DNA from: Mycobacterium scrofulaceum
GTDB taxonomy: Bacteria; Actinomycetota; Actinomycetes; Mycobacteriales; Mycobacteriaceae
DNA: 64,000 nt
NCBI RefSeq assembly: GCF_002086735.1
Contig: NZ_MVIJ01000006.1
Location: 62,001-126,000 of the forward strand
Direction of reading: 5' to 3'
A model generated the notes under the pieces. That model had not been told where the DNA came from. It searched no databases and worked only from the letters and a program-made list of their open reading frames with translations. A program made the position numbers and the translations under genes. Below are positions 1 through 64,000 of this stretch, piece after piece (within the stretch, counting starts at the first letter, position 1; each line of letters begins with the position of its first letter).

Positions 1-366
1 CCGCGGAATGGCCTCGAGGGCGAACGCCTGCACGCCGGCCTCGGTGAGCGCGCCGATCGAGTTGTCCGCGTTGCGCGGCGCCAGGAACCCGATCAGGGTC
101 TGCCCACGGCGCAGCCTGGCGACCTCTTCCTTGGTCGGCGGTGCCACCTTGACCACGATGTCGGCGGCCCAGGCGTCCCCGATGCCGGCGCCGGCCTCGG
201 TGTAGAGCTGGTCGGGCAGCAACGCGCCTTCACCCGCTCCGGACTCCACCGTTACCGCCACACCGCTGTTGATCAGCGACGCCACCGCCTTGGGCACCAG
301 CGCGACCCGCCGTTCGTCGGCGCCCGACTCGGCGACCACCCCTACCGTCGTCTGCGCATCTGTCAT
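1..366 (-). CDS. pntAa: NAD(P) transhydrogenase subunit alpha part 1 (5' part only)
   Basis: Amino-terminal 122 codons of the proton-translocating NAD(P) transhydrogenase alpha-1 subunit, which with the PntAb and PntB membrane subunits moves hydride from NADH to NADP+ using the proton gradient. The gene runs leftwards off the window edge. The visible protein begins MTDAQTTVGVVAESG and carries the conserved early block of the alanine dehydrogenase/PNT N-terminal domain (ESGADERRVALVPKAV, residues 13-28) and the later VVKVAPPTKEEVARL segment. Its neighbours to the right are fadE2 and ptbB, matching the Rv0155-Rv0154c-Rv0153c order of M. tuberculosis. Part of the NAD-binding domain and all downstream subunits lie outside the window. 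Confidence 0.93.
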   Translation of the reverse strand, partial: MTDAQTTVGVVAESGADERRVALVPKAVASLINSGVAVTVESGAGEGALLPDQLYTEAGAGIGDAWAADIVVKVAPPTKEEVARLRRGQTLIGFLAPRNADNSIGALTEAGVQAFALEAIPR

Positions 367-436
367 GGCGCGTACATCTGCTTTCCCGCACTTTCCTGCC
401 GTGTGAATGTGCCGCTGGCTGGCCGCACGCTTCGCT

Positions 437-442
437 ACCTTA
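437..442 (-). promoter_or_regulatory. Candidate -10 box for pntAa
   Basis: The minus strand reads TAAGGT here, about 70 bases before the pntAa start, in an otherwise gene-free gap between pntAa and the DUF1348 gene (367-594). The hexamer fits the mycobacterial SigA TANNNT pattern, but no clear -35 was recognised, so this is a weak call. Confidence 0.3.
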
Positions 443-594
443 ACGCCTGCCGGGTTTCACCCCCGCCGTGCGATCGCCCGGGCCCGGATACCTCGTCAGC
501 TGCCGATCGACTCCCGTCGATGGTTCGTCACCCGGAGCGCGAGCAGTAGCGCCCGCACCGTTGTGGAGTCACAAGACGGCGTTGTGGCCGGCGA

Positions 595-1056
595 CTACCA
601 GAGCGGGATGTCCCGGCCGTGTTCCCCCGCGGGTCGGGGCCCGAAATACCGGCGCTCGGACTCGTCGATCGGCACGTCGTTGATGCTGGCCTCGCGCCGG
701 GCCATCAACCCCGACGGGGAGAATTCCCACAGCTCGTTGCCGTAGCTGCGGTACCACTGCCCGCTCGCGTCGTGGCACTCGTACTGGAACCGCACGGCGA
801 TGCGGTTGTCGTGGAAGTCCCACAGGCTTTTTCGCAACGCGTAGTCGAGTTCGCGCTGCCACTTGCGGGTCAGGAAGGCCACGATGTCGTCGCGGCCGAC
901 GACGTGTTCGTCGCGGTTTCGCCATTGCGAGTCGGGCGTGTAGGCCAGGCTGACCCGCCGCGGGTCGCAGGTGTTCCAGGCGTCCTCGGCGGCCTGCACC
1001 TTCTGCAGGGCCGTCTCGCGGGTGAACGGGGGGAACGGGGGGCGGGATTCGCTCAT
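595..1056 (-). CDS. DUF1348 / NTF2-like small protein
   Basis: A 153-residue protein of the DUF1348 (SnoaL/NTF2-fold) family: [19 protein letters not shown] at the N-terminus, the [18 protein letters not shown] block and an aromatic-rich centre ([20 protein letters not shown]), ending in [16 protein letters not shown]. These are small one-domain proteins with a cone-shaped cavity; their substrate is generally unknown. The start at 1056 (MSESRPP) was chosen because the protein family normally begins close to PPFTRETA; in-frame starts at 1065 and 1086 are possible and none has a clear ribosome site. It lies between pntAa and fadE2 and is separated from fadE2 by a palindromic repeat. It has no equivalent in the M. 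tuberculosis order that I recall. Confidence 0.8.
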
Positions 1057-1072
1057 GGCGTCCATATCTACC

Positions 1073-1131
1073 GCGAGCAGACACAAAATCGCACTAATCC
1101 GCCCGGCGGCAGGTGACTTTGCGTCTGCTCG
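1073..1131. repeat. Dispersed palindromic repeat, copy 1
   Basis: Imperfect inverted repeat. The left arm (1075-1093) reads GAGCAGACACAAAATCGCA and the right arm (1116-1130) reads ACTTTGCGTCTGCTC. The 21 bases at 1073-1093 occur again exactly, in reverse complement, inside a second palindrome at 39624-39679. This copy lies between the divergent starts of the DUF1348 gene and fadE2, so it is not simply a 3' terminator. It probably represents a small dispersed mycobacterial repeat. Confidence 0.75.
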
Positions 1132-1153
1132 TGGCCACGACGGGCACGTGTCC

Positions 1154-1159
1154 TATCGT
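1154..1159 (+). promoter_or_regulatory. -10 box of leaderless fadE2 transcript
   Basis: TATCGT lies exactly six bases before the fadE2 ATG at 1166, the spacing expected if transcription starts at the A of the start codon. No Shine-Dalgarno sequence is present. The same arrangement recurs at four other genes in the window. Confidence 0.5.
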
Positions 1160-1165
1160 GACGGC

Positions 1166-2398
1166 ATGGACTTCGCGATGTCGGCCAAAGCCAACGACTA
1201 CCACGAGCGACTGTCCGACTTCATGACCGAGTACGTCTTCGGAGCCGAGGCCGAATACGACAAGTACCGGGACGAAGCCGGCCCGAACGATCACACCGTC
1301 CCGCCGATCATCGAGGAACTGAAGGCCAAGGCCAAAGAGCGCGGCCTGTGGAACTTGTTCCTGCCGGCGGAGTCGGGCCTGACCAACCTCGAGTACGCCC
1401 CGCTGGCCGAGTTGACCGGCTGGAGCCTCGAGATCGCGCCCGAGGCGCTCAATTGCGCGGCCCCCGACACCGGCAACATGGAGACCCTGCACCTGTTCGC
1501 CACCGAGGAGCAGCGCAAGCAATGGCTGGAGCCGTTGCTCAACGGCGAGATCCGCAGCGCGTTCTCGATGACCGAGCCCGCGGTCGCGAGCAGCGACGCG
1601 CGCAACATCGAGACCTCCATCGTGCGCGACGGCGGCGACTACGTGATCAACGGCCGCAAGTGGTGGACCTCGGGGGCGTCGGATCCGCGCTGCAAGATCC
1701 TCATCGTGATGGGCCGCACCAACCCCGAGGCGGCGAGCCACCAGCAGCAGTCGATGGTCCTGGTGCCGATCGACACCCCGGGCGTGACGGTGGTCCGCTC
1801 CACCACGGTCTTCGGCTACCAGGACCAGCCCGGGCACTGCGAGATCATCTACGACAACGTCCGGGTGCCCGCGACCAACCTGCTCGGCGAGGAGGGCGGC
1901 GGCTTCGCGATCGCCCAGGCCCGGCTGGGCCCCGGCCGCATCCACCACTGCATGCGCGCGCTCGGCGGGGCCGAACGCGCGCTGGCCCTCATGGTGGACC
2001 GGGTGCAGAACCGGGTGGCGTTCGGCCGCCCGCTGGCCGAGCAGGGCGTGGTGCGGGAGGCGATCGCCAAGTCGCGCAACGAGATCGATCAGGCCCGGCT
2101 GCTCTGCCACAAGGCGGCGTGGACCATCGACCAGCACGGCAACAAGGCCGCCCACACGCTGGTCTCGCAGATCAAGGCGGTGGCGCCGCAGGTGGCCTGC
2201 AACGTGATCGACCGCGCGATCCAGGTGCACGGCGCCGCCGGGGTCAGCGAGGACACCGTGCTGGCCCGCTCGTACGGGTGGCATCGGGCCATGCGCTTGT
2301 TCGACGGCCCCGACGAGGTGCACATGCGGACCATTGCCCGCGCCGAACTCGGCCGGGAGAAGTCTCCCCTCGCCGCGGCGGTCACGTCGCATGACTGA
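1166..2398 (+). CDS. fadE2: Acyl-CoA dehydrogenase FadE2
   Basis: A 410-residue FAD-dependent acyl-CoA dehydrogenase, catalysing alpha,beta-desaturation of an acyl-CoA. Visible family marks are the N-terminal helical domain, FSMTEPAVASSDARNIETS (flavin and substrate binding), the KWWTSGASDPRCKILIVMGRT beta-domain strand pair split over about residues 160-180, RVAFGRPLAEQG, and the C-terminal QVHGAAGVSEDTVLA segment. It resembles the ACAD10/11-like group rather than the short-chain enzymes. The start at 1166 is preferred over upstream codons because of the TATCGT box six bases before it. The stop overlaps the ptbB start by eight bases, so the two genes are co-transcribed, as in the Rv0154c-Rv0153c pair. 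Substrate unknown. Confidence 0.93.
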   Translation: MDFAMSAKANDYHERLSDFMTEYVFGAEAEYDKYRDEAGPNDHTVPPIIEELKAKAKERGLWNLFLPAESGLTNLEYAPLAELTGWSLEIAPEALNCAAPDTGNMETLHLFATEEQRKQWLEPLLNGEIRSAFSMTEPAVASSDARNIETSIVRDGGDYVINGRKWWTSGASDPRCKILIVMGRTNPEAASHQQQSMVLVPIDTPGVTVVRSTTVFGYQDQPGHCEIIYDNVRVPATNLLGEEGGGFAIAQARLGPGRIHHCMRALGGAERALALMVDRVQNRVAFGRPLAEQGVVREAIAKSRNEIDQARLLCHKAAWTIDQHGNKAAHTLVSQIKAVAPQVACNVIDRAIQVHGAAGVSEDTVLARSYGWHRAMRLFDGPDEVHMRTIARAELGREKSPLAAAVTSHD

Positions 2399-3215
2399 GA
2401 CGCTGCGGGAGCTGTCCGGCGCATGGAACTTTCGTGATGTCGCCGACGAGACGCCCGGGCTCCGGCCCGGACGGCTGTTCCGGTCCGGTGAACTGAGCCG
2501 CCTCGACGACGAGGGCCGCGCGACGCTGCGCGGGCTGGGTATCACCGACGTCGCCGACCTGCGCGCCGTACGCGAGGTTGCCCGCCGCGGTCCGGGACTG
2601 GTTCCCGACGGCGTCGACATCCACCTGCTGCCCTTCCCCGACCTGGGCGACGAGGAACAGACCGAAGACGACGCGCCGCATGAAACCGCGTTTCGCCGGC
2701 TGTTCCAGGGCGATCCCGACCAATCCGACGAGGCCGTCAACGAGGCCGCCGTGCGCCACATGATCGACGAATACCGGCAATTCCCGTCGCGCAACGGAGC
2801 GCAACGCGCTGTGCGGCACGTCTTTTCGCTGCTGGCAGCCGGGCGTTCGGTGCTCACGCACTGCTTCGCGGGCAAGGACCGCACCGGCTTTGTGATCGCC
2901 ACGGTGCTGGAGACGGTGGGCGTCGACCGCGACACCATCGTCGCCGACTACCTGCGCAGCAACGCCGCGGTACCGCAACTGCGCGACCACATCTACGAGA
3001 TGATCCAACAGCGTTCCGACGTCGAACTGACCCCGGAGGTCGTCACGTTCACCAAGGCGCGGCTGGCCGACGGTGTCCTCGGTGTCCGCCCGGAGTATCT
3101 GGCCGCCGCGCGTCAAGCCATCGACGAGGCGTACGGCTCACTGGACGCCTACCTGCGCGACGCAGGCGTCGCGCAGGCGGACGTCGACCGCCTGCGCAAC
3201 GAACTGCTCGTCTGA
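2391..3215 (+). CDS. ptbB: Secreted-type protein tyrosine/lipid phosphatase PtbB (PtpB)
   Basis: A 274-residue tyrosine phosphatase orthologous to M. tuberculosis PtpB (276 residues), a triple-specificity phosphatase that acts on host phosphotyrosine, phosphoserine/threonine and phosphoinositides. The P-loop HCFAGKDRTGF is present with the nucleophilic cysteine at residue 158, and the N-terminal WNFRDVAD and the acidic lid-helix region (about residues 85-125) are recognisable. There is no ordinary signal peptide, as in the family. It overlaps fadE2 by eight bases and ends ten bases before the convergent SDR gene; in M. tuberculosis the Rv0149-Rv0152c block containing PE1 and PE2 lies in that position, and here it is missing. 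Confidence 0.95.
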   Translation: MTETLRELSGAWNFRDVADETPGLRPGRLFRSGELSRLDDEGRATLRGLGITDVADLRAVREVARRGPGLVPDGVDIHLLPFPDLGDEEQTEDDAPHETAFRRLFQGDPDQSDEAVNEAAVRHMIDEYRQFPSRNGAQRAVRHVFSLLAAGRSVLTHCFAGKDRTGFVIATVLETVGVDRDTIVADYLRSNAAVPQLRDHIYEMIQQRSDVELTPEVVTFTKARLADGVLGVRPEYLAAARQAIDEAYGSLDAYLRDAGVAQADVDRLRNELLV

Positions 3216-3224
3216 TCCGGCCGG

Positions 3225-4085
3225 CTACAGCTTGAAGTTGGCCTGCTTGGCCGCGGAGAGGTCGTCGATCTCCGACCAGTGCGCGGCCACATCCTGCACC
3301 GACGGCGGCGTGTCGAAGTTGGCGCCCTCGTTCTGGAACAGCGCCACCCGCTGCACCTTGCCGCCGCCGACGACGAAAACGGAAGCGGTATTGGGGTTTT
3401 CCTCGGTGCACAGGTAGGCCACCACCGGCGCGACGTACTCGGGCGTCAGCTTCTCGAGCACCTCCTTGGGCAGGATGTCCTCGGTCATGCGGGTCGCGGC
3501 GATCGGCGCGATGGCGTTGGCGTGGATGTTGTACTTCGCCCCCTCCTGCGCCAGCGTGTTGATCATGCCGACCAGGCCGAGCTTGGCCGCGCCGTAGTTG
3601 GTCTGCCCGAAGTTGCCGAACAGGCCGCTGGTGGAGGTGGCGACCACGATGCGACCGTAGCTCTGCTCCCGGAAATGCGGCCAGGCGGCGCGCAGCACGT
3701 TGTACCCGCCGTAGAGGTGCACCTTGAGCACGGCGTCCCAGTTCTCGAACGTCATCTTGTGGAAGGTGCCGTCGCGCAGGATGCCGGCGTTGCTCACCAC
3801 CCCGTGCACGGCCCCGAACTCGTCGAGCGCCGTCTTGATGATGTTGGCGGCGCCCTCCGGTTCGGCGACGCTGTCGTAGTTGGCCACCGCCCGGCCGCCC
3901 GCGTCCTTGATCTCGTTGACGACCTGGTCGGCCATGTTGTGGCCGGCCCCGGTGCCGTCGCGGGACCCACCGAGGTCGTTGACGACGACGCTGGCGCCCT
4001 CGCGGGCCAGGGTCAGGGCGTATTCACGCCCCAGTCCCCCGCCGGCTCCGGTGACGACGATGACGCGATCCTGCACTCCGGGCAT
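3225..4085 (-). CDS. Short-chain dehydrogenase, MFE-2/17beta-HSD4-like (Rv0148 type)
   Basis: A 286-residue classical SDR. It has the NAD(P) motif TGAGGGLG at residues 12-19, NDLGG after the second strand, SNAG at about 100 and the catalytic Ser (TSTSG) and YGAAK pair. The N-terminal MPGVQDRVIVVTGAGGGLGR and NDLGGSRDG are typical of the hydroxyacyl-CoA dehydrogenase half of peroxisomal multifunctional enzyme 2, so a 3-hydroxyacyl-CoA or hydroxysteroid is the likely substrate. It lies 55 bases downstream of the aldehyde dehydrogenase on the same strand, as in Rv0147-Rv0148. The start is preceded by a weak GAGAGG ribosome site. Confidence 0.92.
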   Translation of the reverse strand: MPGVQDRVIVVTGAGGGLGREYALTLAREGASVVVNDLGGSRDGTGAGHNMADQVVNEIKDAGGRAVANYDSVAEPEGAANIIKTALDEFGAVHGVVSNAGILRDGTFHKMTFENWDAVLKVHLYGGYNVLRAAWPHFREQSYGRIVVATSTSGLFGNFGQTNYGAAKLGLVGMINTLAQEGAKYNIHANAIAPIAATRMTEDILPKEVLEKLTPEYVAPVVAYLCTEENPNTASVFVVGGGKVQRVALFQNEGANFDTPPSVQDVAAHWSEIDDLSAAKQANFKL

Positions 4086-4140
4086 CAGGTTCCTCTCTCG
4101 GGTGAAAACTGCTTTCTGGCAAGCGATTTGCTGTGGCGGT

Positions 4141-5565
4141 TCAGAACATCCGGCGGGCCATCTTGAATGCCCGCGCCGTGTACGGCGGGTAGATGAAGCT
4201 CGACAGGTCGGGCCGGGTCGGCTTGGTCAACACCGACTTGCGGTGGCTGAACTCCTCGAAGCCGTAGCGGCCGTGATAGGCGCCCATCCCGGAGGCGCCG
4301 ACACCGCCGAACGGCAGCTTGGCCGTCGACACCTGGAAGGCCAGGTGGTTGACCAGCATGCCGCCGGCCGGCACCTCCTTGATCACCCGCTCGCGGGTCC
4401 CGCGCGTCTTGGTGAACAGGTAGGCGGACAGCGGCTTGGGCCGCGAGTTGACGAAACGTATCGCGTCGTCCAGGGATTGGACGGTGATCACCGGCAGCAC
4501 CGGCCCGAAGATCTCGTTCTGCATCAACGGGCCGTCCGGGTCGGGGTCGACCACGACCGCGGGCTGGATGCGCAGGGTCGACGGGTCGCATTTGCCGCCG
4601 ACGATGACCTTGCCGTCCCCACCGGCGAGGTAGCCGCTGATCCGGTCGAACTGACGCTGGTTGACGATCCGCATCCCGTCGGGCTTGTCCGACGTGAACT
4701 TGGTGATCGCCGCGCCGATCTTGCTGACCAGCTCGTCGCGAATCTTGACGTCCGCCAACACGTAGTCGGGGGCGACGCAGGTCTGCCCGGCGTTGAGCAG
4801 TTTCATCCAGGCGATCCGCTTGGCCGCCACGTCCACGTCCGCGTCGGCCGCGACGATCACCGGGCTCTTGCCGCCGAGCTCCAGCGTGCACGGGGTCAGG
4901 TGCGGCGCGGCGCCCTCGTACACCTTGCGGCCGATCTCGGTGCCGCCGGTGAACAGCACCCGGTCCAGCCCCTGCGCGATGAGTTCCTGGCTCACCGCAC
5001 CGTCGCCCTCCACCACGGCGATCGCGTCGCTGTCGAGGTATTTGGGCACCAGCTCGGCCATCAGGTGGGCGGACGCCGCGGCGATCTCCGACGGCTTGAG
5101 GATGACGGCGTTGCCGGCCGCGATCGCACCGACCGCCGGGCCCAGCGTGAGGTAGAACGGGTAGTTCCACGCGCCGATGATCAGCACGGTGCCGTACGGC
5201 TCGTATTCGATCCACCCGCGCCCGGGCAGCTGCGGCACCTCGAGCAACTGATATTTGCGGCGCGTCCATTTGCGCACCCGCTTGGCCGCGTACTTCGCTT
5301 CACCCGCCGTGGTTGCGATATCGGCGATGAACGCCTCGAAGGGGCTGCGGTCCAAATCCTCGGCGAGAGCGGCCGCGATCGCGGCCTCGTTCTCTTCCAT
5401 CAGCTTGGCGAGCTGCAACAACTGCCGTCTGCGCCATTCGACGTCCCGGGTGCGCCCGGTGGCATAGGTCTTGCGCAGCCGCTCCACCGTCGCGGGAATG
5501 TTCGCCGGCGCAGATGCGGCGCCGTTGGCGACTGATGCCTTGGGTGTAACCGATTCGGTGGTCAT
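4141..5565 (-). CDS. NAD(P)-dependent aldehyde dehydrogenase (Rv0147 type)
   Basis: A 474-residue class-3-like aldehyde dehydrogenase that oxidises an aldehyde to its carboxylate. Visible motifs are NYPFYLTLGP and KPSEIAAAS (cofactor pocket), the general-base glutamate in LELGGKSPVIV, the catalytic cysteine in GQTCVAPDYVL, and EIFGPVLPV; the C-terminal hydrophobic tail resembles the fatty aldehyde dehydrogenases. The start at 5565 (MTTESVTPKAS) is supported by an AAGGA ribosome site; upstream in-frame codons are less plausible. It is the first gene of a unit with the downstream SDR, which suggests sequential oxidation of a lipid alcohol or aldehyde. The 5566-5728 gap contains nothing else I recognise. 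Confidence 0.92.
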   Translation of the reverse strand: MTTESVTPKASVANGAASAPANIPATVERLRKTYATGRTRDVEWRRRQLLQLAKLMEENEAAIAAALAEDLDRSPFEAFIADIATTAGEAKYAAKRVRKWTRRKYQLLEVPQLPGRGWIEYEPYGTVLIIGAWNYPFYLTLGPAVGAIAAGNAVILKPSEIAAASAHLMAELVPKYLDSDAIAVVEGDGAVSQELIAQGLDRVLFTGGTEIGRKVYEGAAPHLTPCTLELGGKSPVIVAADADVDVAAKRIAWMKLLNAGQTCVAPDYVLADVKIRDELVSKIGAAITKFTSDKPDGMRIVNQRQFDRISGYLAGGDGKVIVGGKCDPSTLRIQPAVVVDPDPDGPLMQNEIFGPVLPVITVQSLDDAIRFVNSRPKPLSAYLFTKTRGTRERVIKEVPAGGMLVNHLAFQVSTAKLPFGGVGASGMGAYHGRYGFEEFSHRKSVLTKPTRPDLSSFIYPPYTARAFKMARRMF

Positions 5566-5728
5566 CGTTGTCCTTCCCCTGCTTCGGTTCATCCCGGACG
5601 CGCCCGTTGCTCGTCGCACGAGCGCTCGTGGGTGATAACCGCGATCCTAACCATCCGGTTGGGAGAGCAGTAAGGAAGATCCTGCGGGGTGCGCTGGAGC
5701 CGCCGTCAGGGTTCGATCGCGCTGACGA

Positions 5729-6700
<972 letters not shown>

Positions 6701-7642
6701 TCAGGCTGTCGGTTGGCCGAGACGGGCCCGCAGCAGCGTGCTGCGGACCGCGTCCTCGGCCAGGTCTTCGGGTACTGGGCGGCCCAGCCGGGCCATTTCC
6801 TCGCGGTTGTCCACGGTCCGCACCTGCCAGCCGTGGTCGGTCAGCCATTGGGCCGCATCCGATCGGTCCGGCTCGTGATAGGTCAGCGCCTGCACGTTGA
6901 CGTCGAGGCCGAGGCGTTCGCGCATCCGCAGCCAGCGCTGCGAATTGCTCCGCGAGTTCATGCCGAACGCCTCGATCGCGACCTGGCTGCCCGGTGCGCT
7001 CAGCGCAGTGAACATCTCGAACAGGCGGTCTTGGGCGTCGCTCGGCAGGTACGGCAGCAGGCCCTCGGCCAGCCAGGCGGTCGGTCGGGTGCGGTCGAAT
7101 CCCGCCGCGGCCAACGCGGCCGGCCAGTCGTCGCGCAGGTCGACGGGGACCGGTCGGCGGCTCGCGGTGGGGGCGGCGCCATGCTGTTGCAGCACCGCGG
7201 CCTTGTACTCCAGCACTTTGGGCTGGTCGATCTCGTACACCGCGGTGCCGTCCGGCCAATTCAGGCGGTAGGCCCGCGAGTCCAGACCGGCGGCCAGGAT
7301 GACCACCTGCCGGATCCCGGCCTCGACGGCGTCGGCGAAGTACTCGTCGAAGAAATGCGTGCGCACGGCCTGGTAGTCGATGCCGATGCGATGCGCGCGG
7401 CGACCGTCCTCGTCGCCGTCGAGCCAGGCCAACTCCGGATCGGTGAGCCGGGCCCATGCCGGACCGGCCGACGAGACGAGGACGCGGGCGAACTCGTCAC
7501 GGATCAGTGGATTGCTCCCGGCGGTCTCCGCCGCCCGCGACGCGGCGACGCCCAGCGCGGTGGCACCGACGAGTTCGGTGATGGCCCAGCTGTCGCCGGC
7601 AGATCTCAGGGAAGGCGGTAACGACGCGTCCAGATCAGTCAT
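6701..7642 (-). CDS. SAM-dependent methyltransferase, mycobacterial DUF574-like (Rv0145 type)
   Basis: A 313-residue paralogue of the neighbouring methyltransferase, with [53 protein letters not shown] and [11 protein letters not shown]. It is upstream of its paralogue in the same direction and downstream of a TetR gene, with 55 bases between them. No Shine-Dalgarno is obvious; the minus strand carries TACGAT about nine bases before the start. The role is unknown; by analogy these enzymes may O-methylate small lipids or secondary metabolites. Confidence 0.93.
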
Positions 7643-7697
7643 GACCGGTCCATCGTACCGGGATAAGTTAGTTAGCCTATACGCTTTGTGCGCAACC

Positions 7698-8363
7698 TCA
7701 CTGCGCCCGGGTGGGCGCCAGCCCGCTGGCTCCCCCGGGTCCGCGGAGCGCCCCTTCCAGCAGCCGCTGCATCGTCCCGGTGATGCCCAGGAGGTCCTCC
7801 GGGCTCTGGACGAAGCCGGCGTACAGGCCCACCCCGCACATCAGGACCAGCAGCGCCTCGACCAACGCCGCCGCGTCGATGTCGGCCGCGACCTCGCCGC
7901 GCCCGATCGCGTCATCGACGGCCCGGACCAGAAATTCGCGGACGATTCGCACGGAATCGTTTTCGGTCGTGCTCCATTCCGGATGGCGCTGCGATTCGAG
8001 TACCCCGGTGATTATCAGGGCCGATCCGGCGGGATTTTCGGAATTGGCGCGCACCGCAACGGAAATGAACGCGGCGAGCTGCGCCGGCAGCGTGGTTTCA
8101 CGCTCGGCCTGTTCGATGCCGGTTCCGATGACGGCTTGATTGGTTTGCTCCAGCACCTCCCGATACAGGACCCGCTTGCTGGAGAAGTAATGGTTGATCG
8201 CCGGCCGCGTGAGGTCGGCGCGAGCCGCGATGGCCTGGAAGGTCGCGCCGTCGTACCCGCGTTCGCTGAACACCAGCCGAGCGGCCCGCATGATGCGCTG
8301 TCGCGTCTCGTCCGCCTTCGCGGCAGGTGGCCGTCCCGGCCGACGGCTCACCCCTGAAGACAC
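7698..8363 (-). CDS. TetR-family transcriptional repressor (Rv0144 type)
   Basis: A 221-residue TetR protein. The DNA-binding half is clear: [20 protein letters not shown], the recognition region [21 protein letters not shown] and the [13 protein letters not shown] helix. The C-terminal ligand domain is not diagnostic. The start is a GTG at 8363, just two bases after the pirin stop codon, so both are one operon with pirin first. A 24-bp palindrome upstream of pirin (9377-9400) is its most likely autoregulatory operator. Signal molecule unknown. Confidence 0.9.
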
Positions 8364-8365
8364 CG

Positions 8366-9349
8366 TTAGAGTGTGCCACCGCCGTGGTGCGGCATCAGGG
8401 CATTTGGCGGAATGCTGCCAAATTTGCCGGCCCGGTAGTCCTCCAGCGCCTCGATCAATTCCGACCGCGAGTTCATCACGAAAGGCCCGTAATGGAATAC
8501 CGGCTCCCGAATGGGCCGGCCGCCCAGAAGCAGCAGATCCATCGCGGTCGTGCGCGTCGATTCCTGCGCCCGGTCGGCGCCCACGGTGATGCGATCACCG
8601 GGTCCGAGTACCGCCAATTGCCCCTGGCGAATGGGGTGGGCGACGGGACCGACATATCCGCTCCCGGACAGCACGTAAACCAGCGCATTGAAGTCGCGCC
8701 GCCACGGCAGGTTCAGCCGGGCGCCGTTTTCGATCGTGGCGTGCGCGAGCGTGATGGGCGTGTGGGTGACGCCGGGCCCCCGGTGGCCGTCCACCTCGCC
8801 GGCGATGATGCGGACCAGCGCCCCGCCGTCGGCCGAGGCGACCAACGTCGCGTCGCCCCCGTCGATGGCCTGGTACCGGGGTGGGGCGAACTTGTCGCTC
8901 TTCGGCAGGTTCACCCACAACTGGACGCCGTGAAAGAGGCCCCCGCTCTCGACCAGTTCGGCGGGCGGCGTCTCGATGTGCAGGATGCCCGAACCCGCGG
9001 TCATCCACTGCGTCGCGCCGTCGGTGATGAGGCCGCCGCCGCCGTGGGAGTCCTGGTGGGCGAACCTGCCGTCGATCATGTAGGTGACGGTCTCGAACCC
9101 GCGGTGCGGATGCCAATCGGTCCCCCTCGGCTCGCCTGGCTGGTACTCCACCTCGCCCATCTGGTCCATGTGCACGAACGGGTCCAGCGCGGCGGCGCTG
9201 ACCCCACCGAAGGCCCGGACGACGGGGAATCCCTCGCCTTCGTAGCCGCGCGGGCCGGTGGTGATCGACCGGATCGGGCGCTCGGTGTCGGCGGGGCCGG
9301 CGGTGCCGACGCGGGGCAGCGCCAGCGTGTTTGCCGTGATAGCGGGCAT
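8366..9349 (-). CDS. Pirin family protein
   Basis: A 327-residue cupin-fold pirin. It shows the metal-site and family signatures WHPHRGFETVTYMIDG, HQDSHGGGGLITDG, QWMTAGSGILHIETP and the LQLWVNLP-like block FHGVQLWVNLPKSDK. Pirins are Fe(II) proteins; bacterial examples act as quercetinases or modulate metabolic enzymes, and none of these functions can be fixed here. The start at 9349 is supported by a GGAGGA ribosome site seven bases upstream. It heads an operon with the TetR gene, so its substrate or product may be linked to the ligand of that regulator. Confidence 0.92.
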   Translation of the reverse strand: MPAITANTLALPRVGTAGPADTERPIRSITTGPRGYEGEGFPVVRAFGGVSAAALDPFVHMDQMGEVEYQPGEPRGTDWHPHRGFETVTYMIDGRFAHQDSHGGGGLITDGATQWMTAGSGILHIETPPAELVESGGLFHGVQLWVNLPKSDKFAPPRYQAIDGGDATLVASADGGALVRIIAGEVDGHRGPGVTHTPITLAHATIENGARLNLPWRRDFNALVYVLSGSGYVGPVAHPIRQGQLAVLGPGDRITVGADRAQESTRTTAMDLLLLGGRPIREPVFHYGPFVMNSRSELIEALEDYRAGKFGSIPPNALMPHHGGGTL

Positions 9350-9376
9350 GTGTCCTCCATATCCAGAACTACCCAT

Positions 9377-9400
9377 ATAACCGGACCGCAGTCCAGTTAT
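9377..9400. promoter_or_regulatory. 24-bp palindrome, probable operator of the pirin-TetR operon
   Basis: Inverted repeat ATAAC-C-GGAC, four-base centre, GTCC-A-GTTAT. Nineteen of the twenty arm and centre-flanking positions form symmetric pairs around the centre, with one C/A exception pair. It lies 28 bases before the pirin start codon and overlaps AT-rich promoter-like sequence, the usual place for a TetR operator. Confidence 0.6.
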
Positions 9401-9427
9401 TCCCCCACACCCTCCGCGCGAGAAACT

Positions 9428-9442
9428 ATTGCGTAGTGCAAT
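9428..9442. promoter_or_regulatory. 15-bp inverted repeat before the CLC gene
   Basis: ATTGC-GTAGT-GCAAT lies 80 bases before the CLC start in the pirin/CLC divergent region (9350-9522). Function unknown; short enough to occur by chance. Confidence 0.3.
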
Positions 9443-9522
9443 ATTTGCTGTAGGCGGATGGTCATCGCGACCGCCGGCCCGTTCAGCGGGCGCACGGCGG
9501 TCACCGGGGGAAGGATGCGTGC

Positions 9523-11526
9523 ATGGGGCAAAAAACGACGGCCGTCGCTCCGGCACGCACGAGCCGGACAGTCTCGGACGCGGCGGGCCGATTTGCCGGC
9601 TGGATGCGCGCGAACCGGCTCGGATTGTTCTGCGTGGCAATCCTCGTCGGCCTCGGCGCCGGGCTTGGCGCCGTGGCGTTCCGCTACCTGATCTACGGCT
9701 TCACCTGGCTGGCGACCGGGCACGACGAGTTCGGCCAGGACGGTTGGGTGGGCAGTGACCACCTGCCCTGGCTGGGTCTCGGCTTCTTCGTCGTCATCCC
9801 CGTCGTCGGTGGCTTGCTCTACGGGCCGCTGATCTCCCGGTTCGCCCGCGAGGCCCGCGGCCATGGCGTCCCGGAAGTCATGATCGCGGTGGCGGAGAAC
9901 GGGGGGCGCATCCGCCCGCAGGTGACCGTGGTGAAAGCCCTGGCCTCCGCGCTGTGCATCGGTACGGGCGGGTCGGTCGGCCGGGAGGGGCCGATCGTGC
10001 AGATCGGCGCGGCGCTGGCGTCCGGCTTCGGCCAGTGGGTGCGCATGCCGGAAAACCGGCTGCGGGTGCTGGTGGCCTGCGGCGCCGCCGGGGGCATCTC
10101 GGCCACCTTCAACGCCCCGATCACCGGGGTCTTCTTCGCCGTCGAGCTGATCCTGCGCGAACTCTCCGTCGAGGGGATCTTCACGATCATGCTGTCGTCG
10201 ATGGTCGCCGACGTGGTCGCCCGCGTGTTTTTCGGCTCGGACCCCTTCCTCACCCAGCTGCCGGAAGGCATCGAGCTGAACCACATCGCCAACTACCTGC
10301 TGGTGGCGCTGCTCGCGGCGATCGCCGGGCTGATCGGGATCCTGTTCAAGAACGTCCTCTACAAGACCGAGGACCTGTGCGACCGCGTGTGGGGCGGGCG
10401 CCCCGATTGGGCGCGGCCCGCGGTCGGCGGGGTGGTGCTGGGTCTACTCCTGCTCGCGCTGCCGCAGCTCTACGGGGTCGGCTATCCGGTGATGTACGCC
10501 GCCTTCGCCCACCACTACGCGATCTGGTTCCTGGTGCTCCTCGCGGCCGGCAAGATGCTGGCCTGCAGCCTGACCATCGGGATCGGCGGCTCCGGCGGCG
10601 TGTTCGCGCCCTCGCTGTTCGTCGGGGCCACCTCGGGTATGGCCTTCGGACTGTTCGTCCAGCACACGATCGGCACGGCCGTCGGGCATCCCGCGCTCTA
10701 CGCGATAGTCGGCATGGGCGCCGTATTCGCCTCGGCCACGCGCGCCCCGCTCACGGCGCTGGCGAGCACCGTCGAGATGACCGGCGACTTCACCCTCACC
10801 CTGCCGGTCATGCTGGCCGTCGCCGTCGGCACGACCGTCTCCCGCGGTGTCTCCTACGGCACCATCTACACCACCAAGCTGCTGCGCCGGGGCATCGACA
10901 TCGACCGCCCGACTCCGACCCACGCCTTTGCGGACCTCACCGCGGCCGACGCCATGCACCGATTCGCGGTTCCCCTCGATCTCGCGCACCCCGGCGGCGA
11001 CGGCCATCGCGACTTGACGGGCTTGCTGGGCCCGGTTACGCGCGTCCGCGAACCACAGGCGCTCTTCGCCAACGACAGCCTCGCCCAGGCGTTGCGCCAG
11101 CTCGTGCTCTACGGGCGCGACGGGCTGCCGGTCATCGACACCGAGGCGCGCTCCGTCCAGGGTTGGCTGACCAATCAGAACGTGTTGCGGGCGGTCGGCG
11201 CCTACTTCACCGACGTCCAGCCCGACGCCGTCGCCGGCCACCAGGCCGCCGAGCCCGCCGGCCCCCCATCGGCGACCCCCGAACACGACCCACACAGCCA
11301 GCTCGAGGGCTATTGCATCGTCGAACACACGCTGGACGGTGACTCGGTCGCCGTCGGCCGAAGCCTCGGCGACCTGGACTGGCCGGCGGGCCACTTCCCG
11401 GTCTCGGTGGTGCACCACCGGCAGCTCGTCGAGCCCGAGGCCTCCCTACGGCTCGCCTCGGGCGACCGGGTCAACGTGCTCGCGCCCAAACACAATGGGC
11501 ACCAAGCGGATTCGGCGTCCGGCTAG
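9523..11526 (+). CDS. CLC-type chloride channel/antiporter with CBS and TrkA-C-like tail (Rv0143c type)
   Basis: A 667-residue integral membrane protein of the CLC family, expected to exchange Cl- for H+. The anion-path motifs are present: GTGGSVGREGPIVQIG with the gating glutamate of the GREGP loop (about residue 155), GGISATFNAPITGVFFAVE, and GIGGSGGVFAPSLFVGA. About ten hydrophobic segments span residues 30-450. The soluble C-terminus has a CBS region (LFANDSLAQALRQLVLYGRDGLPVID) and ends in an RCK_C/TrkA-C-like domain (SVAVGRSLGDLDWPAG), so nucleotide or second-messenger control is plausible. Its stop codon overlaps the convergent dps stop in a shared CTAG. Confidence 0.93.
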   Translation: MGQKTTAVAPARTSRTVSDAAGRFAGWMRANRLGLFCVAILVGLGAGLGAVAFRYLIYGFTWLATGHDEFGQDGWVGSDHLPWLGLGFFVVIPVVGGLLYGPLISRFAREARGHGVPEVMIAVAENGGRIRPQVTVVKALASALCIGTGGSVGREGPIVQIGAALASGFGQWVRMPENRLRVLVACGAAGGISATFNAPITGVFFAVELILRELSVEGIFTIMLSSMVADVVARVFFGSDPFLTQLPEGIELNHIANYLLVALLAAIAGLIGILFKNVLYKTEDLCDRVWGGRPDWARPAVGGVVLGLLLLALPQLYGVGYPVMYAAFAHHYAIWFLVLLAAGKMLACSLTIGIGGSGGVFAPSLFVGATSGMAFGLFVQHTIGTAVGHPALYAIVGMGAVFASATRAPLTALASTVEMTGDFTLTLPVMLAVAVGTTVSRGVSYGTIYTTKLLRRGIDIDRPTPTHAFADLTAADAMHRFAVPLDLAHPGGDGHRDLTGLLGPVTRVREPQALFANDSLAQALRQLVLYGRDGLPVIDTEARSVQGWLTNQNVLRAVGAYFTDVQPDAVAGHQAAEPAGPPSATPEHDPHSQLEGYCIVEHTLDGDSVAVGRSLGDLDWPAGHFPVSVVHHRQLVEPEASLRLASGDRVNVLAPKHNGHQADSASG

Positions 11527-12071
11527 GACGCGCTACGCGCACTGCTCGCGGCGTCCTTCTCCGTGGACGAGCCCTCGTGGGTCAGCTTCCCGCCCGCGTT
11601 CTCCAGGTGCGCCCGGACGAACCACTGGAACTTCTCCAGGTTTCCGGCCTGGTCGATCAACAGGTCCTGGGTGACCGGGTCGAGTTCCTCGGTCTCCCCG
11701 ATGTACTTGCGGATGTCCTCGACGATCCCGGTGTAGACGAGATCCAGCGCGGCCAGGTGCGCCTGGACGCAGTCGCGCCCGACGGAATAGTCGTCCCAGG
11801 TGCGGTCTTTGATGATCGCTCCGGGCGTGCCCTGCGGCGATCCGCCGAGGGCGGCAATCCGCTCGGCGACGTCGTCGGCGAAACCACGGACCGCCTCGAC
11901 CTGCGGGTCGATCATCTCGTGCACGCCAATGAAGTTGGGCCCCACCACATTCCAGTGGACGTGCTTGAGCGTCAGGTGAAGATCGTTGTAGGTGCTCAAT
12001 TGCTTCTGCAGCAGTTCGGTCAACCGGGCGCCCTGCTTGTCGGTGAGCCCCGGGATGGTGAACTGTGTCAT
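11523..12071 (-). CDS. dps: Dps-family DNA-binding ferritin-like protein
   Basis: A 182-residue Dps, closely similar to M. smegmatis Dps1. Twelve subunits form a cage that oxidises Fe(II) with H2O2, stores iron and coats DNA in starved or stressed cells. The ferroxidase site is intact: LKHVHWNVVGPNF (His), HEMIDPQV and FADDVAERIAALGG (Asp, Glu). The short N-terminus starts MTQFTIPGLTDKQG and the C-terminal tail is STEKDAASSARSAS, less lysine-rich than usual for DNA binding. The start at 12071 has a GGAGG site, and a textbook SigF-type promoter lies 45 bases upstream. M. tuberculosis lacks Dps at this position, so this is an accessory gene between Rv0143c and Rv0142. Confidence 0.96.
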   Translation of the reverse strand: MTQFTIPGLTDKQGARLTELLQKQLSTYNDLHLTLKHVHWNVVGPNFIGVHEMIDPQVEAVRGFADDVAERIAALGGSPQGTPGAIIKDRTWDDYSVGRDCVQAHLAALDLVYTGIVEDIRKYIGETEELDPVTQDLLIDQAGNLEKFQWFVRAHLENAGGKLTHEGSSTEKDAASSARSAS

Positions 12072-12115
12072 CGATTTGCCTCCGTTTCGCACACGGTCAC
12101 GTGCTCAAAGGGGGT

Positions 12116-12140
12116 TACCCGGAGGTGGTGGCGGAAAACC
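12116..12140 (-). promoter_or_regulatory. SigF-type promoter of dps
   Basis: On the minus strand GGTTT is followed by 15 bases and GGGTAA, an exact match to the mycobacterial SigF consensus GGTTT-N15-17-GGGTA. The -10 element ends 44 bases before the dps start. This agrees with the stationary-phase role of Dps. Confidence 0.75.
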
Positions 12141-12166
12141 CGGCCCGGGCGAGGCCATGACCACGT

Positions 12167-13078
12167 TTAGAGTTCGCTGATCTGCTGAACCGGCAGCCGG
12201 GCCCCCCGCCTCGGTTCGTAGGCCAGGCCGCTGGCCTCGAGAAGCCGCACCACTCGGTGGCGGTGCGGCCGCATCGGTTCGAGCAGTTCGAGCATGCCCG
12301 CGTCGTCGACCGGGTGGCCGACCAGCGTCCAGCCGATCATCTTGGGAACGTGGTAGTCGCCGACCGAGAGGGCGTCGGCGTCCCCGAACGCCCGTTGCGC
12401 CGTCTCGGCGGCGGTCCACTCCCCCACCCCCGGCAACGACGTCAACGCCGCGCGGGCCTGTCCGGCCGGGCGGGAGACCAGCCGCTCCAGTGCGGCCGCC
12501 CGTCGCGCACACGCCACCACGGTCTGCGCACGCCTCGGGTCGACATTGGCGCGGTGAAACTCCCACGACGGGATGTGGCGCCATGCCTCGGCCGATGGGG
12601 GCACGCGCATCCTGTCCGGCGCCGGTCCCGGGGCCGGCGAGCCGTACCTGGACACCAGCAGGCGCCACGACCGGAACGCGTCGGCCCCGGGCACCCGCTG
12701 CTCGATGATCGCGGGAATCAGCGCCTCCAGCACCAGGCCGGTGCGGCCCAGGCGCAGGTGCGGAACGCGCCGGTGCGCGGCGGCAACGGTTGGGTCCGAG
12801 GGAACGAAATCCGTGGCATCGTCGTCCAGGCCGAGCATCCCGGGAAGCCTGTCGACGAACTCCGGCGCCCCGCCGCCCCACGCCACGCAATGTGCGGCGT
12901 TGGCGGCAGCGCGGCTGATCCGGGCGGTGACGGGACCGGTGGGCAACAGGCTGGTCCGCCAGATGGCGCCGTCACCGGGCGCGTGGAAACAGGGATCGCC
13001 GAGCCCGCGCCGCAGCGGCGCCAACGTGTGCCCGAAGCTGGCCGGCCCGGGGAACGTGACAGTGCGCGCGCTTTCCAC
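12167..13078 (-). CDS. AlkA/HhH-GPD-like DNA glycosylase-related protein (Rv0142 type)
   Basis: A protein of 303 residues related to 3-methyladenine DNA glycosylases of the helix-hairpin-helix superfamily, which excise damaged bases. Seen are IPAIIEQRV, the hairpin LTSLPGVGEWTAAE and ALSVGDYHVPKMIGW, whose aspartate matches the catalytic position. The N-terminal half lacks an obvious AlkA domain. The start is taken as GTG at 13078 (VESARTVTFPG), which has a GGAG site nine bases upstream; an in-frame TTG at 13120 has no ribosome site and would run up against the divergent gene. Rv0142 of M. tuberculosis is similar in length (308) and adjacent to the same genes. Confidence 0.85.
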   Translation of the reverse strand: MESARTVTFPGPASFGHTLAPLRRGLGDPCFHAPGDGAIWRTSLLPTGPVTARISRAAANAAHCVAWGGGAPEFVDRLPGMLGLDDDATDFVPSDPTVAAAHRRVPHLRLGRTGLVLEALIPAIIEQRVPGADAFRSWRLLVSRYGSPAPGPAPDRMRVPPSAEAWRHIPSWEFHRANVDPRRAQTVVACARRAAALERLVSRPAGQARAALTSLPGVGEWTAAETAQRAFGDADALSVGDYHVPKMIGWTLVGHPVDDAGMLELLEPMRPHRHRVVRLLEASGLAYEPRRGARLPVQQISEL

Positions 13079-13132
13079 CGACCCATTCTCCGATTGACCG
13101 TTAACGATGTGCCAAGTCAATATTGCGATGTG

Positions 13133-13528
13133 ATGACGCCGTTCGATGATCCGCAGGGCGAACTGGCCTGGATGTTCCTGCAGAGTACGAGCGAAGGGGG
13201 CGACCTCGACGAGGGTTTCGCGCTGCTCAGCGACGACTTCACCTACTGGTCACTGGTCACCCGCTCCTCCTGCGACAAGCAGGCCTTCCGCCGCACGGTC
13301 GAGCGGCGCAAGCAGGACCTGGAGCTGACCATCGACCTGGTGCGCTGTGTCAACGAAGGAGAGACCGTGGTGGTCGAGGCGCAGGCCAACGGCACCACCA
13401 CCAGCGGCGTCGAATACGACAGCCCGTTCGTCTGCATCTTCGACACGCGCGACGGGCTGATCGTCTCGATGCGGCTGTACAGCGACACCCGGGCGCACGA
13501 GGCCGCGCTCCCGGGGTGGATCTGTTAG
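13133..13528 (+). CDS. SnoaL/NTF2-like protein (Rv0141c type)
   Basis: A 131-residue NTF2-fold protein: FALLSDDFTYWSLVTRSS, FRRTVERRKQDLELTIDLVRC, GETVVVEAQANGTTTSGVEYDSPF is the typical strand run (two pieces), ending in LPGWIC. These one-domain proteins bind or convert small hydrophobic ligands; no substrate can be named. An in-frame GTG directly precedes the ATG at 13133. It is divergent from the glycosylase gene and overlaps the convergent DUF427 stop by four bases. Confidence 0.85.
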   Translation: MTPFDDPQGELAWMFLQSTSEGGDLDEGFALLSDDFTYWSLVTRSSCDKQAFRRTVERRKQDLELTIDLVRCVNEGETVVVEAQANGTTTSGVEYDSPFVCIFDTRDGLIVSMRLYSDTRAHEAALPGWIC

Positions 13529-13905
13529 GACGCCGAGACGCTGATGTCGGCCTTGTTCGGGTAGAACGCGACATGCCCGGCGATCGCCGCGACCGCGGGA
13601 TAGGGGTGCTCGTAGGTCCAGATCGCGTCCTCGACGGTGTCGCCGGCCGAACTGGTCACGCTGTAATAGCTGGCCTCACCCTTGAAGGGGCAATAGCTGC
13701 TGGTGTCCGTTCGGGTCAGCCGGTCTTGCACCACGTCGCTCATCGGGATGTACTGCACCGCAGGCAGAGTCGCTTCGCGCAATTCGAGGGCCGCCGTCGT
13801 GTCGGCGACCAGCTCGCCGTGGACGCGAACCTGCACCCGCCCCTTCGTCGGCTCGATGGTGATCGGGTGTCCGGCACTGGGCTCTTTGATTTCGGGGTGG
13901 CTCAT
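13525..13905 (-). CDS. DUF427 domain protein (Rv0140 type)
   Basis: A 126-residue DUF427 protein with the hallmark TSSYCPFKGEASYYSV segment, followed by VEDAIWTYEHPYPAVAAIAGHVAFYP. The fold is a small beta-tent that is widespread in actinobacteria; the biochemical role is not established. Length equals that of Rv0140. A strong AGGAGGAG ribosome site precedes the start at 13905. It overlaps the preceding convergent stop by four bases. Confidence 0.93.
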   Translation of the reverse strand: MSHPEIKEPSAGHPITIEPTKGRVQVRVHGELVADTTAALELREATLPAVQYIPMSDVVQDRLTRTDTSSYCPFKGEASYYSVTSSAGDTVEDAIWTYEHPYPAVAAIAGHVAFYPNKADISVSAS

Positions 13906-13964
13906 GGTCTCCTCCTAGACGCCGATAGCCAGTGCAACACGGGTCGGACCGCGAGACTTCCCGA

Positions 13965-14789
13965 TCACGGCGGTCCGAACGCGTAGCGGTGGTACTGCGC
14001 CATGTTGGCCATGGCTGGAACCAGCGACATGACCCGGCCCATCACGTGGTAGGCGCGCGGAAGTCGCTCGAAGGTGTCGGATTCAAACCACCGCACCCAG
14101 GAGAGCAGTCGAGTGCCGGGCACCGCCGCGAGTATCTCGCCCGGGCCGTCGATGCCCCAGCTCAACCTCGATCCCGACCGGCGCACCACGGCGTTCATCC
14201 ACTGAGACTTGATCCCTACCCGGTTGAACGCGTCGAATTGCAGCTCGCCGCGGCCGAAGCGGTCTACGACCCTTCGCAGCAGCGTGATGCCGTCCTGTTC
14301 GCGCAGATACATGGTCAGGCCTTCGGCGATCATCAGCGCGGGCCGGCCAGTGGGTATCTTCGCCAGCCAGGCCGGATCGGTTACCGAAGCCGCGACGACG
14401 TGGCAGTGCTCGGCGGCGGGGTAGAGCCGGGTGCGCAGGTCGGCGACGTCGGGGTAGTCGATGTCGTACCACTCCACCAGCGGGCCGGGTTGGAGCCTGA
14501 AGTACCGGCCGTCCAGTCCGCAACCCATATGCAGCACAACGGCGCTCGGATGCGCGTCAAGGAATTGGCGAGCCCAGATGTCCAAGTGCGCGGTGCGGGT
14601 CGTCACCGATGCTGATTTGCGCGGGGTGATTGTGGTCTTGACCCAGTCGTACTCGATCCGCCCGACGGCCTCCTTGGCGTAACGGTCACCCAGGATCGCG
14701 TTTGGCAGGTCCGCGTCCAGCGCCTTGGCATACAGCGTCGCCAGCATCGTCTGCGGCGGCCCCTCGAGGTCGACGCGTATGCGGTCCAC
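13965..14789 (-). CDS. Class I O-methyltransferase, LCM/Tcm-like
   Basis: A 274-residue SAM-dependent methyltransferase of the leucine carboxyl-methyltransferase (Pfam LCM) group: TRTAHLDIWARQFLDAHP, SAM loop VVLHMGCGLDGRYFRL, YDIDYPDV and ALMIAEGLTMYLREQDG. Close relatives methylate polyketides or other small molecules; the substrate here is unknown. It starts with GTG at 14789, nine bases from the epimerase stop on the same strand, so it is the last gene of a SnoaL-epimerase-methyltransferase run. It is inserted between the counterparts of Rv0140 and Rv0139. Confidence 0.88.
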   Translation of the reverse strand: MDRIRVDLEGPPQTMLATLYAKALDADLPNAILGDRYAKEAVGRIEYDWVKTTITPRKSASVTTRTAHLDIWARQFLDAHPSAVVLHMGCGLDGRYFRLQPGPLVEWYDIDYPDVADLRTRLYPAAEHCHVVAASVTDPAWLAKIPTGRPALMIAEGLTMYLREQDGITLLRRVVDRFGRGELQFDAFNRVGIKSQWMNAVVRRSGSRLSWGIDGPGEILAAVPGTRLLSWVRWFESDTFERLPRAYHVMGRVMSLVPAMANMAQYHRYAFGPP

Positions 14790-14798
14790 GGGCGGCGC

Positions 14799-15824
14799 CT
14801 ATTCGGGTTGCGTGGCCGGTGTGTTCTTTCGGGGGGTCCGCATGGCCGCCCAGAACCGGGCAGCCTCGCGGATCGATTCCTCGACCGGGCGTGGCTGCCA
14901 GCCCAATTCGCGCCTGGCCTTGGTGCTGTCGACGTCGGCTTCGGACCGCATCATGCGCACCGACGCGAGGCTGAGCTCGGAATCCTTGCCGGTGAGCCGG
15001 GCCTTCAGGCTGCCCAGGGCGGAAAGGGCGTACAGCATCGGCACCGAAATCGAGCGCTGCGGCGGCGACACCCCGGCCTCGTCGGCGGCGATGCGTACGA
15101 CGTCGTTCAACGCGATCATCCGCTCGGAGACCAGGTATCGCTCGCCGATGCGGCCCCGCTCGGCGGCCAGGATCATGGCCCGCGCGGCGTCGTCGACGCC
15201 GACGACCTCCAGCTGGATGCCGTTCATTCCGAAGGGCAGCTTGCCGAACACCGCGCCGGCGATGAAGGCACCGTGCGGGGTGCCGCCCCAGTCACCGCTG
15301 CCATAGGTGGTCGACACGCACATCGCGACGGCGGGCAGCCCGGCCTCGGCCACGTAGCGCATCACCAGGTCTTCGGCCTGCACCCGGGATTGGACGTAAG
15401 GGGTCTGGCCGCGCGGGCTGATCACGTCGTCTTCGGTCGCCACGTGCCCCCGTCGCCGGCCCACCGTCGCGTAGGTGCTGGTGAAGACGAACCGGCGCAG
15501 GTCGGGTTGGTTGACGGCGACGTCGAGGACGTTGCGCAGACCCTCGACGTTGGTGCGAAACAGCGGCGCCGGGTCACGCAACCACGCGCGGGTGTCGACG
15601 ACGCAGTAATAGACGTCGTCGACGCCGTCCATCGCCTCGCGCAGTGTGGCGTCGTCGAAGACGTCGCCGTGAAAGCGGGTCAGCTCGAGGTCGTCGATCG
15701 AGCGGGTGTTCGCGTTGGGGCGCACCATCGCCCGCACCGGCACGCCGTCGGATACCAGCTGGCGGGTGACGTGCGAACCCAGAAAGCCGTTGGCGCCGAT
15801 GACGAGTTTGGGTTTGACGCCCAC
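14799..15824 (-). CDS. NAD-dependent epimerase/dehydratase, extended SDR (Rv0139 type)
   Basis: A 341-residue extended short-chain dehydrogenase. The NAD motif GANGFLGSHV is at residues 9-18, followed by DGVDDVYYCVVDTRAW, FTSTYATVG and the catalytic tyrosine and lysine region TPYVQSRVQAEDLV; the lysine is replaced by Arg or Gln in the YxxxK position as read here (YVQSR), which deserves a check. Members act on nucleotide sugars, flavonoid-like ketones or steroids. The GTG at 15824 has an AGAAGGGG site five bases upstream and gives the length of Rv0139 (340). It directly follows the SnoaL gene (15839-16348). Confidence 0.88.
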   Translation of the reverse strand: MGVKPKLVIGANGFLGSHVTRQLVSDGVPVRAMVRPNANTRSIDDLELTRFHGDVFDDATLREAMDGVDDVYYCVVDTRAWLRDPAPLFRTNVEGLRNVLDVAVNQPDLRRFVFTSTYATVGRRRGHVATEDDVISPRGQTPYVQSRVQAEDLVMRYVAEAGLPAVAMCVSTTYGSGDWGGTPHGAFIAGAVFGKLPFGMNGIQLEVVGVDDAARAMILAAERGRIGERYLVSERMIALNDVVRIAADEAGVSPPQRSISVPMLYALSALGSLKARLTGKDSELSLASVRMMRSEADVDSTKARRELGWQPRPVEESIREAARFWAAMRTPRKNTPATQPE

Positions 15825-15838
15825 CGATTCCCCTTCTG

Positions 15839-16348
15839 TCACGGTTGTCCGCCGCCGTTCTCCCGCATCCAGCGCGCGGCGTCTTCGTCGAGCGTGCCGA
15901 GTTCCTGTGCCTTGCGGCACCACTTCATTCCGGCCCGCAGGAAACGCAGCGGGTTGTAGATGTCTTCCTGACGGCGCCACAGGCCGTCGCCCGCGTAGGT
16001 GACGATCGAGATGTTCGTCGCGCTGATCACGCTTCCGTCGCCCGGGTCGCGCATGGGGTTGTCCAGTTCGCAGATGACCCGCCCGGTGGACTCGTCGATG
16101 ACCGACCACAGCGAGGGGAACGCCACCATGTGGCTGCCGGGGTAGGTCGTCATCGTCCGCGTGATCCACTGGCGGACCTCGTCGCGGCCCCGCATCGTGC
16201 CGGCGGCGTGTTCGACGTATTCGACGTCGGGCGTGTACTGCTCGACCCAGGCGTCCCAGTCGTGCGTTTCGGCGGCCCGGGCCACCGTCTGCTCGAATTT
16301 CTCGAACGCGTCGGACAGCTCGCTGCGGGAGAAATCTTGCGTGATCAT
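15839..16348 (-). CDS. SnoaL-like NTF2-fold protein (Rv0138 type)
   Basis: A 169-residue SnoaL-like protein: [59 protein letters not shown] and a C-terminal extension [20 protein letters not shown]. Such proteins often serve as cyclases, hydratases or isomerases in a pathway with the adjacent dehydrogenase. Rv0138 has a similar length (167) and the same neighbours. The start at 16348 (MITQDFSR) is preceded by GGGAAG at nine bases. It is first in the run with the epimerase and the methyltransferase. Confidence 0.87.
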
Positions 16349-16418
16349 GATGCGGCACTTCCCGAAATCGTCGCGACGTTGCGGCTCATCGGCGGAGTGT
16401 AGCCTGGGCAGCACTGCG

Positions 16419-16457
16419 GCCGGTCAGGAGGACGAGCGCCGGTCAGGGAGGACGAGC
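16419..16457 (+). repeat. Tandem duplication of the msrA ribosome-binding region
   Basis: GCCGGTCAGGAGGACGAGC (16419-16437) is followed at once by the same sequence with one extra G (16438-16457), ending at the msrA ATG. Each unit contains its own Shine-Dalgarno, AGGAGG or AGGGAGG, but only the second has a start codon after it. Confidence 0.85.
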
Positions 16458-16970
16458 ATGGCAACCCAAAAGGCGATCCTTGCCGGCGGCTGTTTCTGGG
16501 GGATGCAAGAACTCATCCGCAAGCAGCCGGGTGTGGTTTCGACCCGGGTCGGTTACACCGGCGGCGACGTCCCGAACGCGACCTACCGCAACCACGGCAC
16601 GCATGCCGAGGCCGTCGAGATCGTCTACGATCCGGCGGTCACCGACTATCGCACCGTGCTGGAATTCTTCTTCCAGATCCACGACCCGACAACGAAAGAC
16701 CGCCAGGGCAACGACCGCGGCCCCAGTTACCGGTCGGCCATCTTCTACCTCGACGAGGAGCAGAAGCGGATCGCGCTCGACACCATCGCCGATGTCGAAG
16801 CGTCCGGGTTGTGGCCCGGCAGGGTGGTGACCGAGGTCAGCCCCGCCGGGGACTTCTGGGAGGCCGAGCCCGAGCACCAGGATTACCTGCAGCACTACCC
16901 CAACGGGTACACCTGCCACTACATCCGCCCGGGCTGGAAGCTGCCCCGCCGGGCCACCGCCGGCCAGTAG
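16458..16970 (+). CDS. msrA: Peptide methionine-S-sulfoxide reductase MsrA
   Basis: A 170-residue MsrA, which repairs the S-epimer of methionine sulfoxide in proteins and free methionine. The catalytic [10 protein letters not shown] is at residues 10-19 with the nucleophilic cysteine at 12; [25 protein letters not shown] and the [19 protein letters not shown] substrate loop follow. A recycling cysteine occurs near the C-terminus ([10 protein letters not shown]). It lies where Rv0137c is expected, transcribed away from the SnoaL gene. Its ribosome site lies in a tandem duplication. Confidence 0.96.
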
Positions 16971-17021
16971 GCGCTCCCGCTTCCGTGACGGCAGTGTGGG
17001 CCCGCACCGCGGCGGCCACCG

Positions 17022-17042
17022 GATGTTGTCGGCCACAACATC
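17022..17042. promoter_or_regulatory. Perfect inverted repeat upstream of mdlC
   Basis: GATGTTGT, five-base centre CGGCC, ACAACATC. The core GTTGT-N5-ACAAC resembles operators of GntR/FCD-type regulators of aromatic acid genes. It lies 116 bases before the mdlC start and just upstream of the structured leader. Confidence 0.45.
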
Positions 17043-17075
17043 GACATGGCGGCCCGGCGGGACCGAGAATCTAAC

Positions 17076-17138
17076 GCAACGGATGTGAGAGGCGCTCCCT
17101 GCTGGGTGCGCCCTTCACATGCGCGGAACGTCCGTTGC
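17076..17138 (+). promoter_or_regulatory. Structured mRNA leader of mdlC (candidate cis-regulatory RNA)
   Basis: An outer 8-bp stem pairs 17076-17083 (GCAACGGA) with 17131-17138 (TCCGTTGC). Enclosed is a 13-position hairpin (17083-17095 with 17108-17120, one mismatch and one G-U) extended by CCC/GGG in its loop. The 3' strand of the outer stem can instead form CGGA-ACG-TCCG with 17125-17128, giving two mutually exclusive folds. The Shine-Dalgarno GAAGGGAG follows directly. It matches no riboswitch class that I can recognise. Confidence 0.45.
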
Positions 17139-17157
17139 CGAAGGGAGTCTCGGGGTC

Positions 17158-18771
17158 ATGTCGTCTCAACCCACCGTCTGGGATGCCACCTACGATCTGT
17201 TGCGCACACTGGGTTTGACGACGGTGTTCGGCAATCCGGGGTCGACCGAGCAGACGTTCCTCAAGAACTTCCCCGACGACTTCACCTACGTGCTGGGCCT
17301 GCAGGAGGCGTCGGTGCTGGCCATGGCGGACGGCTTCGCGCAGTCGACGGGCGAGCCGGCCCTGGTGAACCTGCACACCGCCGCGGGGACCGGCAACGCG
17401 ATGGGCAGCTTGATCGCCGCGTACAAGAGCAACACCCCGCTGATCGTCACGGCCGGACAGCAAACCCGGGAGATGATCTTGTCCGAGCCGTATCTGACCA
17501 ACACCAGCGAATCGCTCCTCCCCCTGCCATGGGTGAAGTGGGCGTATCAACCCGCCCGCGCAGAAGACGTGCCCGCGGCGTTCATGCGGGCCTACACCGT
17601 CGCGGTGCAACCCCCGGCCGGTCCGGTGTATCTGTCCATCCCCCTTGATGATTGGGACAAGCCGGCGCTCGGGCCGGCGGTGGTCCGCTCGGCCAGCCGG
17701 CGCAGCGCCCCGGACGCGTCCCGCCTCGGTGAATTCGCCGACCGCATCAACAGGGCCCGCCGCCCCCTGTTGGTCTTCGGCCCCGAAGTCGATCGGGCCG
17801 GGGCGTGGGGCGCCGCCATCGCGGTCGCCGAGAAGGTGCACGCGCCGGTTTACGCGAGCGCGCTGCCCGACCGGGTATCGTTCCCCGAGGACCATCCCCT
17901 GTATCAGGGCATGCTGCCGATGACGATCGCGGAGGTGAACGCGGTGCTGCGCGGCCACGATCTGGCCATCGTGGTCGGCGCCCAGGTTTTTCGCTACTAC
18001 CCGTACGTTGCCGGCGACCATCTGCCCGCGGGCACCGAGTTGCTGCACATCACCGCGGACCCGTGGCTGGCGGGGGCCGCGCCGGTGGGTGACAGCCTGC
18101 TCGGCGACACCCTGCTGGCGCTGCGGCAGCTGGACCCGCTGATCGAGTCCAAGTCCGACCGGCCTACACCCACCCCGCTGGACCGCGGCCCGGGCACCGT
18201 CGAAGCCGCCAGCGCGCCGTTGACCCCGGCTCAGGTGTACTCCGCGCTGAGCACGGTCAAACCCGCAGAGGCCGCGCTGGTCAACGAATCGACGTCGACC
18301 ATGGCCGAGCAGGCCCGCTGGCTGCCCACCCTGCAGACGCATTCCTTCTTCGCCACCGGCAGCGGCGGGATCGGGTGGGGAGTGCCGGGCGCGGTCGGTG
18401 TAGCGCTGGGTGACCGCGCCCGCGGCCGCAAACGCGCGGTCGTCGCGACCATCGGCGACGGGTCGTTCCAGTATTCGATCCAGGCGATCTGGACGGCGGC
18501 GCGACACAAGTTGCCGATCGTGTTCGTCGTGATGCGCAACGGCGAGTACTCCGTCTTGAAGTCGTTTGCGTTGCTGGAAAAGACGCCCGGGGTACCCGGG
18601 CTGGATCTGCCCGGCCTCGATATCCAGTCGCTGGCGACCGGGTTCGGGTGCCGGGCCGTGACGGTGGGCGGTACCGAGGAATTGGTCAAGGAGTTCGAAG
18701 CCGCGCTCGGCGCGAACGGGCCCACCGTCATCGTGGTCCCCACCAAACCGCAACTCGCGCACCTGGGCTGA
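17158..18771 (+). CDS. mdlC: Benzoylformate decarboxylase-like ThDP enzyme
   Basis: A 537-residue thiamine diphosphate enzyme closely resembling Pseudomonas benzoylformate decarboxylase, which converts benzoylformate to benzaldehyde and CO2 in mandelate breakdown. Seen are FGNPGSTEQ (catalytic Ser 29), QEASVLAMADGFAQ (Glu 50), VNLHTAAGTGNAMG (His 73), VKWAYQPA, the middle FAD-like fold domain, and the ThDP/Mg motif IGDGSFQYSIQAIW to RNGEYSVL. The second catalytic histidine of the Pseudomonas enzyme (His281, in FRYHQY) is Tyr281 here (FRYYPY), so activity or specificity may differ. The start at 17158 is preferred over 17119 for its upstream GAAGGGAG. It is absent from the M. tuberculosis order. 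Confidence 0.88.
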   Translation: MSSQPTVWDATYDLLRTLGLTTVFGNPGSTEQTFLKNFPDDFTYVLGLQEASVLAMADGFAQSTGEPALVNLHTAAGTGNAMGSLIAAYKSNTPLIVTAGQQTREMILSEPYLTNTSESLLPLPWVKWAYQPARAEDVPAAFMRAYTVAVQPPAGPVYLSIPLDDWDKPALGPAVVRSASRRSAPDASRLGEFADRINRARRPLLVFGPEVDRAGAWGAAIAVAEKVHAPVYASALPDRVSFPEDHPLYQGMLPMTIAEVNAVLRGHDLAIVVGAQVFRYYPYVAGDHLPAGTELLHITADPWLAGAAPVGDSLLGDTLLALRQLDPLIESKSDRPTPTPLDRGPGTVEAASAPLTPAQVYSALSTVKPAEAALVNESTSTMAEQARWLPTLQTHSFFATGSGGIGWGVPGAVGVALGDRARGRKRAVVATIGDGSFQYSIQAIWTAARHKLPIVFVVMRNGEYSVLKSFALLEKTPGVPGLDLPGLDIQSLATGFGCRAVTVGGTEELVKEFEAALGANGPTVIVVPTKPQLAHLG

Positions 18772-18777
18772 CACCGG

Positions 18778-19295
18778 ATGCGAGCCATCGAGGTCACCGG
18801 AACCGGCGGCCCGGAGGTACTGGACTGCGTTGACAGACCGGTGCCCGAAAAGCGCAGGGGCAGGTGCTGATCAAGGCCGAGGCGATCGGCGTCAACTTCA
18901 TCGACACCTACTTTCGCGCCGGGCTGTACCAGCAGCCATTGCCGTTCGTCGTGGACAGCGAGGTCTGCGGGACGGTGGCCGGCATCGGTGGCCGGACGGA
19001 CCGGGTGCGGGTCGGCGATCGGGTGGCCACGTCCGATGCCGTCGGACCGGTCCCGCCCGTGGACCCGCAGCGGCTCAACGCCGCCGTGTCGGTGTACCTG
19101 CCCCGCCGGATGCGCACCCACTTCAATCGAACATACGATGAGTTCGCCTGGCGCTCAAGCGAGTTATTCGATGCCATCCTGTCCGGCGACGTCAGCGTGA
19201 CCACCGGAACCAAGTACAGCCTTTCCGATGCCGCCGACGCCCATCGCGACCTGGAGGCGCGAAAGACCCACGGGTCGACGGTCTTGATCCCCTGA
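18778..19295 (+). pseudogene. Decayed quinone oxidoreductase (zeta-crystallin type MDR)
   Basis: Remains of an NADPH:quinone oxidoreductase. The start MRAIEVTGTGGPEVLD (18778 onward) is in one frame and ends in a TGA at about 18870; the continuation QVLIKAEAIGVNFIDTYFRAGLYQQ (two pieces) is in another frame from about 18861, so a frameshift lies near 18850. After VGDRVATSDAVG the sequence jumps to the C-terminal VPPVDPQRLNA and DAADAHRDLEARKTHGS, so the Rossmann domain of roughly 150 residues is missing. The remnant has about half the usual 320 codons. It lies seven bases after mdlC. The M. tuberculosis region has a quinone oxidoreductase (Rv0149) elsewhere; whether this is its relic is unknown. 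Confidence 0.85.
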
Positions 19296-19325
19296 CACAG
19301 CCGCCCCGGGGCACGCGGCACCGAT

Positions 19326-19331
19326 TAGGCT
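19326..19331 (+). promoter_or_regulatory. -10 box of leaderless PucR-type gene
   Basis: TAGGCT sits exactly six bases before the ATG at 19338, with no Shine-Dalgarno. The same hexamer and spacing precede the F420 gene at 53958. Confidence 0.5.
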
Positions 19332-19337
19332 GCCGCT

Positions 19338-20555
19338 ATGACAGCCGATTCCGCCGACGCGCAACTCGCCGAGCTCGGTGTGACGCTGCTGTCCCGCGCC
19401 GACGAACTGGCCGACACCATGCTGGGGCTCATGCGAAGCGATGTCGGTTTTCACCGGTCAGTGGCGCTGGTGAGCGACGACCAGTTGCGGAGCACGGTGC
19501 GCAACCACCTCGATTTCATCCTCGGCGTATTCGGTGAGCCGGAGCGCACCTATGACACCACCGCGGCCGCGATGACCGGTCGCAACCGGGCCGTGGCCGG
19601 GGTACCCCTGCCCGCGGTGATGGACTCCTACCGGATCTGCGCCCGATTCCTGTGGGACGAATTGCGCTCGGAGGCCATCCGTTCGGCGACGGTGACCGAC
19701 GCCGGATTGGTGCGCGCCGCGTCGGCGATGTGGATGGCACTCGACGAGTTCACCACCGCGATGGTCACGGGATACCAGGACGAGGTGGCACGCCGACTCG
19801 TCGGCCGCCAACGGGAACGCTCGGCAATGGTGCAGGCGCTGATCGACGGCCGGCTGCCCGACACCGTGGAGCTGTGGAATGCCGCCGACGCCTTGCGAAT
19901 CTCGGTGCACGGGCCGTATGTGGTCGTGTGCGCGGAATTGGCCAGCGTCGGCCGGTCGGTGTTGCCCGACGTCGAGGACCACCTGTCTGCCCTCGGAATT
20001 TCCTCCGCCTGGCGGCTGCAGCCCGACGTCGAGATCGGCATCGTGCGCCTCGGTCCGTCCGCAAAGCTGGACCTCGTGGTCGATCGGCTCCGCGAATATC
20101 CGGCCACCCGAATCGGCGTCAGCCCCCCGATCGATGACCTCGCGGATACCGCCACCGCATTGCGCCACGCACGCATCGCGATGACGGGGTGCCGGCCCGA
20201 CCGCTCACCCGTCACCGTCTTCGACCGAGACCTGCTGGCGGTGACGGCCGCGGCCGCCCCCGATGTGATGGACCGCGTCGCGGCCAACGTCCTTCGCCCC
20301 CTTGATGATCTGCCCGACCACGACCGGGAGGCGCTACTCGACACCCTGGAGGCGTGGCTGGACAACGGGGGCTCCGCTGAGCGCGCCGCACAGGCGCTGT
20401 TCGTCCATCCCAACACGGTGCGCCAACGCCTGCGCAAGCTCGAGCAGCGAACCGGGCGCGCGGTGACCGAGCCCCGCGCCGCCGCGGAGCTGTGCATCGC
20501 GCTGGAAGCGGTACGCCGCGGCGCGAAACAGGTCACCGGCCCGGCGATTCGCTGA
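19338..20555 (+). CDS. PucR/CdaR-family helix-turn-helix regulator
   Basis: A 405-residue regulator with an N-terminal helical sensory part (DELADTMLGLMRSDVGFHRS), a central GGDEF-like fold (about residues 165-290, RISVHGPYVVVCAEL, RIGVSPPIDDLADTATALRHA) and the C-terminal PucR HTH: LLDTLEAWLDNGGSAERAAQALFVHPNTVRQRLRKLE (in pieces, residues 335-370). Such proteins activate catabolic or secondary-metabolite genes. Its position next to mdlC and the broken oxidoreductase makes those genes possible targets, though the cyp138 gene faces it from the other side. Convergent with cyp138, 11 bases apart. Confidence 0.9.
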   Translation: MTADSADAQLAELGVTLLSRADELADTMLGLMRSDVGFHRSVALVSDDQLRSTVRNHLDFILGVFGEPERTYDTTAAAMTGRNRAVAGVPLPAVMDSYRICARFLWDELRSEAIRSATVTDAGLVRAASAMWMALDEFTTAMVTGYQDEVARRLVGRQRERSAMVQALIDGRLPDTVELWNAADALRISVHGPYVVVCAELASVGRSVLPDVEDHLSALGISSAWRLQPDVEIGIVRLGPSAKLDLVVDRLREYPATRIGVSPPIDDLADTATALRHARIAMTGCRPDRSPVTVFDRDLLAVTAAAAPDVMDRVAANVLRPLDDLPDHDREALLDTLEAWLDNGGSAERAAQALFVHPNTVRQRLRKLEQRTGRAVTEPRAAAELCIALEAVRRGAKQVTGPAIR

Positions 20556-20566
20556 CGACGCCCGGC

Positions 20567-21904
20567 TCAGCGCCGGTGCGCCACGATCCGACCGCCGTCT
20601 TTCGGCGTGTAGGCGACGCCCCGGCCGTGCCACTTCTCCCCGGGTGCCGTCGTGGTCTCGATCGTGAAGTGGCGCAGCACCGTTCGCAGCACGACATCCA
20701 TCTCCATGTTGGCGAAGGCCGCGCCGACGCAGCGGCGGGTGCCGCCGCCGAACGGTATCCACGCGAAGGCCGACGGCTTGGTCCCGACGTACCGCTGCGG
20801 ATCGAAGCGCTCGGGGCTCGGAAAAACAGCCGGGTTTTCGTGGATCTGGGCAATGCTCACCAGGATTGACTCCCCGCGCGGAATGACCCACTCGCCGAGT
20901 CGATACCGCGGTAGGTAGACGCGCCGGGCGGCGAAATCGATGACGGTCCGGGCCCGCTGGACTTCCAGGATAGTCGCCTGACGCAGCTCCTGGCCGCCAT
21001 CCTGACCGGCATTGTCGGCCTCCTCCACCAGGGCCGCCAGCACATCCGGGTGACGCGTCAGCCGCTCGAACGCCCAGGCCAGCGTGGACGCCGTCGTTTC
21101 GTGACCGGCGGCCAGCAGCGTGAGCAGCTCGTCGCCGATGTCCTTGCGCGACATGGCCGAACCGTCGTCGTAGGTGCTGCGCAACATCAGTGCGAGCACG
21201 TCGGTGCGCTCGTCGAAGTTCGGATCGGCCCGCTCGATTTCGATGAGCCTGTCGATGATGGTGTCGTACTGTCGGCGCCACTCGTCCAGGCGCCCCCACG
21301 GGCTGAAGCGCCCGTAATTGCGTTGCGGCTTGGGCATCGTCGCCATCCGCGAGCCGAGCGTCACCCACGGCGGGATGAGCCGGCGCAGCTCGTCGAGTTC
21401 GGCTCCCTCGGCCCCGAAGACGGCGCGCAGGATCGCGTTGAGCGTGATGCGCATCATCGACGGGAGCGTCGCGAAGGGCTCCCCCTCCGGCCAGCCGGCG
21501 GTCTCGCGCAGCGTCTCCTCCTCGATGATCGCCTCGTACTTCTTCATGCTCTTGCCGTGGAACGGCGGTGCCAGCAATCGCCGCCGGCGGCGATGGTCCT
21601 CCCCGTCGAGGGCGAACACCGACCCCGAGCCGAACAGCCGGCTCAGGTTGGGCTGGATGTTGCCGAGCTCGTCCGGGCTGGTCGTGAAGATCTGCTTGGC
21701 CAGCTGCGGGTCGCCGACCACCACGACGCGGCCGTAGATCGGCAGGTTGAGGGTGAAGACGTCGCCGTGCCGACGGGCCAACCGCTGGATCATCGCCCGC
21801 CGCGACACCGCAAAGCCCAGCCCCTGCAACAGCTTCGGGAGCCGGGTCGCGGGGGGCAACCTGACGGCGGCGGTTGCCGGTGGGGCGGTGGTCACTTCAC
21901 TCAT
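20567..21904 (-). CDS. cyp138: Cytochrome P450 CYP138
   Basis: A 445-residue cytochrome P450 of the CYP138 family (Rv0136, 441 residues). The oxygen-activating I-helix LLAAGHETTASTLAW, the K-helix region (EVQRARTVIDFAAR, an atypical ExxR: E-V-Q-R), the PERFDPQRY meander and the haem-cysteine loop FAWIPFGGGTRRCVGAAFANME are all present. The N-terminus is not a membrane anchor. Substrate unknown; the CYP138 group is conserved in pathogenic mycobacteria. It is divergent from a TetR gene with two matching palindromic operators between, so repression by that TetR is likely. Confidence 0.95.
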   Translation of the reverse strand: MSEVTTAPPATAAVRLPPATRLPKLLQGLGFAVSRRAMIQRLARRHGDVFTLNLPIYGRVVVVGDPQLAKQIFTTSPDELGNIQPNLSRLFGSGSVFALDGEDHRRRRRLLAPPFHGKSMKKYEAIIEEETLRETAGWPEGEPFATLPSMMRITLNAILRAVFGAEGAELDELRRLIPPWVTLGSRMATMPKPQRNYGRFSPWGRLDEWRRQYDTIIDRLIEIERADPNFDERTDVLALMLRSTYDDGSAMSRKDIGDELLTLLAAGHETTASTLAWAFERLTRHPDVLAALVEEADNAGQDGGQELRQATILEVQRARTVIDFAARRVYLPRYRLGEWVIPRGESILVSIAQIHENPAVFPSPERFDPQRYVGTKPSAFAWIPFGGGTRRCVGAAFANMEMDVVLRTVLRHFTIETTTAPGEKWHGRGVAYTPKDGGRIVAHRR

Positions 21905-21944
21905 GGCGGGCTACTCCCCCGTATCTGACCCCGGACGCCGGGGT

Positions 21945-21960
21945 GGTACTGCGGTGTACC
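21945..21960. promoter_or_regulatory. TetR operator 1 in the cyp138 divergent region
   Basis: GGTACTGCGGTGTACC, an inverted repeat GGTAC-N6-GTACC. A second copy with the same architecture starts 33 bases to the right, close to three helical turns, placing both on the same DNA face. Confidence 0.7.
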
Positions 21961-21977
21961 AGAACGTTGGGAGCTAC

Positions 21978-21993
21978 GGTACTCTGTGGTACC
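21978..21993. promoter_or_regulatory. TetR operator 2 in the cyp138 divergent region
   Basis: GGTACTCTGTGGTACC, again GGTAC-N6-GTACC, 42 bases before the TetR start codon. A degenerate half-site (GTACC at 22014-22018) lies further right. Confidence 0.7.
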
Positions 21994-22034
21994 GCGGCGT
22001 GACAAGGGTGCCGTACCTATCGAAAGGGGCCGCC

Positions 22035-22646
22035 GTGAGCCCGATGGCGACACCAACGGCTGACGAAGCGGTCCTCGGCGACCCGTTCCGGGTCAGGTTG
22101 CTCGACGGCCTCGCCGCCTCGATCACCGAGCGCGGCTACCGCGCCAGCACCGTCGCCGACGTCGTCCGTCACGCCCGCACGTCCAAACGCACCTTCTACG
22201 ACCATTTCGCGAGCAAGGAAGAGTGCTTCCTGGAGCTGCTCGGATCCGACAACGAGAAGCTGGGCGAGTACATCGCGGCGGCGGTCGATCCCGAGGCCGA
22301 TTGGCACCGGCAGATCCGTCAGGCCGTCGAGGCGTACGTCGGCTACATCGAGGCCCGGCCGGCCATCACGCTGAGCTGGATCCGCGAACTCCCCTCTCTC
22401 GGTGCCGCGGCCCGCCCGGTACAGCGCCGCGGGCTGCAGCTGCTGTCCGGCCTGCTGGTCGACCTGAGCGCCAGCCCCGGCTTTCGACGGGCCGAGCTGC
22501 CCCCGCTGACCGCCCCCCTGGCCGTCATCCTGCTGGGGGGTTTGCGCGAACTCACCGCCCTCGCCGTCGAGGACGGGCGGCCGGTGCGGGAGATCGTCGA
22601 ACCCGCCGTCGACGCCTCCATAGCCCTGCTCGGCCCGCGACACTAG
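22035..22646 (+). CDS. TetR-family repressor (Rv0135c type)
   Basis: A 203-residue TetR protein, length as Rv0135c (201). The DNA-binding domain reads LLDGLAASITERGYRASTVADVVRHARTSKRTFYDHF in pieces from about residue 17 to 53; the recognition helix is TSKRTFYDHF. The GTG at 22035 has an AAAGGGG site six bases upstream; an ATG three codons later is possible. It most likely represses cyp138 and itself through the GTACC palindromes. The molybdopterin-binding and alcohol dehydrogenase genes follow on the same strand after 40 bases and could be part of its operon. Confidence 0.92.
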   Translation: MSPMATPTADEAVLGDPFRVRLLDGLAASITERGYRASTVADVVRHARTSKRTFYDHFASKEECFLELLGSDNEKLGEYIAAAVDPEADWHRQIRQAVEAYVGYIEARPAITLSWIRELPSLGAAARPVQRRGLQLLSGLLVDLSASPGFRRAELPPLTAPLAVILLGGLRELTALAVEDGRPVREIVEPAVDASIALLGPRH

Positions 22647-22686
22647 AGTCAACCGCAGACCCCTCAACCCGACGGAGGACCTCCCG

Positions 22687-22899
22687 ATGCGGCTATCGAC
22701 CCGAAACCAGCTCAAAGGGACCATCACCGAGGTCGACCTCGGCAGCGTCATGGCAATCGTGAAGGTCAAGCTCGACGGCGGTGACCAGGTCGTCACCTCC
22801 TCCGTCACCAAGGACGCGGCCACCGAACTCGGGCTCACGGTCGGCCAGCCCGCGACCGTGTTCATCAAGTCCACGGAAGTCACCATCGGCGTCGACTAG
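22687..22899 (+). CDS. Small TOBE/Mop-domain molybdopterin-binding protein
   Basis: A 70-residue single TOBE (Mop) domain: STRNQLKGTITEVDLGSVMA, VKVKLDGGDQVVTSSVTKDA, LGLTVGQPATVFIKSTEVTI. Such stand-alone domains oligomerise and bind molybdate or tungstate oxyanions, serving as storage or sensor proteins (molbindins). A GGAGGA site precedes the ATG. The zinc alcohol dehydrogenase starts three bases after its stop, so the two are co-translated, an unusual pairing. Confidence 0.92.
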   Translation: MRLSTRNQLKGTITEVDLGSVMAIVKVKLDGGDQVVTSSVTKDAATELGLTVGQPATVFIKSTEVTIGVD

Positions 22900-22902
22900 C
22901 GC

Positions 22903-23946
22903 ATGGCCAACACGATGCGCGCCGAGCGCTTCTACGCGGACACCAAAAGGGTTGCGCTCGAGGATGTTCCGATACCGGAGCCCGGTCCCGGCGAGGTCCT
23001 GGTCAAGGTCGCCTTCTGCGGGATCTGCCACTCGGACCTGAGCCTCATCAACGGCACCTTCCCGGCGCAGCAGCCCGTCGTGACCCAGGGCCATGAGGCG
23101 TCGGGCACCATCGCGAAGTTGGGCCCGGAGGTGACCGGCTGGGACGAGGGCGACCGCGTCGTGGTCGCCGCCGGCCGGCCCTGCCAACGCTGCGCGAACT
23201 GTCGGCGCGGCGACGTGGTGAACTGTCTGCGGATCCAGTTGATGGCGTTCGCCTACGACGGCGCGTGGGCGGAATACACCGTGGCGCAGGCGGCGGGTCT
23301 GACCCGGGTCCCCGACAACGTTCCGCTGGAGCAAGCCGCGATCCTGGCCGACGCGGTGTCCACGCCGTTCGGAGCCGTCGTGCGGACCGGGAAAGTCGCG
23401 GTGGGCGAGTCGGTCGGGGTGTGGGGCGTCGGCGGTGTCGGCACCCACATCGTCCAACTGGCGCGGTTGGTCGGCGCGGTGCCGATTATCGCCGTCGACA
23501 TCAACCCCGCGGTGTTGGAGCGGGCCTTGGCCCTCGGCGCGGACTACGCGTTCGACTCCCGCGACGACGACCTTCACGACAAGATCGCCGGGGTCACCGG
23601 CGGCCGGCTGCTCGATGTGGCCTTCGACGCCGTTGGCCTGAAGGCGACTTTCGAGCAGGGGCTCGACTGCCTCACCCCCGGCGGCCGGCTGGTGGGCGTC
23701 GGGATGAGCGCCGAGGCGCCGACCGTCGGACCCACCTCGCTGTTCGGTTTGACCCGCAAGCAAGTGCTCGGGCACCTGGGCTACCAGAACGTCGACATCG
23801 AGACCCTGGCGAGGCTGGTTTCTGCCGGACGCCTTGACATTTCACGGTCGATCAGCGAGATCATCACCTTGGAGGACCTGCCGCACGGGATCGAGATGCT
23901 CGAGCGCCAAGACGGCAACCCCATCCGCATCCTCGTCCGGCCCTGA
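22903..23946 (+). CDS. Zinc-dependent alcohol dehydrogenase (medium-chain)
   Basis: A 347-residue zinc MDR alcohol dehydrogenase. Catalytic zinc ligands appear in AFCGICHSDL (Cys) and QGHEASGTI (His, Glu); the structural zinc set is CQRCANCRRGDVVNC. The NAD(P) Rossmann motif is GVWGVGGVGTHIVQLA at about residues 165-180, followed by VDINPAVLERA, with Asp suggesting NAD specificity. It oxidises a primary or secondary alcohol, substrate unknown. It starts three bases after the molbindin gene. It is convergent with ephF, with 64 bases between them. Confidence 0.93.
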   Translation: MANTMRAERFYADTKRVALEDVPIPEPGPGEVLVKVAFCGICHSDLSLINGTFPAQQPVVTQGHEASGTIAKLGPEVTGWDEGDRVVVAAGRPCQRCANCRRGDVVNCLRIQLMAFAYDGAWAEYTVAQAAGLTRVPDNVPLEQAAILADAVSTPFGAVVRTGKVAVGESVGVWGVGGVGTHIVQLARLVGAVPIIAVDINPAVLERALALGADYAFDSRDDDLHDKIAGVTGGRLLDVAFDAVGLKATFEQGLDCLTPGGRLVGVGMSAEAPTVGPTSLFGLTRKQVLGHLGYQNVDIETLARLVSAGRLDISRSISEIITLEDLPHGIEMLERQDGNPIRILVRP

Positions 23947-24010
23947 GGGCGCCGGCCCCGCCGCGACACATAACCGGTTGCGACGACACGCCGAAACGCC
24001 GCGCAAAGGT

Positions 24011-24901
24011 TTATGTTTCGTCGCGCAGGAAGGCCCGGACCCGGTCCAGCACCAGCTCCGGGCGCTGGTCGACGATCCAGTGGCCGACGCCGTCGACCAG
24101 CTCCACCTTGAAATCGCTGATGTGGTCGGCATATCCGTCGGTCAGGTCGGGCGTGATCACCGGGTCTTGGGTGCCGGTCAGCCAGCGCACCGGCACCTCG
24201 ACGCGGGCGTCGTCGTACTCGCCGCGCATCCAGCGCATCATCTCGCCGGTTTGAAAGCTGCGATACCACCGCGAACCCGCCTCCGCGTGCCCGGGCTGCC
24301 GCATGCACTCGATGTAGAGGCGGGTGTCCTCCTCCGGCAGCGCGTACCCGCCGCCGACCCAGGAGCCCATCCACCGGCCGATCCGGGAGTCGAGATCGCT
24401 GATCATCCGCGGGCCGATGACCGGCAACGAGATCGGGATCTGATACCAGAACCGCCAGATATTGCGCACCGCCCGCAGATCGCGCTTCACCCACGGCGCC
24501 ACAGTGTTCACGCCGAAGAACCCGGTCACCTTTTCCGGGTGGCGCAGCATCATGATGAACGCGACCGGCCCGCCCCAGTCGTGGGCGACCAGCTTGACCG
24601 TTTGAACATCGAGGCGATCCAGGACGGCGGCCAGGTCCTCGGCCATCTCGGCCTTGGTGTAGCTCGAGCGCGGCGCCGAACTCCACCCGGCGCCCCGCAG
24701 GTCCGGGCACAGCACCCGGTAGCCGTCGGCGGCCAGCGGGCCGATCTGGTGGTGCCACTCCCACCAGTTCTGCGGGAATCCGTGCACCAGCATCACCGCC
24801 GGCCCGTCGGCCGGACCCGCGTCCGCGACATGGATCGTCACACCGCTTCCCACGTCCACATACCTGTGTTCGACACCGTCCAGCTCCGGCATAGTGACCA
24901 T
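24011..24901 (-). CDS. ephF: Epoxide hydrolase EphF-like alpha/beta hydrolase (Rv0134 type)
   Basis: A 296-residue alpha/beta-hydrolase of the epoxide hydrolase group. The oxyanion motif HGFPQNWWEWHHQI is near residue 41, the nucleophilic aspartate is in VAHDWGGPVAF (about residue 106), the acid is in TGTQDPVI and the catalytic histidine in DGVGHWIVDQ. The cap domain has paired tyrosines in the WYQIPISLP and RWYRSFQTG segments. Probably hydrolyses lipid epoxides. In M. tuberculosis it adjoins Rv0133; here about 8 kb of extra genes separates them. An in-frame ATG three codons downstream is an alternative start. Confidence 0.92.
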   Translation of the reverse strand: MVTMPELDGVEHRYVDVGSGVTIHVADAGPADGPAVMLVHGFPQNWWEWHHQIGPLAADGYRVLCPDLRGAGWSSAPRSSYTKAEMAEDLAAVLDRLDVQTVKLVAHDWGGPVAFIMMLRHPEKVTGFFGVNTVAPWVKRDLRAVRNIWRFWYQIPISLPVIGPRMISDLDSRIGRWMGSWVGGGYALPEEDTRLYIECMRQPGHAEAGSRWYRSFQTGEMMRWMRGEYDDARVEVPVRWLTGTQDPVITPDLTDGYADHISDFKVELVDGVGHWIVDQRPELVLDRVRAFLRDET

Positions 24902-24930
24902 GCCTTGAGAACGTAGCGGCCCGCCCCGGG

Positions 24931-26166
24931 TTAGGCCAGAAACCGCTCGGCATACGGCGCGAAGCGGCGACGCAAGTCGCTCTCCTTCAGCCCGAACATC
25001 TCGCAGGACGTCGCGACGGCGCCCAGCCGGCCGCGCCGGTGCGCCGCCAGGTAGCCCTCCACCGCCGTTCGGGCCTGCGCGGTGAACGGCTCACCGGCCA
25101 GGGCGTATACCCGCTCGGCCACACCGATTTCGTCGGTCATGAAGTCGTCGAACCGGACGTCGATCGAGCGGTCCGGGCCGATCGCGTCGCGGTCGCGGAC
25201 CAGTGCGGACAGCATGTCGTCGAGGCGGTCGATCCACGACGCCGCGATCCGCTCCACCGGCACCGGCGAACGGTGCATGCGCGCCGAGTAAGTGATCATC
25301 GCGATCATGGACAGCGCCACCGGCACCGGATCGCGGTGCGTGAAAACCACGATGCTGCCGGGGAATACGCGCGCCAGCACCGGCACCTGCTCGAGGTGCT
25401 GGGGCGACTTGAGCAGCCAGCGCCGGCCGCCCCGCAAAAACTGCATGGCCTTGAGCTGGCGGGCGAGGTGCTGGTAGTGCGGCGTCTGGTCGTGGGCCTG
25501 GTAGTAGTCGCGCCAGCGCGGCACGTCGGCCAGGGTCTCGAACAGCATGGTCGAGAGGTCGTTGGCGAGCAGCTGGATCTCTTCGTGCACGTGGTCGGTG
25601 GTCATCTCGTGCATCAGCGGGAAATGGGGCATCACGGTGTTGATCACCGCGACCGCGACGTCCATCCGGGCCCGCCGCGGGTCGGGCTCGACGCCGGCCT
25701 CGGTCGGCAGGGGGAACGGCTCGACGCTTTCCCAATAGGGCATGGTGCGGAAGGTGGGCGGCGCGGCCAGCAGGTTGTGCAGGTGCGTGGTGCCGGTGCG
25801 GGGCAATCCGGCGATCACCACCGGAGGTTGCAGCGCGATGTCGTCGATCTCGGGGTGCCGGCTCAGCAGGTCGGTCAGCAACAGCCGATTCTTGAGCAGT
25901 TGCAGCAGCTGCCCGAAGAAGTTCACCACCCCGGCCGCGTGCAGCCCGTCGATCTCGCGCAGCGCGGCGAGGTAGACGTCGAGCCGCTCGCGATAGTCCG
26001 GCGCGCCGAAGTCGTCCAGGCCGGTGTCGGCGGCGGCCCGGGCGCGCAGCGCGTCGGCATCCAAGGGGCAGTCCGGGGCCAGCGTGGCCATCATGTCGAG
26101 GAGTTGCTGCGCCTCGGCGCTGAAGCGCGGCTGGGCGAGGTCGTCGAGGCGAACGGCGTCGGTCAC
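24931..26166 (-). CDS. PAPS-dependent sulfotransferase family protein
   Basis: A 411-residue sulfotransferase-fold protein of the large mycobacterial Stf group. The 5'-phosphosulfate loop VVIAGLPRTGTTHLHNLL (about residue 118) and the 3'-phosphate motif VVFTHRDPVPVALS are clear. Such enzymes transfer sulfate from PAPS to lipids, sugars or small molecules; some actinobacterial members have lost that chemistry. It starts with GTG at 26166, with TAACAT eight bases upstream, indicating a very short or absent leader. Only 28 bases separate it from the divergent TetR gene, whose promoter overlaps its own. It is inserted between the Rv0134 and Rv0133 counterparts. Confidence 0.9.
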   Translation of the reverse strand: MTDAVRLDDLAQPRFSAEAQQLLDMMATLAPDCPLDADALRARAAADTGLDDFGAPDYRERLDVYLAALREIDGLHAAGVVNFFGQLLQLLKNRLLLTDLLSRHPEIDDIALQPPVVIAGLPRTGTTHLHNLLAAPPTFRTMPYWESVEPFPLPTEAGVEPDPRRARMDVAVAVINTVMPHFPLMHEMTTDHVHEEIQLLANDLSTMLFETLADVPRWRDYYQAHDQTPHYQHLARQLKAMQFLRGGRRWLLKSPQHLEQVPVLARVFPGSIVVFTHRDPVPVALSMIAMITYSARMHRSPVPVERIAASWIDRLDDMLSALVRDRDAIGPDRSIDVRFDDFMTDEIGVAERVYALAGEPFTAQARTAVEGYLAAHRRGRLGAVATSCEMFGLKESDLRRRFAPYAERFLA

Positions 26167-26173
26167 GGCGACT

Positions 26174-26180
26174 TATGTTA
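26174..26180. promoter_or_regulatory. Overlapping back-to-back -10 boxes
   Basis: The seven bases TATGTTA read TATGTT on the plus strand (for the TetR gene) and TAACAT on the minus strand (for the sulfotransferase). With TTAC at 26178-26181 and GTAA at 26192-26195 forming a possible operator, the 28-bp gap seems to hold a whole bidirectional promoter. Confidence 0.4.
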
Positions 26181-26194
26181 CTTTCGGTTTCGTA

Positions 26195-26782
26195 ATGGTT
26201 GTGGATTTTGGCCGACCCCGTGACCCGCGCATCGACGGTGCGGTGCTGAGCGCGACGGTCGAACTGCTCGCCGAGACGGGCTATGTCGGGCTGTTGGTCT
26301 CCGCGATCGCCGAACGCGCCGGGACCAGCAAGCCCGCGATCTACCGGCGCTGGCCCAGCAAGGCGCACCTCGTGCACGAGGCGGTGTTCCCGATCGGCGC
26401 CGCGACCGAGCTGCCCGACACCGGGTCGCTGCCCCACGACCTACGCGAAATGGTCCGCCGCTCAATGGTTTTCCTGACCACACCGGCCGCCAGGGCGGCC
26501 CTGCCGGGACTGGTCGGCGAGATGGCCGCGGACCCGACCCTGCATTCGGCGCTGCTGGAGCGCTTCGCCGGCGTCATCGGCGGCGGCCTTACCGAGTTGC
26601 TGGACCGGGCCGCGGCGCGCGGCGAGGTCCGGCCCGACGTGACGGCCACCGAACTCACCGATGCCATCGCCGGCATCACGTTGATGGGATTGCTCACCCG
26701 CTTCACCGCACCCGACTCCGGACTCGGGGACGCCTGGGTCGATCGCACCACCACGTTGCTCCTGAAGGGAATCAGCGCATGA
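26195..26782 (+). CDS. TetR-family transcriptional regulator
   Basis: A 195-residue TetR repressor: AVLSATVELLAETGYVG, the HTH VSAIAERAGTSKPAIYRRWPSK (about residues 27-48) and a TetR_C-like second domain with LLERFAGVIGGGLTELLDRA. The RWPSK end of the HTH is typical of the TetR_C_11 group. The start at 26195 is taken because MVVDFGRPRDPRID fits the usual short N-terminus. It is divergent from the sulfotransferase and its stop overlaps the DUF1214 start (ATGA), so it controls at least these two genes by position. Confidence 0.9.
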   Translation: MVVDFGRPRDPRIDGAVLSATVELLAETGYVGLLVSAIAERAGTSKPAIYRRWPSKAHLVHEAVFPIGAATELPDTGSLPHDLREMVRRSMVFLTTPAARAALPGLVGEMAADPTLHSALLERFAGVIGGGLTELLDRAAARGEVRPDVTATELTDAIAGITLMGLLTRFTAPDSGLGDAWVDRTTTLLLKGISA

Positions 26783-27891
26783 CGCACGAAACGACGGCCG
26801 CGTGGCAGGACCTGCTCGGTACCCTCGCAGCCCTCGACCGCTCCTTCACCGAAGGCGACCGCGCGGTGACCGACGACCGGCACGTCGCCGACGGCTACCG
26901 CATGCTCGCCAGCACGCTCGGCGTGGCCTTCGACACCTACCTGTTCACCGAGCCGGGGCGGCCCCAATTCGTCGCGGTGAACACACCGTTTCGGCGGGAC
27001 CGTCGCTGGGGCGGCGACAACACCGACGCCTACTACTTCGTCTGCCCGGTCGATCCGCGGCGGCGCTACCGGATCAGCGGCAATCGCGGTGACAGCATGT
27101 ACTTTTCGGTGACCGCCTACAACGAGCCGTCACCGGGAGCGTGGTCCGACCGGGTAGTCGCGATCGTCCGCGACACCGACCTCGACGTCGACACCAAGGG
27201 AGACTTCACCTTCGAACTCGGCCCCACCCCCGAGGCCGCGGTGCTGATGACCCGCGACTACCAGGCCGACCCGCTGACCGGCCGCCCCGTCACCTGGCGG
27301 ATCGAGGCGCTCGACGAGCCGGAACCGATCCGGCACGGCGACGCCGAAACCGCGGCGCGGCTGCGGGCGATCACGACCTGGATGCGCACCATGTTCGCGA
27401 TCGTGCCGCTCGCCGTCGGGACGCGCGCCGACGACGAGCACGCCCTCGGCCATCGAACCGCCCATGCCGCAAACGAATTCGCCGATCCCTATCAGGTGCC
27501 CGACGCCAACTTCGGTTGGTCGGCCCGCGACGCCTGCTACTCCTATGGCAGCTTTGTGCTCGACGACGACGAAGCCCTGGTCATCACGCACCGGCCACCG
27601 TCGTGCCGGTTCTGGAACCTGGTGGTGTGGAACCAGTTCATGGCCACCTTCGGCGCCTCGGAGGGCCCCGACGTCCGCTGCTCGATCAACGGCCACAGCG
27701 CCGCGCCGAACAGCGACGGCTCGGTGACGATCGTCCTGTCCCCGGAACCGACCGGCCACCCGAATTCGCTGACCACGGTGGGCTATCCGCGCGGCAACCT
27801 CGCCTTCCGGTGGTTTTTGGCCGACGGGGTGCCGGAGCGGCCACGGGTGAAGCTGATGAAGGCGACCGAGGCGCCGACCGCTACCACCTAG
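26779..27891 (+). CDS. DUF1214 domain protein
   Basis: A 370-residue protein with the DUF1214 C-terminal domain: AYYFVCPVDPRRRYRISGNRG (in two pieces around residue 95), DANFGWSARDACYSYGSF, CRFWNLVVWNQFM and the final SLTTVGYPRGNLAFRWFLADG. DUF1214 proteins often sit beside DUF1254 and sulfotransferase or oxidoreductase genes; their function is unknown. Translation is coupled to the TetR gene by a four-base overlap. No signal peptide is seen. I cannot assign a reaction. Confidence 0.87.
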   Translation: MTHETTAAWQDLLGTLAALDRSFTEGDRAVTDDRHVADGYRMLASTLGVAFDTYLFTEPGRPQFVAVNTPFRRDRRWGGDNTDAYYFVCPVDPRRRYRISGNRGDSMYFSVTAYNEPSPGAWSDRVVAIVRDTDLDVDTKGDFTFELGPTPEAAVLMTRDYQADPLTGRPVTWRIEALDEPEPIRHGDAETAARLRAITTWMRTMFAIVPLAVGTRADDEHALGHRTAHAANEFADPYQVPDANFGWSARDACYSYGSFVLDDDEALVITHRPPSCRFWNLVVWNQFMATFGASEGPDVRCSINGHSAAPNSDGSVTIVLSPEPTGHPNSLTTVGYPRGNLAFRWFLADGVPERPRVKLMKATEAPTATT

Positions 27892-27957
27892 CCCGTCGAA
27901 GCTGGGGCCTACGCACGCGAAAGGCCTTGAATTCGTCCATAGTCCCCACACTCGGCA

Positions 27958-28998
27958 TCAAGCCGCCGCAACCAGCTCGATGGCCCGGCCGAGCGTGTGC
28001 AGCTTCGCCGCCGGCGTGTCGCCGGCGGGATACAGCCGCACGGTGTTCACGCCGGCCTTCCGCCACACGGCGAGCCGGGCGCGGACCATCTCCTCGGTGC
28101 CGATCAGCGTGGTGGCCAACACCATCTCGTCGGTGACCAACGCGGCCGCTCCGTCGCGGTCACCCCGTTGCCAGCGCTCGCGCACCTCGGCGGCGATGTC
28201 GGCCCAGCCCTGCCGGCTATAGGCCTGGTTGTAGTAGTTCGTGTTCGACGACCCCATCCCGCCGAGGCTGAACGCGAGCTCCTTCTTGCGGCCCGCGACC
28301 ATGCCGCGCAGTTCCTCCTCGTCGGAGGCGAAGGCGACCTCGGCGCCCTGGCAGATGTCGACGTCGGCGCGCGTGCGGCCGGCCGCGGTCAGGCCCTCGT
28401 CGAGGTGGGCGAAGTACGCGGCGCCGGCGCCCTCCGGGACGAAGCTGGTGCCCAGCCAGCCGTCGGCGACCTGCCCCGTCAGCCGCAGCATCGCCGGTGA
28501 CAGCGCGGCCAGGTAGATCGGGATCGGATGCTCGGGCCGCGTCGACAATCGCATCGGCACCGCTTCACCGCCGGGAAGGGGGATCTGAAACTGCCTGCCG
28601 GAGTGCGAGATTTTGGCCCCGGTGAACGCCTGGCGCACGATGGCGACGGTTTCGGAGATGCGCGCCAGAGGCCGGCTGAACGCGACACCGTGCAGGCCCT
28701 CGATCACCTGCGGGCCTGAGGCGCCCAGCCCGAGCAGGAACCGCCCGCCCGACAGGTTGGACAGCGTGATGGCGGTCTGGGCGACCATGACGGGCGAGCG
28801 AACGCCGACCTGCAAGACGCCCGAGCCCAGCAGGATCCGCTCGGTCCGCGCCGCGAGGTAGCCCAGCGCGGACGGGGCGTCGGAACCCCAGGCCTCGGCC
28901 ACCCAGCACACGTCGAGGCCCAGCTTTTCCGCCTCGACGACGAAGGCCGTGGTTTCCCGGCCGGCGGTCGACACCTCGACCGTGGTGGCGCTCCGCAT
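27958..28998 (-). CDS. F420-dependent LLM-class oxidoreductase
   Basis: A 346-residue luciferase-like monooxygenase-fold protein of the F420-dependent group: VVEAEKLGLDVCWVAEAWGSDA, YLAARTERILLGSGVLQVGVRSPVMVAQ (in pieces), LSGGRFLLGLGASGPQVIEGLHG and GQVADGWLGTSFVPEG. Such proteins use reduced coenzyme F420 on diverse substrates. The start at 28998 shares its A with the stop codon of the SRPBCC gene (TGATG), so the genes are translationally coupled. It is convergent with DUF1214. The 27892-27957 gap shows nothing. Confidence 0.9.
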   Translation of the reverse strand: MRSATTVEVSTAGRETTAFVVEAEKLGLDVCWVAEAWGSDAPSALGYLAARTERILLGSGVLQVGVRSPVMVAQTAITLSNLSGGRFLLGLGASGPQVIEGLHGVAFSRPLARISETVAIVRQAFTGAKISHSGRQFQIPLPGGEAVPMRLSTRPEHPIPIYLAALSPAMLRLTGQVADGWLGTSFVPEGAGAAYFAHLDEGLTAAGRTRADVDICQGAEVAFASDEEELRGMVAGRKKELAFSLGGMGSSNTNYYNQAYSRQGWADIAAEVRERWQRGDRDGAAALVTDEMVLATTLIGTEEMVRARLAVWRKAGVNTVRLYPAGDTPAAKLHTLGRAIELVAAA

Positions 28999-29522
28999 CA
29001 GCGCACCCCGTGTTCGGCCAGCCTCTTGATCGTCGCCAGTGTCTTGCCGATCGCGGCCTCGATCTCGCGGAGCCGCACGAACACGATCTTCTGTTCCTTG
29101 TCCGGCATCGCCTCGATCGCCACGGACAACCCCGACCGTCCAGGCCCCATCTGCATCCAATAGCTCAGGTCGGTGCCGCCGTCTCGCGGCGTCAGCCGGA
29201 ATCGCCATGCCGCCGCGGGCCTTTCCGGCTTGCCGACCGCCCAGGCGAACTCGCGTGGCTCGTCGCACGCGACGATCTGCGAGGTGCTGCTCCACTGCCC
29301 GAAGGCCTCGTTATGGTTGTGCCCGACGAAGCGGGCGCCGACGCGCGGCGCGTCGGCGCCCTCGGCCCACTCCACGGCCTGCAGCTCGTTGCTCAGCGTG
29401 GGCATCAGCTTGATGTCGGAGACCAGGCTCCATACCCGGGCGGGATCCGCATCGATCCACGTCGATGCCTCCACCGTCGGTTTGTCCGCGTAGCGCGCGC
29501 CGGTCCACTCCACGCAGCCCAT
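28998..29522 (-). CDS. SRPBCC (START-like) lipid-binding/cyclase protein
   Basis: A 174-residue SRPBCC protein: TVEASTWIDADPARVWSLVSD at the N-terminus, GARFVGHNHNEAFGQWSSTS, EFAWAVGKPERPAAAWRFRL and the long C-terminal helix IEAAIGKTLATIKRLA. The fold binds hydrophobic ligands; family names such as polyketide cyclase/dehydrase reflect a few characterised members. It is co-transcribed with the F420-type oxidoreductase, so the two may act on a common lipid or polyketide. The start has a GGGGGA site. Confidence 0.88.
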   Translation of the reverse strand: MGCVEWTGARYADKPTVEASTWIDADPARVWSLVSDIKLMPTLSNELQAVEWAEGADAPRVGARFVGHNHNEAFGQWSSTSQIVACDEPREFAWAVGKPERPAAAWRFRLTPRDGGTDLSYWMQMGPGRSGLSVAIEAMPDKEQKIVFVRLREIEAAIGKTLATIKRLAEHGVR

Positions 29523-29573
29523 TGTCCCCCGCGCGCAATGCCCGGTTTGCGCGTGGGGGACGTGGGCGAACAG

Positions 29574-30680
29574 TCAGGCGGCCGCGGGGACCGGCTCGGC
29601 CGGCCGGTCGGCGGAGACCTTCTGCAGCACCGAGTCCGGGAAGGTCAGCCGGACGATCTTGCGGACGACGGTGCCGAACTGCCGCAGCAGCGGGCCGCGG
29701 TTGTAGGGGATGCCATAACGTTCGCAGATCGCCTGCACCTCCGGTGCGATCTCGGCGTAGCGGCGCGCCGGCATGTCCGGGAACAGGTGGTGTTCGATCT
29801 GGTGGGACAGGTTGCCCGACAGCAGGTGAAACAGCTTGCCGCCGGTGAGATTCGCCGAACCGAGCACCTGGCGGAAGTACCACATGCCGCGGGACTCGTC
29901 CTTGGTCTCCTCGACGGTGAACTCCTGGGTGCCGTCCGGGAAGTGTCCGCAGAAGATGATCATGTACGACCACACGTTGCGCATCAGGTTGGCCGAGAGG
30001 TTGCCCGCGAAGACGAACGGGGCGAACGGCCCGGCCAGCAGCGGGAAGGCGACGTAGTCCTTGAGGGTCTGCCGGCGGGTCTTCTTCCAGATCTCGCGCA
30101 GCACCTCACGCTTGTCGGCGAGCCGGATCTCGCCCGCGCGGATGCGTTCGGTTTCCAGCTCGTGCAGCGCGACGCCGTACTGGAACAGCACCATCAGCAG
30201 GAAGGCGTAGAGCGGGTTGCCCAGGTAGTAGGGGTGCCACTTCTGGTCCTCGCTCATCCGCAGGATGCCGTAGCCGATGTCGCGGTCCATCCCCACGATG
30301 TTGGTGTGCGTGTGGTGCATGTAGTTGTGCGAATGACGCCATTGATCGGCCGGGCACGCGGTGTCCCACTCGAAGGACCGGCCGGAGATCGCCGGGTCGC
30401 GCATCCAGTCGTACTGGCCGTGCATGATGTTGTGGCCGATCTCCATGTTGTCCAGGATCTTGGACAGGCCCAGCATCGCGGTGCCCAGCGGCCACGCGGG
30501 CGGCAGGAAGAGCAGCGCACGGCCGCCCACCTCGAGCGCGCGCTGCGCCTTGATGACGCGGCGGATGTAGTCGGCGTCCTCCGCACCCAGGCCGGCCAAC
30601 ACGCGTTCCCGGATGGCGTCCAGCTCACGGCCGAACTCCTCGGCCTGTTCGGGGGTCAGGGTGATCTTGTTCTGTGTCAT
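29574..30680 (-). CDS. Membrane fatty acid desaturase, DesA3-like (stearoyl/linoleoyl-CoA type)
   Basis: A 368-residue di-iron membrane desaturase, similar to M. tuberculosis DesA3 (Rv3229c), which makes oleoyl-CoA. All three histidine boxes are intact: HNIMH at residues 83-87, HSHNYMHHTH at 116-125, and HQIEHHLFPDMP near residue 300, with hydrophobic segments around residues 55-75 and 180-250. The start at 30680 has a strong GGAGG site. It is the second gene of an operon behind its own ferredoxin-type reductase, the same pairing as Rv3230c-Rv3229c, but located elsewhere on the chromosome, suggesting a second copy of the system. Confidence 0.93.
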   Translation of the reverse strand: MTQNKITLTPEQAEEFGRELDAIRERVLAGLGAEDADYIRRVIKAQRALEVGGRALLFLPPAWPLGTAMLGLSKILDNMEIGHNIMHGQYDWMRDPAISGRSFEWDTACPADQWRHSHNYMHHTHTNIVGMDRDIGYGILRMSEDQKWHPYYLGNPLYAFLLMVLFQYGVALHELETERIRAGEIRLADKREVLREIWKKTRRQTLKDYVAFPLLAGPFAPFVFAGNLSANLMRNVWSYMIIFCGHFPDGTQEFTVEETKDESRGMWYFRQVLGSANLTGGKLFHLLSGNLSHQIEHHLFPDMPARRYAEIAPEVQAICERYGIPYNRGPLLRQFGTVVRKIVRLTFPDSVLQKVSADRPAEPVPAAA

Positions 30681-30708
30681 GGCTTTTCCTCCAAGGCTTT
30701 CGTTGGCG

Positions 30709-31797
30709 TTAGAGCGAGAGATCGACATCGCCGACCGGGACGGACACGCAGATCTGCACGTCCTCGTCGGGCCCGGTCGACACCGCGCCGGTGATCAGGT
30801 TGCGCACCGTTCCGGCGGTCTTGCGCCGGGTGCAGGTGTGGCAGATTCCCATCCGGCAGCCGTTTTCCGGTGACAGGCCGGCCGATTCGGCCTGTTCCAG
30901 CAGGGGGCGGCCGTCATCGACGACGTCGATCCCGCTGTCGGAGAAGGTGACCCGTCCGCCCGACGGGTTGGCCGGCGCCTCGAACGACGGGGGCACGAAG
31001 CTCTCCGTGTAGACGTTGTCGCAGTGACTCCGGACTGCGTCGACCAGAGCCGTTGGCCCGCAGACGAACACCGCGTCGGGCGACGGCATCGCGGCGGCCA
31101 GGTGCGCGGCGTCGAATCGGCCGACCAGGTCGCCGCCGCCGGATCGGGTGTAGCCGTGCAGCACGCGGACGCCGGGCAGGCCGGCGAGCTCGGCGCGGTA
31201 GCAGGCCTCGTCGGCGGTGCGGGCGTAGTGGATGAACGCGATCTCACCCGGGTGCCCCTCGGCGACCAGCGTGCGCAGCATCGCCATCACCGGGGTGATG
31301 CCGCTGCCGCCGGAGACAAACAGGATCCGCCGCGGCCGCTGCTCCGGCAACACGAAGTCGCCGCCGACGCCCGCCAAACCGACGACCATGCCGCGGCGGG
31401 CGTGCTCGTACAGGTGGTTGGAGACCAGGCCGCCGTCGTGGCGGCCGATGGTCAGCTCGAGGCGGCCGGCGCCCTCGGCATTGGCCGGTGAATAGCAGCG
31501 GGTGAACCGCCGGCCGTCGATCTCGACGGTGAGGTTGACGTACTGGCCGGCCTTGACGGAGGCCGTGAAACTTTCGTTGGGGGCGAGGGTGAGGGTGACG
31601 CTGCGGGCGGTGGTGCGGCGCACGTCGACCACCTTGGCGCGGGCTTCGCCCAGCGTCCAGGTCGGCGCCACCAGCTCGGTGTACCGGTCGACGCCATGGG
31701 GACCGGTGAGCAGATCGAGGAGGTCTGAACCCAACACTCGCTTCCGAAAAGTCCGAGCGAGGGCCCGACGAGAAGTCTGAACGGTTTGAGTGAACAT
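30709..31797 (-). CDS. Desaturase electron-transfer reductase (FAD/NAD plus 2Fe-2S ferredoxin, Rv3230c-like)
   Basis: A 362-residue reductase that feeds electrons to the desaturase. Order of domains: FAD domain (RRFTRCYSPANAEG, about residue 105), NAD(P)H domain (ILFVSGGSGITPVMAML, AVFVCGPTALVDAV) and a C-terminal plant-type 2Fe-2S ferredoxin with the cysteines of GCRMGICHTCTRRKTAG and VQICVS. The ATG at 31797 lies inside a palindrome (31790-31805) that is the likely repressor operator, so repression would block the start of the transcript. The desaturase follows after 28 bases. Confidence 0.93.
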   Translation of the reverse strand: MFTQTVQTSRRALARTFRKRVLGSDLLDLLTGPHGVDRYTELVAPTWTLGEARAKVVDVRRTTARSVTLTLAPNESFTASVKAGQYVNLTVEIDGRRFTRCYSPANAEGAGRLELTIGRHDGGLVSNHLYEHARRGMVVGLAGVGGDFVLPEQRPRRILFVSGGSGITPVMAMLRTLVAEGHPGEIAFIHYARTADEACYRAELAGLPGVRVLHGYTRSGGGDLVGRFDAAHLAAAMPSPDAVFVCGPTALVDAVRSHCDNVYTESFVPPSFEAPANPSGGRVTFSDSGIDVVDDGRPLLEQAESAGLSPENGCRMGICHTCTRRKTAGTVRNLITGAVSTGPDEDVQICVSVPVGDVDLSL

Positions 31798-31805
31798 ATG
31801 TACAC
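31789..31805. promoter_or_regulatory. Desaturase-operon operator, copy 1
   Basis: AGTGAAC-ATAT-GTACAC, a near-perfect palindrome (one mismatched pair from 31790) that covers the start codon of the reductase gene. The same AGTGAAC-N4-GTAC motif recurs at 31867. Confidence 0.65.
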
Positions 31806-31854
31806 CGTGCCGCCATACCACCCGGTCAGTCAAGGGTTTACTGCAGGTCTGTGG

Positions 31855-31860
31855 TAGGGT
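31855..31860 (+). promoter_or_regulatory. -10 box of the desaturase-linked TetR gene
   Basis: TAGGGT lies seven bases before the GTG at 31868. Together with the absence of a ribosome site this suggests a leaderless transcript; the overlapping operator would then block the start site. Confidence 0.4.
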
Positions 31861-31883
31861 TCACATAGTGAACAGCCGTACTC
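31859..31883. promoter_or_regulatory. Desaturase-operon operator, copy 2
   Basis: A perfect palindrome GTTCAC-ATA-GTGAAC (31859-31873) overlaps AGTGAAC-AGCC-GTACTC (31867-31883), which matches copy 1 in both half-sites and spacing. It covers the GTG start of the TetR gene, implying autorepression. Confidence 0.65.
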
Positions 31884-32542
31884 CTAGCTCACGGGTGCGC
31901 GGTTCTGGTCGCGAGCGCTCACGCGAAAGCCGGTCGCGCGAGGAGCGCAAGGAGGCGACCCGTCGCGCCATCATCGCCGCGGCGCTCAAGCTCTTGCAGG
32001 ACCGCAGCTTTTCCAGTCTGAGCCTGCGGGAGGTCACCCGCGAAGTCGGGATCGTGCCCGCCGCCTTCTACCGCCACTTCGAGTCGATGGAGGCCCTGGG
32101 GCTGGTCCTGATCGACGAGTCGTTCCGCAGCCTGCGCGACACGCTGCGCGACGCCCGCGCCGGCAAGCTCGATCCCAACCGGGTGATCGAATCGTCCGTC
32201 GAAATCCTGGTCGCCAGTGTCGCCCAGCGACGGGAACATTGGCGATTCATCGCTCGCGAACGCAACAGCGGGCTCAGCGTGCTGCGCTACGCCATCCGCA
32301 CCGAGATCCGGTTGATCACGTCCGAGCTGGCCACCGACCTGGCCCGCTTTCCGCGCCTGCACGAGTGGACGACCGAGGACCTCAACGTACTGGCGACGCT
32401 GTTCGTCAACGCGATGATCGTCATCGCCGAAGCGATCGAGGACGCGCAAAGCACCGAGGCGCTGGAAGACATCCGGCGGATCGCCGTCAAGCAGCTACGG
32501 ATGATCGCGATCGGGATCGCGGGCTGGAAGAGCACGCCTTAA
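31868..32542 (+). CDS. TetR-family regulator of the desaturase operon (DesT/FabR-like)
   Basis: A 224-residue TetR protein with a basic Arg/Ser-rich N-terminus (RGSGRERSRESRSREERKEA), then RRAIIAAALKLLQDRSFSSLSLREV and the HTH GIVPAAFYRHFESMEALG. The C-terminal part (QRREHWRFIARERNSG, LRYAIRTEIRL) resembles the FabR/DesT regulators that sense the saturated to unsaturated acyl-CoA ratio. It begins with GTG inside an operator and diverges from the reductase-desaturase operon, the arrangement of Pseudomonas desT. I infer it represses desaturation when unsaturated acyl-CoA is sufficient. Confidence 0.9.
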   Translation: MNSRTPSSRVRGSGRERSRESRSREERKEATRRAIIAAALKLLQDRSFSSLSLREVTREVGIVPAAFYRHFESMEALGLVLIDESFRSLRDTLRDARAGKLDPNRVIESSVEILVASVAQRREHWRFIARERNSGLSVLRYAIRTEIRLITSELATDLARFPRLHEWTTEDLNVLATLFVNAMIVIAEAIEDAQSTEALEDIRRIAVKQLRMIAIGIAGWKSTP

Positions 32543-32591
32543 CGGCGGTTCGCGCGCCCCGGTCGGAGTGAACAGTCGAACACTGGCCGCG

Positions 32592-32987
32592 TCACTCCGT
32601 CGTCTGAGTGAAGTCCGGCGCCGCGTTCTCGTCGACGACCTCGTACAGCGACTGCCCGTCCTCGGGGGCCCCGTCGATCTGGCCGCGGTGCGCCCGCCCG
32701 GGCGGACCGTCGGCACCCACCTCCGCGACGTCGTCGGCGGAGACGTCCGGCTCCTCCTCGGCGAGCCGGGCATCGAGCGATTCGCCCTCGCGCTCCTCCC
32801 GCGCCGTCATGCCGAACTTGTTCGCCTCGCTCCAGCCCTCGGGGGGATCGACGACGATGTCGCCGTCGTCGTTGTGCACTTCGTCGGAATCGGTGCCTTC
32901 GCTGGCGTTCAGGGTGTCCCCGGGTCCGCCTTCCTCGGGGAAGTCCGCGGGGTCCACCGACTCGTCGCCTTGCGGGTTTTCGCTCAT
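32592..32987 (-). CDS. DUF5709 acidic protein
   Basis: A 131-residue strongly acidic, probably disordered protein: MSENPQGDESVDPADFPEEG, LNASEGTDSDEVHNDDGDIVV, PPEGWSEANKFGMTAREERE, and a C-terminus EDGQSLYEVVDENAAPDFTQ. The WSEANKFGMTAREE block is the recognisable DUF5709 signature of actinobacteria. Many members are stress-induced; function unknown. A weaker SigF-like promoter (GTTT-N16-GGGCA) lies immediately upstream. It is convergent with the TetR gene. Confidence 0.82.
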   Translation of the reverse strand: MSENPQGDESVDPADFPEEGGPGDTLNASEGTDSDEVHNDDGDIVVDPPEGWSEANKFGMTAREEREGESLDARLAEEEPDVSADDVAEVGADGPPGRAHRGQIDGAPEDGQSLYEVVDENAAPDFTQTTE

Positions 32988-32998
32988 GCGAGGACGGT

Positions 32999-33023
32999 TG
33001 CCCGCCGGGTCGGGGGGCTAAAC
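32999..33023 (-). promoter_or_regulatory. Weak SigF-like promoter before the DUF5709 gene
   Basis: Minus strand GTTT, 16 bases, GGGCA. The -10 differs at one base from GGGTA and ends only 11 bases before the start codon, so confidence is low. Confidence 0.3.
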
Positions 33024-33024
33024 G

Positions 33025-33630
33025 CTACCGCGGCGCGCGCCACATCGCCCACATCGACGGGCCGCCCTCGGGCAACACGATCTCGCGGGTGACGACGAAT
33101 CCGAAACGCTCGTAATACGGCACATTTTCGGGCTTGCTGGACTCGAGGTAGGCCGGGCAGTACTCCGCGTCGCAGCGGTCCAGCCGCGACCGCATCAGCG
33201 CCTGCCCGAAGCCCTGCCCGCGGACCGAGGGGTCGCTGCCGATCGCCGCGAGATACCAGTGCGGCTCCTCGGGATGCGTGCGCTTCATCAGCTCCTGCAC
33301 GGCGCGCGCCTTGGTCGCGCGCAGGCCGAACACCCGCAGAAACGTCGGGGTCATCGCCAGTTCGCCCAGCCGTGTCTCGCGCCACCGGTTCGGCGGGTCC
33401 CACAGGGCCGCCGCGCCGATGTCCGGGCCGCCGCGGGCCACCTCGACGCCGCCGCACCCCAGATGATGGTGGCGCGTCATCGTCGCGAACACCCGGTACA
33501 GGTTCGCCGTCCTCGTCCCCTCGTCGGGCAGCAACCAGGTCATCACCGGGTCGTCGGAGAACGCGCGGGCCAGGGTGCGGCACAGCTCGCGGACGTCGGC
33601 CTTCCGTGCGGGGCTTGCCTGGGGAGTCAT
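33025..33630 (-). CDS. GNAT-family N-acetyltransferase (Rv0133 type)
   Basis: A 201-residue GNAT acetyltransferase, exactly the length of Rv0133. The acetyl-CoA binding loop is DPSVRGQGFGQALM (about residues 130-143), with the C-terminal YLESSKPENVPYYERFGFVV typical of the fold. Acceptor unknown. TAGCCT lies six bases before the ATG, indicating a leaderless transcript. It is divergent from fgd2 with 66 bases between their starts. Confidence 0.92.
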   Translation of the reverse strand: MTPQASPARKADVRELCRTLARAFSDDPVMTWLLPDEGTRTANLYRVFATMTRHHHLGCGGVEVARGGPDIGAAALWDPPNRWRETRLGELAMTPTFLRVFGLRATKARAVQELMKRTHPEEPHWYLAAIGSDPSVRGQGFGQALMRSRLDRCDAEYCPAYLESSKPENVPYYERFGFVVTREIVLPEGGPSMWAMWRAPR

Positions 33631-33636
33631 CCCAGC

Positions 33637-33642
33637 AGGCTA
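33637..33642 (-). promoter_or_regulatory. -10 box of leaderless GNAT gene
   Basis: The minus strand reads TAGCCT with six bases to the ATG at 33630. The fgd2 box (TACGTT) lies about 45 bases away facing the other direction. Confidence 0.5.
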
Positions 33643-33684
33643 ACGGGTCAACCGCAGCCCGGGTGTCATCGCCGGCTCCGGGGG

Positions 33685-33690
33685 TACGTT
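33685..33690 (+). promoter_or_regulatory. -10 box of leaderless fgd2 transcript
   Basis: TACGTT is followed by six bases and the GTG start at 33697; no ribosome site is present. Confidence 0.5.
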
Positions 33691-33696
33691 ACGACG

Positions 33697-34782
33697 GTGA
33701 CCGGCGTTTCGCGGCGCGCGTTCGGGCGGATGGCCGCCGGTGCGGGCATGTTCGGCGCCGCCGGCTGTGGGCGGCCTGGCAGCGACCGCGCCACGCCCGC
33801 CGCCCCGCCGCCGCCCGCCGCCAAGGCGGTGGGTGTCGTGCTCTCCCACGAGCAGTTCCGCACCGACCAGCTGGTGGCGCAGGCGCGGGCCGCCGAACAG
33901 GCCGGCTTCGGGCATGTCTGGGCCAGCGACCACATCCAGCCCTGGCAGGACAACGAGGGCCATTCGATGTTTCCATGGCTGACGCTGGCTTTGGTGGGCA
34001 ACGCCACCGACCACATCTCGTTCGGCACCGGGGTCACCTGCCCCACGTACCGGTACCACCCGGCCGTGGTGGCCCAGGCCTTCGCCTCGCTGGCGATCCT
34101 CAGCCCCGGACGGGTGTTCCTCGGCGTGGGCACCGGGGAACGGCTCAACGAGCAGGCGGCGACCGACAGGTTCGGCACGTACGCCGAACGCCACGATCGC
34201 CTGATCGAGGCCATCACCCTCATCCGGGGGCTGTGGTCCGGAGCGCGAACGTCGTTCGCCGGCCGCTACTTTCAGACCGACGCGTTGAAGCTGTACGACA
34301 CGCCGCCGACGCCCCCGCCGATCTTCGTGGCGGCCAGCGGACCCAAGAGCGCGACACTGGCCGGTCAATACGGCGACGGCTGGATCGGTCAGGCCCGCGA
34401 CATCACCAACCCCACCCTGGTGGCCGCATTCGAGAGCGGCGCCCGGGCCGCCGGCCGCGACCCCGCCGGCCTGGGCAAGCGCGCCGAGCTGTTCGCCGTG
34501 GTCGGCGACGCCGCCGAGGCCGCCACCGCCGCCGGGCTGTGGCGCTTCACCGCCGGCGCCGTCGACCAGCCGAATCCGGTCGAGATCCAGCGCGCCGCCG
34601 AGGTCAACCCCATCGACAAGGTGCTGGCGAACTGGACCGTGGGCACCGACCCGGCCCCGCACATCACGGCGGTGCAGGAGGTCGTCGACGCCGGCGCTGT
34701 GCCGTTCCTGCACTTCCCCCAAAGCAATCCGGTGACGGCCATCGCGTTCTACCGCGCCAACGTGTTGCCCAAGGTGCGCTAG
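33697..34782 (+). CDS. fgd2: Tat-exported F420-dependent hydroxymycolic acid dehydrogenase Fgd2
   Basis: A 361-residue LLM-fold enzyme matching Rv0132c (360), known as Fgd2 or fHMAD, which oxidises hydroxymycolic to ketomycolic acids at the cell envelope using F420. The N-terminus carries a twin-arginine signal (SRRAFGRMAAGAG) ending in a lipobox-like FGAAGC at residues 18-23, so it is probably a Tat lipoprotein. Core motifs are FGHVWASDHIQPWQ, SFGTGVTCPTYRYHPAVVAQ, GRVFLGVGTGERLNEQ and ASGPKSATLAGQYGDGWIG. The C-terminus overlaps the convergent cation transporter stop by four bases. Confidence 0.93.
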   Translation: MTGVSRRAFGRMAAGAGMFGAAGCGRPGSDRATPAAPPPPAAKAVGVVLSHEQFRTDQLVAQARAAEQAGFGHVWASDHIQPWQDNEGHSMFPWLTLALVGNATDHISFGTGVTCPTYRYHPAVVAQAFASLAILSPGRVFLGVGTGERLNEQAATDRFGTYAERHDRLIEAITLIRGLWSGARTSFAGRYFQTDALKLYDTPPTPPPIFVAASGPKSATLAGQYGDGWIGQARDITNPTLVAAFESGARAAGRDPAGLGKRAELFAVVGDAAEAATAAGLWRFTAGAVDQPNPVEIQRAAEVNPIDKVLANWTVGTDPAPHITAVQEVVDAGAVPFLHFPQSNPVTAIAFYRANVLPKVR

Positions 34783-35696
34783 TTCGGCTTGCGCTCGACC
34801 TCGGGCTGGATGTAGACGACGCGCACCGCGGGCACCGTCTGCCGAACGCGCGCCTCGGCGTTCTTGATCACGTCGGCGGCCGTGGCGAACTCCTGTTCGG
34901 GCCCGAAGACGACCTTGGCGGCGACCACCATCTGGTCCGGGGCGAGGTATTCGGTGCGCAACTCCACCACGGAGTCGACATGCTCGGCCGCCTGCAGGGC
35001 GGACCGAATCATCATGCATTGGTGCATCGTTGCGCCCTCGCCGATCAGCAGGCTGTGCGTCTCGACGATCAGGACGACGGCGATCACCGCGAGCAGCGCG
35101 CCGATGCCCAGCGTGCTGACCGCATCCCACAACGGGTTTCTGGTGGCGGCCGTCAACGTCACACCGGCGAACGCCACGCTCAGACCGAGCAACGCGGCGC
35201 TGTCTTCCAGCAGCACCACCGGCGGTTCGGGGATGCGTGAATTGCGGATGAAACGCCACCAATTGTCGGAGCCCTTGAGCCGCTTGGACTCCCTGAGCAC
35301 CGTCCGCAGGCTGATGCCCTCCAAGACGGCGGCGACGACGAGGATCACAATGGCGACGCCGGGGTCGGTCAATTGCTCGGGGTGGGAGAGTTTGCGGTAT
35401 CCCTCGTACATCGCGGCGACCGCACCGAGCACGAACACCAACAGGGCCACGACGAACGAATAGAAATACCGGCTGCGGCCATACCCGAACTGGTGCAGGG
35501 CATCTGGACGCCTGAGCGCCTCGTGCTTGCCGACCATCAACAGCACTTCGTTGATGGTGTCGGCGAGGGAGTGCACCGATTCCGCGAGCATGGCCGAGCT
35601 TCCGGTGACCAGGAAGCCGACGAACTTCGCCGCCGCGATCCCGGCGTTGGCGGCGAAGGCCACGACGACGGACTTCGTTGTACCGTCGGCCGCCAT
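34779..35696 (-). CDS. Cation diffusion facilitator family transporter
   Basis: A 305-residue CDF exporter of Zn2+, Fe2+ or Mn2+ type ions. Six hydrophobic segments are visible within residues 10-200. The metal-site signatures are AESVHSLADTINE in helix 2 (His-Asp set) and LLEDSAALLGLSVAF in helix 5, where the usual His/Asp is Glu/Asp. A cytoplasmic C-terminal domain with VVELRTEYLAPDQMVVAAKV follows. It is a member of the long-loop group (KRLKGSDNWWRFIRNS). Divergent from the hemerythrin gene, with which it may share iron handling. Not present at this place in M. tuberculosis. Confidence 0.9.
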   Translation of the reverse strand: MAADGTTKSVVVAFAANAGIAAAKFVGFLVTGSSAMLAESVHSLADTINEVLLMVGKHEALRRPDALHQFGYGRSRYFYSFVVALLVFVLGAVAAMYEGYRKLSHPEQLTDPGVAIVILVVAAVLEGISLRTVLRESKRLKGSDNWWRFIRNSRIPEPPVVLLEDSAALLGLSVAFAGVTLTAATRNPLWDAVSTLGIGALLAVIAVVLIVETHSLLIGEGATMHQCMMIRSALQAAEHVDSVVELRTEYLAPDQMVVAAKVVFGPEQEFATAADVIKNAEARVRQTVPAVRVVYIQPEVERKPN

Positions 35697-35779
35697 CGCC
35701 TAGAGCTACCCCCGACACGGCCGGCCGAAACGACCCCAGTCTTGCCACGACCGCGCCCCGGCTTCCGGCGCCGGCGCGG

Positions 35780-35804
35780 AGTTTGCGCCCCGCGGGCCCG
35801 GGTA
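35780..35804 (+). promoter_or_regulatory. SigF-type promoter of the hemerythrin gene
   Basis: AGTTT, 15 bases, GGGTA, with the -10 element 45 bases before the ATG at 35849, the same geometry as the dps promoter. Confidence 0.65.
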
Positions 35805-35848
35805 CCCGCAGGCCACTTCGAGTGACAAGCCCAACTGGAAGGCAAGGC

Positions 35849-36427
35849 ATGGACGCAATCACTTTTCTTCGCCACGACCATAAGAGCGTTCTCGGGTTGT
35901 TCGAGACGCTCGACGGGGCGCCGTCGGGGGCGGGCGCCGAAGCCAGCGGCCTGGAAACGGTGGTGAACAATCTCATCATCGCCGAGTCGCAGCACGAGGC
36001 CATCGAGGAGCAGTTCTTCTGGCCGGCGGTGCGCAGGGCGCTCGGCGACGGGCTCGTCGACAAGGCGATCGAGCAGGAGCAGGCGGGAAAGCAGCTGTTG
36101 CAGCGGCTCGAGGACGGCAAGCCCGGCGAGCCCGACTACCACGAGGCGTTGCAGGAGTTCGTCCGGGCGGGGCGCGAACACATCGCCTACGAGCAGGACG
36201 TGGTCTGGCCGCAGGTGGAGCTGGCGATCGGCCGGGAAGAGCTGGAGAAGATCGGCGAAAAGCTGGAACAGGCAAAGAAAATCGCTCCCACCCGGCCCCA
36301 CCCGGACACCCCGCCCAACCCGACGGTGCTCAAGACGATGGGGATGGGCGCGGCGGTCGTCGACCACGTGCGCGACGCGGTGACCGGCCGCGGGGCGGAC
36401 AACCCGCCCGATCCGCAGATCAAGTAG
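35849..36427 (+). CDS. Hemerythrin HHE-domain protein
   Basis: A 192-residue hemerythrin-like protein. The di-iron ligands are in FLRHDHKSVLGLFE (residues 6-19), ESQHEAIEEQFFWPAV and FVRAGREHIAYEQDVVWP; the C-terminal 60 residues are Pro/Thr/His-rich and end DNPPDPQIK. Such mycobacterial proteins handle O2, H2O2 or NO and influence SigF output. The ATG at 35849 has a GGAAGG site. Its promoter looks SigF-dependent and a strong terminator follows, so it is a one-gene unit. Confidence 0.93.
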   Translation: MDAITFLRHDHKSVLGLFETLDGAPSGAGAEASGLETVVNNLIIAESQHEAIEEQFFWPAVRRALGDGLVDKAIEQEQAGKQLLQRLEDGKPGEPDYHEALQEFVRAGREHIAYEQDVVWPQVELAIGREELEKIGEKLEQAKKIAPTRPHPDTPPNPTVLKTMGMGAAVVDHVRDAVTGRGADNPPDPQIK

Positions 36428-36435
36428 GCAACGCG

Positions 36436-36470
36436 AAGGCCGGGTGCTGGATATCTCAGCACCCGGCCTT
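36436..36470. terminator. Bidirectional hairpin terminator
   Basis: A perfect 14-bp stem: AAGGCCGGGTGCTG (36436-36449) pairs with CAGCACCCGGCCTT (36457-36470) across a seven-base loop. It lies midway between the convergent hemerythrin and Mn-catalase genes. There is no long T tract, as is common in mycobacteria. Confidence 0.85.
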
Positions 36471-36481
36471 CTCGTCTCCAA

Positions 36482-37378
36482 TCAGCTTGTGGGCAGCCGT
36501 TGTTCGTGCGTGAAGGGCTTCTCGGCCTTGATGGCCGGGGATCCCTGCGGGTTCTGTTCGGCGCCCTTGTTCTGCCGGGTGTCACCGCCCAACCACTGCT
36601 CCTGCGGCTTCTCCACGTACTCCCATTCCATGCCCTCCGGCCACGGTCCCTGACCCTGGTTCCACGGGCCGCGGATCGATTCGCCGCCACCGTCGGACAT
36701 GTTGAACGCGACGTTCTGGAAGCGCGGGTCGGCGGCCAGCTGCCCCGGCGGGAAGTTCACCGGAAGCTCGTTGAGCGCCGCGGTGAATTGCTGATAGTGG
36801 GCCACTTCACGGGTCATCAAGAAGTTCAGGGTGTCTTGCACACCCGGATCGTCGGTGAACTGCTTGAGGTATTCGTAGACGATCTTCGCCCGGGACTCGG
36901 CGGCCAGGTTGCTGCGCAGATCCACCGTCGGGTCGCCGTTGGCGTTGACGTAGGAGCCCATCCACGGCACGCCCTGGGAGTTGCTCACGTCCGGGCTGCC
37001 CCCGTTCAGCGCCAGATACAGCGGGTTGACCGCGACTTGATGAATGATCTGGTCGCGACCGTCGCCGCTGGCCACCGCGGGCATCCAGTCGCACGTCTCG
37101 TTGGCCATCTTCAGGTTGTCGTTGAGGCCGTCCAGCAACATGGTGATCATCGAGCCGACCATCTCGAGGTGGCTGAGTTCCTCGGTGGCGATGTCCATGA
37201 ACAGGTCGTACATCTTGGGGTTCTTGTCGCGCAGGACGAACGCCTGGGTGAAGTACTGCATGGCGGCCTTGAGTTCGCCGTTGGCGCCGCCGAATTGCTC
37301 CTGCAGCAGGGTCGCAAACCGTGCATCGGGCTCGCTGACCCGGACCTCGAATTGAAGAGCTTTGTTATGGATGAACAC
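36482..37378 (-). CDS. Manganese (non-haem) catalase
   Basis: A 298-residue di-manganese catalase that breaks down H2O2. Family motifs: MFIHNKALQFEVRVSEPDAR at the N-terminus, FATLLQEQFGGANGELKAAM, ATEELSHLEMVGSMI (metal ligands Glu and His) and NLAAESRAKIVYEYL, MTREVAHYQQF. The start is a GTG at 37378 with a GGGGAGG site. A SigF-type promoter lies 44 bases upstream. The C-terminal tail (QEQWLGGDTRQNKGAEQNPQ) is lengthened and hydrophilic. It is placed with hemerythrin and not far from dps, forming a peroxide and iron defence set. Confidence 0.94.
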   Translation of the reverse strand: MFIHNKALQFEVRVSEPDARFATLLQEQFGGANGELKAAMQYFTQAFVLRDKNPKMYDLFMDIATEELSHLEMVGSMITMLLDGLNDNLKMANETCDWMPAVASGDGRDQIIHQVAVNPLYLALNGGSPDVSNSQGVPWMGSYVNANGDPTVDLRSNLAAESRAKIVYEYLKQFTDDPGVQDTLNFLMTREVAHYQQFTAALNELPVNFPPGQLAADPRFQNVAFNMSDGGGESIRGPWNQGQGPWPEGMEWEYVEKPQEQWLGGDTRQNKGAEQNPQGSPAIKAEKPFTHEQRLPTS

Positions 37379-37421
37379 TGGGCCTCCCCGGGGGGTTGAG
37401 ATCGAGCTGGTCGACGGCGGG

Positions 37422-37446
37422 TACCCGGGGGCGATGTGAACAAACG
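37422..37446 (-). promoter_or_regulatory. SigF-type promoter of the Mn-catalase gene
   Basis: Minus strand CGTTT, 15 bases, GGGTA; the -10 ends 43 bases before the GTG at 37378. Geometry is identical to that before dps and hemerythrin. Confidence 0.65.
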
Positions 37447-37542
37447 TTGCCGGCCGCCACCCGCCGGCCTCCGCCGCCACGCCCACCGACGATCGGGACC
37501 GGACGGTTGCACGTCGTGCGCGATCGTGGAGAATCCGCCTCT

Positions 37543-38241
37543 ATGGACTTATCGGACCCGAGTTCCCGGCACGGGCTGGCGCAGCGCATGGCCGAGCTCG
37601 CCCGCGACATCGCCGCCCCACGCTCGCTCGATCAGGTGCTCGCCGACGTGACCACCGCCGCGGTGCAGCTGATACCGGCGGCGGACATCGCGGGGGTGCT
37701 GCTGATCAAGGGGGCCGGGGAGTTCGAATCGTTGGCGGACACCGACAGCCTGGTTGCGCAGCTGGACAAGCTGCAGCACGACTTCAGCGAGGGTCCCTGC
37801 CACGATGCCGCCCTCAAGCAGACGATCGTGCGCACCGACGACCTGCGCGACGAACCCCGCTGGCCCCAATACGGGCCGGCCGCGGTGGAACGCGGTGTGT
37901 TGAGCAGCCTCTCGTTCAAGCTGTACACCGCGGAACGCACGGCGGGGGCGCTGAACCTGTTCAGCTTCCAGCCAGGCGCATGGGACACCGAGGCGGAGAC
38001 CGTCGGCACGGTGTTCGCCGCGCATGCCGCCGCGGCCATCATGGCGAGCCGCCACGGCCAGCAGATGCAATCGGCGCTGTCGACGCGCGACCGGATCGGC
38101 CAGGCCAAGGGCATCATCATGGAGCGTTACGGCGTGGACGAGCTGCGCGCGTTCGACCTGCTCCGCCGCCTGTCCCAGGAGAGTCAGGTCAAGCTCATCG
38201 ACATCGCGCAGCGCGTCATCGATACCCGCGGCGACAACTGA
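37543..38241 (+). CDS. GAF-ANTAR RNA-binding antiterminator
   Basis: A 232-residue protein with an N-terminal GAF sensor (about residues 20-165: DVTTAAVQLIPAADIAGVLL, FSEGPCHDAALKQTIVRTDD, LSFKLYTAERTAGALNLF) and a C-terminal ANTAR domain (RDRIGQAKGIIMERYGV, FDLLRRLSQESQVKLIDIAQ). ANTAR proteins bind paired hairpins in nascent RNA and prevent termination. The ANTAR Ala, Gly and aromatic residues needed for RNA contact appear intact. No cognate double-hairpin target was recognised in the window. The start at 37543 has a GGAG ten bases upstream. It stands between Mn-catalase and fadE1. Confidence 0.9.
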   Translation: MDLSDPSSRHGLAQRMAELARDIAAPRSLDQVLADVTTAAVQLIPAADIAGVLLIKGAGEFESLADTDSLVAQLDKLQHDFSEGPCHDAALKQTIVRTDDLRDEPRWPQYGPAAVERGVLSSLSFKLYTAERTAGALNLFSFQPGAWDTEAETVGTVFAAHAAAAIMASRHGQQMQSALSTRDRIGQAKGIIMERYGVDELRAFDLLRRLSQESQVKLIDIAQRVIDTRGDN

Positions 38242-38280
38242 TCCTTCGTCGCCGCCCTCTACGATGGGGTGGCTTCATCG

Positions 38281-39618
38281 ATGAGTCCGGCGCGCCGCGG
38301 CGCCGGGGAACGGGTGGCCACCGTGTGGGATTTCGAAACAGACCCCGAATACCAGGCAGAGCTCGACTGGGTCGAAAAGTTCATGGCCGACGAGCTAGAA
38401 CCGCTCGATCTGGTCGCTCTCGACCCCTATGACAAGAAGAACGCCGAGATGATGGCGATCCTGCGACCGTTGCAGCAGCAGGTCAAGGACCAGGGGCTGT
38501 GGGCCGCGCATCTGCGGCCGGAGCTCGGCGGCCAGGGCTTCGGTCAGGTCAAACTCGCTCTGCTCAACGAGATCCTCGGCCGCTCCCGCTGGGCGCCCTC
38601 GGTGTTCGGCTGCCAGGCGCCGGATTCGGGCAACGCCGAGATCCTGGCGATGTTCGGCACCGACGAGCAGAAGGCCCGCTACCTGCAACCGCTGCTCGAC
38701 GGCGAGATCACCTCGTGCTACTCGATGACCGAACCGCAGGGCGGTTCGGACCCCGGCCAATTCGTCACCGCCGCGACCCGTGACGGCGACGATTGGGTGA
38801 TCAACGGGGAGAAGTGGTTCTCCACCAACGCCAAGCACGCCTCGTTCTTCATCGTCATGGCCGTCACCAACCCCGAGTCGCGCACGTACGACAAGATGTC
38901 GCTGTTCATCGTTCCGGCCGAGACGCCCGGCATCGAGATCGTCCGCAACGTGGGCGTGGGAGCCGAATCGTCGAAGCGCGCCAGCCACGGCTACGTCCGG
39001 TACAACCACGTCCGCGTCCCGGCCGATCACGTGCTGGGCGGCGAGGGCCAGGCGTTCATGATCGCCCAGACCCGGCTCGGCGGTGGCCGCATCCACCACG
39101 CCATGCGCACAATCGCGTTGGCGCGCAGCGCGTTCGACATGATGTGCGAGCGCGCGGTGTCGCGCAAGACGCGGCACGGGCGGTTATCCGATTTCCAGAT
39201 GACCCAGGAGAAGATCGCCGACAGCTGGATCCAGATCGAGCAGTTCCGGCTGCTGGTGTTGCGCACCGCGTGGCTGATCGACAAGCACCACGACTACCAG
39301 AAGGTGCGCCGCGACATCGCGGCGGTGAAGGTCGCGATGCCCCAGGTGCTGCACGACGTCGTGCAGCGGGCCATGCACCTGCACGGCGCGCTCGGTGTCT
39401 CCGACGAGATGCCGTTCGTCAAGATGCTGGTGGCCGCCGAGTCGCTGGGTATCGCCGACGGCGCCACCGAGCTGCACAAGATGACGGTGGCGCGCCGCAC
39501 CCTGCGTGAATACCAGGCGGTGACAACGCCTTTCCCGTCCGCGCACATACCGACCCGGCGCGCGGAGGCGCAGGCGCGGCTGGCCGACCGACTCGAGCAT
39601 TCCATCGCCGAGTTTTAA
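38281..39618 (+). CDS. fadE1: Acyl-CoA dehydrogenase FadE1
   Basis: A 445-residue acyl-CoA dehydrogenase, the length of Rv0131c (447). Flavin and substrate motifs: CYSMTEPQGGSDPGQFVT, WVINGEKWFSTNAKHASFF, RLGGGRIHHAMR, and the C-terminal MHLHGALGVSDEMPF. The group acts on longer or branched acyl-CoA and resembles human ACAD10/11. The ATG at 38281 gives the expected length but has no ribosome site; GTG at 38314 (VATVWDFETD) with a GGGGAA site is the alternative. Convergent with htdZ; the repeat at 39624-39679 lies between. Confidence 0.92.
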   Translation: MSPARRGAGERVATVWDFETDPEYQAELDWVEKFMADELEPLDLVALDPYDKKNAEMMAILRPLQQQVKDQGLWAAHLRPELGGQGFGQVKLALLNEILGRSRWAPSVFGCQAPDSGNAEILAMFGTDEQKARYLQPLLDGEITSCYSMTEPQGGSDPGQFVTAATRDGDDWVINGEKWFSTNAKHASFFIVMAVTNPESRTYDKMSLFIVPAETPGIEIVRNVGVGAESSKRASHGYVRYNHVRVPADHVLGGEGQAFMIAQTRLGGGRIHHAMRTIALARSAFDMMCERAVSRKTRHGRLSDFQMTQEKIADSWIQIEQFRLLVLRTAWLIDKHHDYQKVRRDIAAVKVAMPQVLHDVVQRAMHLHGALGVSDEMPFVKMLVAAESLGIADGATELHKMTVARRTLREYQAVTTPFPSAHIPTRRAEAQARLADRLEHSIAEF

Positions 39619-39623
39619 CCGCG

Positions 39624-39679
39624 GAGCAGACGCAGAATCGCACCCACCCAGCCGCCGTGATGCGATTTTGTGTCTGCTC
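39624..39679. repeat. Dispersed palindromic repeat, copy 2 (probable terminator)
   Basis: Left arm 39624-39642 and right arm 39661-39679, 19 bp with two mismatches and an 18-base loop. The right arm is the exact reverse complement of 1075-1093. Here it lies between convergent fadE1 and htdZ, where it can serve as a two-way terminator. Confidence 0.8.
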
Positions 39680-39680
39680 G

Positions 39681-39714
39681 CGCTTTCAGGCGCGCTTTCA
39701 GGCGCGCTTTCAGG
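39681..39714. repeat. Threefold 12-bp tandem repeat over the htdZ stop
   Basis: CGCTTTCAGGCG occurs at 39681-39692 and 39693-39704, followed by a ten-base partial copy at 39705-39714. The last copy contains the htdZ stop codon (TGA on the minus strand), so the unit came from the gene end. It lies directly beside the dispersed palindrome. Confidence 0.85.
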
Positions 39715-40165
39715 AGATGTAGCGGACGATGCTCTCAGCGACACACGCCGGCTTGGGCGAGCCGTCGATTTCGACCGTGGTCGACATGGTGGCCTGGACG
39801 GCGCCGTTGCCGACATCGTCGACGCTGACCAGCGAGGTCTGTGCGCGCACCCGCGAGCCGACCGGCACCGGGGCGGGAAAACGAACCTTGTTGAGGCCGT
39901 AGTTGATTGCGAGCTTGATGCCGTTGACCGTGTAGATCTGGTGCTGCAGGCGCGGCAGCAGCGCGAGGGTCATGAAGCCGTGGGCGATCGTCCCGCCGAA
40001 CGGGCCCGCGGCCGCCCGTTCCGGGTCGACATGGATCCACTGGTGGTCGCCGGTCGCGTCGGCGAACAGGTTGACGTCTTGCTGGGTGATGGTCACCCAG
40101 TCGCTGTGCCCGATCGTCTCGCCGGTGGCGGCCGCGAGATCGGCCACTGATTCGAAGGTGCGCAT
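39710..40165 (-). CDS. htdZ: (R)-3-hydroxyacyl-CoA (hydratase 2-type) dehydratase HtdZ
   Basis: A 151-residue MaoC-like hot-dog hydratase, exactly the length of Rv0130. The hydratase motif FADATGDHQWIHVDPERAA holds the catalytic Asp and His (about residues 40 and 45), and HGFMTLALLP follows. It hydrates trans-2-enoyl-CoA to the (R)-3-hydroxy form. The start at 40165 has a perfect AAGGAGGA site. Its stop codon lies in a 12-bp tandem repeat. In M. tuberculosis it is directly next to fbpC; here about 7 kb of extra genes intervene. Confidence 0.95.
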   Translation of the reverse strand: MRTFESVADLAAATGETIGHSDWVTITQQDVNLFADATGDHQWIHVDPERAAAGPFGGTIAHGFMTLALLPRLQHQIYTVNGIKLAINYGLNKVRFPAPVPVGSRVRAQTSLVSVDDVGNGAVQATMSTTVEIDGSPKPACVAESIVRYIS

Positions 40166-40268
40166 CGAAGGTCCTCCTTGACTCCGGGTGGTAACAATAG
40201 CGCCGACGTCATGGGGGCCTCCCCGGCCCGCCCCGCTCGCGAGAGCGCGCCCGGACGGATCCGCATTT

Positions 40269-40293
40269 CGTTTGGCCGCCGCCACCCGGGGAA
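40269..40293 (+). promoter_or_regulatory. SigF-like promoter of the 98-residue protein
   Basis: CGTTT, 15 bases, GGGAA, ending 36 bases before the start at 40329. One base differs from GGGTA, but the next gene has the same variant at the same spacing. Confidence 0.45.
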
Positions 40294-40328
40294 GCCCTGC
40301 TGGACGCGAACCGCACGGAGGGAACCAC

Positions 40329-40625
40329 ATGCCTGATCGCAAGCGCCCCACGACCGAACCGGACGCGCACACCGCGCCGACGCGTCGGCGCCCGTCGGAA
40401 CAAGTCCGCGAAGCGCGGACCGTGCGCCTGGACGTCCCGCTCGTCGGACGGGTACGCGTTCCGCACGTCGACCATCTCGCCTTCTACGGCGTACTGGCCG
40501 CGCTGGCGGCGCTTCAGATTCTGGAATGGCCCATGGTCCTGGTGCTGGGGGCCGGCCAGGCGCTGGCCGAAAGCCAGCACGACCGCGTGGTCCGCGGGTT
40601 CGGGGATGCGTTGACCGAGGTTTGA
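40329..40625 (+). CDS. Small predicted membrane-anchored protein
   Basis: A 98-residue protein I cannot assign to a family. It has a charged N-terminal half (MPDRKRPTTEPDAHTAPTRR, then RPSEQVREARTVRLDVPLVG) and one hydrophobic segment at about residues 60-82 (FYGVLAALAALQILEWPMVL), followed by LGAGQALAESQHDRVV. The start at 40329 has a GGAGGG site. A SigF-like promoter precedes it. It resembles the small stress-envelope proteins that mycobacteria make in stationary phase, but that is only an inference. Confidence 0.7.
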   Translation: MPDRKRPTTEPDAHTAPTRRRPSEQVREARTVRLDVPLVGRVRVPHVDHLAFYGVLAALAALQILEWPMVLVLGAGQALAESQHDRVVRGFGDALTEV

Positions 40626-40678
40626 TCGAGCGTGCGCCGGCTGCGGCGCAGCCACCGCGGCGCCAACATCCGCGGTCC

Positions 40679-40703
40679 GGTTTGGCGGCGCAGGCCCGGG
40701 GAA
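40679..40703 (+). promoter_or_regulatory. SigF-like promoter of the 57-residue protein
   Basis: GGTTT, 15 bases, GGGAA, ending 37 bases before the ATG at 40741. Spacing and -10 variant equal those before the preceding gene. Confidence 0.5.
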
Positions 40704-40740
40704 CCCGTCAGCAGTCAAGAGCCGCACCGGAAGGAAGCAC

Positions 40741-40914
40741 ATGGCAGACCCGAAAGGCCACAAGACAGAGTCCGACGTCGAACCGGAGGCTCACGAGTCC
40801 CGGTCGCGCGCCGCGGCCGGAGAGGCCGACGGCTCGTACGTCGGGGCGGCCGGCTCCGACGATTCCTTCGACGCCGGGGAGACGGGAGCCGAGGCGCGAA
40901 GCCGGCAAGGCTGA
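40741..40914 (+). CDS. Small acidic hydrophilic protein (57 residues)
   Basis: A 57-residue protein, below the usual size cut for gene callers: MADPKGHKTESDVEPEAHES, then RSRAAAGEADGSYVGAAGSD and DSFDAGETGAEARSRQG. It is rich in Asp, Glu, Ala, Gly and Ser, without hydrophobic core or cysteines, hence probably disordered. A GGAAGG ribosome site precedes the ATG and a SigF-like promoter lies upstream. No family is recognised. It is transcribed towards the GAP-family gene. Confidence 0.65.
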   Translation: MADPKGHKTESDVEPEAHESRSRAAAGEADGSYVGAAGSDDSFDAGETGAEARSRQG

Positions 40915-40949
40915 CGGCGCTCCAACCCTCTCCGTCACCAGGCGGCCAG

Positions 40950-41651
40950 TTACGAAAAGCCATACAGGACCACGGCGAACCCGACCAGCACCACGGTGAT
41001 GGCCGCGAGTGCCCGGTGCCGGTCTTGGATCCAGCACCTGATCCGTTCGAGGTGCGGATCGATCCGTGGCCCGACGACGAGGTAGGCCACCACGGGTGCC
41101 GCGACCGTCGAAGTCGCCAGGACGGCGTAGTAAGCCACGGCGACGACGGCGTCGACCGCCGTCAATCGTGAAGTGGCGATCTGGGTTCCGACGGCCGCGC
41201 TGGCGGCCAACACCTTGGGATTGGCGAGCATCGGAAGCATCCCGATCGCGGCCGCCACGGTGGGCGTGATCGTCCCGACGCCGCCGTCCCACCCCGTGCG
41301 GGCCGTCGCGTGGGCGCGCCGCCACCACAGCCACGCACCGAATGCCACCAGTCCGGCACCCACACCCACGACCACCCAATCGCCCCATGGGGGCGCGGGT
41401 CCCACCAGATCATCGAACAATCGCGGGGCGTGCATGAACGCCGTCGTGAGCACAGTCAGCGACACCAACCGGCCCAGCAAGTACGCAAGGCTGGACGAGT
41501 AGGGCCGATCGTTGTGGATGAGCAGCACCAACGACACCACGATCGGTACGGGTGAAATCGCCACCACCAGTGCCGGTGCGGTCAATTTCGCCAACACCAA
41601 TCCCGAGAAGACCGACACACCAATACCTTTCACACGCGCAAGGCGCCGCAT
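40950..41651 (-). CDS. GAP (Sap)-family membrane protein
   Basis: A 233-residue integral membrane protein with about six hydrophobic segments, of the GAP (glycopeptidolipid-addressing protein, Sap) family. Seen are LVVAISPVPIVVSLVLLI, DRPYSSSLAYLLGRLVSL, TITPTVAAAIGMLPMLANPK and VVGPRIDPHLERIRCWIQDR. Family members support transport of surface glycolipids in mycobacteria. It is last in the minus-strand run with the CsoR-like regulator. An in-frame GTG at 41633 is an alternative start. Confidence 0.87.
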   Translation of the reverse strand: MRRLARVKGIGVSVFSGLVLAKLTAPALVVAISPVPIVVSLVLLIHNDRPYSSSLAYLLGRLVSLTVLTTAFMHAPRLFDDLVGPAPPWGDWVVVGVGAGLVAFGAWLWWRRAHATARTGWDGGVGTITPTVAAAIGMLPMLANPKVLAASAAVGTQIATSRLTAVDAVVAVAYYAVLATSTVAAPVVAYLVVGPRIDPHLERIRCWIQDRHRALAAITVVLVGFAVVLYGFS

Positions 41652-41693
41652 CGGGCGGCGGCCCGGCCCCGAGGACCGGTGGTCAGTGCGTGG

Positions 41694-42092
41694 TCAGCCG
41701 AGCGCGCCGATCGCGGCCTGCAGCTTGGCGGTGGCCTGGTCCGCGACGTCCTGCAAGGCCCCCTGCTCGCCGGTCACCTTGACCATGAGTTGCGGATCCA
41801 TCGCCTCGACGAGGACGGCATCGGCTTCGGCGGGGTCGGTTCGCACCACGACGTTGCACGGCAGCAACTGGCCGATCTGGCGGTGAATGCCCAGCGCGCG
41901 ATGGGCGAGGGTCGGGTTGCAGGCACCAAGGATGACGTAGTCCTCCATGTCCTCCCCGAGCTTCTGCTTGAGGGTGGCTTTGACGTCGATCGTTGTCAGC
42001 ACACCGAATCCCTGCTCGGCCAGCGCCTTGGTGGTCCGCTCCACCGCGTCGTCGAACGACGTGTGCAAGGTCGCGTTCAATCCTGATGTCAT
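41694..42092 (-). CDS. DUF302 protein
   Basis: A 132-residue DUF302 (TT1751-like) protein: TLHTSFDDAVERTTKALAEQ, GFGVLTTIDVKATLKQKLGE, YVILGACNPTLAHRALGIHR, LLPCNVVVRTDPAEADAV. The start at 42092 has a GAGGAG site. DUF302 proteins recur near sulfur-oxidation genes, rhodaneses and CsoR/CstR-type regulators, but their activity is unknown; the conserved Cys in GACNPTLA is the obvious reactive residue. GTTC-N17-GGGTA upstream could be a weak separate promoter. Confidence 0.92.
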   Translation of the reverse strand: MTSGLNATLHTSFDDAVERTTKALAEQGFGVLTTIDVKATLKQKLGEDMEDYVILGACNPTLAHRALGIHRQIGQLLPCNVVVRTDPAEADAVLVEAMDPQLMVKVTGEQGALQDVADQATAKLQAAIGALG

Positions 42093-42170
42093 TTCTTCTC
42101 CTCTGTCTCGATCTACCCGAAATCTCGGCCGGCACGAACGCAACTCGCTTCGGCGCGGGCTCGCCCCCCG

Positions 42171-42785
42171 TTAGGCCGCGGCGCGGGGGCGCTGCAGCTG
42201 GGAGAACTGCGGAACCGCGGCCAACGTCGCGACCGCGTCGAACAGGGCGAGCGCGGCGTCCGCGTCCGGCGGCGCGGTGAGGACCGGCCCGAAGAAAGCG
42301 CGCCCGTCGATCCGCAGAATCGGACTGCCACCGGTTTCGCCGAGCGCATCCTGTCCCGCCCGGTGCGCCTTCCGGACGGCCTCGTCGAGGGCGGCCTCCG
42401 CCCCGGCCTTCGCCGCGCTGTCGGCCGCGCCCGCCGCGCTCAGAACGTGCGCGACGAGATCGTCGTCGAGGGGCTCGGAGCGGTCGAAGTACCGCTCGCC
42501 GAAGGCAAAGTACGCGTCCGACCACCCGCCGGCGCCGTTTTGCTGAGCGATGGCGGCCATCAGCCGGCCGGCGCGTTGCGAGTCGCGCATGCGGGCTTGC
42601 TGAGGGGGCAGGAGTTCCCGCCCCTCGTTGAGCACGGCGAGACTCATCAGCTGCCAGTCGACATCGAACCCGGCCTGCTCGGCCACGGCGCGTAGCCACT
42701 GCGCGGTGTTCCACGAGAACGGGCACACCGGATCGAGCCAGAGTGTGACTTTGGCTGCGGTTCGATCAGTTTGATCGGGCGGCAT
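42171..42785 (-). CDS. DsbA-family thioredoxin-fold protein (mycothiol-dependent reductase-like)
   Basis: A 204-residue DsbA-fold protein resembling the mycothiol-dependent nitroreductase Rv2466c group: TLWLDPVCPFSWNTAQWLR, MSLAVLNEGRELLP, GGSPILRIDGRAFFGPVLTA. The active site reads CPFS, so only the first cysteine of the usual CxxC is present; such one-cysteine forms usually work through a mixed disulfide with mycothiol. The start has an AAAGGGG site. It follows the CsoR-like gene by 30 bases on the same strand. Confidence 0.88.
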   Translation of the reverse strand: MPPDQTDRTAAKVTLWLDPVCPFSWNTAQWLRAVAEQAGFDVDWQLMSLAVLNEGRELLPPQQARMRDSQRAGRLMAAIAQQNGAGGWSDAYFAFGERYFDRSEPLDDDLVAHVLSAAGAADSAAKAGAEAALDEAVRKAHRAGQDALGETGGSPILRIDGRAFFGPVLTAPPDADAALALFDAVATLAAVPQFSQLQRPRAAA

Positions 42786-42815
42786 TGCCCATTCCCCTTT
42801 CGTGGTCGCCGGCGA

Positions 42816-43223
<408 letters not shown>

Positions 43224-43287
43224 TCACCATGTGCGGGTACGCAGGCACGCGATGACGGGTGATGTGTGCCTGCCGGCCCTCAGGTGC

Positions 43288-43301
43288 GGGCCAAATGGCC
43301 C
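43288..43301. promoter_or_regulatory. 14-bp palindrome upstream of mmpS
   Basis: GGGCCA-AA-TGGCCC, 70 bases before the mmpS start, in the 43199-43370 leader, which otherwise shows nothing recognised. Possible second regulator site; weak. Confidence 0.3.
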
Positions 43302-43370
43302 TATTGGCCGCGCGGCGCGGGGCTGAGACTCCGTACCAGTAACACCAGGTCACGAGGGAAAGGAACGTCC

Positions 43371-43802
43371 GTGTCCACGTTTCTCAGACGGGCCTGGGTG
43401 CCACTGGTCGTCGTGGCGGCCGTGGCCCTCGGCGGGATGGCCGTCGACCAACTGCGCGGCGTCTTCGGGTCCGACCCGATCTTCACGGCGACCGGCAGCA
43501 CCGCGGAACCGCTCGTTGCCTCGCACATCAAGCGGGTCACCTACGAGGTCTACGGACCCAGCGGCACGACGGGAAGCGTGAGCTACTTGAACAAGAACGC
43601 ACAGCCGGAGCAGGCCGACTTCAGCACGCTGCCCTGGACTTTCACGATCACCACGACCGTGCCCGCCGTGATCGCCAGCGTGGTGGCGCAGGGCGACAGC
43701 GATGACATCGGCTGCCGCATCAGCGTCAACGGCGAAGTCAAGGACGAGCGATCCTCGGCCGGGCGCCACGCTCAAACGTCCTGTCTGGTGAAAGCCGGAT
43801 GA
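43371..43802 (+). CDS. MmpS-family periplasmic/membrane accessory protein
   Basis: A 143-residue MmpS protein, the small partner of an MmpL transporter. It has one N-terminal membrane segment (RRAWVPLVVVAAVALGGMAV, residues 6-25) and the conserved beta-sandwich: HIKRVTYEVYGPSGTTGSVS, YLNKNAQPEQADF, PWTFTITTTVPAVIASVVAQ, and the cysteine pair IGCRISVNGEVKDE and TSCLVKAG. The GTG start at 43371 has a GGGAAAGGA site. Its end overlaps the mmpL start by four bases. MmpS4/5-like members help export siderophores or glycopeptidolipids. Confidence 0.95.
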   Translation: MSTFLRRAWVPLVVVAAVALGGMAVDQLRGVFGSDPIFTATGSTAEPLVASHIKRVTYEVYGPSGTTGSVSYLNKNAQPEQADFSTLPWTFTITTTVPAVIASVVAQGDSDDIGCRISVNGEVKDERSSAGRHAQTSCLVKAG

Positions 43803-46717
43803 ACACCGACAACGAAACCCGTCCGAGGTTCATGCGGTTCGTCCGAACGTTCGCGTGGCCCATCATCATCGGCTGGCTGCTGCTCACCGTCGCGCTGAAT
43901 GTGCTTGTCCCGCCGATCGAGTCGGTGGCACGCAAGCACGCGGTCACGATGTCACCCCAGGATGCGCCGGCGATGATCGCCGCCAAGCGCATGGGTGCGA
44001 CGTTCCACGAGTCGGATTCCGACAGCATCGCCATGATCGTCCTGGAAAGCGATAAACAACTCGGAGACGAGGCGCACCGCTACTACGACGGCCTGGTGCA
44101 AAAGCTGCAGGCCGACCCCAAGCACGTGCAGCACGTCCAGAACGTGTGGGGCGACCCGCTGACCGCCGCCGGTGTCCAAAGCAAGGACGGCAAGGCGGCC
44201 TACGTCGAGCTCAACCTGGCCGGCAATCAGGGCAGCACCCTGGGCAACGAATCCGTCGACGCCGTGCGCAAGATCGTCGACAAGTCGGAGCCCCCCAAGG
44301 GGCTCAAGGTCTACGTCACCGGCCCCGCCCCGCTGACCACGGACATGAACGAAGCGGCCGACAAGAGCATGTTCAAGATGATGGGCGTCACGGGCGTGGT
44401 CATCATGATCATGCTGTTCATCGCCTATCGATCCGTCAGCACGGTGCTGCTGGTCCTGGTCATGGTCGGCTTCGAGATGGGCACGGCCAGAGGGCTTGTC
44501 GCGCTTCTCGGCAATTACGAACTCTTGGGGTTCTCGACGTTCGTCGTGGCGATGCTGTCCTCGTTGGCGATTGCGGCGGGGACCGACTACGCGATCTTCC
44601 TGATCGGGCGCTATCAGGAGGCGCGCCAGGCCGGCCAGGATCGAGAAACCGCGTACTACACGATGTTTCGCGGCACCTCGCACATCATTTTGGGCTCGGG
44701 GTTGACCATCGCCGGGGCCACGTTCTGCCTCCACCTGGCGCGCCTGTCGTATTTCAAGGCACTCGGCATCCCGTCCGCGCTGGGCCTGCTGGTCGTCGTG
44801 GCGGGAGCGATGACCGCGGCACCCGCCGTCGTCGCGGTGGCCACCCGCTTCGGCCTGCTCGACCCGAGACGAATGATCAAGACGCGCGGGTGGCGGCGCA
44901 TCGGCACCGCGACCGTGCGCTGGCCCGGCCCGGTGTTCGCGGCCTCGCTGGTCATCGCCATCGTCGGCATCCTGATCATGCCGAGCATGAAGATCAGCTA
45001 CAACGACCGCTTCTACACCCCCCCGGGCGTTCCGTCGAACATCGGATACGCGGCCGCCGAACGCCACTTCAGCGCCGCCACCATGAACCCCGACATCCTC
45101 ATGATCGAGAGCGATCACGACATGCGGAACAGCGGCGACATGATCATCCTGGACAGGCTCGCCAAAGACATCTTCCGGTCACCGGGAATCGCGATGGTGC
45201 AGAGCATCACCCGGCCGCTGGGCGGCCCGATCGAGCACACCTCCATACCGTTCCAGATCAGTGCGCAGTCGATCCCGATCCAGCAGAACCTGCAGTTCAT
45301 GCGGGACCGCACGAACGACATGCTCAAGATGAGCGACGACCTCGGCGCCATGATCGTCTCGATGCAGCGCATGCAGGGCCTGCTCGGGCAGATGAGCGAC
45401 GCCACCCACCACATGGTCGGCGATATGCACGAGATGCAGGCCACGCTGGACGAGATGCGGGACCACCTGGCGGATTTCGACGACTTCGCCCGACCGCTCC
45501 GTAGCTATCTCTACTGGGAACAGCACTGCTACAACATCCCCGTCTGCTGGGCCACCAGGTCGGTGTTCGAGGCGATCGACGGTGTCGACAAGTTCAGCGA
45601 GAACATGAGCACGCTGATCAAGGACGTCAACAACGTCGACGCGATCATCCCGCAGATGCTCGCGCAGTTCTCGCCGATGATCGCCGTCGCCAAATCCATG
45701 CAGGGAACCCTGCTCACGATGCACAGCAGCTTCTCGAACCTGGTCACCCAGATGGCGCAGATGACCGACACGGCCAGCGCGATGGGGCAGGCGTTCGACG
45801 CCTCCCGCAGTGGTGACTACTTCTACCTGCCCCCGGAAGCCTTTCAGAATGCCGACTTTCAGCGCGGACTGAAGCTCTTCCTGTCCCCGGACGGAAAGGC
45901 CGCGCGCTTCATCATCACCCACGACGCCGACCCGGCGACCCCGGCGGGCATTTCCGCCGTCATGCCGGAACTGGCGGCCGCGCATCAAGCGGTCAAGGGA
46001 ACGACCCTGACCGGCGCCAAGTTCTACCTCGCCGGAACGGCGGCCATCTATCGCGACATCCAGTCGGGGTCGCATTACGACCTGCTGATCGTGGGACTCG
46101 CGGCGCTGACGCTGATCTTCGTCGTCATGGTGATCATCACGCGCGCGCTGGTCGCGTCCCTGGTGATCGTCGGCACGGTGCTGTTGTCGCTGGGCGCCGC
46201 CTTCGGGCTCTCCGTCCTGGTCTGGCAACACCTGTTGGGCCTGGACCTGAACTGGATCGCACCGGTGTTCGGGTTGATCATCCTGCTGGCCGTCGGCTCG
46301 GACTACAACCTGCTGCTGGTGTCGCGGTTCCAGGAGGAGATCGGCGCCGGGTTGAAGACCGGCATCATCCGATCCATGGGCGAGACCGGTGGCGTCGTCA
46401 CCACCGCGGGACTCGTCTTCGCCTTCACCATGATGTCGATGGTCGCCAGCGACCTGCGCTCGATCGGCCAGGCCGGCAGCACGATCGGGCTCGGCCTGCT
46501 GTTCGACACGCTGATCGTGCGCTCGCTGATGACGCCGTCGATCGCCGCGCTGCTGGGGCGGTGGTTCTGGTGGCCGATCCGGGTGCGCCCGCGCCCCGCC
46601 AGCGAGATGCTGCGGCCCTTCGGCCCACGCAGCCTCGTTCGGTCCCTCTTCCTGGGTGAGGCCGCCGACGCGCCCGCCACCAAGCCGGAGAAAGCGATGG
46701 CCTCGACGTCCCGGTGA
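43799..46717 (+). CDS. MmpL-family RND transporter (MmpL4/5-like)
   Basis: A 972-residue RND transporter with about twelve membrane helices, N-terminal anchor FAWPIIIGWLLLTVAL, and the two paired Asp-Tyr proton-relay motifs GTDYAIFLIGRYQE (about residue 262) and GSDYNLLLVSRFQEE (about residue 832). Between helices 7 and 8 lies a long helical hairpin (MLKMSDDLGAMIVSMQRMQG, then MQATLDEMRDHLADFDDF) with the two cysteines of EQHCYNIPVCW, typical of MmpL4/5 proteins that export mycobactin/carboxymycobactin or lipids. Translation is coupled to mmpS. The cargo cannot be decided from sequence. Confidence 0.95.
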   Translation: MNTDNETRPRFMRFVRTFAWPIIIGWLLLTVALNVLVPPIESVARKHAVTMSPQDAPAMIAAKRMGATFHESDSDSIAMIVLESDKQLGDEAHRYYDGLVQKLQADPKHVQHVQNVWGDPLTAAGVQSKDGKAAYVELNLAGNQGSTLGNESVDAVRKIVDKSEPPKGLKVYVTGPAPLTTDMNEAADKSMFKMMGVTGVVIMIMLFIAYRSVSTVLLVLVMVGFEMGTARGLVALLGNYELLGFSTFVVAMLSSLAIAAGTDYAIFLIGRYQEARQAGQDRETAYYTMFRGTSHIILGSGLTIAGATFCLHLARLSYFKALGIPSALGLLVVVAGAMTAAPAVVAVATRFGLLDPRRMIKTRGWRRIGTATVRWPGPVFAASLVIAIVGILIMPSMKISYNDRFYTPPGVPSNIGYAAAERHFSAATMNPDILMIESDHDMRNSGDMIILDRLAKDIFRSPGIAMVQSITRPLGGPIEHTSIPFQISAQSIPIQQNLQFMRDRTNDMLKMSDDLGAMIVSMQRMQGLLGQMSDATHHMVGDMHEMQATLDEMRDHLADFDDFARPLRSYLYWEQHCYNIPVCWATRSVFEAIDGVDKFSENMSTLIKDVNNVDAIIPQMLAQFSPMIAVAKSMQGTLLTMHSSFSNLVTQMAQMTDTASAMGQAFDASRSGDYFYLPPEAFQNADFQRGLKLFLSPDGKAARFIITHDADPATPAGISAVMPELAAAHQAVKGTTLTGAKFYLAGTAAIYRDIQSGSHYDLLIVGLAALTLIFVVMVIITRALVASLVIVGTVLLSLGAAFGLSVLVWQHLLGLDLNWIAPVFGLIILLAVGSDYNLLLVSRFQEEIGAGLKTGIIRSMGETGGVVTTAGLVFAFTMMSMVASDLRSIGQAGSTIGLGLLFDTLIVRSLMTPSIAALLGRWFWWPIRVRPRPASEMLRPFGPRSLVRSLFLGEAADAPATKPEKAMASTSR

Positions 46718-47238
46718 AACCGGCGGGCAAGATGGGCCCTGTGCGGCTGCTGCTGATCTCCGACACCCACGTCCCCAACCGCGCCCGCGACCTGCCCGCC
46801 CGGGTCTGGGACGAGGTGGAGGCGGCCGACGTCGTCGTACACGCCGGCGACTGGGTGGTGCCCGAACTGCTCGACCAACTCGAAAGCCGGTCGGCCCGGT
46901 TGGTCGCCTGCTGGGGAAACAACGACGGCCCCGCATTGCGGGCGCGGCTGCCCGAACGGGCGGACGTCACCCTGGCGGGGGTGCGGTTCACGGTCGTGCA
47001 CGAGACCGGCGCGGCGACGGGCCGCGAGGCGCGGATGTCGCGGCTGTATCCGGACACCCAGGTGCTGGTCTTCGGGCACAGCCACATCCCCTGGGACACC
47101 ACCAGCGAGTCCGGGTTACGCCTGCTCAATCCGGGCTCGCCGACCGATCGGCGCCGCCAACCGCACTGCACCTACATGGTCGCCCGGATCGGCGACGGGG
47201 CCCTGACCGACGTCGCCCTGCATCGCCTGCCGCGGTAG
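46714..47238 (+). CDS. YfcE/MJ0936-type metallophosphoesterase
   Basis: A 174-residue calcineurin-like phosphoesterase. All metal motifs are present: LLISDTHVPNRA (residues 12-23), VVHAGDWVV, CWGNNDGP, VVHETG and VFGHSHIPWDT. Such enzymes hydrolyse phosphomono- or diesters; the substrate is unknown. Its GTG start overlaps the mmpL stop (GTGA), so it belongs to the mmpS-mmpL transcript, an unusual partner for a transporter. Confidence 0.92.
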   Translation: MKPAGKMGPVRLLLISDTHVPNRARDLPARVWDEVEAADVVVHAGDWVVPELLDQLESRSARLVACWGNNDGPALRARLPERADVTLAGVRFTVVHETGAATGREARMSRLYPDTQVLVFGHSHIPWDTTSESGLRLLNPGSPTDRRRQPHCTYMVARIGDGALTDVALHRLPR

Positions 47239-48626
<1,388 letters not shown>

Positions 48627-48640
48627 AAACCCGCCAAGCC

Positions 48641-48686
48641 AGCATCGGCAGCAGCGCACCGGTCAGCGCTGCTGCCGATGCTTTTT
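48641..48686 (+). terminator. Strong hairpin terminator of fbpC
   Basis: A perfect 17-bp stem, 48641-48657 with 48666-48682, eight-base loop, then TTTT at 48683-48686. The right arm lies inside the last codons of the convergent DUF1275 gene. Confidence 0.85.
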
Positions 48687-49379
48687 CTCGGACCGTTCCA
48701 TCAACAGAGCGCGCCGGTCCTGGTGGAAATAGGTGTATCCGGTCGTCACCGCACACACAGACGTGGCCATCACCAGCATCCAGGTCCCGTTGACGACCAC
48801 GCTGATGAAGCCGCCGACCGCCGCGCCCACGACAAAGCTCGCCAGCAGCAAAAAGTAACCCAGCCAGTCCGAGACGTCCCCACCGCCGGCGATGTGGCGC
48901 TCGATGCCCTGGCCCATCTTGACGGTCGTGCCGGTCACATAGCTCAACGGCACCGACACCTCGCCATTCTTGACAAAAGACGTGTTCAACGCCCCGGTAC
49001 CGAATGCAAGCAACATCATCGGTGCGAAATCGACGAAATTCTGCGCCCATCCCTCATCGAGGACGTCGACCACCGTCGCGGCCGCCAAACTGAAGGTGGT
49101 CAGCACCGTCGGGCCGTGCGGATGGTCCACCCAGAAAAAGCGCCGGCACAGTGACGCGACGACGACGCCGGCGACGAACGCCACAATGAGCAGCCCGGCA
49201 CTTACGGCCAGCCACCCTTCCCCGGTGAAGTACCCGAGCACGGCGCGTTGGGCGTTGCCGGTGATGAACACCACGAAGTAGCCCGCGGAGTGGGTGAAGG
49301 AGATCGCGCCGACCACACCGGCCAGCACCGCCAGCACCCACGACAATCGGGCTTCGCTATTGAATGTTTCGCTCGCCAC
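48663..49379 (-). CDS. DUF1275 (YoaK-like) membrane protein
   Basis: A 238-residue six-helix membrane protein of the DUF1275 family: LAGVVGAISFTHSAGYFVVFITGNAQRAV (in pieces, residues 18-46), ALNTSFVKNGEVSVPLSYVT and GTTVKMGQGIERHIAGGG. The Gly-Asn and Thr-Gly motifs are family signatures; transport function is supposed but unknown. The final residues KKHRQQR are encoded within the fbpC terminator stem. It occupies the place where M. tuberculosis has Rv0128. Confidence 0.9.
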   Translation of the reverse strand: MASETFNSEARLSWVLAVLAGVVGAISFTHSAGYFVVFITGNAQRAVLGYFTGEGWLAVSAGLLIVAFVAGVVVASLCRRFFWVDHPHGPTVLTTFSLAAATVVDVLDEGWAQNFVDFAPMMLLAFGTGALNTSFVKNGEVSVPLSYVTGTTVKMGQGIERHIAGGGDVSDWLGYFLLLASFVVGAAVGGFISVVVNGTWMLVMATSVCAVTTGYTYFHQDRRALLMERSEKKHRQQR

Positions 49380-49443
49380 GCTGACATGCTGTCAGACGCA
49401 CGCCGCCCCCGCAGGCGACGCATACCGAACTCCTATCCCGCGC

Positions 49444-50793
49444 CTATGCGGCGATGAGCCGGGCGATGGAACGCAGCGGGATGGGCAGCCAGCTCGGCCG
49501 GTGCCGCGCTTCGTAACCGGCCTCGTACACCGCCTTGTCGAGCTCGTAGGCCGCCAGCAGTTCGGCCGAATCGCGCGGGTCGATCCCCGACGCGGCGGCG
49601 TAGCCCTCGCAGAACGCGGTCCGGTTGCGCTCGACCCATTCCCGGGCGCGGGCGGCCAGCTGCTTGTCGGTCGCCTGATCCACCAGCGGTCCGTACGCGG
49701 CGTATTCGAACGACCGGAGCACGCCGGCCACGTCGCGCAACGGTGAGTCCGGCGCCCGGCGCTCGTCGACCGGCTGTCCCGGTTCCCCCTCGAAGTCGAT
49801 CAGCAACCAGCTCTCGGGGGTCCGCAGCACCTGACCGAGGTGCAGGTCGCCGTGCACGCGCTGGACCGTGATCGACTCGCCCGACAGCTTCTGGAATCGC
49901 TCTTCGATGGTCGCCGCGTACTCCTGCAGCTGGGGCACCTTCGCCACGGTCGACGTCAGCCGCGCCAGCACGGTCTCGACCGGGAACGACGACTGCGCCG
50001 TCCCGAGGGATTCCGCCAGCGTCGCGTGCACGGACGCCACCGCCTCGCCCAGCCGGCAGGATTCACCGGCGAAGTCGCCGCCGACTTCGTGCGCGTACAA
50101 GTCGCCCTCGGCGAACAGGTCGCGCACGCTCGCGGTTGCCATCGCCCACCCCTCCGCGGCGTTGGCCGCGAACTCGGTCACCATCCCGAGCGGCCAGGCC
50201 GCGTCGGTCGTGCCGTCCGGGGCGGCCATCTCGTAGGTGCCCAGCAGGCGCGCCACGTGCGGGTTGCCGGCGCGGCCCAGCACCCGGTTGAGTTCGATGT
50301 CCGGGTTGATGCCGCTGCTCACCCGGCGGAACGCCTTGAAGATCGCGGCCCGGTCGAAGATCACGCTGGTGTTGCTCTGTTCGGCGTCGGAGACGTGCGG
50401 CAGCGCCTCGAGCGGCAGCTCCACGCCGGGCTCCTTGACGAACCTCACCTCGGTGCCCGACGCCGCCCGCACGGCGGACTCGTCGATCAAGGACAGCAGC
50501 AACTGCGGCGCGTCGGTGTCGTACAGGCCGTCGAAGCCGGTGCGGTCACCGGCGGCGCCGATAGTGGCCACGCTGCTGTACTCGGAGACCGGCGCGGTGT
50601 CCCACCGCACGATGACCTGGTAGCGCTCGGACGCGCCGTCGGCGTAGCGGGCGTCGACCAGAACCAGGTCGAGGTCGTCCCGCAGCGGGACGACGACGGC
50701 GGCCTCGGCCGAGGTGAGCTCCCGGTTGCGTCCGGCATACCACCGCTGCTGGGGGAGCCAGTCCGACCAGGGCAACTTGGCTGGATCAGTCAT
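49444..50793 (-). CDS. mak: Maltokinase Mak (Pep2)
   Basis: A 449-residue maltokinase that phosphorylates maltose at C1 with ATP, making maltose-1-phosphate for GlgE alpha-glucan synthesis (Rv0127, 455 residues). Kinase features: N-terminal [16 protein letters not shown], the catalytic loop [14 protein letters not shown] (Asp base), and the metal-binding [17 protein letters not shown]. It follows treS with 45 bases between them on the same strand; both proteins form a complex in mycobacteria. A GTAGGAG ribosome site precedes the ATG. Confidence 0.96.
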
Positions 50794-50838
50794 GTGCGCC
50801 GCTCCTACTCAACTCGTTCTGCATCGTCAGCGGCGCGA

Positions 50839-52620
<1,782 letters not shown>

Positions 52621-52732
52621 GATGCCACGGGTACCCGAGCCGCGACATTCGGAATCACACCCGTCGATGCGCGACGAGAAATGCCCGGCGCCAACGGAAT
52701 TGGCGAGTGGCAGGGGATCATCGGCGCGGGCG

Positions 52733-53782
52733 TCAGGCCGGCGGTCCTTCCGCCAGGGTCACGTTGGCGGTGCGGTCGCCGCCCCCGGCGGAGCGGTAAT
52801 GCACCGCGATGGTGTCACCGGGGTGGTGCGGGACGAGCACGTCCGTCATCGAGGTCGCGCCGTTGATCGGGACGTTGTCGACGGCGGTGATGACGTCACC
52901 CGGGGAGATCCCGGCCCCCGCCGCGGGGCCGCTGGTGACCACCCGTTCGACGCGCGCGCCGTTGCCGTCGCTGTCGGTGACGCCCAGGCCGAGGAACGCG
53001 GTCGGGCCGACGTGCACGGTGTTGGAGCCGGCGCCGGACCGGATCTGGCCGGCCACGCCCATCGCCCGGCCGATCGGAATGGCGAAGCCCTGCCCGCCGC
53101 CGGACATCTTGTAGTTGTCGGTGGCGGCCGTGTTCACGCCGACCACCTGGCCCTGGTTGTTGACCAGCGGACCGCCGGAGTCACCGGGCCTGATGGGCGT
53201 GTCGGCCTGGATCAGCCCGCCCAGCGACTCGTTCGCACCGGTCAGGGTGTCGGTCGCCGAGACGGTCTGGTTGAGGGCGATGACCTTGCCGGACACCGCG
53301 CTGGGTGTTCCGCCCTGGCCGCCGGCATTGCCCATCGCGACGACCGGCTCGCCGACCGAGACGCCGCCGCCGATCGCGGCGGTCGGAAGCCCGGCCCCGC
53401 CGCGGAGCTGCAGCACCGCGACGTCCTGGGTGCGGTCGTAACCGACCACGTCGACGGCGTAGGTCTGCCCGTTGCCGACGTCGAACGCGCTGATGTCCGT
53501 CGCGCCGGAGATCACGTGATTGTTGGTCAGCACGACGCCGTTGGGGTCGATGACGATGCCCGTACCGGCGCCCACCGCATTGTTGTAGCCGAACTTCGTG
53601 TTGATGTTGACGACCTGCGGCCCCACCTGGCCGACCAGCGCCGCCGGGTCGAGGGGCGCCCGCGGCTGGGTGAACGGCGAGGCGGCCGCCGGGGCGATGC
53701 CCAGGCCCAGGCCCAGACCGACCACCGCCAGCACGCTGACCACCCATGACCACCAAACCGAGCGGTGGTGCGATTTGCTCAT
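52733..53782 (-). CDS. pepA: Secreted HtrA-like serine protease PepA
   Basis: A 349-residue secreted trypsin-like protease with a C-terminal PDZ domain (Rv0125, Mtb32A antigen, 355 residues). The signal peptide [20 protein letters not shown] is followed by Ala-rich APAAASPF. The triad is in [10 protein letters not shown] (His), [12 protein letters not shown] (Asp) and [13 protein letters not shown] (Ser). The PDZ part covers about residues 255-340 ([20 protein letters not shown]). The start at 53782 has a GGAAGG site. An AT-rich palindrome lies 62 bases upstream. Confidence 0.95.
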
Positions 53783-53843
53783 CCCGTCACCCTTCCTGAG
53801 TCGCGGCAAACACAAACTGTCCCGGCCGTGCAGTTCGGGGCGG

Positions 53844-53855
53844 CACAATATTGTG
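53844..53855. promoter_or_regulatory. AT-rich palindrome between pepA and the F420 gene
   Basis: CACAATATTGTG, a perfect 12-bp palindrome followed by TATATAAC, in the 53783-53957 divergent region. The 25-bp AT-rich island stands out in this GC-rich DNA. Candidate regulator site and -10 region of pepA. Confidence 0.45.
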
Positions 53856-53945
53856 TATATAACCGTAATGCAGGTAGCTATTCGCGGCAGTGGCGAGGCT
53901 CTGATCAGCCGCGACGTCATCCCGCCCGGCTCCGTGACGCGCGCC

Positions 53946-53951
53946 TAGGCT
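53946..53951 (+). promoter_or_regulatory. -10 box of leaderless F420 gene
   Basis: TAGGCT with six bases to the GTG at 53958; the same hexamer and spacing as before the PucR-type gene. Confidence 0.5.
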
Positions 53952-53957
53952 GACAAG

Positions 53958-54374
53958 GTGGCCGAATTCGACCCCAAGGCCGGCTTCAGCCGGTCCCCGG
54001 TGGCCCGGATGGCCACGGTCACGCCCGACGGCCTCCCCCACCTGGTCCCGGTGGTCTTCGCGGTCGGCGAGGACTCCGCCGACGTGGTGTACACCGCCGT
54101 CGACGCGAAACCCAAGACGACGCGCCGGCTGCGGCGGCTGGCCAACATCGAGCACAACGGCCACGTGAGCCTGCTCGTCGACCAATACGCCGACGACTGG
54201 ACGCGGTTGTGGTGGGTACGGGTCGACGGCACGGCCACCATTCACACCGACAACGCCGTGCTGGAGTCGGCATACCGGCTGCTGCGCGCCAAATACCCTC
54301 AGTATCAATCGGTTCCGCTGGACGGACCGGTGATCGCGATCGCGGTGCGCCGCTGGTCGAGCTGGCACGCCTGA
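53958..54374 (+). CDS. PPOX-class F420-dependent protein (Rv0121c type)
   Basis: A 138-residue split-barrel flavin/F420-binding protein: RSPVARMATVTPDGLPHLVP, VYTAVDAKPKTTRRLRRLAN, HVSLLVDQYADDWTRLWWVR and the C-terminal IAIAVRRWSSWHA. The TTRRLRRL segment contacts the cofactor phosphate, and PPOX-class proteins of this group (Rv0121c, 144 residues) bind F420. Substrate unknown. It begins with GTG without a ribosome site. The PE_PGRS2 region of M. tuberculosis (Rv0122-Rv0124) is absent between this gene and pepA. Confidence 0.92.
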   Translation: MAEFDPKAGFSRSPVARMATVTPDGLPHLVPVVFAVGEDSADVVYTAVDAKPKTTRRLRRLANIEHNGHVSLLVDQYADDWTRLWWVRVDGTATIHTDNAVLESAYRLLRAKYPQYQSVPLDGPVIAIAVRRWSSWHA

Positions 54375-54535
54375 CGGGTGGCGCGGGCCTCCCACCGGGC
54401 CGGGGCAATCGTGGCCGCTACGTGGCCTTGTGTTGGGCCCCCGTTGGGGGAACAGTTGCTTATGGACTCTGTGAGCTAGGACACACGACGCTGGCGCACC
54501 CCGGCGATGCGGCCGGAGAGAACTGGAGGAACCTC
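54375..54535 (+). promoter_or_regulatory. Leader of fusA2 with hairpin and CRP-like site
   Basis: A CCCCC-GTT-GGGGG hairpin at 54438-54450 may terminate the upstream gene. TGTGA-N6-ACACA at 54470-54485 differs in one base from a CRP box. No gene is seen here. Confidence 0.3.
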
Positions 54536-56695
54536 ATGGCGGACAAGGCGAATGCTTCCCAGGGCGCGGCGGCCGCTGCCACCCCTGCCGGCCCACGCGA
54601 TGTGCGCAACATCGTCCTGGTCGGACCGTCGGGTGCCGGCAAGACCACCCTGGTCGAGGCGCTGCTGCTCGCCGGCGGGGTGCTGAGCAGAGCGGGTTCG
54701 GTCACCGACGGCAGCACGGTATGCGACTACGACGAGGCCGAGATCCGCCAACAGCGGTCCGTCGGCCTCGCCGTGGCGTCCTTGGCGCACGACGGCATCA
54801 AGATCAACCTGGTGGACACGCCCGGGTACGCCGATTTCGTCGGTGAGCTACGCGCCGGCCTGCGCGCCGCGGACTGCGCGCTGTTCGTGATCGCCGCCAA
54901 CGAGGGCGTCGACGAACCCACCAAATCGCTGTGGCAGGAATGCGATCGGGTCGGCATGCCCCGCGCCGTGGTGATCACCAAGCTCGACCACACCCGCGCC
55001 AACTACGCCGAGGCGCTGACCTCCGCGCAGAACGCGTTCGGCGACAAGGTGTTACCGCTCTACCTGCCGACCGGCCTGCCGTCCTGCGAAGGCCTGATCG
55101 GCCTGCTGTCGCAGACCCGCTACCGGTACGCCGACGGACGGAGGACCGCGCAGCCGCCCGAGCCTTCCGACGCCGAGCGCATCGAGGAGGCGCGCGGCAC
55201 CCTCATCGAGGGCATCATCGAGGAATCCGAGGACGAGTCGCTGATGGATCGCTACCTCGGCGGCGAGTCCATCGACGAAGCCGTGCTCATCGAGGACCTG
55301 GAGCGGGCCGTCGCCCGCGGGTCGTTCTTCCCGGTGATCCCGGTCTGCAGCAGCACCGGCGTCGGCACCCAGGAGCTGCTGGAGGTCACCACGCGCGGAT
55401 TCCCGTCCCCGATGGAACATCCCCTCCCCGAGGTCTTCACGCCGCAGGGCGCCCCGCACGCGACGCTGACCTGCGACCCCGCCGCACCGCTGCTGGCCGA
55501 GGTGGTGAAGACGACGTCGGACCCCTACGTCGGACGGCTCAGCCTGGTCCGGGTGTTCTCCGGGACCATCAGGCCCGACACGACGGTTCATGTGTCGGGC
55601 CATTTCGCATCGTTTTTCGGGGCGGTCAACGGGAACGGCGGCACGCACCCCGATCACGACGAAGACGAACGCGTCGGCGCCCTGTCGTTTCCGCTGGGAA
55701 AGCAGCAGCGCCCCGCCCCGGTCGTGGTGGCGGGTGACATCTGCGCGATCGGCAAGCTGAGCCGGGCCGAGACGGGTGACACCCTCTCGGACAAGGCGGA
55801 GCCGCTCGTGCTCAAACCGTGGACGATGCCCGAACCCCTGCTGCCGGTCGCGATCCAGGCGCACGCGAAGACCGACGAGGACAAGCTGTCCGTCGGGCTG
55901 GGCCGGCTGGCCGCCGAGGACCCGACGCTGCGCATCGAGCAGAACCCCGAAACCCACCAGATCGTGTTGTGGTGCATGGGCGAGGCCCACGCCGGCGTCG
56001 TCCTCGACGCGCTGGCCAACCGATACGGCGTCACGGTCGACACCGTCGAGCTTCGCGTGCCGCTGCGAGAAACGTTCGCCGGCAAGGCAAAAGGCCACGG
56101 CCGGCACGTCAAGCAATCCGGGGGGCACGGTCAATACGCGGTGTGTGACATCGAGGTGGAGCCGCTACCGGAGGGTTCGGGATTCGAGTTCCTGGACAAG
56201 GTGGTCGGCGGGGCGGTTCCGCGGCAGTTCATCCCGAGCGTGGAAAAGGGGGTGCGCGCGCAGATGGAGAAGGGCGTGCACGCCGGCTACCCGGTGGTCG
56301 ACGTCCGGGTCACGCTGCTCGACGGCAAGGCCCACAGCGTCGACTCCTCGGATTTCGCTTTCCAGATGGCGGGCTCCCTGGCGCTGCGCGAGGCGGCCGC
56401 GGCGACGAAGGTGAGCCTGCTCGAGCCCATCGACGAGGTGGCGGTGCTGGTGCCCGACGACTTCGTGGGTGCGGTGATGGGTGACCTGTCGGGCCGGCGT
56501 GGCCGGCTGCTCGGCACCGACACCGCGGGCAACGAACGCACGCTGGTCAGGGCCGAGGTGCCCCAGGTGGAGTTGACGCGGTACGCGATCGACTTGCGTT
56601 CACTGGCCCACGGCGCCGCGTCGTTCACCCGTACCTTCGTCCGCTACGAACCCATGCCGGAGGCCGCGGCCACCCGGGTGAAGGCCACCGCCTGA
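54536..56695 (+). CDS. fusA2: Elongation factor G-like protein EF-G2
   Basis: A 719-residue EF-G paralogue (Rv0120c). GTPase motifs: G1 GPSGAGKTTLVE (about residues 31-42), G3 DTPGYADF, G4 ITKLDHTRAN. The switch II histidine of canonical EF-G (DTPGH) is Tyr98 here and the G4 NKxD is TKLD, consistent with a factor that has little or no ribosome-stimulated GTPase activity. Domains II to V follow (VSGHFASFFGAVNGN, HVKQSGGHGQYAVC, GDLSGRRGRLLGTD). An acidic Ala-rich N-terminus precedes G1. GGAGGA precedes the ATG. Role unclear. Confidence 0.95.
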   Translation: MADKANASQGAAAAATPAGPRDVRNIVLVGPSGAGKTTLVEALLLAGGVLSRAGSVTDGSTVCDYDEAEIRQQRSVGLAVASLAHDGIKINLVDTPGYADFVGELRAGLRAADCALFVIAANEGVDEPTKSLWQECDRVGMPRAVVITKLDHTRANYAEALTSAQNAFGDKVLPLYLPTGLPSCEGLIGLLSQTRYRYADGRRTAQPPEPSDAERIEEARGTLIEGIIEESEDESLMDRYLGGESIDEAVLIEDLERAVARGSFFPVIPVCSSTGVGTQELLEVTTRGFPSPMEHPLPEVFTPQGAPHATLTCDPAAPLLAEVVKTTSDPYVGRLSLVRVFSGTIRPDTTVHVSGHFASFFGAVNGNGGTHPDHDEDERVGALSFPLGKQQRPAPVVVAGDICAIGKLSRAETGDTLSDKAEPLVLKPWTMPEPLLPVAIQAHAKTDEDKLSVGLGRLAAEDPTLRIEQNPETHQIVLWCMGEAHAGVVLDALANRYGVTVDTVELRVPLRETFAGKAKGHGRHVKQSGGHGQYAVCDIEVEPLPEGSGFEFLDKVVGGAVPRQFIPSVEKGVRAQMEKGVHAGYPVVDVRVTLLDGKAHSVDSSDFAFQMAGSLALREAAAATKVSLLEPIDEVAVLVPDDFVGAVMGDLSGRRGRLLGTDTAGNERTLVRAEVPQVELTRYAIDLRSLAHGAASFTRTFVRYEPMPEAAATRVKATA

Positions 56696-56711
56696 GCCGT
56701 CGCTTCGAGCC

Positions 56712-58292
56712 CTAGCCGCCCCGGCCGAATTGCCGGGCGACGGCGCGGCGGTCCAGGGAGCCTTTCGCGGTGTGCGGCAGCTCGGCCGCCTGCTGGAAGC
56801 TGGCCGGCACCTCGAAGGGGGCCAGCCGGTCGCGGCCGAACGCCGCGAGTTCGTCCGCGGTCGGCCCCGCGGATCCCCGCGGAACGATCACCGCGGCCAC
56901 CGTCTCGCCGTACAGCTTGTCGGGCACCCCGAAGACGGCCACCTCCAGGACGTCGGGGTGGCTGGCCAGCACGCCCTCGACGCGCTCGGGTGAGATCTTC
57001 TCCCCGCCCCGGTTGATGAGTTCCTTGATCCGGCCCCGGATGACCAGGTCGCCCGCCGCCGACAGCGTTCCCAAGTCACCGGTGCGCAGCCAACCGTCGG
57101 TGAAGTTGGCGGCGGTGATCGCCGGGTCGCCGAGGTACCCGCGGACCACGGTGGGCCCGCGCAACCAGACCTCGCCGACCTCCCCCGCCGGCGCCGGCCG
57201 GCCGCCGGACCCGGCGATCCTGATTTCCGGCCCGGTCGAACGGCCGACGAGACCCTGTGTGGCAGCAGGGTTTTCGGTGTTGCCGATTCCAGTCGTCGCC
57301 ACCTGGTGGGTGGCTTCGGTCATGCCGAAGGCGCACACCACCGGCGCGGAGAAGGTGTCCTGCAGCGCCTGCGCCGTTTCGGCGGTGAGCGGGGCGCTGC
57401 AACTGCGGATGAACCGCAACGCCGTGCCGCCGTGCCGGTGGGTTGCTGCCCGCTCCAACAGGATCTGGTGAATCGTGGGGACGGCCGTGTACCAGGTGGC
57501 GCCGACGGCGTCGATGTCGTCCCAGAAGGTGTGCGCCGAGAACCGCCCGCGCGCGGGCAGCAACACCGCGCCCCCGGACACCAGGGTGGCCAGCAGCGCG
57601 GCGAGCAGCCCGTGGCCGTGGTAAAGCGGCATCACGGCCACCGTGGCGTCTTCGGGGCCCAGGCCGTATCCGGCGATGATGGCCCGCACCGAGCCGGCGA
57701 CGTTGCCGCGGGTCCAGGGCACCATTTTCGGCGTCCCGGTAGTTCCCCCGGTGAACATGATCATGGCGTCGTCGTCGCACAGCCCTTCGGGCGTCGAAAA
57801 ACTCTGTGCCCCATCGCCTCCGGCCTCGAGTTCCACCGTCGGTGCGCCCGGCGCCGGGGCGGCCTTCACCGCCAGCGGCCACCACGGCACTCCTTGGCCC
57901 TCGTCAGGCGCCTCGCCGTCGATGAGCACCGTCCGGGCCCCGACGGCTTCGCTGCGGGCACGCTGCTCACCGACCGGCAGCGCCGGGTCCAACGGAACCG
58001 CGACCAGGTCGGCGCGCGACGCGGCCAGCAGCGCCACGACGAATTCCGGGTTGCTTCCGGAGCGCAGCGCGACGCGGTCACCCGGCCGCAGCCCGTGCCC
58101 CTTCAGCGCCTCGGCCAGGTCGTCGACCAGCCGCAGCAGATCGCGGTAGCCGATCGGTGTCCGATCGGCGGTGACGACCAGCGCGGGCGCGTCGGGGGAC
58201 CGCCGTGCCGCCTCCTCGACCAGATCGGCGAGGCGTGGGCCCCGCGTCTCCGTCCCCATGGCCTCGCCGCCGATGACCGCCTCAGGTTTCAT
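56712..58292 (-). CDS. fadD7: Acyl-CoA synthetase FadD7 (ANL superfamily)
   Basis: A 526-residue AMP-forming ligase, like Rv0119 (525). Motifs: P-loop MFTGGTTGTPKMVPWT (about residue 180), FGMTEATHQVAT, DGWLRTGDLGTLSAAGD and the catalytic lysine region TAKGSLDRRAV near the C-terminus. The position next to oxalyl-CoA decarboxylase suggests an oxalate or short dicarboxylate CoA ligase, as plant and yeast oxalyl-CoA synthetases belong to this group. It is divergent from oxcA. An AAAGGGAG site precedes the ATG; ATG at 58259 is also in frame. Confidence 0.93.
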   Translation of the reverse strand: MKPEAVIGGEAMGTETRGPRLADLVEEAARRSPDAPALVVTADRTPIGYRDLLRLVDDLAEALKGHGLRPGDRVALRSGSNPEFVVALLAASRADLVAVPLDPALPVGEQRARSEAVGARTVLIDGEAPDEGQGVPWWPLAVKAAPAPGAPTVELEAGGDGAQSFSTPEGLCDDDAMIMFTGGTTGTPKMVPWTRGNVAGSVRAIIAGYGLGPEDATVAVMPLYHGHGLLAALLATLVSGGAVLLPARGRFSAHTFWDDIDAVGATWYTAVPTIHQILLERAATHRHGGTALRFIRSCSAPLTAETAQALQDTFSAPVVCAFGMTEATHQVATTGIGNTENPAATQGLVGRSTGPEIRIAGSGGRPAPAGEVGEVWLRGPTVVRGYLGDPAITAANFTDGWLRTGDLGTLSAAGDLVIRGRIKELINRGGEKISPERVEGVLASHPDVLEVAVFGVPDKLYGETVAAVIVPRGSAGPTADELAAFGRDRLAPFEVPASFQQAAELPHTAKGSLDRRAVARQFGRGG

Positions 58293-58539
58293 CGCCGCAC
58301 TCCCTTTCGCTTCGTCGTCAATCCGCTCGAAGATTGCCGGGTGGCCGTCCGTCCGTCCAATACCGATCCGCTCACGACCGATAACCGTTGACTATTGACT
58401 CACAGAAGGCGGCTTGCCAGCACCGATAAACGCTGTGAATCGCTGCATAGCGGCCCGGTCTTGGACACCCGCCTGGCCGCCGGGCCAGAGTATGGCCGAG
58501 GCTTTACCCCACCGAGACCACACACGAGGAGTCGCCACC
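58293..58539. promoter_or_regulatory. Divergent fadD7-oxcA promoter region
   Basis: No gene is recognised. TTGACT occurs twice (58388-58393 and 58395-58400), and ACCGATAA(C/A)CG is repeated at 58377 and 58422, 45 bases apart. They may be regulator half-sites; no clear -10 was found. Confidence 0.3.
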
Positions 58540-60273
58540 ATGACCGCACTTTCGGCATCTCCCGGCCAAGCGCAGGGGCCCGCGCGTTTGATCGACGGCT
58601 TCCACCTGGTGGTGGAGGCGCTCAAGGCCAACGACGTCGACACGATCTACGGGATCGTGGGCATTCCCATCACCGACCTCGCCCGCGTCGCGCAGGCCTC
58701 CGGCATCCGTTACATCGGCTTCCGCCAGGAGAGCTCGGCGGGCAACGCCGCGGCGGCCGCGGGATTCCTCAACCGCCGACCGGGCGTGTGCCTCACGACG
58801 TCCGGGCCCGGCTTCCTCAACGGCCTGCCCGCTCTGGCCAACGCCACCGCGAACTGCTTCCCGATGATCCAGATCTCGGGCTCCAGCAATCGGGCGCTGG
58901 TCGATCTGCAACGCGGTGACTACCAGGACATCGACCAGCTCGACGCGGCGCGGCCGTTCGCGAAGGCGGCCTACCGGATCGGCCGCGTCGAGGACATCGG
59001 CCGCGGTGTCGCGCGCGCCGTGCGCACCGCGATCTCCGGGCGTCCCGGCGGCGTCTACCTCGACATCCCCGGGGAGGTGTTGGGCCAGGCGATGAATGCC
59101 GACGACGCCGCGGCCACGGTCTGGCGGATCGTCGACCCCGCGCCGCGCCAACTGCCGGCGCCCGAGGCGGTCGAGCGCGCGCTGCAGCTGCTCGCACAGG
59201 CGCAGCGACCGTTGATCGTGTTGGGCAAGGGCGCCGCATACGCGCAGGCCGACAACCTGATTCGCGAATTCGTCGAGGCCTCCGGAATTCCGTTCCTGCC
59301 GATGTCGATGGCCAAGGGGCTGCTGCCGGATTCCCACCCGCAGTCGGCGGCCGCCGCGCGTTCGCTCGCGCTCGGCCGCGCCGACGTGGTGGTGTTGGTC
59401 GGCGCCCGCCTGAATTGGCTACTCGGACACGGGGAGTCGCCGCAGTGGTCCGCCGACGCCCGGTTCGTGCAGGTCGACATCGCCCCGTCGGAGTTCGACA
59501 GCAATCAGCCGATCGCGGCCCCCCTGGCCGGCGACATCGGCTCGGTGATGGCGGCGCTGCGCGACGGCGTGGCCGCCCACCCCCTCACCGTGCCCGAGGA
59601 ATGGACCAAGGAGTTGGCCGCCCGCACCGAACGCAACGACGCCAAGATGCGCGAGCGACTGGCCGAAGACCCGCGCCCGATGCGCTTCTACAACGCGCTG
59701 GGCGCGATTCGCACCGTGCTGCAAGCGAACCCGGACGCATATGTGGTCAACGAGGGGGCCAACGCGCTCGACCTGGCGCGCAACGTGATCGGCATGGAGG
59801 TGCCGCGACACCGGCTCGACACCGGGACCTGGGGCACGATGGGCATCGGCATGGGCTACGCCATCGCCGCCGCCGTCGAGACGGGCCAACCCGTGGTGGC
59901 CATCGAGGGTGACAGCGCATTCGGCTTCAGCGGCATGGAGATCGAGACCATCTGCCGCTACCGGCTTCCGGTGACCGTCGTGATTCTCAACAACGGCGGC
60001 GTCTACCGCGGCGACGAGGCCGCCGATGGTACGGACCCGGCACCCACCGTCCTGAATGCGCGGGCGCATCACGAGCTGCTCGCGGAAGCCTTCGGCGGCA
60101 AGGGGTATCACGTCACCACCCCGGCCGAGCTGCGGTCGGCGCTGTCCGATTCCATCGCGGCGCGGACACCGTCGATCATCGACTGCGAGCTCGACCCGGC
60201 GGCGGGGGTGGAAAGCGGGCATCTGGCGGGCCTGAACCCGACGAGCGCGGCGGCGGTCAGCGCCGGTGGGTGA
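58540..60273 (+). CDS. oxcA: Oxalyl-CoA decarboxylase OxcA
   Basis: A 577-residue ThDP enzyme that converts oxalyl-CoA to formyl-CoA and CO2 (Rv0118c, 582 residues). Motifs: IVGIPITDLARVAQ, the ThDP glutamate in GFRQESSAGNAAAAAGFL (about residue 60), LTTSGPGFLNGLPAL, and the Mg/ThDP motif EGDSAFGFSGMEIETI to ILNNGGVYRG. The C-terminus extends AGLNPTSAAAVSAGG and overlaps the convergent oxyS end by 17 bases. GAGGAG precedes the ATG. With fadD7 it forms an oxalate-degrading pair. Confidence 0.95.
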   Translation: MTALSASPGQAQGPARLIDGFHLVVEALKANDVDTIYGIVGIPITDLARVAQASGIRYIGFRQESSAGNAAAAAGFLNRRPGVCLTTSGPGFLNGLPALANATANCFPMIQISGSSNRALVDLQRGDYQDIDQLDAARPFAKAAYRIGRVEDIGRGVARAVRTAISGRPGGVYLDIPGEVLGQAMNADDAAATVWRIVDPAPRQLPAPEAVERALQLLAQAQRPLIVLGKGAAYAQADNLIREFVEASGIPFLPMSMAKGLLPDSHPQSAAAARSLALGRADVVVLVGARLNWLLGHGESPQWSADARFVQVDIAPSEFDSNQPIAAPLAGDIGSVMAALRDGVAAHPLTVPEEWTKELAARTERNDAKMRERLAEDPRPMRFYNALGAIRTVLQANPDAYVVNEGANALDLARNVIGMEVPRHRLDTGTWGTMGIGMGYAIAAAVETGQPVVAIEGDSAFGFSGMEIETICRYRLPVTVVILNNGGVYRGDEAADGTDPAPTVLNARAHHELLAEAFGGKGYHVTTPAELRSALSDSIAARTPSIIDCELDPAAGVESGHLAGLNPTSAAAVSAGG

Positions 60274-61189
60274 TCTGCTGCAGCTGCGCGTCGAAGAACT
60301 CGTCGAGCGACAGCCCCGCCGCGGAAGCGGCGAGCGCGCGGGCGATCGGCGAACCGGGTCCGGCGGAATTGGTCGCCAGGGCGATCTCGGCCTTGAGCAC
60401 CGGATCGACCATCTCCACCGCACGGACTTCGGGGCCCAGCGGCGACGTCCACAGCCAGGTGTGCGGCACGATGCAGGCCCAGTTCCCCGCTGCCACCTGA
60501 GCGAATAGCGAAGCGACGGAGTCGGTTTCGACCTGTGGGATCACTTCGATGTCATGATCGGCGAAGGCCTTGTCGATGATTTGGCGGTCCCGCATGTCGG
60601 GGGTGAGGAGCGCCAGCGGCAACTGCGCCGCCTCCGGCCAGGTCGTGGTCGCCGCGGCGGACCCCAACATGTCCGCGGGTGACAGCAGCACGTAGTGCTC
60701 TTCGTACAGCGGCACCAGGTTGACGTCGTGGGCCTCATCCGGCGCCGCGTGCACGATCGCGGCGTCCAGTTCGAATTCGCGCAGCCGCCGGTACAATTCG
60801 GTGCCCGCCAACCGGGAAAGGATGTGCACCTTGGCCAGCGGGTGCGCCGAACAGAACGCCGAGAGCACCAGGGAGGCGGTCATCGAGGCGGTGGGGACCG
60901 TGCCCAGCCGCAGCATGCCCGTGATGCCCGACCGCACCGCATGGACCTCCGCCTTGAAAGCGTCGTGCTCGGCGAGAATCCGCCTGGCCCACACCACCAA
61001 CCGCTCGCCTTCCGGGGTCAGGCCCTCGAAGCTGTGTCCGCGATTGATCAGCGTGACGTTGAGCTCGCGTTCCAGCTTGGCGATCGCGGCGGACAGCGCG
61101 GGTTGGGACACGAAGCACTTCTCGGCCGCCCGGGCGAAGTGACGCTCCTGCGCGACCGCCACGAAGTACTCCAGCTGACGGAAGAGCAC
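60257..61189 (-). CDS. oxyS: LysR-family regulator OxyS
   Basis: A 310-residue LysR regulator (Rv0117, 314 residues). The winged HTH is FRQLEYFVAVAQERHFARAA, SQPALSAAIAKLERELNVTL; the effector domain contains MLRLGTVPTASMTASLVL and DAAIVHAAPDEAHDVNLVPL. The M. tuberculosis protein affects katG expression; its ligand is unknown, and adjacency to oxcA makes oxalate metabolism a possible target. It starts with GTG at 61189 and a GGAGG site. Convergent overlap with oxcA is conserved. Confidence 0.93.
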   Translation of the reverse strand: MLFRQLEYFVAVAQERHFARAAEKCFVSQPALSAAIAKLERELNVTLINRGHSFEGLTPEGERLVVWARRILAEHDAFKAEVHAVRSGITGMLRLGTVPTASMTASLVLSAFCSAHPLAKVHILSRLAGTELYRRLREFELDAAIVHAAPDEAHDVNLVPLYEEHYVLLSPADMLGSAAATTTWPEAAQLPLALLTPDMRDRQIIDKAFADHDIEVIPQVETDSVASLFAQVAAGNWACIVPHTWLWTSPLGPEVRAVEMVDPVLKAEIALATNSAGPGSPIARALAASAAGLSLDEFFDAQLQQITHRR

Positions 61190-61320
61190 CCGTGCCTCCT
61201 CGGCCCGACGGAGTTTTGCTGAGGCTAACGCGTCGCCCGCACACCAGCCAGTCCGGCCGGCGGACGGCGGCCGGCGAGCCCCCAGTTGTTTGCTGAAAGT
61301 GGCACTGCGGGAACAGCCGG

Positions 61321-61326
61321 TAGAAT
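61321..61326 (+). promoter_or_regulatory. -10 box of the L,D-transpeptidase gene
   Basis: TAGAAT, 39 bases before the ATG at 61366, followed by a GAAGGGCGG ribosome site. A convincing -35 was not found. Confidence 0.4.
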
Positions 61327-61365
61327 AGAGTCTCGTCAATCGCACCATCTCGAAGGGCGGGCGCT

Positions 61366-62121
61366 ATGCGTCGAGGTGTTCGTTATCTATTTGTTATGGT
61401 CGCGATCACGGCGATGGGCCTGGTCGCATCCCCCGCCCGCGCCCACGCGTCGCTGCCGCTCCCGCAACCCGTCCCGGCCGTTGCCTCGGTTTTGCCGGCT
61501 AACGGCGCCGTGGTGGGCGTTGCGCACCCGGTGGTCGTGACCTTCACCGCGCCGGTCGACGACCGCGCGGCCGTCGAGCGGTCCATCCGCGTGACCTCGC
61601 CGAGCAACACCACCGGGCACTTCGAGTGGGTCAAGGACAACGTCGTGCAGTGGGTGCCCAACCAGTACTGGCCCGCCCACACCCACGTTTCGGTCGGCAT
61701 TCAGGCCCTGACCACTGGTTTCGACACCGGAGACGCCCTGCTCGGTGTCGCCAGCATCTCCGCGCACACCTTCACCGTCAGCCGGAACGGCGAGGTGCTG
61801 CGCACCATGCCGGCGTCGATGGGCAAGCCCAGCAGGCCCACGCCGATCGGCAACTTCACCGCCCTCGAGAAGCAGCGCACCGTCGTCATGGACTCCCGGA
61901 CCATCGGCATCCCGCTCAGCTCGCCCGAGGGGTACAAGATCACCGCCAGTTATGCGGTTCGCGTCACCTGGAGCGGCGTCTACGTGCACTCGGCACCCTG
62001 GTCGGTCGACTCGCAGGGCTATGCCAACGTGAGTCATGGCTGCATCAACCTCAGTCCCGACAACGCCGCCTGGTACTTCAACCAGGTGAACGTCGGCGAC
62101 CCCATCCAAGTCGTCGCCTGA
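61366..62121 (+). CDS. ldtA: L,D-transpeptidase (LdtMt1-like)
   Basis: A 251-residue exported L,D-transpeptidase orthologous to Rv0116c (LdtMt1, 251 residues), which makes 3-3 cross-links in peptidoglycan and is a target of carbapenems. An N-terminal signal sequence (VRYLFVMVAITAMGLVASPARAHA in two pieces) is followed by a bacterial Ig-like domain (residues 40-120) and the YkuD domain with GVYVHSAPWSVDSQG and the catalytic SHGCINLSPDNA (His and Cys near residues 225-226). GAAGGGCGG precedes the ATG. Divergent from oxyS across 176 bases. Confidence 0.96.
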   Translation: MRRGVRYLFVMVAITAMGLVASPARAHASLPLPQPVPAVASVLPANGAVVGVAHPVVVTFTAPVDDRAAVERSIRVTSPSNTTGHFEWVKDNVVQWVPNQYWPAHTHVSVGIQALTTGFDTGDALLGVASISAHTFTVSRNGEVLRTMPASMGKPSRPTPIGNFTALEKQRTVVMDSRTIGIPLSSPEGYKITASYAVRVTWSGVYVHSAPWSVDSQGYANVSHGCINLSPDNAAWYFNQVNVGDPIQVVA

Positions 62122-62173
62122 CGCCGGTCGCGCCGGCAAACGTTCGGCGCGGCTCGATGCGCGCCGTGCCGTC

Positions 62174-62193
62174 GTTGTGACGACCGTCACAAC
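62174..62193. promoter_or_regulatory. Perfect CRP-type palindrome upstream of the carboxylic acid reductase
   Basis: GTTGTGACG-AC-CGTCACAAC. The core TGTGA-CGACCG-TCACA (62176-62191) is an exact match to the CRP consensus TGTGA-N6-TCACA recognised by mycobacterial CRP (Rv3676). It lies 71 bases before the ATG at 62262. Confidence 0.7.
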
Positions 62194-62261
62194 CATCGAA
62201 CGGAAGACCGGCCCGTGACAGTGAGTTCTCGGTAGACGAGGATCCGAACGGGAGGCTGGCC

Positions 62262-64000
62262 ATGACCGGTGACGCGAAGCAGGGGGAATCGACCGTCGTG
62301 GGTCCGAGCGGTACGGCGCGGGCGCGGGTGGCCGACCGGATTCGCCAACTGGACGCCGCGGACGAACAGTTCCGCAGCGCCAAGCCCGATGCGGCGCTGC
62401 AACGGGCGGCACGCCGGCCGGGGCTTCGCCTCACCCAGATCCTGCAGACCTTCGTCGAGGGCTACGCCGATCGCCCGGCACTCGGCTGGCGCGCACGCTC
62501 GTTGGTCACCGATCCCGCGACCGGCCGCACCACCGCGCGGCTACTCCCCCGCTTCGACACCATCAGCTACCGCGACCTGTGGGCCAACGTGGGAGCGATC
62601 GCCGGCGCGTGGCGACACGACGCCGTGAATCCGGTCACGCCCGGAGACTTCGTCGCCACAGTCGGTTTCGCGAGCGCCGAGTACCTCACCGTCGATCTCG
62701 TGTGCGGCTACCTGGGCCTGGTGGCGGTGCCGTTGCAGCACAACGCGGCGGCGTCACGATTGCAGCCGATCGTCGCCGAGGTCGAGCCGCGGGTGCTGGC
62801 GGCGGGCGCCGGCTACCTTGACCTCGCCGTCGAGGCGGCGCTGGGCAGCGCGTCGCTGCGCCGGTTGGTGGTCTTCGACTACTCGCCCCAAATCGATGAT
62901 CAGCGTGAGGCTTTGGAGCGGGCGCGGACCACGCTGTCGGCAGCCGGGATGGCGGTGACGATCGAGACCTTCGACGAACTGGTCGAGCGCGGTCGCGGGT
63001 TGCCACCGGAGCCGGCGTACACCGGTGACATCGACGAGCGCCTGGCGATGATCATGTACACGTCGGGCAGCACCGGACTGCCCAAGGGGGCGATGTACAC
63101 CGAGCGCATGCTCTGCAAGCTGTGGACCAACGAACTGATGCCCGACTTCGCGGACACCCCCGTGCTGAACGTCAATTTCATGCCCCTCAATCACCTCGGC
63201 GGCCGGATACCGCTGTCGACCGCGTTCCAGGCGGGGGGCACCAGCTACTTCGTTCCCGAGAGCGACTTGTCCACGCTGTTCGACGACTGGAACCTGGTGC
63301 GCCCCACCGAAATGGGGTTGGTGCCCCGGGTGGCGGAGATGCTGTACCAGCGCTACCAGAGCGCCGTCGACCGGCGGGTCTCCCAGGGAGCAGACCCGCA
63401 CACCGCCGAGGCCGGGGCGCGGACGGAGTTGCGCGAGCAGGTCCTGGGTGGCCGCGTCGTGACAGCCTTCTGCGGCACGGCGCCGCTGGCCGCGGAGATG
63501 CGCGGTTTCGTGGAGACCTGCCTGGATGTGCACGTGCTCGACGGCTACGGCTTGACCGAGGTCGGGATGGTGACCAAGGACGGCCGGATCACCCGGCCCC
63601 CGGTCCTCGGCTACAAGCTGGTCGATGTTCCCGAGTTGGGTTATTTCCTTACCGACAAACCGTTCCCGCGCGGCGAGCTGCTGGTCAAGTCGCTGACCGC
63701 CACGCCCGGGTACTTCAAACGCCCGGATGTCACGGCCAACGCCTTCGATCCGGACGGCTACTACCGGACCGGGGACGTGATGGCCGAGCTGGAGCCGGAT
63801 CGGCTGGCCTACGTCGACCGGCGCAACAACGTATTGAAGCTCGCCCAAGGCGAATTCGTCGCCGTCGCGCGCCTGGAGGCCGTGTTCAGCAGCGCGGCCC
63901 TGATCCGCCAGGTCTTCGTCTACGGCAACAGCGAACGCCCCTATCTGCTGGCCGTCATCGTGCCGACCGTCGACGCGCTGGACAGGTTCGGCGACGATCA
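62262..64000 (+). CDS. car: Carboxylic acid reductase, 5' part (adenylation domain)
   Basis: The first 579 codons of a carboxylic acid reductase, a three-domain enzyme (adenylation, phosphopantetheine carrier, NADPH reductase) that turns carboxylic acids into aldehydes. The family N-terminus RPGLRLTQILQTFVEGYADR and GWRARSLVTDPATGR, the P-loop MIMYTSGSTGLPKGAMY, LNVNFMPLNHLGGR, DGYGLTEVGMV and YYRTGDVMAELEPDRLAYVD are all visible, closely paralleling the M. marinum enzyme. The carrier and reductase domains lie beyond the right edge, so a simple acyl-CoA ligase cannot be fully excluded. A GGGAGG site precedes the ATG; a perfect CRP box lies upstream. Confidence 0.9.
   Translation, partial: MTGDAKQGESTVVGPSGTARARVADRIRQLDAADEQFRSAKPDAALQRAARRPGLRLTQILQTFVEGYADRPALGWRARSLVTDPATGRTTARLLPRFDTISYRDLWANVGAIAGAWRHDAVNPVTPGDFVATVGFASAEYLTVDLVCGYLGLVAVPLQHNAAASRLQPIVAEVEPRVLAAGAGYLDLAVEAALGSASLRRLVVFDYSPQIDDQREALERARTTLSAAGMAVTIETFDELVERGRGLPPEPAYTGDIDERLAMIMYTSGSTGLPKGAMYTERMLCKLWTNELMPDFADTPVLNVNFMPLNHLGGRIPLSTAFQAGGTSYFVPESDLSTLFDDWNLVRPTEMGLVPRVAEMLYQRYQSAVDRRVSQGADPHTAEAGARTELREQVLGGRVVTAFCGTAPLAAEMRGFVETCLDVHVLDGYGLTEVGMVTKDGRITRPPVLGYKLVDVPELGYFLTDKPFPRGELLVKSLTATPGYFKRPDVTANAFDPDGYYRTGDVMAELEPDRLAYVDRRNNVLKLAQGEFVAVARLEAVFSSAALIRQVFVYGNSERPYLLAVIVPTVDALDRFGDD

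Follow-up and report, generated by a model that had tools for sequence, protein, structure and literature searches.

Does a CstR-like repressor command a mycobacterial MmpS-MmpL exporter, and if so, in answer to which signal and for which cargo? The question is raised by a divergent seven-gene locus of Mycobacterium scrofulaceum (GCF_002086735.1, contig NZ_MVIJ01000006.1), found in a 64,000-nucleotide stretch of the forward strand (62,001-126,000) that is hereafter called the window. MmpL transporters have so far been named for lipid, siderophore and drug cargo. All seven reading frames (40950-47238 of the window) are open, at the positions given in the preliminary description, and were assigned as follows.

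40950-41651, minus strand: GAP/Sap-type membrane protein, accessory (PF11139, SfLAP/GAP, 117.4 bits; Pfam)
41694-42092, minus strand: DUF302 protein with two conserved cysteines (PF03625, 78.2 bits; Pfam)
42171-42785, minus strand: monothiol (CPFS) relative of the Rv2466c-like mycothiol-dependent reductases (PF22234, 143.8 bits, and DSBA; Pfam)
42816-43136, minus strand: CsoR-family repressor, CstR/ScCsoR-like, 106 aa (PF02583, Trns_repr_metal, 80.7 bits)
43371-43802, plus strand: MmpS, exporter adaptor (PF05423, Mycobact_memb, 159.9 bits)
43799-46717, plus strand: MmpL exporter of the operator-bearing subfamily (PF03176 twice; TIGR00833; subfamily tree)
46714-47238, plus strand: YfcE-type phosphoesterase, a locus-specific passenger (PF12850, Metallophos_2; TIGR00040 above cut-off)

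The two divergent runs with a common operator region that had been proposed are borne out by the gene positions and by two palindromes between the runs. The Pfam assignments agree with the earlier division into a repressor run with DsbA-like, DUF302 and GAP proteins and an opposite run of MmpS, MmpL and phosphoesterase. Four-base overlaps join mmpS to mmpL and mmpL to the phosphoesterase gene, and the DUF302 start was set by us at the ATG at 42092. Within the 64-kb window there was no Rfam match and no tRNA.

The repressor was placed in the CsoR/RcnR (DUF156) fold family by PF02583 (80.7 bits, cut-off 22.8). Its residues read as claimed: Cys50 and Cys79 stand 29 apart, and Gly75, four before Cys79, replaces the copper histidine. 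The C/G/C set was found in 98 of 98 distinct relatives from fetched regions of the genus Mycobacterium and a histidine ligand in none of them, the count covering matches of at least 45% identity and at least 60 residues, with copper-type paralogues below 45% outside it. Among 87 repressor matches in loci L001-L082, 84 carried C/G/C and one each C/N/C, C/S/C and C/H/C, the last (L001) being the other CsoR-family gene of the window's genome. Identity to relatives in loci labelled Streptomyces was 53-76%. A copper sensor of the CsoR/RicR type was considered and rejected, as the ligand set is Cys-Gly-Cys, not Cys-His-Cys, and the NCBIfam RicR model gave 40.6 bits against a cut-off of 175; the protein is far below the NCBIfam cut-offs of RicR, FrmR and RcnR. 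The repressor is predicted to be of the CstR/ScCsoR type, in persulfide sensing as in motif binding.

Two candidate operators lie between the divergent runs.

43151-43166, no strand: operator 1, ATACCCGGCGGGGTAT, a 16-bp palindrome that adjoins TATGGT on the repressor side
43183-43198, no strand: operator 2, ATACCCTGGGGGGTAT, a 16-bp palindrome that adjoins TATGGT on the mmpS side

Both are perfect ATACCCN4GGGTAT, arranged as mirror images 32 bp apart, and they put two copies of the putative operator ATACC-N6-GGTAT at the repressor's own promoter region. They are the only perfect ATACCCN4GGGTAT sites in the whole genome, and the pair is kept in 7/7 named same-locus genomes (L003-L009). Since ATACCN6GGTAT is so rare in background sequence (27 in 905,463 bp, or about 0.012 per 400 bp), the operators stand above chance. 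The TATGGT beside each may be called -10-like, which is only a reading of ours; the shared region gave no hit when scanned for sigma-70 promoters and terminators.

The pattern has a described counterpart. In the ScCsoR circuit of S. coelicolor, a repressor, PDO, rhodanese and sulfite transporter go with the operator ATACCn6GGTAT, and the polysulfide response requires both cysteines (PMC7533328, in excerpt). The window's repressor resembles ScCsoR (Cys37, Cys66) in the 29-residue cysteine spacing, the ATACCn6GGTAT motif, the two sites at one promoter and self-regulation, which is here predicted (same excerpt). CstR of Staphylococcus aureus and YrkD of Bacillus licheniformis are likewise two-cysteine CsoR-family repressors of sulfide and sulfane-sulfur genes, and YrkD loses DNA binding when treated with sulfur; the excerpted account of the two mentions no RND/MmpL-type exporter, unlike the window (PMC9918477).

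On the other side of the operators, the MmpL scored 1035.5 bits against TIGR00833 (cut-off 874.7) and, with two MMPL domains (PF03176) and an MmpS partner (PF05423), is an RND transporter of the MMPL family. Its DY pairs are D263-Y264 and D835-Y836 and its coiled-coil cysteines Cys577/Cys583; MmpS partner, MMPL domains, DY pairs and paired coiled-coil cysteines are all shared with MmpS4/5-MmpL4/5 (PMC12803245 and PMC12501195, excerpts). Its subfamily conserves both the proton-relay residues and the coiled-coil cysteines, shows nine signature residues and was found in 106 or more of the 248 genomes sampled from the genus, one copy cut by a contig end (G237) included. The subfamily forms one clade of 113 tips (FastTree support 99), with 33 MmpLs outside. 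Orthology of the window's MmpL to MmpL4/5 was rejected on account of this separate clade and of L197, a protein of the same genome that is nearer MmpL4/5.

The operator follows the clade. Of the 113 tips, 109 are marked (108 by script and L267 by hand), meaning that mmpS has an exact operator no more than 400 bp away, that the region contains a repressor gene, or that both hold; the other four have a one-mismatch operator. The main support for a link between sensor and exporter is that the mmpS operator extends across the whole subfamily, even where the region holds no repressor gene: 44 of 48 such members carry it exactly, with about 0.6 expected. Neither mark was found at any of the 33 outside MmpLs. 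Fully testable were 26 of these, in which mmpS could be placed with 300 bp or more of sequence in front of it (six 13-kb regions, L325-L330, included); L197, L200 and L293 have less than 300 bp upstream, L204, L209, L211 and L214 have no placed mmpS, and the flank of 21 of the 33 is only about 1.5 kb, so that a farther repressor gene would escape. In contrast to MmpL4/5, whose like lie outside the clade and have no operator where this could be checked, the window's subfamily is thus a separate clade with an operator of its own.

Of the 92 MmpLs that reach 70% identity or more, 91 have an mmpS, and among these the exact operator lies within 400 bp in 78, a repressor gene in the region in 48 and one or the other in 87; this set was chosen MmpL-first from the top three candidates per genome and is a lower bound, and 21 of its members had entered the data earlier through the repressor. 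Fourteen further loci of 64-66% identity have the operator in 14/14 and a repressor gene in 10/14, and at 62% neither was found (0/6). Five altered operator patterns, and the copper-type spacing one base longer, were each absent upstream of mmpS in 97 rows. The operator counts rest on 135 rows (126 distinct), of related genomes that are not independent observations, and omit rows without a placed mmpS, namely L267, later added by hand, and 4 of 21 below 61.5%. Ten repressor-linked members lack the exact operator upstream of mmpS (L184, L221, L230, L232, L245, L262, L263, L265, L268 and L294); in several of them this is explained by an mmpS that lies downstream of the repressor in the same orientation. 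That the arrangement might be unique to one strain is excluded by the spread of subfamily and operator through the genus. We read the subfamily as a candidate exporter dedicated to a CstR/ScCsoR-type regulon. The two published PCR primers for the stress-induced mmpS OCU_00810 of M. intracellulare (PMC11022373, excerpt) had no exact match among the loci, so that this gene was not linked to the subfamily.

Relatives of the repressor are often found, as ScCsoR is, in clusters of PDO-rhodanese and TauE. A gene for persulfide dioxygenase (PDO), an SQR-like sulfide:quinone reductase, rhodanese or the sulfite exporter TauE lies within 7.5 kb of the repressor in 54 of 80 named-genome loci, and none does in the other 26, some of which are on short contigs. 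Gene by gene, tblastn over the same distance gave the PDO-rhodanese fusion in 44, TauE in 43, rhodanese in 41, DUF302 in 28, Dsb-like in 11 and SQR in 8. The neighbours were recounted in this way because the earlier clusters (PDO 42, TauE 26, rhodanese 34, DUF302 26, SQR 9; representatives verified with Pfam) came from a home-made gene caller. Seen from the exporter, SQR or PDO accompanies 23 of the 55 subfamily loci that have a repressor gene (SQR 22, PDO 5). The locus in the window carries no gene for sulfur oxidation. The predicted targets of its repressor, unlike those of ScCsoR, are MmpS-MmpL and the monothiol Rv2466c-like reductase, in a genome where neither SQR nor a PDO-rhodanese fusion was found.

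The surrounding genes are less constant. The seven-gene set is confined to one chromosomal locus, represented by 19 of 60 repressor-first regions, which were picked by repressor similarity and are biased towards linkage. We take the genes there to be fbp, htdZ and fadE1, in an order that presumably resembles Rv0129c-Rv0131c. Of these 19 fbp/htdZ-type regions, five have no intact mmpL and a sixth is cut by a contig end; since the five keep the repressor operon, the pump appears dispensable at such loci. Where a subfamily locus has a repressor gene (55 loci), it also holds a Dsb-like gene in 34 cases, DUF302 in 28 and GAP in 7. DUF302 and the monothiol Rv2466c-like protein often accompany the system, and GAP and phosphoesterase are local extras outside the conserved core. 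The phosphoesterase occurs in 14 of 99 subfamily loci, all of the fbp/htdZ type. Of the earlier description of an exporter with a coupled phosphoesterase, the 4-base overlap with mmpL stands, and the enzyme itself is an optional passenger of this locus; as functional partner of MmpL it was rejected, being kept where mmpL is lost.

The protein first described as one-cysteine DsbA-like does have Cys21, in a CPFS motif, as its only cysteine, but it is a relative of the Rv2466c-type reductases (PF22234) rather than a plain DsbA, with Rv2466c as best PDB match (136.5 bits). It shares the fold (PF22234) and N-terminal Cys21 of that family and has no CPxC active site; 32 of its 37 readable relatives have CPFS and none CPxC. 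Another gene of the genome (L333) has CPWC and is probably the Rv2466c orthologue. Of 56 distinct DUF302 relatives, 53 have two cysteines within the aligned stretch, and the GAP protein carries the PF11139 domain of GAP/Sap glycolipid-addressing proteins (117.4 bits).

The proposal of a CstR-like sensor whose operator also commands MmpS-MmpL is hence supported by the C/G/C residues, the operators and the sulfur-gene neighbours. The locus is probably a two-way switch, in which a persulfide-sensing repressor governs, through two common operators, a redox operon and a pump for a product of reactive-sulfur stress. Persulfide would modify Cys50 with the help of Cys79, as reported for ScCsoR, and the modified repressor would leave both operators, so that derepression in both directions would switch on redox operon and pump together. 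With less certainty, the CPFS reductase and DUF302 protein might give sulfane sulfur back to mycothiol, and the proton-driven MmpS-MmpL might carry a sulfur-loaded or sulfur-damaged small molecule to the cell envelope; mycothiol persulfide or polysulfide, or a lipophilic polysulfide, would be a first guess at the cargo. Export and reduction may replace oxidation in this genome, because neither SQR nor the dioxygenase-rhodanese fusion was found. The bolder claim of a dedicated mycobacterial sulfane-sulfur exporter, in which a CstR-type-commanded MmpS-MmpL subfamily expels mycothiol-bound or lipophilic polysulfur and can take over from sulfide oxidation in the absence of SQR and persulfide dioxygenase, is tentative, and we would sooner doubt it than assert it.

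If the switch operates as proposed, a whole MmpL subfamily would be tied through its own operator to a reactive-sulfur regulon, an orphan exporter group would gain a testable signal and a short cargo list, and export would suggest itself as a third route for sulfane sulfur beside oxidation and reduction. PexA of Rhodobacter capsulatus is a suggested polysulfide exporter, but as an ABC transporter it has another fold and energy source (PMC6424863, excerpt). Among the matches listed from open-licence PubMed Central papers, none describes an MmpS-MmpL pair governed by a CstR-like repressor; the sole such match in which 'mmpl', 'csor' and 'persulfide' co-occur has each word once (PMC6305408).

Four other explanations were weighed. 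The sensor might respond to sulfane sulfur as proposed and the pump expel xenobiotics, quinones or other electrophiles. MexR of P. aeruginosa, for example, governs an RND drug pump. It is among the MarR-family repressors that sense sulfane sulfur (PMC11211675, excerpt), and MmpS5-MmpL5, which shares a broad MmpL class with this pump, exports drugs (PMC12501195, excerpt). The neighbours of the subfamily, however, are SQR, PDO, DUF302 and the Dsb-like reductase, and we consider such broad efflux rather unlikely.

A signal other than sulfur, be it Cu(I), peroxide or disulfide stress, is unlikely to a further degree. The operators do resemble those of copper sensors, as stated for RicR (PMC7533328, excerpt). 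TTHA1953, a distant CsoR-family regulator of sulfur genes, loses its DNA affinity on oxidation by Cu(II) or H2O2, with disulfide dimers, and in vitro NaHS did not abolish that affinity (PMC10318464, excerpt). MmpS6-MmpL6 (TbD1; M. bovis and ancestral M. tuberculosis) has been connected with oxidative stress and with genes under CsoR/RicR control; the excerpted account (PMC9048740) does not mention that a CstR-like repressor controls it directly. Against a metal or general oxidant sensor stand the 0/98 relatives with a histidine ligand, the SQR or PDO adjoining 23/55 linked loci and the polysulfide response of ScCsoR, whose operator pattern is identical (PMC7533328, excerpt).

Slightly less probable again is an additional MmpL4/5-like siderophore exporter, induced when sulfide or persulfides disturb iron. 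MmpL4 and MmpL5 are the best solved relatives of the pump (1289.7 and 1194.8 bits), and its proton-relay residues, like its coiled-coil cysteines, are conserved; however, the genome encodes a protein nearer to MmpL4/5, L197 (best chain 1425.4 bits), and the subfamily stands in a clade apart. That mmpS-mmpL is only a chance divergent neighbour of the repressor operon, in the manner of the passengers phosphoesterase and GAP, is highly improbable and already contradicted by the 44/48 exact mmpS operators without a repressor gene in the region and by the many gene orders among subfamily loci.

The shared region and the rest of the genome hold a few further elements. One-mismatch operators occur at three other sites, and visual inspection of the surrounding 3-kb stretches revealed no sulfur gene. 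The mmpS leader contains a second palindrome.

43288-43301, no strand: GGGCCAAATGGCCC, mostly conserved in an 8-genome alignment

With duplicates counted, 20 of 113 rows have GGGCCN4GGCCC no more than 300 bp from mmpS, and GGGCCAAATGGCCC may resemble a DosR-like site. At the promoter of the copper-type paralogue (L001), the half-sites are identical to those of the repressor's operator and the spacer is one base longer; because the half-sites are common to both, cross-talk between the two regulators is possible.

The two divergent gene runs of the preliminary description, at 40950-47238, proved real, and their genes were located on both strands by sequence and profile searches:

42816-43136, minus strand, CsoR-family repressor
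42171-42785, minus strand, relative of the Rv2466c reductase (Dsb-like)
41694-42092, minus strand, DUF302 protein
40950-41651, minus strand, GAP/Sap membrane protein
43371-43802, plus strand, MmpS
43799-46717, plus strand, MmpL
46714-47238, plus strand, YfcE-type phosphoesterase

Neighbouring plus-strand genes overlap by 4 bases. The divergent region measures 234 bp from start codon to start codon and contains two operators (ATACCN6GGTAT; strict form ATACCCN4GGGTAT), spaced 32 bp apart:

43151-43166, operator 1, palindrome ATACCCGGCGGGGTAT
43183-43198, operator 2, palindrome ATACCCTGGGGGGTAT

Cys50, Gly75 and Cys79 of the repressor were read in the sequence as previously claimed. The protein is 92% identical to the M. 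malmoense copy and 91% to the M. parascrofulaceum copy. For named genomes, the best 80 of 159 loci with repressor relatives were used. Among 87 repressor matches (loci L001-L082) the key residues were C/G/C in 84 and C/N/C, C/S/C and C/H/C in one each, the sole C/H/C match being the window genome's other CsoR-family gene; C/G/C was also found in 98/98 distinct repressor sequences of ≥45% identity from the fetched genus regions. CsoR-family matches of any kind, copper types included, occurred in 245 of 248 genus genomes.

Neighbours within 7.5 kb of the repressor were recounted in the 80 named loci (best 80 of 159) by direct tblastn, with queries identified by Pfam. A metallo-beta-lactamase and rhodanese fusion of the persulfide dioxygenase (PDO) kind was present in 44, a sulfite-exporter family (TauE) gene in 43, rhodanese in 41, DUF302 in 28, Dsb-like in 11 and sulfide:quinone reductase (SQR) in 8. 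Counting PDO, SQR, rhodanese and TauE together, 54 loci had one or more; with all six types the figure was 69, leaving 11 with none. These are the genes of the Streptomyces coelicolor ScCsoR circuit: there ScCsoR recognizes ATACCn6GGTAT and keeps PDO, rhodanese and a sulfite transporter repressed, and both of its cysteines are required for the polysulfide response (PMC7533328). YrkD of B. licheniformis is another experimentally tested CstR-like case (PMC9918477).

In the 6.17-Mb genome the window's two sites were the only perfect matches to ATACCCN4GGGTAT; allowing up to two mismatches, 66 sites were found versus 40 for the reversed pattern. Both operators and the adjacent TATGGT boxes, in mirror-image placement, were kept in an eight-genome alignment. 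We read the boxes as putative -10 elements; a promoter scan of the shared region gave no match. The operator pair was present in 7/7 named genomes sharing the locus (L003-L009); L010 (M. sp. AT1) and L011 (M. hodleri) each had one site.

Sixty regions were fetched around high-ranking repressor matches and 80 more with the MmpL protein as query, and 126 MmpLs remained after duplicates were removed. Ninety-two genes had ≥70% identity to the window MmpL, 91 of them with a placed mmpS. The exact operator lay ≤400 bp upstream of mmpS in 78 of the 91, a repressor gene was in the region in 48, and one or both were present in 87; the remaining four (L226, L228, L242, L250) had a one-mismatch operator. 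Where no repressor gene was in the region, 39 of 43 had the exact operator, as had the 92nd gene (L267), about 165 bp before mmpS. At 61.5-70% identity (n=13), seven had a repressor gene, six of these with the operator, and six had neither; below 61.5%, operator or repressor was found in 0/17, two of which had <300 bp of upstream sequence. The operator background was 27 sites in 905,463 bp (~0.012 per 400 bp), and 97 promoters, duplicates included, gave no match to five altered versions of the operator pattern: reversed, swapped, inside-out, shortened by one base and lengthened by one base.

For 20 further loci it was forecast before inspection that linkage to a repressor would be seen in those listed at 64-66% identity and be missing from those at 61-62%, a forecast that was not blind, since a close repressor was already listed for at least three (genomes G004, G092, G135). 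In the 64-66% set the operator was exact in 14/14 and the linkage forecast held for the 10 with a repressor gene in the region; in the 61-62% set neither was found in 6/6. In a FastTree phylogeny of 146 MmpLs, rooted by us on MmpL4/5-like and other paralogues, all 108 marked MmpLs (exact operator ≤400 bp upstream of mmpS and/or repressor gene in the region) fell under a single node (113 tips, support 99), here called the subfamily. Five of its tips were unmarked: L267 and the four MmpLs with a one-mismatch operator. No mark was found on the 33 MmpLs outside, 26 having sufficient upstream sequence for the test. The 113 members had the exact operator in 99 cases, a repressor gene in the region in 65, and one or both in 109. 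The region contained no repressor gene in 48 members; the exact operator was present in 44 of them, compared with ~0.6 expected (48 x 0.012), counts that run over related species and are not independent. Operators held their position before mmpS even where MmpS identity drops to 42-49%, in the most distant group. The subfamily was present in at least 106 of 248 genus genomes (93, one a contig-truncated copy, plus 13 fetched later). A neighbouring MmpL group of 62-65% identity (L289-L293, L295, L325-L330) had no repressor in the region and, L293 aside, no operator.

Control of MmpS-MmpL by a CstR-like sensor, the central proposal of the preliminary description, holds at sequence level, and more strongly than could be seen from one locus, since the operator is the mark of an entire MmpL subfamily. 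The module is, on this evidence, a CstR/ScCsoR-type regulon with an MmpS-MmpL exporter as its predicted effector; the regulon type was already known, and this effector would be new to it.

When the arrangement was looked for in other mycobacteria, mmpS-mmpL was found adjoining the repressor in many gene orders (repressor-first regions):

back to back with repressor-Dsb-DUF302: L128 and others
back to back with repressor-Dsb-SQR: L147, L149, L154
back to back with repressor-PDO-SQR-DUF302-TauE: L159
downstream of repressor-DUF302-DUF302-Dsb: L184

Genome G060 carries two copies of the last order (L184, L232), with all genes in the same orientation; exporter and repressor may therefore be co-transcribed. 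In genome G046 one copy (L142) is on the large contig and the SQR-containing copy (L147) on the short second of two contigs (C2, 17,972 bases), possibly a plasmid. A CsoR-family gene was present in 30 of the 80 MmpL-first regions.

Partners were counted in 55 repressor-linked subfamily loci, leaving out 20 later-fetched loci: Dsb-like in 34, DUF302 in 28, SQR in 22, PDO in 5, TauE in 5, phosphoesterase in 14 and GAP in 7, with SQR or PDO beside 23. Where a subfamily locus lacked the repressor gene, Dsb-like, DUF302, SQR or PDO accompanied it in 1/44 (L266). None of the partners counted above was found in 27 comparison MmpL loci, most of them stretches of just 3.4-5.9 kb. The phosphoesterase was confined to one locus type, whose flanking genes we take to be fbp and htdZ; in 5/19 such loci (L139, L140, L141, L143, L145) mmpL was a remnant or absent, with repressor and phosphoesterase kept. 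The Rv2466c-like relative is a monothiol protein: among 37 relatives whose motif could be read, 32 have CPFS and none CPxC. The window genome also encodes a CPWC protein (L333), probably the true Rv2466c orthologue, and another CPFS paralogue (L332, G000:C109:41935-42513), 48% identical to the window's.

The nearest solved relatives of the window MmpL were MmpL4 and MmpL5. It was rejected as their orthologue, since L197 of the same genome is nearer (best MmpL4 chain 1425.4 versus 1289.7 bits). Of the proton-relay residues, those compared here (D263, D835 and Y836) were kept in and outside the subfamily, as were two coiled-coil cysteines, a few gaps aside; in MmpL5 the corresponding pair forms a disulfide and transport requires MmpS5 (PMC12501195). 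With these residues conserved and MmpL4/5 as nearest solved kin, the pump should work like MmpS4/5-MmpL4/5, though not orthologous to them.

In the proposed mechanism, sulfane sulfur would modify the repressor cysteines and free both operators, the reductase-DUF302 operon and the pump would be produced, and the pump would remove a sulfur-loaded or sulfur-damaged small molecule. In the window's own genome export may stand in place of oxidation, as is supported by the searches of the draft assembly (184 contigs, rated 100% complete): the best-scoring matches to two SQR types were weak (29% and 32% identical), and no match covered both domains of the PDO-rhodanese fusion (best-scoring 28%). Against such a substitution, other genomes combine SQR with the pump, and the pump has been lost in some relatives. 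Sulfane sulfur has been linked to MarR-family repressors (PMC11211675), polysulfide export was suggested for the ABC transporter PexA (PMC6424863), and a connection with oxidative stress and with copper genes has been described for MmpS6-MmpL6 (PMC9048740). Among the matches listed in open-licence literature, no paper was found on MmpS-MmpL under a CstR-like repressor.

Segniliparus rugosus (L012) and Mycobacterium sp. OTB74 (L020) have repressor, Dsb-like and SQR-like genes with no adjoining mmpS-mmpL, perhaps the state prior to the exporter joining. The repressor of Streptomyces sp. TBY4 (L019) is 76% identical over residues 25-106, above other Streptomyces matches, which would reflect gene transfer or a mislabelled genome. 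A second palindrome, GGGCCAAATGGCCC (43288-43301), lies in the mmpS leader ~84 bp upstream of the start codon and may resemble a DosR box; GGGCCN4GGCCC occurred ≤300 bp from mmpS in 20/113 rows, duplicates included. The C/H/C gene of the window genome (L001, G000:C151:1240-1530), of copper type, has an upstream site, ATACCCCGCCCGGGTAT, with the operator's half-sites and a spacer one base longer, a possible spacing code separating copper from sulfur sensors.
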